Source: a virus. From it: DNA of 20,466 nucleotides. The translations under genes and the position numbers were made by a program. Shown piece after piece: positions 1-20,466 of the stretch. Numbering within the stretch: the stretch's first letter is position 1; each line of letters begins with the position of its first letter. The stretch lies in IMG/VR virus record IMGVR_UViG_3300005664_002601, positions 1 to 20,466 of that record. One strand, written 5' to 3'. The notes beneath the pieces are model-generated. The model was given only the letters and a program-made list of their open reading frames with translations. It did no database searches and was not told the DNA's origin.

Positions 1-399
1 ATGCAAGAAACACAAGAAATAATAAACATGTTGAATTCGATGGGTGGTCATATAAACAATGGCGCAAATTATATATGGCCTTTGCTTGTAAAGGAGGCTT
101 TTACCTCTGGCATAATATCGATTTCAATTTGTATATTTTTAGAAATAATAACAATTTATTGGATATGGCAGACTATAAAATATATTCGTTATGAAAATGC
201 AAGGGTTTGCAATGCAAGCTATTGTCAAAAATATGGTTCTGAGGATTGCACGCATAAAGATAGTTATGCCTATTATATGATACTTTTTGTGCTAATACTC
301 ATCAGTATTGGGATATTAATTTTTTTAGCTGAAAATATAAATACTATAATAAATCCAGAAGTTAGCGCATTAAAAGATATAATAAAAAAACTTAAGTAA
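1..399 (+). CDS. Putative phage membrane protein, possibly holin-like
   Basis: This 132-residue protein is not assigned to a named family with confidence. It has two strongly hydrophobic helices, at about residues 35-60 and 90-112. The loop between them is polar and cysteine-containing, with C70, C75 and C83. A short C-terminal tail carries an N-P-E motif followed by a Lys-rich end. From memory, small phage inner-membrane proteins with two helices and an NPE-type tail occur near lysis or host-takeover genes, but this link is inference. The first ATG is the first base of the window, so the real start could lie upstream and no ribosome binding site can be checked. It is followed at once by the inverted repeats at 401-471, which probably end its transcript. 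It is the only plus-strand gene left of 3885, so it is likely transcribed separately. Confidence 0.5.
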   Translation: MQETQEIINMLNSMGGHINNGANYIWPLLVKEAFTSGIISISICIFLEIITIYWIWQTIKYIRYENARVCNASYCQKYGSEDCTHKDSYAYYMILFVLILISIGILIFLAENINTIINPEVSALKDIIKKLK

Positions 400-400
400 A

Positions 401-438
401 TTGGAAAAAAACCACGATGTATAGATCGTGGTTTCCAA
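401..438. terminator. Intrinsic terminator, possibly bidirectional
   Basis: A 10-bp perfect stem (409-418 paired with 425-434) has a 6-nt loop. Outer bases 401-405 and 434-438 can extend the pairing. Read on the minus strand the stem runs into a T tract at 411-405. On the plus strand only three T residues follow. It starts two bases after the stop codon of the membrane-protein gene, so it may end transcripts from both sides. Confidence 0.6.
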
Positions 439-471
439 AAAGCATTAAAATATTTATGCCTAATGCTTTTT
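437..471. terminator. Bidirectional terminator-like hairpin
   Basis: An 11-bp perfect inverted repeat (437-447 with 461-471) starts with AAAAAGC and ends with GCTTTTT, so both strands have a stem followed by T residues. It abuts the hairpin at 401-438, giving two stacked termination signals after the gene ending at 399. Confidence 0.5.
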
Positions 472-579
472 ATTGTTAAATTCTAAACAAGGATGTGCAG
501 GGATTGCCTCAAGCCTTCCAAAAGCTTGAGTTGGTTAATGAGGCTTCCAAGCCCACTTAAATCTATCAATATTTTGCAA

Positions 580-651
580 TTATTGCAATAAAAAAGCCGC
601 TAATACTGTGAAATTGCAGAGCCTGTTAACAATTATCAATATTAGCGGCAT
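580..651 (-). CDS. Possible 23-residue hydrophobic peptide
   Basis: A minus-strand frame of 24 codons including the stop starts at ATG 651-649. It begins MPLILIIVNRL and ends AAFLLQ. The composition is that of one membrane helix broken by Asn-Arg and Cys-Asn. Such peptides occur as type I toxins, but no known toxin family is recognised. A purine-rich stretch (GAGAG) lies about ten bases upstream. The start codon sits inside the left arm of the hairpin at 590-649, which argues either for translational control by that hairpin or for a chance frame. It may not be a gene. Confidence 0.2.
   Translation of the reverse strand: MPLILIIVNRLCNFTVLAAFLLQ
590..649 (-). terminator. Stem-loop with T tract on the minus strand
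   Basis: A 10-bp perfect stem (596-605 with 640-649) encloses a 34-nt loop. On the minus strand it is followed directly by six T residues at 595-590. On the plus strand the far side lacks a T tract. This suggests the end or attenuator of a short minus-strand transcript starting further right. A 23-codon hydrophobic frame (580-651) overlaps it. Confidence 0.4.
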
Positions 652-1073
652 CCTATAAACTCTCTAGCTCTCTCTATGACTAGATAGTTACTTAAGGACC
701 CTCTCAAACGTCAATGTCTAAGCCTTGAAGTATAATTTATATAATATTTTAATGGCTACAAGATGTCACTATTTTTTTATTAGCAAGCAACTATAATCCA
801 TCCGATTTCTAGAGTTGTCATGGGACGTTTTTTTTACGTTTTACCTCATATAGTTATTAATTAGAAATAATTTGAGGTAAATGCTGCATGTTATACAAGA
901 GGATAGTAAGGCCACTTATACCCTTATAACTCTCTGAAAATTGTAAAAATTAGAAGGGGGGGTATTTTTAACCAATTGATTTTTAAAGGGAAAATACAGA
1001 AAATAGCAAGGGGGTATTATCTTTCGCTTTTAATTTTAAAAGGTTGCTTCTTCCCCACTCTGAGTCAAAAAAA

Positions 1074-1148
1074 TTGGCATAGTCCTATGGGTCATGCCAA
1101 CCGCATTATGCCAATTATTTGTTGGCATAGTCCTGTGGGTCATGCCAA
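1074..1148. repeat. Two copies of a 27-bp REP-like palindrome
   Basis: The units at 1074-1100 and 1122-1148 differ at one of 27 positions. Each begins with TTGGCAT and ends with ATGCCAA, so each is an imperfect palindrome. A further ATGCCAA at 1108-1114 can pair with TTGGCAT at 1122, giving an alternative hairpin between the two copies. This arrangement resembles repetitive extragenic palindromes. Whether other copies exist outside the window cannot be seen. Confidence 0.7.
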
Positions 1149-1184
1149 AGGAAGCGTGCTAAAACTCGAAACAAAACGTTTCCG

Positions 1185-1212
1185 ACCATTTCCCTGACGT
1201 CAGGGAAATGGT
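1185..1212. repeat. Perfect 28-bp palindrome
   Basis: All 14 base pairs are matched around the centre TGACGTCA. The flanks beyond 1185 and 1212 do not continue the symmetry. No T tract follows on either strand, so it is not a standard terminator. It could be an operator, a binding site for a dimeric protein or part of the neighbouring REP-like cluster. Confidence 0.75.
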
Positions 1213-1302
1213 TCCCTTAGGCTCAGGCAGCTTAAATGAGAAGGGGGAAAATGAGAAATAGTAAAAACGCCGATATGGACTAAAGCGGGTTCCATAGCCA
1301 TC

Positions 1303-1354
1303 TTAGATCTCCTCGTTATGTTAGCCTCATTTAACATATGACGAGGAGATCTAA
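1303..1354. repeat. 52-bp hairpin with 14-bp perfect arms
   Basis: Outer arms 1303-1316 and 1341-1354 are perfect inverted repeats of 14 bp around GATCTCCTCG. An inner ATGTTA/TAACAT pair extends the stem after a small bulge, leaving a short loop. There is no T tract on either side. It forms the third inverted repeat in about 280 bp. Confidence 0.7.
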
Positions 1355-1656
1355 ATTGGGATTTTCTTGATCCAGTTTTGATTCAGACCAATTCGAATAT
1401 TTTAGATCAAAAAAGGATCAAATATATTAGTCTATATATACTACTAATTTTATTCATAGTGATTTACAATTCGGGGACAAACAGAATTTATTGAACGAAT
1501 TTATTGAACGAAAAATCCTAAATTTCCCTCCCCAAAATGCGCAATTCCTAAATTCTCAAAAACATCGTTTAAATGCCATAGAATCAATTATTTTAAATAA
1601 GAGCCACTCTGGTACTAAATCAATAATAAAATGCAACAGCGTGTAAGTTACGAGCC

Positions 1657-2199
1657 TTAAATCGCATTCTTGAAACATATTTTAGCAAAGTCATCTATAT
1701 TTTGGAGTATGTCTCCATTTTTTTCAGCATCCCGCAAACTTTTCAGAACCGCCCGCACAAAAACGGCACGGAAGCCGTCTGGGTCTGCCTTGGCGAGCAA
1801 ACAATCCATGTGCCAAAAACACACAACTTTGTCAACGCAGAGCTTTGCGATATTGGCGTCTGACTCACTAACCATGGGGTTGCACATCGATTTTGAATAA
1901 TGCGATTCGCGGTCAGAAAAGTAAGTACATTTTTCAAATTTATCAAATTTTGATGTGTTTTTTTGAGCCAGATTTTTACACTCTGCGGCGAGCTGCCAGG
2001 CTGCTGGCATATGGCCTTGTCCTCGGTTATATCTCACCCAATTTTTGAGAGCTTGCCCAATAATTTCCAGGTCATATTTTAATGTTTGCTCAATACATAT
2101 GCTGTAATAATCATCGTTTAAATTTTTGTCACAAAGCATCATCCGAGCCGCTGTACATATGGCTTCACTGACAAAAAGTTTCCTGTCAAAATCAGTCAT
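1657..2199 (-). CDS. Putative phage replication P-like (helicase-loader) protein
   Basis: The 180-residue protein follows an O-like initiator gene and overlaps its end by 8 bp, which suggests translational coupling. Residues about 35-75 contain a helical segment ending in W-x-R-Y-N-R and M-P-A-A-W-Q-L-A-x-E-C. That recalls the region found in lambda P and related phage replication proteins, where a Trp- and Pro-containing motif follows a helical bundle. Lambda P recruits the host DnaB helicase to the initiator at the origin, and the same job is inferred here from position and this weak motif. The protein is shorter than lambda P, which has about 230 residues. No Walker motif is present, so it is not a DnaC-type ATPase loader. 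It is the last gene of the minus-strand early operon. A helicase-binding or unrelated primosomal protein remains possible. Confidence 0.55.
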   Translation of the reverse strand: MTDFDRKLFVSEAICTAARMMLCDKNLNDDYYSICIEQTLKYDLEIIGQALKNWVRYNRGQGHMPAAWQLAAECKNLAQKNTSKFDKFEKCTYFSDRESHYSKSMCNPMVSESDANIAKLCVDKVVCFWHMDCLLAKADPDGFRAVFVRAVLKSLRDAEKNGDILQNIDDFAKICFKNAI

Positions 2200-3154
2200 T
2201 TTTATCTACTCCTTTTTCTTTTTTTTGCAATCTATCAACTAATTTTTTAACTTCCAAATCCTTACGCTGACTGTCTGTAAGTGGTATTTCTACCTCAGCA
2301 AGATACATTTTATTTTTTAAAAAATTGTGTGGGTCAGGGATAAATTGATCTTGTCCGGACTCAACCATTGCAAGCCATGACGCATCATTTTTTGCCCTGA
2401 GAAATTTTAAAATCCTCCCAATTTCTGAAACGTGATGACCAAGTCGCCATTGGTGATGAGCCATTTGTTTTTTTTGATCCGATACTTTTTTCGGGTATAG
2501 CTCCAAAAACTTGAGAAATTGGAAATCTTGAGGTGGCTCACTTGAGGAGCTTGGATAACTTAGCTGTGTGTGGCTTTTTTTTGTATGGTGTGTTTTTTCT
2601 TTTTCTTTATCTATATCTGCTTTATCTATATCTTCTTTATATATATCTAGCGAAACTTTTTGAAAAGTTTTTTTAAATAATTTCAAATCTGCATTATCCG
2701 CCTTTTGATTATTAGCCTTTGATATCAATAACTTACGGAAAGAAATCGTTATAAAAGTTACAAAGTTGTGTCGTAACTTTGAAAAGTTGTGTTCTAACTC
2801 TGCAGAGTTGTGTCGTAACTCTGCACAGTTGTGATCTAACTCTGCAGAGTTGTGTCGTAACTTTGCAGAGTTATGATTTAACTTTTCAGGTTCGTCATAT
2901 ATATAGAGTGTTATTTCGCCGATTTCCTCCAAGTATTTAAGGTACTCGACCAATGGTTTTGATCTAATACTAATCATATTACACCAGTCTTTGATCGGAT
3001 ACGTGACTGATTCTACCCCCTGATGACCCATTTTTTCCGCGATTATCTCCATAAGCATGTAGTACCGTGCATACCCTTTTAGGCCAAATTGATTCATAAC
3101 TAATCGAATATTTTCATCGCGGAGGGAATTTGTGTTGTGTTTAAACCACTTCAT
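2192..3154 (-). CDS. Phage replication initiator, O-like (DUF4373/Lin1244-type N-terminus)
   Basis: The protein has 320 residues from the preferred start. Its N-terminus (MKWFKHN, then D-E-N-I, then G-x-A-R-Y-Y-M-L-M-E-I-I-A-E) matches the winged-helix-like domain at the start of many phage replication proteins (DUF4373/Lin1244 type). Residues about 95-137 are six heptads of the form L-x-H-N-x-x-x, encoded by 21-bp DNA iterons. A charged linker of Asp-Ile-Asp-Lys repeats follows. The C-terminus has F-x-x-F-x-x-x-Y-P-K-K, then W, then F-I-P-D-P-x-N-F-L, a common end of phage initiators. An ATG at 3190 would add 12 residues but has no ribosome binding site. The ATG at 3154 is preceded by AGAGATC. 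It is expected to bind the iterons within its own gene and melt the neighbouring AT-rich DNA, as lambda O does. Confidence 0.8.
   Translation of the reverse strand: MKWFKHNTNSLRDENIRLVMNQFGLKGYARYYMLMEIIAEKMGHQGVESVTYPIKDWCNMISIRSKPLVEYLKYLEEIGEITLYIYDEPEKLNHNSAKLRHNSAELDHNCAELRHNSAELEHNFSKLRHNFVTFITISFRKLLISKANNQKADNADLKLFKKTFQKVSLDIYKEDIDKADIDKEKEKTHHTKKSHTQLSYPSSSSEPPQDFQFLKFLELYPKKVSDQKKQMAHHQWRLGHHVSEIGRILKFLRAKNDASWLAMVESGQDQFIPDPHNFLKNKMYLAEVEIPLTDSQRKDLEVKKLVDRLQKKEKGVDKND
2764..2889. repeat. Six 21-bp tandem iterons, probable replication origin
   Basis: Six uninterrupted 21-bp units start at 2764, 2785, 2806, 2827, 2848 and 2869. Every unit contains the dyad AGTT-N7-AACT. Three share the core AGTTGTGTCGTAACT and the outer ones diverge. 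They lie inside the initiator gene and encode six protein heptads. An AT-rich tract including runs of T and A lies at about 2590-2760, downstream of the iterons in the coding direction. That is the lambda ori layout of iterons followed by an AT-rich melting region inside O. Function is inferred from this arrangement. Confidence 0.75.
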
Positions 3155-3225
3155 TTTGATCTCTTTTGTGTTTTTTTTTGATAGGGGCATCGCATAGCAA
3201 TTATTAAATATACTCCGTTTATGAT

Positions 3226-3348
3226 CTAATAATTACTATGGTCTGGATAGTCATATCCTAGATATATCTGATGCGAATGCTTGGCGATGCCAAAAGATGC
3301 GGCCGTAATCGCTAAGAGTATTACGGCTGATATGATAATAGACTTCAT
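3226..3348 (-). CDS. Small 40-residue membrane or secreted peptide
   Basis: The frame starts at ATG 3348-3346 behind a strong ribosome binding site, GGGAGG, eight bases upstream. The product begins MKSIIISAVILLAIT and has one hydrophobic helix at about residues 4-21, a good signal-anchor or signal peptide. A short polar tail rich in His, Tyr and Asp ends in H-S-N-Y. No family is recognised. It lies between the Cro-like gene and the initiator on the same strand, where lambda has cII, but it is not a CII-like protein because it has no DNA-binding helix pair. The strong ribosome binding site, conserved orientation and operon position support a real gene. It may be a host-membrane effector or a superinfection factor, which is speculation. 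Confidence 0.6.
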   Translation of the reverse strand: MKSIIISAVILLAITAASFGIAKHSHQIYLGYDYPDHSNY

Positions 3349-3387
3349 TTTTTAACCTCCCTGTATGTTATGGAATATCCTGTTTCA

Positions 3388-3588
3388 TTACTTATTTGCT
3401 AGCTCATCTACTGTAACGTGTCCTAATGTTGCTTTTTCAATGGCGGCATAATATTTAGGTTCAATTTTTTTAGGATGTTTTTGCCAAAATTTAATAGTCT
3501 CGGCGTCAAGATTACAGACAGCAGCAATAAAATTACGCACCTGGCGATCTGGCAATGGATGGGTTTTTATATAATCATATAATTTCAT
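3388..3588 (-). CDS. Cro-like transcriptional repressor
   Basis: The 66-residue protein resembles the short Cro/YdaS-type helix-turn-helix regulators. Residues 12-35 would form the helix-turn-helix (V-R-N-F-I-A-A-V-C-N-L-D-A-E-T-I-K-F-W). Residues 41-63 carry the typical tail with K-I-x-P-x-x-Y-A-A-I-E-K-A-T and V-T-V-D-E-L. In this family that tail follows the recognition helix. The ribosome binding site AGGAGATAG lies just before the ATG. It heads the minus-strand early operon and is divergent from the plus-strand early operon, the standard place of cro. It probably binds operators in the 3589-3884 region and lowers transcription of both early operons. The length matches lambda Cro, which has 66 residues. 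Confidence 0.75.
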   Translation of the reverse strand: MKLYDYIKTHPLPDRQVRNFIAAVCNLDAETIKFWQKHPKKIEPKYYAAIEKATLGHVTVDELANK

Positions 3589-3623
3589 TTCTATCTCCTT
3601 TTTTTATTTTCATACTTGATCAG

Positions 3624-3653
3624 TTAATATCATTTACAATAATTTATATGCAA
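3624..3653 (-). promoter_or_regulatory. Candidate promoter for the cro-O-P operon
   Basis: On the minus strand TTGCAT (3653-3648) and TATTAA (3629-3624) are separated by 18 bp and lie about 35 bp upstream of the Cro start codon. Both hexamers are partial matches to sigma-70 consensus. The AT-rich setting makes chance matches likely. Confidence 0.3.
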
Positions 3654-3768
3654 TATTATTGCTCCTACCTGTGTAGTCTAATCGCTGAATAATAAATTTT
3701 TTGCAGTACATTGCCGGCTAGATAACCCACCGCATTGCAATTAATAATCCCATGGCGTATCGTTTATT

Positions 3769-3836
3769 TAACGCTCAATAAAAATAAAAAAATAAAATAA
3801 TAAACATAAATATTAAATAATAATAAATGAGCGTTA
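3769..3836. promoter_or_regulatory. Candidate operator: 9-bp inverted repeat around AT-rich spacer
   Basis: TAACGCTCA (3769-3777) and TGAGCGTTA (3828-3836) are exact reverse complements 50 bp apart, one on each side of the probable plus-strand early promoter. The same pair occurs at 9641-9673, and the right arm with its flank (ATGAGCGTTATT) is identical over 12 bp at both places. Repetition at two loci suggests a specific DNA-binding protein. Confidence 0.45.
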
Positions 3837-3884
3837 TTAATTAATATTAAGATAATTTTTATTAAAAATTTTAGGAGTGAAAAA

Positions 3885-4130
3885 ATGCAATACAGCATTG
3901 ATCTAAGCAAGATAATAATCAGACCACAAAATTACAGAGTAGAACTCTACGAAGATATAGCAATGATGATACGCACGTTATATGAGCATCATATAGACCA
4001 TACATATTTAGAGATGCAGTTAAATATGACGACAAACGATATCCTAAATTGTAATTTTACTCACGAACAATATTTAAGTTTAATAAATTTATATTTCGCG
4101 ACTACCAATAAACGTAAAAATATAATTTAA
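3885..4130 (+). CDS. Small helix-turn-helix-like protein, possible early regulator
   Basis: The 81-residue protein opens the plus-strand early operon behind the ribosome binding site TAGGAGTG. Its C-terminal half (about residues 25-70) reads as I-A-M-M-I-R-T-L, then T-Y-L-E-M-Q-L-N-M-T-T-N-D-I-L, then F-T-H-E-Q-Y-L-S-L-I. That helix, turn, helix and trailing helix pattern is like XRE-type domains, but the match is weak and no family can be named. By position it could be the immunity repressor or an antiterminator-like early regulator. It lacks the S24 peptidase half of lambda CI. Lys and Asn content is high, as in its neighbours. Confidence 0.45.
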   Translation: MQYSIDLSKIIIRPQNYRVELYEDIAMMIRTLYEHHIDHTYLEMQLNMTTNDILNCNFTHEQYLSLINLYFATTNKRKNII

Positions 4131-4177
4131 TAAAATTTAAATAATATTTTTAAAAATCAAATAAAAGGAGATTAAAA

Positions 4178-4396
4178 ATGGAAAAATTAATTGATTACCC
4201 AGGCTTAGTTTTAGAACGTAAAAAAGGAGAAAAAATAATAATAAACGGTGATATTATCATTGATGTTGCTGAGATAATTAAATCAAGAGTAAGACTAAGA
4301 ATAATCGCCCCCAAAGGGGTATCAATAAACCGCGAAGAAATACAAATTAAAAAAGACAAGGAGAATAAAGATGTTAACACAAGCCCAAAAAGCTGA
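4178..4396 (+). CDS. csrA: CsrA/RsmA-family RNA-binding protein, phage-encoded
   Basis: This 72-residue protein has the CsrA pattern: L-V-L-E-R-K-K-G-E (10-18), hydrophobic strands through I-I-I-N-G-D-I-I-I-D-V, V-R-L-R-I (38-42), A-P-K (44-46), V-S-I (48-50) and N-R-E-E-I (51-55). The Arg of N-R-E-E-I equals Arg44 of E. coli CsrA and the N-terminal Leu and Arg needed for RNA binding are present. CsrA dimers bind GGA motifs in mRNA leaders and repress translation or alter stability. An N-terminal extension of about eight residues precedes the usual first strand, and no internal Met offers a shorter start. The ribosome binding site is AAGGAG. Its 3' end overlaps the exonuclease gene by 26 bp. 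CsrA copies on mobile elements are known in Legionella-type bacteria. It may reprogram host translation or control phage mRNAs, which is inference. Confidence 0.85.
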   Translation: MEKLIDYPGLVLERKKGEKIIINGDIIIDVAEIIKSRVRLRIIAPKGVSINREEIQIKKDKENKDVNTSPKS

Positions 4397-5294
4397 GAGA
4401 CGCACCGGGATAGGGGGGTCAGACCTTGCGGCGATATGCGGGAAATCTCCATTCAAAACCGCTCTTGAGGTTTATATGGATAAGGTATCTGAAGATGCAA
4501 CAGAGGATAAAATGACGTTACGGCAACGTATGGGGCATTATAAAGAGCAAATAATAGCTGATCTATATCATGAGCAAACTGGGTATCCTGTATTACACCC
4601 AGAGAATATGTATAGACACCCTGAATATAACTGGATGATAGGTAATATTGATAGATTTGCAGTTTTGCCGTCCGGGCAAAAAATAATCGTCGAATTAAAA
4701 TCAACTAACGAAAGGATGTCTTATCTATGGGGGGAGGTACACACTGATGCTATACCCGACGCTTATTTGCTACAAGTTGCTCATTACTCAATCGTTACTA
4801 ATATACCACGTGTTGACATTGCTGTATTAATTGGCGATGCAGATTTTAGGGTTTACACCTATGAGCGAGATCCAGAGCTGGAAGAAAAAATAATCCTTAT
4901 CGAAAAAAATTATTGGATTAATAATATATTAGCCAGAATACCACCAGAGCCAACAACTTCGCAAGATATATCAAGGTTATACCCACAACATAGCCCCGAG
5001 AAAAAAATATTAGTAAATGAACCAATCTTAAAAGAATGGGAAGAATTAAATTTAGCCAAAAAAAATATAAAACTTTATGAAGAAGCAAAAAAGATTCATG
5101 AGCTAAATATTAAATCATATCTAAAAGATAATGAAATTCTGCTTAACGAATATGGGGATAAAATGGCGACCTGGAAAACACAAGCAAATACTAGGTTAGA
5201 TGTTGAAAGGCTGAAAAAAGAAATGCCAGAAATATATAAGAAATATAGCTCTACAAGTAGTAGCCGCGTACTTAGATTATTCAGCGATCAGTAA
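4371..5294 (+). CDS. YqaJ/lambda-Exo-type phage exonuclease
   Basis: The 307-residue protein has the YqaJ viral recombinase fold of the PD-(D/E)xK superfamily. Visible motifs are G-I-G-G-S-D at 13-18, a conserved Glu-rich helix M-G-H-Y-K-E-Q at 54-60, G-N-I-D-R-F with Asp94, V-E-L-K-S with Glu108 and Lys110, and Q-V-A-H-Y at 135-139. Asp94, Glu108 and Lys110 match the catalytic D, E, K of lambda Exo. The enzyme degrades the 5' strand of double-stranded DNA ends and supplies single strands to the annealase encoded next. The start is supported by AAGGAG seven bases upstream and overlaps the csrA end. The C-terminal 80 residues are a Lys-rich helical tail. Exo plus RecT is the standard phage recombination pair. 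Confidence 0.9.
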   Translation: MLTQAQKAERRTGIGGSDLAAICGKSPFKTALEVYMDKVSEDATEDKMTLRQRMGHYKEQIIADLYHEQTGYPVLHPENMYRHPEYNWMIGNIDRFAVLPSGQKIIVELKSTNERMSYLWGEVHTDAIPDAYLLQVAHYSIVTNIPRVDIAVLIGDADFRVYTYERDPELEEKIILIEKNYWINNILARIPPEPTTSQDISRLYPQHSPEKKILVNEPILKEWEELNLAKKNIKLYEEAKKIHELNIKSYLKDNEILLNEYGDKMATWKTQANTRLDVERLKKEMPEIYKKYSSTSSSRVLRLFSDQ

Positions 5295-5384
5295 TTACCA
5301 ATAATATACCAATTTATATTTAATCGGTAAGAAAATTAATAATTTTACCGCAATCCATTTTAACAAGCGCGAGAGTTACCAACG

Positions 5385-6194
5385 ATGACGCAAGAAATAA
5401 TAAAAACTAATCAAGTACAAATAATCGATGAGCAAAAGCAGACAAAACTATCCCCGATCATGGATATATTAGTGAGTAGGCGCAAACAGATATATTCACT
5501 CGTGCCAGATAAAAAAATGGTAGATAGGATGCTCAGGGTGATCGCTATGGAGATTAAAAAAAATCCTAACCTCATGAACTGTAAACCTGAATCGGTATGG
5601 GGAAGCGTCTTAAATGCCGCCCAATTGGGGCTTGAGGTGGGAGGGACACGCGGGCTTTGCTATTTAATTCCATACAAAGATCAATGCCAATTTATTTTAG
5701 GATATCGAGGGATGTTAGATCTAATAGGGAGAGCAAATATATTGTCAAATATCCCCATCCCAAGAATAGTCTACAAAAATGACATTTTTAAATTGCAATA
5801 TGGAGATAGCCCAAGATTAACACATTTACCAGCGGATGATGATCGGGGAGAAATTAAAGGCGCATATGTGGTTTTTGAGCTTAAAACAGGCGGCAAAGCA
5901 TTTGATTACATGTCGATCGAAGAGATATATCAAATACGCGACAAGTCTCCAGGGTATGCGTCCAGTAAATCAGCTTGGCATACTGACCCAACTGCCATGA
6001 TTTTAAAATGTCCTATTAGGCGCATATTTAAGTACATCCCGACTAATCCGATGTTACAACATGCTATAGGATTGGATGAGGCTGCAGATTATGGGGGGCA
6101 AAATAACGCAGATGTCCTCGAAGATTTAGGGGGTATTGAATCAGTCGATCAAAAAAACAAATCCAGCAAATTGTCTGAGGAATTAGTTATATGA
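5385..6194 (+). CDS. recT: RecT-family single-strand annealing protein
   Basis: The 269-residue protein matches RecT. It has the early segment with P-E-S-V-W-G-S-V-L-N-A-A-Q-L-G-L-E (about 69-85), then L-C-Y-L-I-P-Y, Q-F-I-L-G-Y-R-G-M-L-D-L (about 103-114), and W-H-T-D-P-x-A-M-I-L-K-C-P-I-R-R near 203-218. The family usually has 250-300 residues. RecT coats single strands left by the exonuclease and anneals homologous DNA, used for phage recombination and circularisation. It follows the exonuclease gene by 90 bp, a gap holding only a weak CGGTAA/TTACCG inverted repeat. The ribosome binding site is weak (GAGAG). The acidic, Ser- and Lys-rich C-terminus of about 30 residues is typical of the family. 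Confidence 0.92.
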   Translation: MTQEIIKTNQVQIIDEQKQTKLSPIMDILVSRRKQIYSLVPDKKMVDRMLRVIAMEIKKNPNLMNCKPESVWGSVLNAAQLGLEVGGTRGLCYLIPYKDQCQFILGYRGMLDLIGRANILSNIPIPRIVYKNDIFKLQYGDSPRLTHLPADDDRGEIKGAYVVFELKTGGKAFDYMSIEEIYQIRDKSPGYASSKSAWHTDPTAMILKCPIRRIFKYIPTNPMLQHAIGLDEAADYGGQNNADVLEDLGGIESVDQKNKSSKLSEELVI

Positions 6195-6237
6195 ACATAC
6201 AGACATACATGACTATCTAAAATTGAAGGAAGAATAA

Positions 6238-6579
6238 ATGAATCTTGAAGATTACAAAAACACTGTAGAGACTTTTGGGATATTAATATCCAAAAACCAA
6301 ATTAATACAACAGATAAACCGTTAAGTAAATTATCAACGATATATAAAAATGATTTGTTGCTGGCATTTTTTGAAGATGAAGAAATTAGTAAAACTCTGA
6401 TTTCGTATTTTGGCTTTTCCCATGTACATCCTAATATACAGCGTTGTGTATTACTTGGGTATAAGCCCAGTTCGCCAGAATATCCTGGCACTCCGGAAGA
6501 AATCTGGGAAGAGTTTTATGGTGATATAGATGATATTTTCCAAGATTATTGTGAAATATTATCTGATCCTAATAAATAA
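6238..6579 (+). CDS. Hypothetical early phage protein
   Basis: The 113-residue acidic protein is not recognised. It starts behind GAAGGAAG and lies 43 bp after recT in the same operon. It contains a short L-L-L-A-F-F-E-D-E-E segment at about 40-50, a Pro-rich stretch (K-P-S-S-P-E-Y-P-G-T-P) at about 76-86 and a strongly acidic C-terminus with E-E-F-Y-G-D-I-D-D-I. No signal peptide or membrane helix is seen. The small size, strong acidity and position after a recombination pair resemble lambda Gam-type or anti-defence inhibitors, some of which mimic DNA. That is only a contextual guess. Confidence 0.6.
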   Translation: MNLEDYKNTVETFGILISKNQINTTDKPLSKLSTIYKNDLLLAFFEDEEISKTLISYFGFSHVHPNIQRCVLLGYKPSSPEYPGTPEEIWEEFYGDIDDIFQDYCEILSDPNK

Positions 6580-6606
6580 AATTAAACACACACATAGGGG
6601 AACAAA

Positions 6607-6972
6607 ATGGAAAACACCGAAATAAACACAGCCATATTAGATATGTCTTTTAAAAAAAATACCAGTTTAAAAAATTATCTAATTAATATGGAGCATATTA
6701 ATGATGATATGCTAAACATATATGCTAAGGGGTACACTGATTCGATCATGTCCTCGATTTTTTTGCTCAAATTAACAAATGCAATCATGGAATCATCCTA
6801 TATAGATGATATTTTAAATCTGTCAGATGATCTAAAAATAAAAGAAATCTACGATAAATCATGCGGGGAATTTCAAAAATCAAATGTCCTATTAGTCTAT
6901 ATAAACGGATACTTAAAAGGCACTGAAGAAACAAAAAAATATTACCAAGGGGGCGGAAATAATGAAAAATAA
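6607..6972 (+). CDS. Hypothetical early phage protein
   Basis: The 121-residue protein is not recognised. It starts behind AGGGG and its last 11 bases overlap the next gene. The sequence looks mainly helical, with repeated Ile, Leu, Asn and Asp, for example M-L-N-I-Y-A-K-G-Y-T-D-S-I-M-S-S-I-F-L-L-K-L, and a second Tyr-Ile-Asn-Gly-Tyr motif near 97-101. Both helical parts contain a G-Y pair after a helix, which may reflect two related halves, but this is weak. The C-terminus is Gly-rich (Q-G-G-G-N-N). It is cytoplasmic by composition and belongs to the same operon. Confidence 0.6.
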   Translation: MENTEINTAILDMSFKKNTSLKNYLINMEHINDDMLNIYAKGYTDSIMSSIFLLKLTNAIMESSYIDDILNLSDDLKIKEIYDKSCGEFQKSNVLLVYINGYLKGTEETKKYYQGGGNNEK

Positions 6973-7708
6973 AGAACTCTGTGCTTTTAACGGAGATGTA
7001 AATATAAAAAACAATATATTAATCCAACTCAAAAATCATTATGACAATAAACAAATAATAAAGTCACGTGGATTTGACAATGAAAAAGGAGGTGGTGCAA
7101 TCGAATGTATTATACATGAGGAAGCATATTATAAATTGCAGACTAATCTTGGCATTCCATTAACATTAGGATATGTTATTAATAATATATACCATGGATT
7201 ACAAGATAAATATTTATCTCAAAACCTACCATTTAAATTTATTGAGTCAATTTGTGTTGGCGCAGATTTAACGCTTGTTTGGCCAAAATTTGCGCTATGG
7301 TTAATCAAAGATGAAAAATATGGATTTTCTAAATTTTTTAAATCATCCAGGAAAAAAAATGATTTAATAACCTATGTGATAAATCTTTATGACCGGGTTA
7401 TTAAAAATGATAATATAAATAACGATGAATGGCAGCACATAAGTGATATGTGTTTTGAGCATGCTTCTAAGAGCGATGATTTTTTTTATAACCTATATTA
7501 TTTAACTTATGTGTATGCCTATCCTTATGCCGACAAAAAAATGTCATCCAATAAGCTGATCAGAGATTCCGACTTTGCCGCAGGTTATGTTTGGAGCCAT
7601 AGGATATCAGCTCTCCATAAAAAAAATGGGGAAATTATTAATTTAGATGATGTGTACAATCTCCAAATGTCTGAATTACTTAGGTTGATATCATTATCAA
7701 AAAATTAG
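6962..7708 (+). CDS. Hypothetical early phage protein, 248 residues
   Basis: No family is assigned. The ATG at 6962 follows GGGGGCGG and overlaps the upstream gene by 11 bp, suggesting coupled translation. Visible segments include K-G-G-G-A-I-E-C-I near 42-50, a helical stretch of Tyr, Ile and Gly around 67-80, a hydrophobic G-A-D-L-T-L-V-W-P-K-F-A-L-W-L-I at about 98-113, and a Tyr-rich stretch (F-F-Y-N-L-Y-Y-L-T-Y-V-Y-A-Y-P-Y) at about 173-188. No catalytic motif, signal peptide or clear membrane span is evident. It is the largest unknown gene in the early operon and may act on host or defence factors. Its codon use is as AT-rich as its neighbours. Confidence 0.65.
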   Translation: MKNKELCAFNGDVNIKNNILIQLKNHYDNKQIIKSRGFDNEKGGGAIECIIHEEAYYKLQTNLGIPLTLGYVINNIYHGLQDKYLSQNLPFKFIESICVGADLTLVWPKFALWLIKDEKYGFSKFFKSSRKKNDLITYVINLYDRVIKNDNINNDEWQHISDMCFEHASKSDDFFYNLYYLTYVYAYPYADKKMSSNKLIRDSDFAAGYVWSHRISALHKKNGEIINLDDVYNLQMSELLRLISLSKN

Positions 7709-7799
7709 ACCATGATATATATATATTTTATAATTATAAAGAAATTGTATCGTAGTCCGCAGTTTAATAAATAAATTTAAATTTAGAGGAAGCAATAAA

Positions 7800-7958
7800 A
7801 TGTCTTTAAAATATACCGTCGTAAATGAAGCTGAGCCAAATATATATCCATATGAATGCGATTCTGAAGATCAACTTATTAGATTTTTATTGCATCAATT
7901 AATTAAACTTGACAATGGTGCAAAATATAGAATATTTAGAAATGAGGAGATAGTTTAA
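7800..7958 (+). CDS. Small 52-residue hypothetical phage protein
   Basis: The frame starts at ATG 7800 behind AGAGGAAG and ends two bases before the next gene. The product begins MSLKYTVVNEAEPN, has an acidic Y-E-C-D-S-E-D-Q centre, a short helix (L-I-R-F-L-L-H-Q-L-I-K-L) and ends R-N-E-E-I-V. Its own last codons supply the GGAGA ribosome binding site for the downstream DUF5664 gene, which supports co-translation. The family is unknown. It has no membrane helix. The ribosome binding site, spacing and composition favour a real gene. Confidence 0.6.
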   Translation: MSLKYTVVNEAEPNIYPYECDSEDQLIRFLLHQLIKLDNGAKYRIFRNEEIV

Positions 7959-7960
7959 TC

Positions 7961-8371
7961 ATGAGTTATAAATTTTCTACAAAAGACTCTGGAGAAAGAG
8001 AAAAATATCAAAATGGCATGGTAAGAGATACCCAAAAAGATAAAGATAGATTCGATCTATGCGATAAAAGTATGTATTTAAGATGGGCGCAGCTTATGGC
8101 TAGGGGGGCTGAAAAATACGGCGATAATAATTGGCGCAACGCAGCAAGTAAAGAAGAACTCGATAGGTTTAAATCATCAGCAGAACGGCATTTCATGTAT
8201 TGGATAATGGGTATGGACGATGAAGATCATGCTGCCGCGACATGGTTTAACATAGTCGCGTATGAAGTGACAAAAGATAAAATAAATAAGCTTTATTTAG
8301 AATTAAAAGACAGGGAACGACAAGAAGATGAAATAAATCTCAGACCTATTGCGACTATAACAAATTATTAA
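7961..8371 (+). CDS. DUF5664-type protein, dATP/dGTP diphosphohydrolase-like
   Basis: The 136-residue protein matches the phage family DUF5664 (dATP/dGTP diphosphohydrolase N-terminal). It has R-F-D-L (30-33), a helix ending A-R-G-A-E-K-Y-G-D-N-N-W (47-58), then H-F-M-Y-W-I-M-G-M-D-D-E-D-H-A-A-A-T-W-F-N (77-97). The Glu of A-E-K-Y-G and the acidic D-D-E-D-H patch would bind metal and nucleotide. Related all-alpha pyrophosphohydrolases split deoxynucleoside triphosphates and adjust the phage nucleotide pool, and one relative, MazZ, serves phages with 2-aminoadenine DNA. No PurZ-type partner is visible here. It closes the plus-strand early operon, and its stop overlaps the stop of the convergent holin-like gene by three bases. 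Confidence 0.75.
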   Translation: MSYKFSTKDSGEREKYQNGMVRDTQKDKDRFDLCDKSMYLRWAQLMARGAEKYGDNNWRNAASKEELDRFKSSAERHFMYWIMGMDDEDHAAATWFNIVAYEVTKDKINKLYLELKDRERQEDEINLRPIATITNY

Positions 8372-8622
8372 TTTTTTTTGAAAGCATTACTAGCCTTATA
8401 TTTTTCAGGATCTGGTTTATCTGGTTCGTCTGAGAAAAATTGGGCGACTGTCTTAGAAATTGCTCCAATTATTAATATTGATAATGCTAACATAGGATAA
8501 TCATTAATAATTGATGCACCACTCAATATAGTGCATATAGCTAATATGCCAGTTGATATGTTTTTAATTTTAGATGGGGTGCTTTTTTTAAATTGTGATG
8601 CCCCAAATTTATACTTTTTCAT
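8368..8622 (-). CDS. Holin-like small membrane protein
   Basis: This 84-residue protein has two hydrophobic helices, about residues 22-40 and 44-64, with the short polar turn I-N-D-Y-P between them. The N-terminus is basic (M-K-K-Y-K) and the C-terminus charged (D-E-P-D-K-P-D-P-E-K-Y-K). That layout fits a class II-type holin, which opens the inner membrane for the endolysin. It starts with an ATGA overlap with the endolysin stop and a GGGAGG ribosome binding site, so the two are translated together. It is the last gene of the late minus-strand operon. No holin family motif is recognised, so the call rests on topology and position. Confidence 0.6.
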   Translation of the reverse strand: MKKYKFGASQFKKSTPSKIKNISTGILAICTILSGASIINDYPMLALSILIIGAISKTVAQFFSDEPDKPDPEKYKASNAFKKN

Positions 8623-9077
8623 ATAACCTCCCGGTTTATAAATAGCTCTATTTCGTTCAATCTTCTGTTTAGCAGCCCTTCGCTTTCGACTTTTACATTA
8701 TCTTTTGTAAAAAATCTCCATCTAGGTAATTCAGAACATGCTACTATATAAGGATTTTCACTAGCATTTAATCTTTTTCTTAATTCGCTAACTTGGAAAT
8801 TTGTCGCCCCAAGATTATATACAAAACTAACCAGCGCAGAAAATTGGTTGTCATTTAATTTAACGGTTAATAATTTCCGCACAGCAGCATCAGCTATTTT
8901 TAGGTCTGCCAGTAAAAAATCATCACATTCTTTTTGCGTATATCTTTTTTTTAGCTCTATGTCTTTCCCGGTGTGGCCATAGCCAACAGTTATTTTGCCG
9001 CCGATATCTCTGTAGGGGGTGAGTTTTAATCCTTCACATTTTTTTATTAATGCAATTCCAGCATCATTTAACTTCAT
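8619..9077 (-). CDS. Endolysin, GH24 lysozyme
   Basis: The 152-residue protein is a T4/lambda-type muramidase. Residues 14-36 read C-E-G-L, then Y-R-D, then T-V-G-Y-G-H-T. Glu15, Asp24 and Thr30 have the same spacing as Glu11, Asp20 and Thr26 of T4 lysozyme. The later segment N-D-N-Q-F-S-A-L-V-S-F-V-Y-N-L-G (75-90) and R-R-L-N-E-I-E-L-F at 137-145 are also typical of the family. It cuts peptidoglycan between N-acetylmuramic acid and N-acetylglucosamine at host lysis. No signal-arrest sequence is seen at the N-terminus, so export depends on the holin. Its ATG overlaps the end of the upstream coiled-coil gene by 14 bp. Confidence 0.93.
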   Translation of the reverse strand: MKLNDAGIALIKKCEGLKLTPYRDIGGKITVGYGHTGKDIELKKRYTQKECDDFLLADLKIADAAVRKLLTVKLNDNQFSALVSFVYNLGATNFQVSELRKRLNASENPYIVACSELPRWRFFTKDNVKVESEGLLNRRLNEIELFINREVI

Positions 9078-9687
9078 CTGGCAAATCCTCCTTTGTCAAT
9101 ATGCCATTGCGGATAAGGTATCTTTCTCGATCATATCTTTTTTTTTCTAATTCTTTTATTTGTTTTAATGTCTCAATTTCTTTTTCTGCTTCGATTTTTT
9201 TTAATGATTCAGTCCGTTCAAACTCACTATCTTGATAGTGTTCATACGACAATAAAATCCCAACAGTTCCTACTATCGCAGCACCAATAAATGATAATAT
9301 TTTAGGTATTTTACCCCATGTTTGATTAGCACCTTTTTCCAGATGCTCTCTTTCTTGCCGTTCTCTGTCTTTTAATTCAAGGGACGATATCCGCATTTCA
9401 TGGTTATGAGTGAGAGCTTCTAGCGTTTCTCGCTTAAAATCATTTTTTTGCAGATTAATTTCAAGGCTATGAACTCGCTTGATTATATCATCTAGCGTTT
9501 TATGTATTATGTCAGTCTGCGTAACGACTGTCGTGAGGGAAGTCGATATATGGTCTAAATTATTAATTGCCTTATCCCAGCTATTGGATAATGTTTCAAT
9601 TTTTAATTCGATTATTTCCGTTTTTCCGACCAAAAAAGAATAACGCTCAGTATGGTCATTCTCATGAGCGTTATTTAATGTTGACAT
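9064..9687 (-). CDS. Coiled-coil membrane protein of the lysis cassette
   Basis: The 207-residue protein has long predicted coiled coils at about 20-115 and 155-190 on either side of one membrane helix at about 130-148 (I-L-S-F-I-G-A-A-I-V-G-T-V-G-I-L-L-S-Y). The C-terminal part is very rich in Glu, Lys and Arg. It resembles the general form of membrane-anchored phage lysis accessory proteins such as XhlA-like or spanin-like proteins, but the membrane helix is internal and no lipobox partner is seen. It lies directly upstream of the endolysin with a 14-bp overlap. The first codons contain the second copy of the TAACGCTCA/TGAGCGTTA inverted repeat (9641-9673). Confidence 0.6.
   Translation of the reverse strand: MSTLNNAHENDHTERYSFLVGKTEIIELKIETLSNSWDKAINNLDHISTSLTTVVTQTDIIHKTLDDIIKRVHSLEINLQKNDFKRETLEALTHNHEMRISSLELKDRERQEREHLEKGANQTWGKIPKILSFIGAAIVGTVGILLSYEHYQDSEFERTESLKKIEAEKEIETLKQIKELEKKRYDRERYLIRNGILTKEDLPDEVK
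9639..9675. repeat. 11-bp inverted repeat matching the early-region operator
   Basis: AATAACGCTCA (9639-9649) and TGAGCGTTATT (9665-9675) are exact reverse complements with 15 bp between them. The core 9-mer pair is the same as at 3769-3836. Here the site lies inside the first codons of the coiled-coil membrane protein gene. Confidence 0.6.
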
Positions 9688-9689
9688 AT

Positions 9690-9848
9690 TTATTTCGGTT
9701 CGTGGTCTACAAAATCTACAGTAGCATCTACTATTTCTTTTAACGATCTCAAAATATCAATTGCAGGGATTGAATGTTTAGCAGCAATTTCTCCGAGTAC
9801 ATTCCCGATTACTGCAATTTGGTCTTCATTTATTTCAAATTTTTTCAT
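9690..9848 (-). CDS. Small 52-residue hypothetical protein
   Basis: The frame starts at ATG 9848-9846 and stops two bases before the start of the coiled-coil membrane gene. The product begins MKKFEINEDQIAVIGNVLGE, continues I-A-A-K-H-S-I-P-A-I-D-I-L-R-S-L-K-E-I-V and ends with an acidic V-D-H-E-P-K. It looks like a compact amphipathic helical protein of two helices joined at S-I-P. The family is unknown. Only a weak ribosome binding site is seen (GGAAAT), but the codon pattern and tight packing between co-directional genes support it. Confidence 0.6.
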   Translation of the reverse strand: MKKFEINEDQIAVIGNVLGEIAAKHSIPAIDILRSLKEIVDATVDFVDHEPK

Positions 9849-9861
9849 GATTTTTTATTTC

Positions 9862-10104
9862 CTATTGAGCTGGGGATATAATTTGAGAATAAGCATATTT
9901 ACCCCACGTTAACAATGCAGTATCCGGGTCAGTATAATTGGTTGCAGAAATTAATAAAAAGAAATCATTAGTTACAGTATTACGCCATTGCACAAAAAAA
10001 CGCTGCTCCATTAATTGAGCAAAGATAGTTGGCTCGCTTATCGTTGGGTCGCGATCACAAGTAAAAACAAACGCCGATGAGGTCGTTAAAAATGGGTCTG
10101 ACAT
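9862..10104 (-). CDS. Small hypothetical late protein, possibly virion-associated
   Basis: The 80-residue protein is not recognised. It has alternating hydrophobic and Thr or Ser residues (F-L-T-T-S-S-A-F-V-F-T) and several aromatic residues, for example R-F-F-V-Q-W-R and L-L-T-W-G-K-Y-A-Y. That suggests beta structure rather than a membrane span. It lies between the tail fibre gene (27 bp upstream) and the lysis cassette. It could be a small tail or fibre accessory protein. The ribosome binding site is AGGA. Confidence 0.5.
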   Translation of the reverse strand: MSDPFLTTSSAFVFTCDRDPTISEPTIFAQLMEQRFFVQWRNTVTNDFFLLISATNYTDPDTALLTWGKYAYSQIISPAQ

Positions 10105-10131
10105 ATATATATCCTATTTTTATGATTAAAA

Positions 10132-12987
10132 TTAAGAAACTAAAAATCCTGAAAAATTAGTAGAACCAATCCCTCCGGTTACTCTAACATTACTAGAAGT
10201 ATAGCCACCTACTACTATTTGTGGGAATACTGTATTACCTGCCGTTAATTTAACTAATAAACTCCCAGAAAAACCCAATAACCCACCAGAAGTAGGGACA
10301 CAAATAGATGGATTTACTGAGAATAAAGTATATGTCGTACTATTAGCAATTAAAGCTATTGTATATACATTATTATCTGGAACTAGAATACTATTCACAG
10401 TAACCGTTAATGTGAATTTATAATTGCCATTTACTGGTGCAGTAAATCTCCCGGTGGATGTTGAATAATTATTATTTTGATCAAAAGATATTCCATCACA
10501 AATAATATTATATACCGCACCAGCACCTGTTACCGATCCAGTCCCAGTTGATAAATAAGAACTAAAACAACAATTTTTAGGAAGGTTTAAATTCCCGGAC
10601 TGTTGCATATCATATACGACTGTATTAGTTGTTCCAGTAGCGTATATCCTCATATTAGTACTGCCGGCGCGCGTCCCGATATACCAATCTGCAGTCCCAC
10701 CGGTAAACAGTGCTAACTGCGCATAACCATTGGCGGAATCCCCCCGTCGTGCGTAAAACGAGCCTTCATTCGCAGTGCCGGTCAAGGTAGTGGTGGCGCT
10801 GATCACTGTGGCGGCTGACGCGCCTGTCGCGGTCAAGCTGCCGGTGGGGGTAAAGGTGAACGGAACCGAGGTGGAATTCAACTGGAAGGTAATGTTTTGT
10901 GAATTTGCTAACGTACCAATTGACCAATCTTCAACGCCACTGGTCCATAAGTGTAGTTGTGCATAACCGCCTGCTAGTGTCCCGCGATCTAAAACCACTG
11001 ATGCTTCATTTCCTCCCGTAACTGAGGTGGTTATTATCCTCCAACTTGCGGAAATTGCCGACGTGCTAAGTACCGCTATACCATTCCCCGGGTCATAGAA
11101 AAACCCAGAGTTAGTATATGGAGCAGCGAAAGCACCACCGCCAAGCATAATCTGATTACTGCCAAGAAAAGCCGTGCTGGCCATCGTAGTGGTGCTGTTA
11201 AAATAAGGGATCCCGCCAGATATCCCTGCACTTAATCCAGTCCCGCCGCGCGGCACGCTAAGTTGCCCTAGCCAGCCTGCTGTTACACTTGTAGCCTGTA
11301 ATAATGCAGTCGTTGGCGTGCCACCTAATGTTAAGCTCACGTTAGTATCATTAACCCGCGTTAATGCAGCACCAGTAATATCACTCCCGCTAATCGCTGA
11401 CCAAACAGGGGCGGCCGATACTGTCCCCGTCCCGGTTTGTGTCAAAAATCGTTTAACCGTTGTCGTATTGCCTGCTAGCTTGGACAACGTATTTGCGGCC
11501 GACGCATATAATGTGTCACCTAGTGTATAGGTACTGATATTAGTCCCACCATTGGTAATAGGGAGTACACTCACGCTTGTCAAATTTTTGCTGGCATCTG
11601 TAAATACTATTTGTGATGGCGTCAGTGAGGCAATATTTAAGACGCCGGTGCTGTTAAACGATGCGATTTTTGTCGAAAATCCGGTATAAAACGCGATCTC
11701 AGTCGTCGAGTTAGCACTAGTGCTAGTGGCTTGTAAAAATAGGCCATTACTGGTGGTTCTGGTGCTTGACCCGCCGACGCGGAGTTGGAAAATTGATGCG
11801 CCACCGTCGCCGCTTACCGGGTTACTGCCCATCACAATCGCACCGTAGTCATGGGAGCCAACTGTGCCATTAGACGCTAATCCGGCCAATAGCAGCCCAT
11901 CATTAGCAGGGGCAAATGATCGTTTGGACTGTAAGATTAATAAGGGAGTTATATTGCCTGCTCCGCCCCCACTAACATCTAGTGCAGTACCGTCATAGGT
12001 AAGATTAGCGTTAGTGGATGGCGCAACTGCTGCACCACCCCCAATAACTAATTGATTAGCACCAAGAACTGGGCTAGATGCTATTGTAGTAGTAGAGCTA
12101 TAATATGGGATGCCGCCAGATGTTCCTGAACTTAATCCAGTCCCACCACGCGTAACACTAAGTTGCCCTAGCCAACCGGCTGTGATACTAGTTGTTTGTA
12201 ATAATGCAGTGCTTGGCGTTCCACCTAAAGACAAAATAATATTAGTATCATTAACAGTAGTTAATGCGTTCCCAGTAATATCACCTGCGTTAATAGTAGA
12301 CCATACGGGAGGAGCTGATATTGTCCCAGTTCCAGTTTGACTAAGGTATTGTTTCCCCGCAGTCGTATTGCCGGACAGTTTTGCCAAGGTATTGGGGGCA
12401 GACGAATAGAGGGTATCGCCCAATGTATAGGTGTTGATATTAGTGCCACCATTAGTAGTAGGCAATATACCACTTACTTTGGTAGTTAAATCTACTGCGT
12501 TATTATTGATTTTGATAGTGGTAATTGCATTATTGGCAATAGTTAATATGCCAGTCCCCGTTATATTTGCATCGCCACTGATTGTGTTTGTAACCCAGGC
12601 AGCGCCTGATCCTATTAGTATATTTCCTGATATAGCAGACGTATTTCCAAGATTATTGCCATTAATTTTTGATACAGTCGGATTAGGATATGTCCCGGAT
12701 AAATCACCAGATGCGCTACCAGTAGGGGGATAACTTGCTGATTGAATAGCAACGATAGTAGGTAACCCGGATAAATTATCAGTTGTTCCACCGTCAATAG
12801 TTGCATAAATATGATTTGTTCCCTGCGCAATATTATCTGATGTAGTATTTTGCTGAGTATATAACAGTGTTTGGGTACGTGTTTCTTTTTTACTTGGTAA
12901 AAGTCCTGAACTATCAGATGTTTCCTGAATATCATTCCCAGATAATGTTACTATTGGGTCAAGTTCAACAATTTTTTTATTAGCCAT
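10132..12987 (-). CDS. Modular tail fibre with C1q-like C-terminal domain
   Basis: The 951-residue protein is rich in Gly, Thr, Ser and Asn and is organised in repeats. Residues 175-332 and 475-632 are homologous copies exactly 300 residues apart, each starting L-P-x-T-N-G-G-T-N and containing G-W-L-G-Q-L-S-V-x-R-G-G-T-G-L-S. A shorter pair, 660-705 and 740-785, shares G-Y-A-Q-L and D-W-x-I-G-T. Residues 806-951 form a C1q/TNF-like jelly roll: D-G-I-S-F-D, G-R-F-T-A-P-V-N-G-N-Y-K-F. C1q-like ends of phage fibres usually trimerise and bind the host surface. Its GC content is uneven: 39 of 60 bases are G or C at 10801-10860, far above the flanking structural genes, suggesting mosaic recombination. 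The N-terminus (MANKKIVELDP) probably attaches to the tail. Confidence 0.82.
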   Translation of the reverse strand: MANKKIVELDPIVTLSGNDIQETSDSSGLLPSKKETRTQTLLYTQQNTTSDNIAQGTNHIYATIDGGTTDNLSGLPTIVAIQSASYPPTGSASGDLSGTYPNPTVSKINGNNLGNTSAISGNILIGSGAAWVTNTISGDANITGTGILTIANNAITTIKINNNAVDLTTKVSGILPTTNGGTNINTYTLGDTLYSSAPNTLAKLSGNTTAGKQYLSQTGTGTISAPPVWSTINAGDITGNALTTVNDTNIILSLGGTPSTALLQTTSITAGWLGQLSVTRGGTGLSSGTSGGIPYYSSTTTIASSPVLGANQLVIGGGAAVAPSTNANLTYDGTALDVSGGGAGNITPLLILQSKRSFAPANDGLLLAGLASNGTVGSHDYGAIVMGSNPVSGDGGASIFQLRVGGSSTRTTSNGLFLQATSTSANSTTEIAFYTGFSTKIASFNSTGVLNIASLTPSQIVFTDASKNLTSVSVLPITNGGTNISTYTLGDTLYASAANTLSKLAGNTTTVKRFLTQTGTGTVSAAPVWSAISGSDITGAALTRVNDTNVSLTLGGTPTTALLQATSVTAGWLGQLSVPRGGTGLSAGISGGIPYFNSTTTMASTAFLGSNQIMLGGGAFAAPYTNSGFFYDPGNGIAVLSTSAISASWRIITTSVTGGNEASVVLDRGTLAGGYAQLHLWTSGVEDWSIGTLANSQNITFQLNSTSVPFTFTPTGSLTATGASAATVISATTTLTGTANEGSFYARRGDSANGYAQLALFTGGTADWYIGTRAGSTNMRIYATGTTNTVVYDMQQSGNLNLPKNCCFSSYLSTGTGSVTGAGAVYNIICDGISFDQNNNYSTSTGRFTAPVNGNYKFTLTVTVNSILVPDNNVYTIALIANSTTYTLFSVNPSICVPTSGGLLGFSGSLLVKLTAGNTVFPQIVVGGYTSSNVRVTGGIGSTNFSGFLVS
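11092..11565 (-). repeat. Tail-fibre internal duplication, copy 2
   Basis: This segment encodes residues 475-632 and is the homologue of 11992-12465, offset by 900 bp in DNA and exactly 300 residues in protein. Long runs are identical in protein, including G-W-L-G-Q-L-S-V. It has probably diverged since duplication or was imported from a related fibre. Confidence 0.75.
11992..12465 (-). repeat. Tail-fibre internal duplication, copy 1
   Basis: This segment encodes residues 175-332 of the fibre and pairs with the copy at 11092-11565. The two could recombine and delete or add one 300-residue module, changing fibre length. Confidence 0.75.
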
Positions 12988-12996
12988 TTTTTATAC

Positions 12997-13179
12997 TCAT
13001 TGATCATTTGTAATTCTAAACTGATCTTCATTGGTAATTCGAAAATCATTGTCATTAGTAACCCTAAAATATTCTTCTTCAGGTGGTGGGAGAATACCAT
13101 TTAGAGGAATACTTTTATTAAAAGGTGAATGAATAATAGGGTTCTTAGTTATTCCACCTTTATTATTAGGCCACGGCAT
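12997..13179 (-). CDS. Small virion-type protein with octapeptide repeats
   Basis: The 60-residue protein ends in three tandem octapeptides of the form x-x-x-F-R-[IV]-T-N: Y-F-R-V-T-N, D-F-R-I-T-N and Q-F-R-I-T-N. Phage structural proteins often carry comparable R-V-T-E-D-G-type repeats, so a tail or fibre accessory role is likely but not certain. The N-terminal half is Pro-, Asn- and Gly-rich. Its start overlaps the preceding 117-residue gene by 14 bp, implying coupled translation, and it ends 10 bp before the tail fibre start. Confidence 0.6.
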   Translation of the reverse strand: MPWPNNKGGITKNPIIHSPFNKSIPLNGILPPPEEEYFRVTNDNDFRITNEDQFRITNDQ

Positions 13180-13519
13180 ATAATGCTACTCCTACTTCAC
13201 AAGTAGCATCACTGGTAATAAAAGAAACGGAGTCTCCACTTTTCAGATAAAGAGCTTCAGGATTTAATTCTGCAGTAACTTGTGTAAATGAACCTGTAGG
13301 GATTGCAACTGTATTATTTATGGACACCCATACAGGAGAACCAGGTTGATAATTAAAAATAGCAAATATATTCGTATAAGTGGCATCTTGCGTAGGCGGA
13401 ATAACTAAAGTGTCTATTACATTTCCACTTAATAACGCTTGATAATTAGTATTAGAAAATTTGCGACCAAAACCATTAAACCCATTAATATCTCTTGTCA
13501 TTTTAAAACGTGTAATCAT
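13166..13519 (-). CDS. Small beta-rich virion protein, 117 residues
   Basis: The protein begins MITRFKMTRDINGFNGFG and continues with short beta-like segments: I-D-T-L-V-I-P, F-A-I-F-N-Y-Q-P-G-S-P-V-W-V-S-I-N-N, E-L-N-P-E-A-L-Y-L-K-S-G-D-S-V-S-F-I-T and V-G-V-A-L-Y-A-V-A at the end. The pattern matches small phage structural or decoration proteins that I recall next to tail-collar genes of podoviruses, although no database check is possible here. AGGAG precedes the first ATG. A Met at residue 7 starts the conserved-looking part but has no ribosome binding site. It lies 11 bp after the collar/fibre gene stop. Confidence 0.6.
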   Translation of the reverse strand: MITRFKMTRDINGFNGFGRKFSNTNYQALLSGNVIDTLVIPPTQDATYTNIFAIFNYQPGSPVWVSINNTVAIPTGSFTQVTAELNPEALYLKSGDSVSFITSDATCEVGVALYAVA

Positions 13520-13529
13520 TATATAGCTC

Positions 13530-15986
13530 CTAATATTTTATAACGTAATTTAAATAAACATTTTTTGTATCATTTTGACCAGTTCCAGTTTCTACCATTA
13601 AATGATACGCGTTATCTGTTGTTGTTAATGGGAGCTTAGTATATGTCCAATCGGCGGCGGAATTAAAATCAATTTCTCTGTCTGTTGCTGGAGATGGTGG
13701 AAGATTACTATATTGCTGGGTTACATGGGTATGATCGAGTAAAACATCTTTTTGATAAGAACCAATATAAGATGTTAAGCCAATCTGAGGATGGTCATAA
13801 CGTGTTCCATTCCTAGAAAATCTATATGCTATATTAATATCATCAGCACCTTGATTTGACCATCCCTTAATAACCCATCCTCTTAAATCTGGGGTTGCAA
13901 AATACATCCTATTAATTGCTTTTAATGTATTTAAAAGAATTACATTAGCAGTTTGAGAAGTATTATACGTAACAGATATTAAAATAGCTGTCCCAGCAGA
14001 TGGGGATACTCCAGCACCATTCAAATTATACCAAACTACATACGCTTGACCATTAGCATAAAAAGTAAAATATGAACTAGGCGGAATTAAATTACCAGCT
14101 ACTGTCGTAAAAGTTGAAAGTTGGAAACCAGAAAGCACTTGCCCTAATACGTAAGTAGTATCAGTTGGACCCATATTAGTTAACATGTTAACTCTAATAG
14201 GTGTGCCACTCCCACCAGGAACTGTACCGACTCCATTAAGGGTAAACCATATTTTAAATTGCTGAGAAGGATTAGCTACCTGGATAAAAGTTGAAGCAGC
14301 AGGCGCACCAGTAGCACTTATGCTCATTAATTGTTGTGCAACCGAAGAACCGACGATTTCCCCTTGAGAAGGATTCGGAGAACTATTTACTGTTATTTGA
14401 GGACAACCAGAGCTTGAAGTTGTCCCAGGGGTGACATACCCAGATGAGTTACAAAGATACCAAGTTTTTCCGCCTGTCCCATATGTCCAACTGCTAAACC
14501 CTAATGTAGAAGGAGAAGCTTGCCCTGTACAGACAGTAGTAAAAGTAAATCCAGTTGGAACTGCGCCATCAGCAGTTGCTGTTTGTGGACCAGTCTGATT
14601 CGTGGATATAAAACCTATACCTGTATCAACTTGAGAAGCTGTAACATAAGTCTTGCCCGTACCAAACATCGCAATACCGAGGTTACCTAAACTCCCAGGA
14701 ACAACAGGAGTATCTGTTAGATTCTTATATAACCTAGCATATGGGATTCCATCAGATGAATAATCATCCGTTCTATAAACTGACCCATCACATGGCAATT
14801 CACCATAACCAGGGTAATATAAAATGGTTGGAAATATTTTCCCAATTTGGGAAAGGTCAAAAGATAACCCATCTTTAGTTAATATTAGAGGCAATCCTAA
14901 ATTATATCCGTTTGGGTCTGGCGTATCAGTGGTTAAAGTACGTGTAATAAAATCCCTATTGGTACTAATAGGGAATCCCTGAATATTAATATTCCCAATG
15001 ACTAAAGAAAAATCAGTTAATACCCCAGTAAAACCAAAAGCGGTAGGGAACCCAATAACTATTTGTACGTAATCATCATTATTTACACCTATATTTTTCC
15101 CAACATTTGTACCAAATATAAATGCACTAGAAGAAATCTGATTGACACTTGAAAAATTGAAAGTCCCAATACTTGTAGTTACTGTTGGAGATCCTCCCGT
15201 ACCAAAATATTTCAATAAATAAATAGTTACTGGAAAATCAACACTATTATCCGTAATGCCAGAAAAAGAAAAAGTATATTCTTGGGTAGTAGATGCAAAT
15301 TTATTAACATCAGAAAATCTTATCCCTAAATATTTAAAAGAATCAGCAGGATTAGGAGCTGAACAATTTACACGAACTGCATAACGTGGGCTAGCACTTG
15401 GGTTTGGAACATAAGAAGGATACCTAAAAAATGTTACATTATCTTCTGAAGAACTTCCAAGTGGCCTTTCAAATGACCATCCTCCTGCTGCTATTTGTGT
15501 ATAAGAAGATGTAATTTTCCCTGCGGGTGCATTTGTTAGGATATTAGCAGGGATATTGTTATGTAATAAAAATTGTCCATTTGGGATGAAATTTTGAATA
15601 TCTAACCCTTCTTCTTCTGGATTAGTTGCTGTCACCCCTGGCGGCTGTGCTTCGCGTGTGAATTGTGGGACATCAGTCGAGCTAAAAACCGTTATATAAT
15701 AAAGTTCAACATTCCCATTTGCATCATATGGATAACCATAAGGGATGATATTATTTCCATCTAAATCTTGAAAAGTTCCTGAACCACTTAATATAAATTG
15801 CGACCCTATATCTACATAAGAGTAATTTGGAGGGGATCCACTAAGAGAAAATACAGATTTAGGAGTACTTCGATTTATATCAGAGTAAAAATTTATTTTC
15901 CCAGCCGACAAAGGCAGCCCACTATCTTTATCAACAAAATACAGTTCAAGATCGCCAAAACTGATATACTGGAGAGCTGATGACAT
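13530..15986 (-). CDS. Tail collar/fibre protein
   Basis: The 818-residue protein starts MSSALQYISFGDLELYFVD and has an N-terminal beta-rich head domain to about residue 120. Next comes a segment like carbohydrate-binding modules (residues about 135-330, with I-P-N-G-Q-F and G-G-W-S-F-E-R). At about residue 390 there is Y-P-G-Y-G-E-L-P-C-D-G-S-V-Y, followed by Y-A-R-L-Y, the tail-collar signature. Near the C-terminus D-L-R-G-W-V-I-K-G-W, then H-P-Q-I-G and L-L-D-H-T-H-V-T, complete the fold seen in collar domains. Between them lies a 230-residue insertion of Ser-, Thr- and Gly-rich repeats (L-N-G-V-G and L-N-G-A-G motifs occur twice). It probably links tail and fibre and contacts the host. 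The ribosome binding site is AAGGA. Confidence 0.8.
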   Translation of the reverse strand: MSSALQYISFGDLELYFVDKDSGLPLSAGKINFYSDINRSTPKSVFSLSGSPPNYSYVDIGSQFILSGSGTFQDLDGNNIIPYGYPYDANGNVELYYITVFSSTDVPQFTREAQPPGVTATNPEEEGLDIQNFIPNGQFLLHNNIPANILTNAPAGKITSSYTQIAAGGWSFERPLGSSSEDNVTFFRYPSYVPNPSASPRYAVRVNCSAPNPADSFKYLGIRFSDVNKFASTTQEYTFSFSGITDNSVDFPVTIYLLKYFGTGGSPTVTTSIGTFNFSSVNQISSSAFIFGTNVGKNIGVNNDDYVQIVIGFPTAFGFTGVLTDFSLVIGNINIQGFPISTNRDFITRTLTTDTPDPNGYNLGLPLILTKDGLSFDLSQIGKIFPTILYYPGYGELPCDGSVYRTDDYSSDGIPYARLYKNLTDTPVVPGSLGNLGIAMFGTGKTYVTASQVDTGIGFISTNQTGPQTATADGAVPTGFTFTTVCTGQASPSTLGFSSWTYGTGGKTWYLCNSSGYVTPGTTSSSGCPQITVNSSPNPSQGEIVGSSVAQQLMSISATGAPAASTFIQVANPSQQFKIWFTLNGVGTVPGGSGTPIRVNMLTNMGPTDTTYVLGQVLSGFQLSTFTTVAGNLIPPSSYFTFYANGQAYVVWYNLNGAGVSPSAGTAILISVTYNTSQTANVILLNTLKAINRMYFATPDLRGWVIKGWSNQGADDINIAYRFSRNGTRYDHPQIGLTSYIGSYQKDVLLDHTHVTQQYSNLPPSPATDREIDFNSAADWTYTKLPLTTTDNAYHLMVETGTGQNDTKNVYLNYVIKY

Positions 15987-16014
15987 TTTAATATTCCTTT
16001 AAGATAGGGGGGAA

Positions 16015-16197
16015 ATGATGGCTTTTTTATGTATAGCTATAATTATTATTTCAATAATTCATTTAGGTTTTTTTGTAACTATTAAGCTTTTATTTATGTT
16101 TGTTGGGTATTGCATGATAGTAATGATAGTACCAGCTTTTATACTTAGTGTTTATGATGTACATAAGCAAAAAAAAGACAAAAAAAATAAAAAATAA
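16015..16197 (+). CDS. Small plus-strand membrane protein in a SieA-like position
   Basis: The 60-residue protein has two strongly hydrophobic helices, about 3-23 and 25-47, and a Lys-rich tail (K-Q-K-K-D-K-K-N-K-K). A strong GGGGGG ribosome binding site lies just upstream, and ATG occurs twice in a row at 16015 and 16018. It is the only plus-strand gene inside the late minus-strand block, lying between the gp16-like ejection gene and the tail collar/fibre gene. In P22 this gap holds the immI region with sieA, an inner-membrane protein that excludes superinfecting phages. No SieA sequence similarity is claimed (SieA is larger, about 160 residues). Function as a prophage-expressed exclusion protein is inferred from position, strand and topology. 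Confidence 0.6.
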   Translation: MMAFLCIAIIIISIIHLGFFVTIKLLFMFVGYCMIVMIVPAFILSVYDVHKQKKDKKNKK

Positions 16198-16198
16198 C

Positions 16199-18292
16199 TT
16201 ATTTATCACCATAAATATTTATTAATAAAGCTTTTAACGCATCTGTGGAATTTGATGATGGTTCTTTTTTAGCAGCATTGTTAATCATTCTATTTACAAT
16301 AGCTTCTCTTACGGTAGGAGAATGTAGAAATTTTGATGCTCCCCTACTTAATAAACCAGCACCTATAATACCAAGTCCACCAGCGATAGGATCAGGAATT
16401 GAATCAGGGAAGAAAGATTGGCCACCAGCATAACCAGTCATAATAGGAAGAAAATATTCTGCCATTCTTTGACCAGTATGAGGATTAAACATCCTATTAA
16501 GAGAATTAGAATTGATTTTGGCTAATTCTGATATCCTATCCAGTTCTTCTCTTTCAGCAGCATTCGGGACTAATGCTTTTCTTTGTCTGGGGCCAAGTTT
16601 AGTATCACCCCAGTGGGTAGCAAGATTTAATGGATTTAAAGTACGCTTATCTTCAGCACCTTTTAAAGCACGAGATAAATAAGAATATTTTACTAAGTTT
16701 TTATCTTCTTCCGGGAGTTTATCCATTAATTTTTTAAGTTTATTGCCTTTATCGCTTGTACTACCAGTAACTATAAAATCATTAATAAGATTTTCTGCAT
16801 CTTTTTGACCATTTAAATATTGATAGATATCTTTATCTAAAAAAGAAGAAAAATTATTTGCATAATTCTTTTCAGCATTATCATAAGCAGATTTTAATTT
16901 TTCATTCCCGCTATTATTAATGGAATACTTAATATCATCTTTTAAAGATTTAGATAAGCTGCTAAATATTTTACTTTGGTATCTATCTTCTGGAGTAGAA
17001 GATTTACGACTTATTCTTGAAAGTTCTCTTAATTTTCCAGAAAGAATATTAGCTTCTTTTAAAGAAGGATATTTTATTTCATTTGACCCAGGGAGATAAA
17101 ATTTTTCACCAGCTATAGAAGCTTGTATTTTAGATTCTTTAAAAGGTGTATGATAATTTACAAGCCTATTTAATATTTTTTTATATTTTGGTTCATATTT
17201 TAAAAAATGTTGATCATTAATTATATCTGAATATTCTTTAGCTTTATTTGAAAAATTAGATAAATCAAGTTTTAAATTATTTTCATCTGCAATTTTATTT
17301 GCTTCATTATATAAAGCATTTTTTTTGACAGTTTCTTCTTGATAAACTTTATTTAAAGATTTACCTAATTTTTCAGGTACTTCAAGAGGAGAAGTATTCC
17401 CTAAATATCCAGTTAAAACTTTATTACCACGATTTTCAATATTTTTTGAAATTCTGGCTGTCAAGTCATCACTTCCAGAAAATGGGTTTTTTGATAAAGA
17501 ATTTTCAGATACACGTTTAAGAAATGGAGAACCTATAATGTCTCCTAGACCAGTTTCAATCCCTCTATTAATTTCTAAATTTCTTTTTAATTCTTTAGCC
17601 GTTAATTTTCCACGGAAATAGTTCTTAGCCCCTTTAAATATTGAACCAGCCCCCTTCAATAATGAATCTGTTGCGAGGGATACGCCGCCGCCAAGTAATG
17701 CTCCTTCTCCTCGACCCTCTGGAGATTGAACAGCACCATATAATGCACTACCTATCCCCCTTCTTGCTAAAGTTGGAAGAAATTCATTTCCTCCCAATTT
17801 AGATGCAATTTTACTAGCATAAGGGATGGATTTACCTGCTATGGCTGCTCGCATAGCATTTAATGGAGCGCCTCCAGAAATAAATCCAGCAATATCCCCT
17901 GCAACCTCGCCTATATCATAAGCAGTTCCTTCACTACTCCTTGATAAAGGAATTTGCATACTATCAGGAGCAATCATATTCGCTACTCCTTTAGGGAAAT
18001 TTACAAGAGAATCTCCAGCACCTAAAATAAAATCTAAATTTGTCTTTAAATGAGGTTTTAATAAATCACCAAAAGCTTGTAAATAACTCCGATCGTCACT
18101 AGAATTTTCATTTCCATCAACTAAAACACCACCTTCGCGCATAGCTATTTCGTCATAATCTGTACTAGAATTTTCATTTCCATCAACTAAAATACCGCCT
18201 TCGCGCATAGCTATTTCGTCATAATCTGTCGGATTTGACCCCGGATAATCAAAATTATTGTAATAATTATCATCTTCTTCATAATCTTGCAT
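16199..18292 (-). CDS. P22 gp16-like DNA ejection protein
   Basis: The 697-residue protein begins with an acidic tail containing two 22-residue tandem repeats (T-D-Y-D-E-I-A-M-R-E-G-G). Gly-, Ala- and Ile-rich segments follow at about 90-210. The middle (about 250-560) is a long Lys- and Asn-rich helical part, and a hydrophobic C-terminal segment lies at about 620-665 (P-I-A-G-G-L-G-I-I-G-A-G-L-L). It is the third of three co-directional genes in the order small, medium, large, as in P22 genes 7, 20 and 16. P22 gp16 has 609 residues, is ejected with the DNA and helps it cross the membrane. The start is two bases after the preceding stop codon. Similarity is judged by composition, order and size rather than a fixed motif. 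Confidence 0.6.
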   Translation of the reverse strand: MQDYEEDDNYYNNFDYPGSNPTDYDEIAMREGGILVDGNENSSTDYDEIAMREGGVLVDGNENSSDDRSYLQAFGDLLKPHLKTNLDFILGAGDSLVNFPKGVANMIAPDSMQIPLSRSSEGTAYDIGEVAGDIAGFISGGAPLNAMRAAIAGKSIPYASKIASKLGGNEFLPTLARRGIGSALYGAVQSPEGRGEGALLGGGVSLATDSLLKGAGSIFKGAKNYFRGKLTAKELKRNLEINRGIETGLGDIIGSPFLKRVSENSLSKNPFSGSDDLTARISKNIENRGNKVLTGYLGNTSPLEVPEKLGKSLNKVYQEETVKKNALYNEANKIADENNLKLDLSNFSNKAKEYSDIINDQHFLKYEPKYKKILNRLVNYHTPFKESKIQASIAGEKFYLPGSNEIKYPSLKEANILSGKLRELSRISRKSSTPEDRYQSKIFSSLSKSLKDDIKYSINNSGNEKLKSAYDNAEKNYANNFSSFLDKDIYQYLNGQKDAENLINDFIVTGSTSDKGNKLKKLMDKLPEEDKNLVKYSYLSRALKGAEDKRTLNPLNLATHWGDTKLGPRQRKALVPNAAEREELDRISELAKINSNSLNRMFNPHTGQRMAEYFLPIMTGYAGGQSFFPDSIPDPIAGGLGIIGAGLLSRGASKFLHSPTVREAIVNRMINNAAKKEPSSNSTDALKALLINIYGDK
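18099..18230 (-). repeat. 66-bp tandem duplication in the gp16-like gene
   Basis: Units 18099-18164 and 18165-18230 are identical at 63 of 66 bases. In frame they encode two 22-residue repeats differing at one residue (I or V). Such high identity points to a recent slippage event. Confidence 0.85.
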
Positions 18293-18294
18293 AA

Positions 18295-19839
18295 TTACAT
18301 TCTTTTGAATTGAGGATGTGAAGAAAGTATTTGTTGGGCTTTATCTTCTGGAAATTGATACATTTTTCCACTTGGCGAAACAATGGTTACCATGCCAGAT
18401 TCTTTAGATTTTTTATTATTAATATCTTTTGATATAGAAATAGGATTAATTTTTGGCATTATTCTTTGTCCGCCTAATGGGTTTGCACTTTTTTCAACTG
18501 ATTTACCCAACATATCTAGAGTCTGACCCAAATTATTTAATGCTTTTAAGAACTGTTCTGGATTTGATGTCACTTTATCCATTGTCTTATAATACAAGCC
18601 CCACAGTTCGTCTCTCTGTTGATTGGTAGACGCCATATTATCCAATTGCTTTACCCTATTTAGTAAAACTATAGCTTTATCAGTCATAAATGATAAATAT
18701 TCCATATAAACATCAGGATTTTTTTGTAGTAAAGCATCGATAGCAGCTTTCCCTTTTCCAACAGCACCCGCATATAAACTAGCTGAAATTGCCTGTTTCT
18801 GGAAAATCGGATCATTCATCATTTCAGCAACTTGAATACCACCTTCTAATTGATTACGCGTTTTTGTGGTAACAAGCGCATTATTTGCTGAAATGTTTGC
18901 AGCGTCTTTTATTCTTTGCGCATCTTCTGGAGACGTATTAAACAGCGCTGGCATAGGAGGAGTAGTATTTTGTTCAATATTCTGCATGTCATTCATAGCC
19001 ATACCTTGGTTTGGCATTGGCATATTCTTAGGAAATGGTAATTGTTGCATATCAGGGATTAAAGATTGTGTACCAATATCTTTAATACGACCTATACCAC
19101 TATTTATGAGAGCATTTTTTTCCATTTCATTAGGATTAAAAGTTAAATTTTCTTTTGTTAAATCAGGGAAATATTTTGTAATTACTTTTTCTAAAGCAGG
19201 GTTCATCTGTCCAGAATTATTTTTTTGTTCAAGTGCTTTATTCGACATCATGTTAAGCATATTTGTATATGCTTCTGAATTATCAGAAATCCACGCAAAA
19301 CGTGCTGCCGGAGGCATCGCATTTAAAGTACGAGACATTTCATAAGCGGCGCCAAATCTGCTATTTCTAGGATTATTTACATCTTTAAAAGCCCCCAATG
19401 CCTGCTGTAATGGGTAAAAATAAGCCTGTTGTTTTAATAAATTAGCATGCGAATCCCTTTCATTAAGCCTGGATTCCATATCGTTAGAATAATATTTTGA
19501 CTCTTCGTTAACCAAACCAGTTTGCGCTAATCTATGAGCAATTTGGGATTTTATATCATCTGGGTAATACTGAGATTGTTGATTTATTAGATTAGTCTGT
19601 GCATTCATATGAGGGGCTTGCGCTTTCTTATATTGAAGTTCTGCCTCACTCATTTCTGGAGAAAACTGTAAATTTATTTGTGCTAATGCGTTTGCTAATC
19701 TTTGTTTTTCAAGTTCCTCTTTCTTAGCCTGTGGATAGTAAAATAAATCCATTCCTTCTTTTATTGCAGGAATAATCCCACGAGTTCCAGGATTTCCTTG
19801 TGTTTGAAGAGCGGCAAAATTTACAATCGGAGTTGGCAT
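18295..19839 (-). CDS. P22 gp20-like DNA ejection protein
   Basis: The 514-residue protein is Gln-, Asn-, Met- and Ala-rich, mostly helical and without a membrane helix. Residues about 45-150 form repeated helical segments with N-L-I-N-Q-Q-S-Q-Y-Y-P-D-D, T-G-L-V-N-E-E-S-K-Y-Y-S-N-D and L-L-K-Q-Q-A-Y-F-Y-P. That is a roughly 30-residue degenerate repeat with a conserved Tyr-Tyr/Phe-Tyr-Pro/Ser ending, as in ejection proteins that build a periplasmic channel. The C-terminus contains the basic, polar I-S-I-S-K-D-I-N-N-K-K segment and ends H-P-Q-F-K-R-M. Its size and position between the gp7-like and gp16-like genes match P22 gp20 (471 residues). The start at 19839 follows AAAAGG. Confidence 0.6.
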   Translation of the reverse strand: MPTPIVNFAALQTQGNPGTRGIIPAIKEGMDLFYYPQAKKEELEKQRLANALAQINLQFSPEMSEAELQYKKAQAPHMNAQTNLINQQSQYYPDDIKSQIAHRLAQTGLVNEESKYYSNDMESRLNERDSHANLLKQQAYFYPLQQALGAFKDVNNPRNSRFGAAYEMSRTLNAMPPAARFAWISDNSEAYTNMLNMMSNKALEQKNNSGQMNPALEKVITKYFPDLTKENLTFNPNEMEKNALINSGIGRIKDIGTQSLIPDMQQLPFPKNMPMPNQGMAMNDMQNIEQNTTPPMPALFNTSPEDAQRIKDAANISANNALVTTKTRNQLEGGIQVAEMMNDPIFQKQAISASLYAGAVGKGKAAIDALLQKNPDVYMEYLSFMTDKAIVLLNRVKQLDNMASTNQQRDELWGLYYKTMDKVTSNPEQFLKALNNLGQTLDMLGKSVEKSANPLGGQRIMPKINPISISKDINNKKSKESGMVTIVSPSGKMYQFPEDKAQQILSSHPQFKRM

Positions 19840-19851
19840 TTTAGCGGCCTT

Positions 19852-20448
19852 TTAAAAAAATTTATTTATTAAACCAGTCCCAACAGCACTTCCTAACCCC
19901 AGCAAAGAATTAAAATTATCGGCGTTAGCTTGATTCTGATGTTGAGTGCCAGCGAATTGCATACCAGCTTGATTTGTAAGATTATTAGAAAGAGAATTAG
20001 CTAACTCACTAGATGCACCATATCCGAGCTGATTTATATCTCCATATCCTTTTAAGCCAGTATCATATAAGTTTAATGCACGTGTTAGAAAATTATAAAA
20101 ATCTTGGTTTGCAACATCTCCGGCCATAGATGCAGCGTGCATTTGATGCCCAGATGATCCTAATGTTCCACCAGCAGCAGCCGCCGCATTTGCGCCATTC
20201 ATTGCCTGATTCATTTGGAAATTATATCCAGGCGACTGCGAATAAGTCGCTGCAATTTGGTTCATTAATGCAACTGGGTCTTTTATTAATGATCCATATT
20301 GTGACATCAGTTCTTTTAGGCTAGTTCTCCCAGCATTAATATAAGGATTATAATAAGGTGTTATTGTTTCGGGGATTTGATCTAAATAAGGCATCGCTGC
20401 ATCAGCAGGATTTTCATTAAACGATTTGGAGAATGGATTTAAATTCAT
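19852..20448 (-). CDS. P22 gp7-like DNA ejection protein
   Basis: The 198-residue protein has an N-terminal segment with P-Y-Y-N-P-Y-I-N-A-G-R (about 31-41), a G-Y-N-F-Q-M-N-Q-A motif near 74-82, a long Ala- and Gly-rich part (A-N-A-A-A-A-A-G-G-T-L-G-S-S-G) and helical Gln/Asn-rich repeats to the end. The P-Y-x-x-x-G-R and S-P-G-Y-x-F-Q features are common in small podoviral ejection or head-tail proteins. P22 gp7 has about 229 residues and leaves the virion first among the ejection proteins. It is the first gene of the three-gene set and lies near the right edge of the window, so more late genes probably continue beyond it. Confidence 0.65.
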   Translation of the reverse strand: MNLNPFSKSFNENPADAAMPYLDQIPETITPYYNPYINAGRTSLKELMSQYGSLIKDPVALMNQIAATYSQSPGYNFQMNQAMNGANAAAAAGGTLGSSGHQMHAASMAGDVANQDFYNFLTRALNLYDTGLKGYGDINQLGYGASSELANSLSNNLTNQAGMQFAGTQHQNQANADNFNSLLGLGSAVGTGLINKFF

Positions 20449-20466
20449 TTTTTTTACCTATGCTAT

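Follow-up and report, generated by a model that had tools for sequence, protein, structure and literature searches.

A putative replication origin built as a helically phased iteron array into the Lin1244_N-family initiator gene of a phage contig

The DNA analyzed here, referred to as the window, is a 20,466-base linear virus contig from IMG/VR, which may be a fragment. On its minus strand, positions 2192-3190 encode a 332-aa replication initiator of the Lin1244_N family, an assignment made from Pfam, PHROG and the annotation of homologues. The N-terminus (residues 15-55) matches PF14297, Lin1244_N (formerly DUF4373), with E=2.1e-6 and 28.8 bits against a cut-off of 25 bits; the protein hits PHROG families of replication initiation and primosomal proteins (E 2.4e-6 to 2.6e-5), its homologues carry the annotation origin specific replication initiation factor or DUF4373, and in an alignment with 39 relatives it keeps the W, H and E that are invariant there. 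A Pfam scan of the protein at E<=0.1 returned Lin1244_N alone, with no Phage_rep_O (lambda O-type) domain, which bears out an earlier reading made from the letters alone (the sequence-only reading) that this is a non-lambda O-like protein with a DUF4373-type N-terminus. Initiation is probably at codon 13 (position 3154), a start favored because homologues begin with MKWFKH. The C-terminal domain (2231-2590, minus strand) is the probable contact to a helicase loader or primosome: residues 189-310 match the primosomal protein family phrog_9327 (E=2.6e-5), and blastp within a set of 139 sequences finds weak similarity to the C-terminal ends of relatives (best E=0.003).

The downstream end of the initiator gene is overlapped by a 180-aa ORF (1657-2199, minus strand), whose position parallels that of annotated loader or helicase genes beside homologues, and which by this position is a putative helicase-loader gene; it matched no Pfam or PHROG family above cut-off, and its single-sequence AlphaFold model (pLDDT 36) is unusable. 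Beyond the start of the initiator gene, on the opposite strand, lie RecE- and RecT-like recombination genes (Pfam, PHROG). Two other genes were also observed: (i) A phage-borne CsrA homologue (4178-4396, plus strand; Pfam CsrA, E=8e-13) immediately precedes the RecE-like gene and may tune host or phage translation. (ii) A small YdaS/Cro-like regulator (3388-3588, minus strand; E=1.8e-5, below the curated cut-off) adjoins a very AT-rich intergenic region, which is probably the early control region.

Within the initiator gene, at 2764-2889, lies an array of six 21-bp units, each with an exact match to AGTT-N7-AACT. The matches start at 2764, 2785, 2806, 2827, 2848 and 2869, a constant spacing of 21 bp, and the window has no others; shuffled sequences average 0.51 matches, with a maximum of 3. 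Tandem Repeats Finder and a separate repeat finder both recovered the identical array, in agreement with the sequence-only reading of six uninterrupted repeats; the sixth unit has a degenerate spacer (TTCAGG, to 2889). Read on the minus strand, the array encodes KLNHNSA KLRHNSA ELDHNCA ELRHNSA ELEHNFS KLRHNFV, so the six L-x-H-N heptads described earlier are indeed there, as six occurrences of the pattern K/E-L-x-H-N-x-x. One unit equals both seven codons and two helical turns. Listing the half-sites gives 12, two per unit, which alternate in orientation and are spaced 11/10 bp throughout, i.e. every 10.5 bp, so that all of them fall on a single face of the helix. A lone degenerate dyad of the form AACT-N8-AGTT (AACTTTTCAAAAAGTT; 2654-2669, minus strand) also appeared in the half-site list, between the array and the purine tract described below.

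To place the array in the protein, the initiator was modeled by AlphaFold with 40 sequences (model m017ca370aa28, in which residue numbers are those of the ORF minus 12). The winged-helix domain is modeled confidently, with pLDDT 86-97 in most blocks; a Foldseek search with the model gave no PDB match at E<=0.001, and its viral matches are loosely annotated. The array is bracketed directly by the two wing strands: in the coding direction, strand 1 (ITLYIY; 2897-2914, minus strand; AlphaFold E81-86, alignment A6) comes just before it and strand 2 (FITISF; 2738-2755, minus strand; AlphaFold E134-139 in a block of pLDDT about 90, alignment A6) just after. In the 40-sequence alignment, FITISF falls opposite the second wing strand of the relatives, where these share the conserved motif [IV]x[IV]xxPNLLK; MAFFT places this strand differently with 12 and with 40 sequences, and the 40-sequence version is the one that agrees with AlphaFold. 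The array-encoded model residues 91-132 have pLDDT 43-58 except for the last few, and the array peptide is predicted to be a disordered loop in the wing. From the flanking AlphaFold strands and the 40-sequence alignment we take the array to be a wing insertion rather than an inter-domain linker. A linker role for the heptads, as suggested earlier, is not supported on this evidence; they would instead form a disordered loop that enlarges the wing of the DNA-binding domain.

Long wings recur in the family. Wing spacing, counted by motif, is basally 11-12 residues and exceeds 17 in 16 of about 70 clusters, with the window longest at 56; one additional long-wing case (L149) was missed by the motif. 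Ten wing inserts show repetition at helical lags beyond what their peptides account for (L119, L117, L148, L014, L020, L099, L103, L146, L131 and L149; P<=0.015), five fell short of significance in this test (L122, L132, L102, L142 and L025), and L101 was left out of the count. The window's own wing is negative in a direct test at lag 10/11 (P=0.974), because its half-sites alternate in orientation, i.e. are inverted; its 21-bp period is moreover a whole number of codons (seven).

After the array in the coding direction comes a tract rich in A/T and in purines (about 2574-2690, minus strand), a candidate unwinding element picked out by composition, TRF and family comparison. It is 76-82% AT, with the coding strand up to 82% purine, is strongest at 2591-2690, and contains a 15-bp repeat at 2605-2648 (TRF, period 15 x2.9). 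The AT-rich tract of the sequence-only reading, likened there to that of lambda ori, is therefore present and in the same relative place. The purine tract is a property of the family: on the coding strand, 66 members have a median score of 29.6, against 14.5 in 146 neighboring ORFs (P=5.5e-22).

Distant homologues were found by tblastn in phages of Vibrio, Escherichia, Pantoea, Pseudomonas and Pseudoalteromonas, and alignment-based scans yielded 130 distinct IMG/VR loci and six genome loci, four of these being Desulfovibrionaceae-type MAGs. Single-protein scans of IMG/VR and of GTDB genomes gave no close relatives of the window protein, nor did a neighboring structural gene used as query. Many of the relatives have arrays of their own at the corresponding point of the gene, with motifs unrelated to that of the window: boxes of TCCGGA or TCATGA at 11-bp intervals, units of 22 and 33 bp, and, in Vibrio phages, three 21-bp units in the gene, e.g. 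21-bp x3 encoding ESVISHD. We measured autocorrelation in the DNA before the purine tract of 57 family representatives, corrected by synonymous shuffles, and found peaks at lags 10, 11, 20, 22 and 33. Mean z at lag 11 is 1.21 in these 57 and 0.08 in 107 neighboring ORFs (P=1.2e-8); since this lag does not span whole codons, the signal cannot originate from a repetitive peptide. Mean periodicity z is 2.43 in seven members with wing inserts and 1.04 in 49 others, and about a third of the representatives individually exceed z=1.64. Since the grouping into representatives used a simple ratio of string similarity and not a phylogeny, these P values are indicative. In three Desulfovibrionaceae-type loci (L148 5201-5520, L149 5201-5520 and L146 3658-3977) we observed two different arrays per gene, a variable one in the wing, of the CAACTTCG, TACCC or GTTTCGC type, and a second one of TCCGGA boxes that follows the domain.

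The AGTT-N7-AACT array itself is absent from every homologue found. A motif search of IMG/VR gave a single match of three units, in low-complexity sequence at an unrelated place, and 108 two-unit stretches; none of the loci fetched from these matches encodes a Lin1244_N domain by HMM. Formally, then, the ground on which the sequence-only reading would fall, unrelated repeats in homologous phages, applies at the level of sequence, but the position of the arrays and their 10-11-bp phasing are conserved, a combination expected of an initiator co-evolving with its binding site.

We propose, with a probability of roughly 0.8, that the array is the initiator-binding half of a phage replication origin that lies within the gene of the initiator itself. 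The family of the gene, the DNA-level constraint on the array (below), the AT/purine tract and the phased arrays of homologues all point to an initiator gene carrying its own putative origin, as the sequence-only reading had it. The nearby RecE/RecT-like recombination genes also count in favor of this. The N-terminal winged-helix domain would bind the half-sites, two per unit and 12 in total, one per helical turn, so that the initiator would assemble with the DNA into a nucleoprotein complex along one face of the helix. Strain from this complex may melt the A/T- and purine-rich tract ~75-190 bp further in the coding direction, and the C-terminal domain would then recruit the helicase loader and helicase. 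Binding of the initiator to the half-sites, opening of the tract and a start of replication at this place are all inferred. GC skew was considered as origin evidence and rejected; in the window, it is dominated by gene orientation and is therefore uninformative on the origin. As the contig may be a fragment, the phage may also have another origin.

Iteron-plasmid initiators repress their own transcription at control sites, and the array could likewise serve autoregulation besides, or in place of, replication. We regard it as unlikely that the array is an autoregulatory operator, where binding represses or roadblocks transcription of the gene, with the origin elsewhere, e.g. in the AT-rich intergenic stretch 3777-3860. 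Phased inverted half-sites are typical of repressor arrays as well, and 3751-4250 is the most AT-rich part of the region (GC 0.23), with A/T repeats; but the array lies past the start of the gene and within it, a purine tract accompanies such arrays across the family on their downstream side, as at known phage origins, and there is no obvious reason for purely regulatory sites to occupy the same place in such diverged genes.

A second alternative puts the constraint in the protein, with the heptads serving as a charged linker, a coiled coil or a DNA-contacting extension of the wing, and the DNA repeat a by-product of duplicating a codon unit. The period of 21 bp is after all seven codons, and a peptide placed within the wing could lengthen its DNA contacts. 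We simulated 200,000 arrays with the 42-residue array peptide fixed and synonymous codons drawn from the window's own genes; they reached at most four copies of AGTT-N7-AACT, and this once, against six in the real array. The K/E codons of the array are AAG/GAG in all six units (third-base G, background 0.17), and the Asn codons are AAC in all six (background 0.17). Units differ among themselves in 8 of 21 columns, none of them among the 8 motif columns and 8 among the 13 others. Codon choice in the array tracks the DNA motif, not protein or codon usage. Recent duplication could partly explain the uniformity of the units and mimic codon bias; we argue that the half-sites are held by selection, since the other columns of the units have diverged. 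The protein alternative also has to contend with the predicted disorder of the loop and with relatives whose peptides here are unrelated and whose 11-bp DNA periods are out of codon register, and we consider it very unlikely. That the array is a neutral recent tandem duplication without function is scarcely credible: repeats do expand readily and the window holds other coding repeats, but every half-site is intact despite the divergence at 8 of 21 columns, and relatives repeatedly have phased arrays here with unrelated motifs.

An origin within the initiator gene has precedents, which have these same parts in this order. In lambda and Stx phages, iterons and an AT-rich tract lie in the middle of gene O, with six iterons in versions from Stx phages, and the number of iterons varies among relatives (PMC7466680); the window shares the mid-gene iterons and the adjoining AT-rich tract. 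It differs in that its initiator is of another family (no lambda O-type Pfam match), in the motif and the 21-bp unit, and in that its array is predicted to lie inside the wing of the DNA-binding domain; and where lambda has the helicase-recruiting gene P adjacent, the window has a candidate loader ORF by position only. The oriL of SPP1 lies within gene 38 and is bound by its product gp38 (G38P) (PMC6316719), and an in-gene origin has been proposed for ORF20 of staphylococcal 80alpha (PMC5499656). In these systems the direct repeats lie in the gene of the protein that binds them, beside an AT-rich unwinding element, and the protein has a helicase loader as partner (PMC6316719, PMC5499656); the window would share this arrangement, with a candidate loader. 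SPP1 differs in having a second origin (oriR), and the family searches with the window protein gave no G38P-type match. For Francisella phage KIRK, a putative origin in ORF43, a sequence-based proposal only, has putative iterons in an AT-rich region, a lambda-like organization and an adjacent G39P-type gene, but its initiator is annotated Phg_2220_C and it has four repeats (PMC7924643). Closer to the window are the Lin1244_N proteins of Vibrio, Escherichia and Pantoea phages, with the same N-terminal domain followed by repeats and then a purine tract; their motifs are of the TCATGA type, their arrays come after the wHTH domain rather than in the wing, and they lack AGTT-N7-AACT.

Thus the window has several direct repeats inside an initiator gene with an adjacent AT-rich element, as do in-gene origins elsewhere, and also the Lin1244_N pattern derived here, an in-gene phased array with a downstream purine tract. 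On present evidence, its initiator would work like lambda O but belongs to Lin1244_N. A full-text search, with subscription papers mostly outside its reach, found no link between the Lin1244_N family and in-gene origins; DUF4373 led to iron biology of Bacteroidetes and Lin1244 to nothing. To the in-gene phage origins already known (lambda O, SPP1 gene 38), the window would add a variant whose array is predicted to sit in the wing of the initiator.

Comparison of ~60 distant relatives suggests that in-gene origins are common among Lin1244_N initiators, in some cases within the DNA-binding domain. We lean slightly towards a broader reading, in which Lin1244_N initiators are a wide class of phage replication systems with the origin in or just behind their own DNA-binding domain and one half-site for each turn of 10.5-11 bp, in many cases not in register with the codons. 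The motifs would change quickly, with the pitch, the order of the parts and the purine tract downstream all constant, and in a wing subclass that includes the window, origin DNA would encode a disordered wing extension. A helically phased array plus purine tract inside a Lin1244_N gene would give a sequence rule for finding origins in a large uncharacterized family of phage and prophage initiators. It would also be a natural system for asking how a single stretch of DNA accommodates both a reading frame and a helical phase: at 21 bp, 7 codons equal 2 turns, and at 33 bp, 11 codons equal 3 turns, each of 11 bp. With so many relatives, array motifs can also be set against DNA-binding domains, a route to initiator/origin co-evolution.

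Other features of the window are recorded here: (i) A 951-aa repetitive protein (10132-12987, minus strand) has a C-terminal C1q-like domain (E=1.4e-8) and resembles a tail fibre or receptor-binding protein. (ii) An in-frame 66-bp tandem duplication (18098-18229, 96%) lies near the start of a 697-aa gene at 16199-18292. (iii) Two 27-bp near-palindromic direct repeats (TTGGCATAGTCCTATGGGTCATGCCAA) at 1074-1148, 96% identical and 48 bp apart start to start, have no convincing genes around them and are a possible operator or att-like element.
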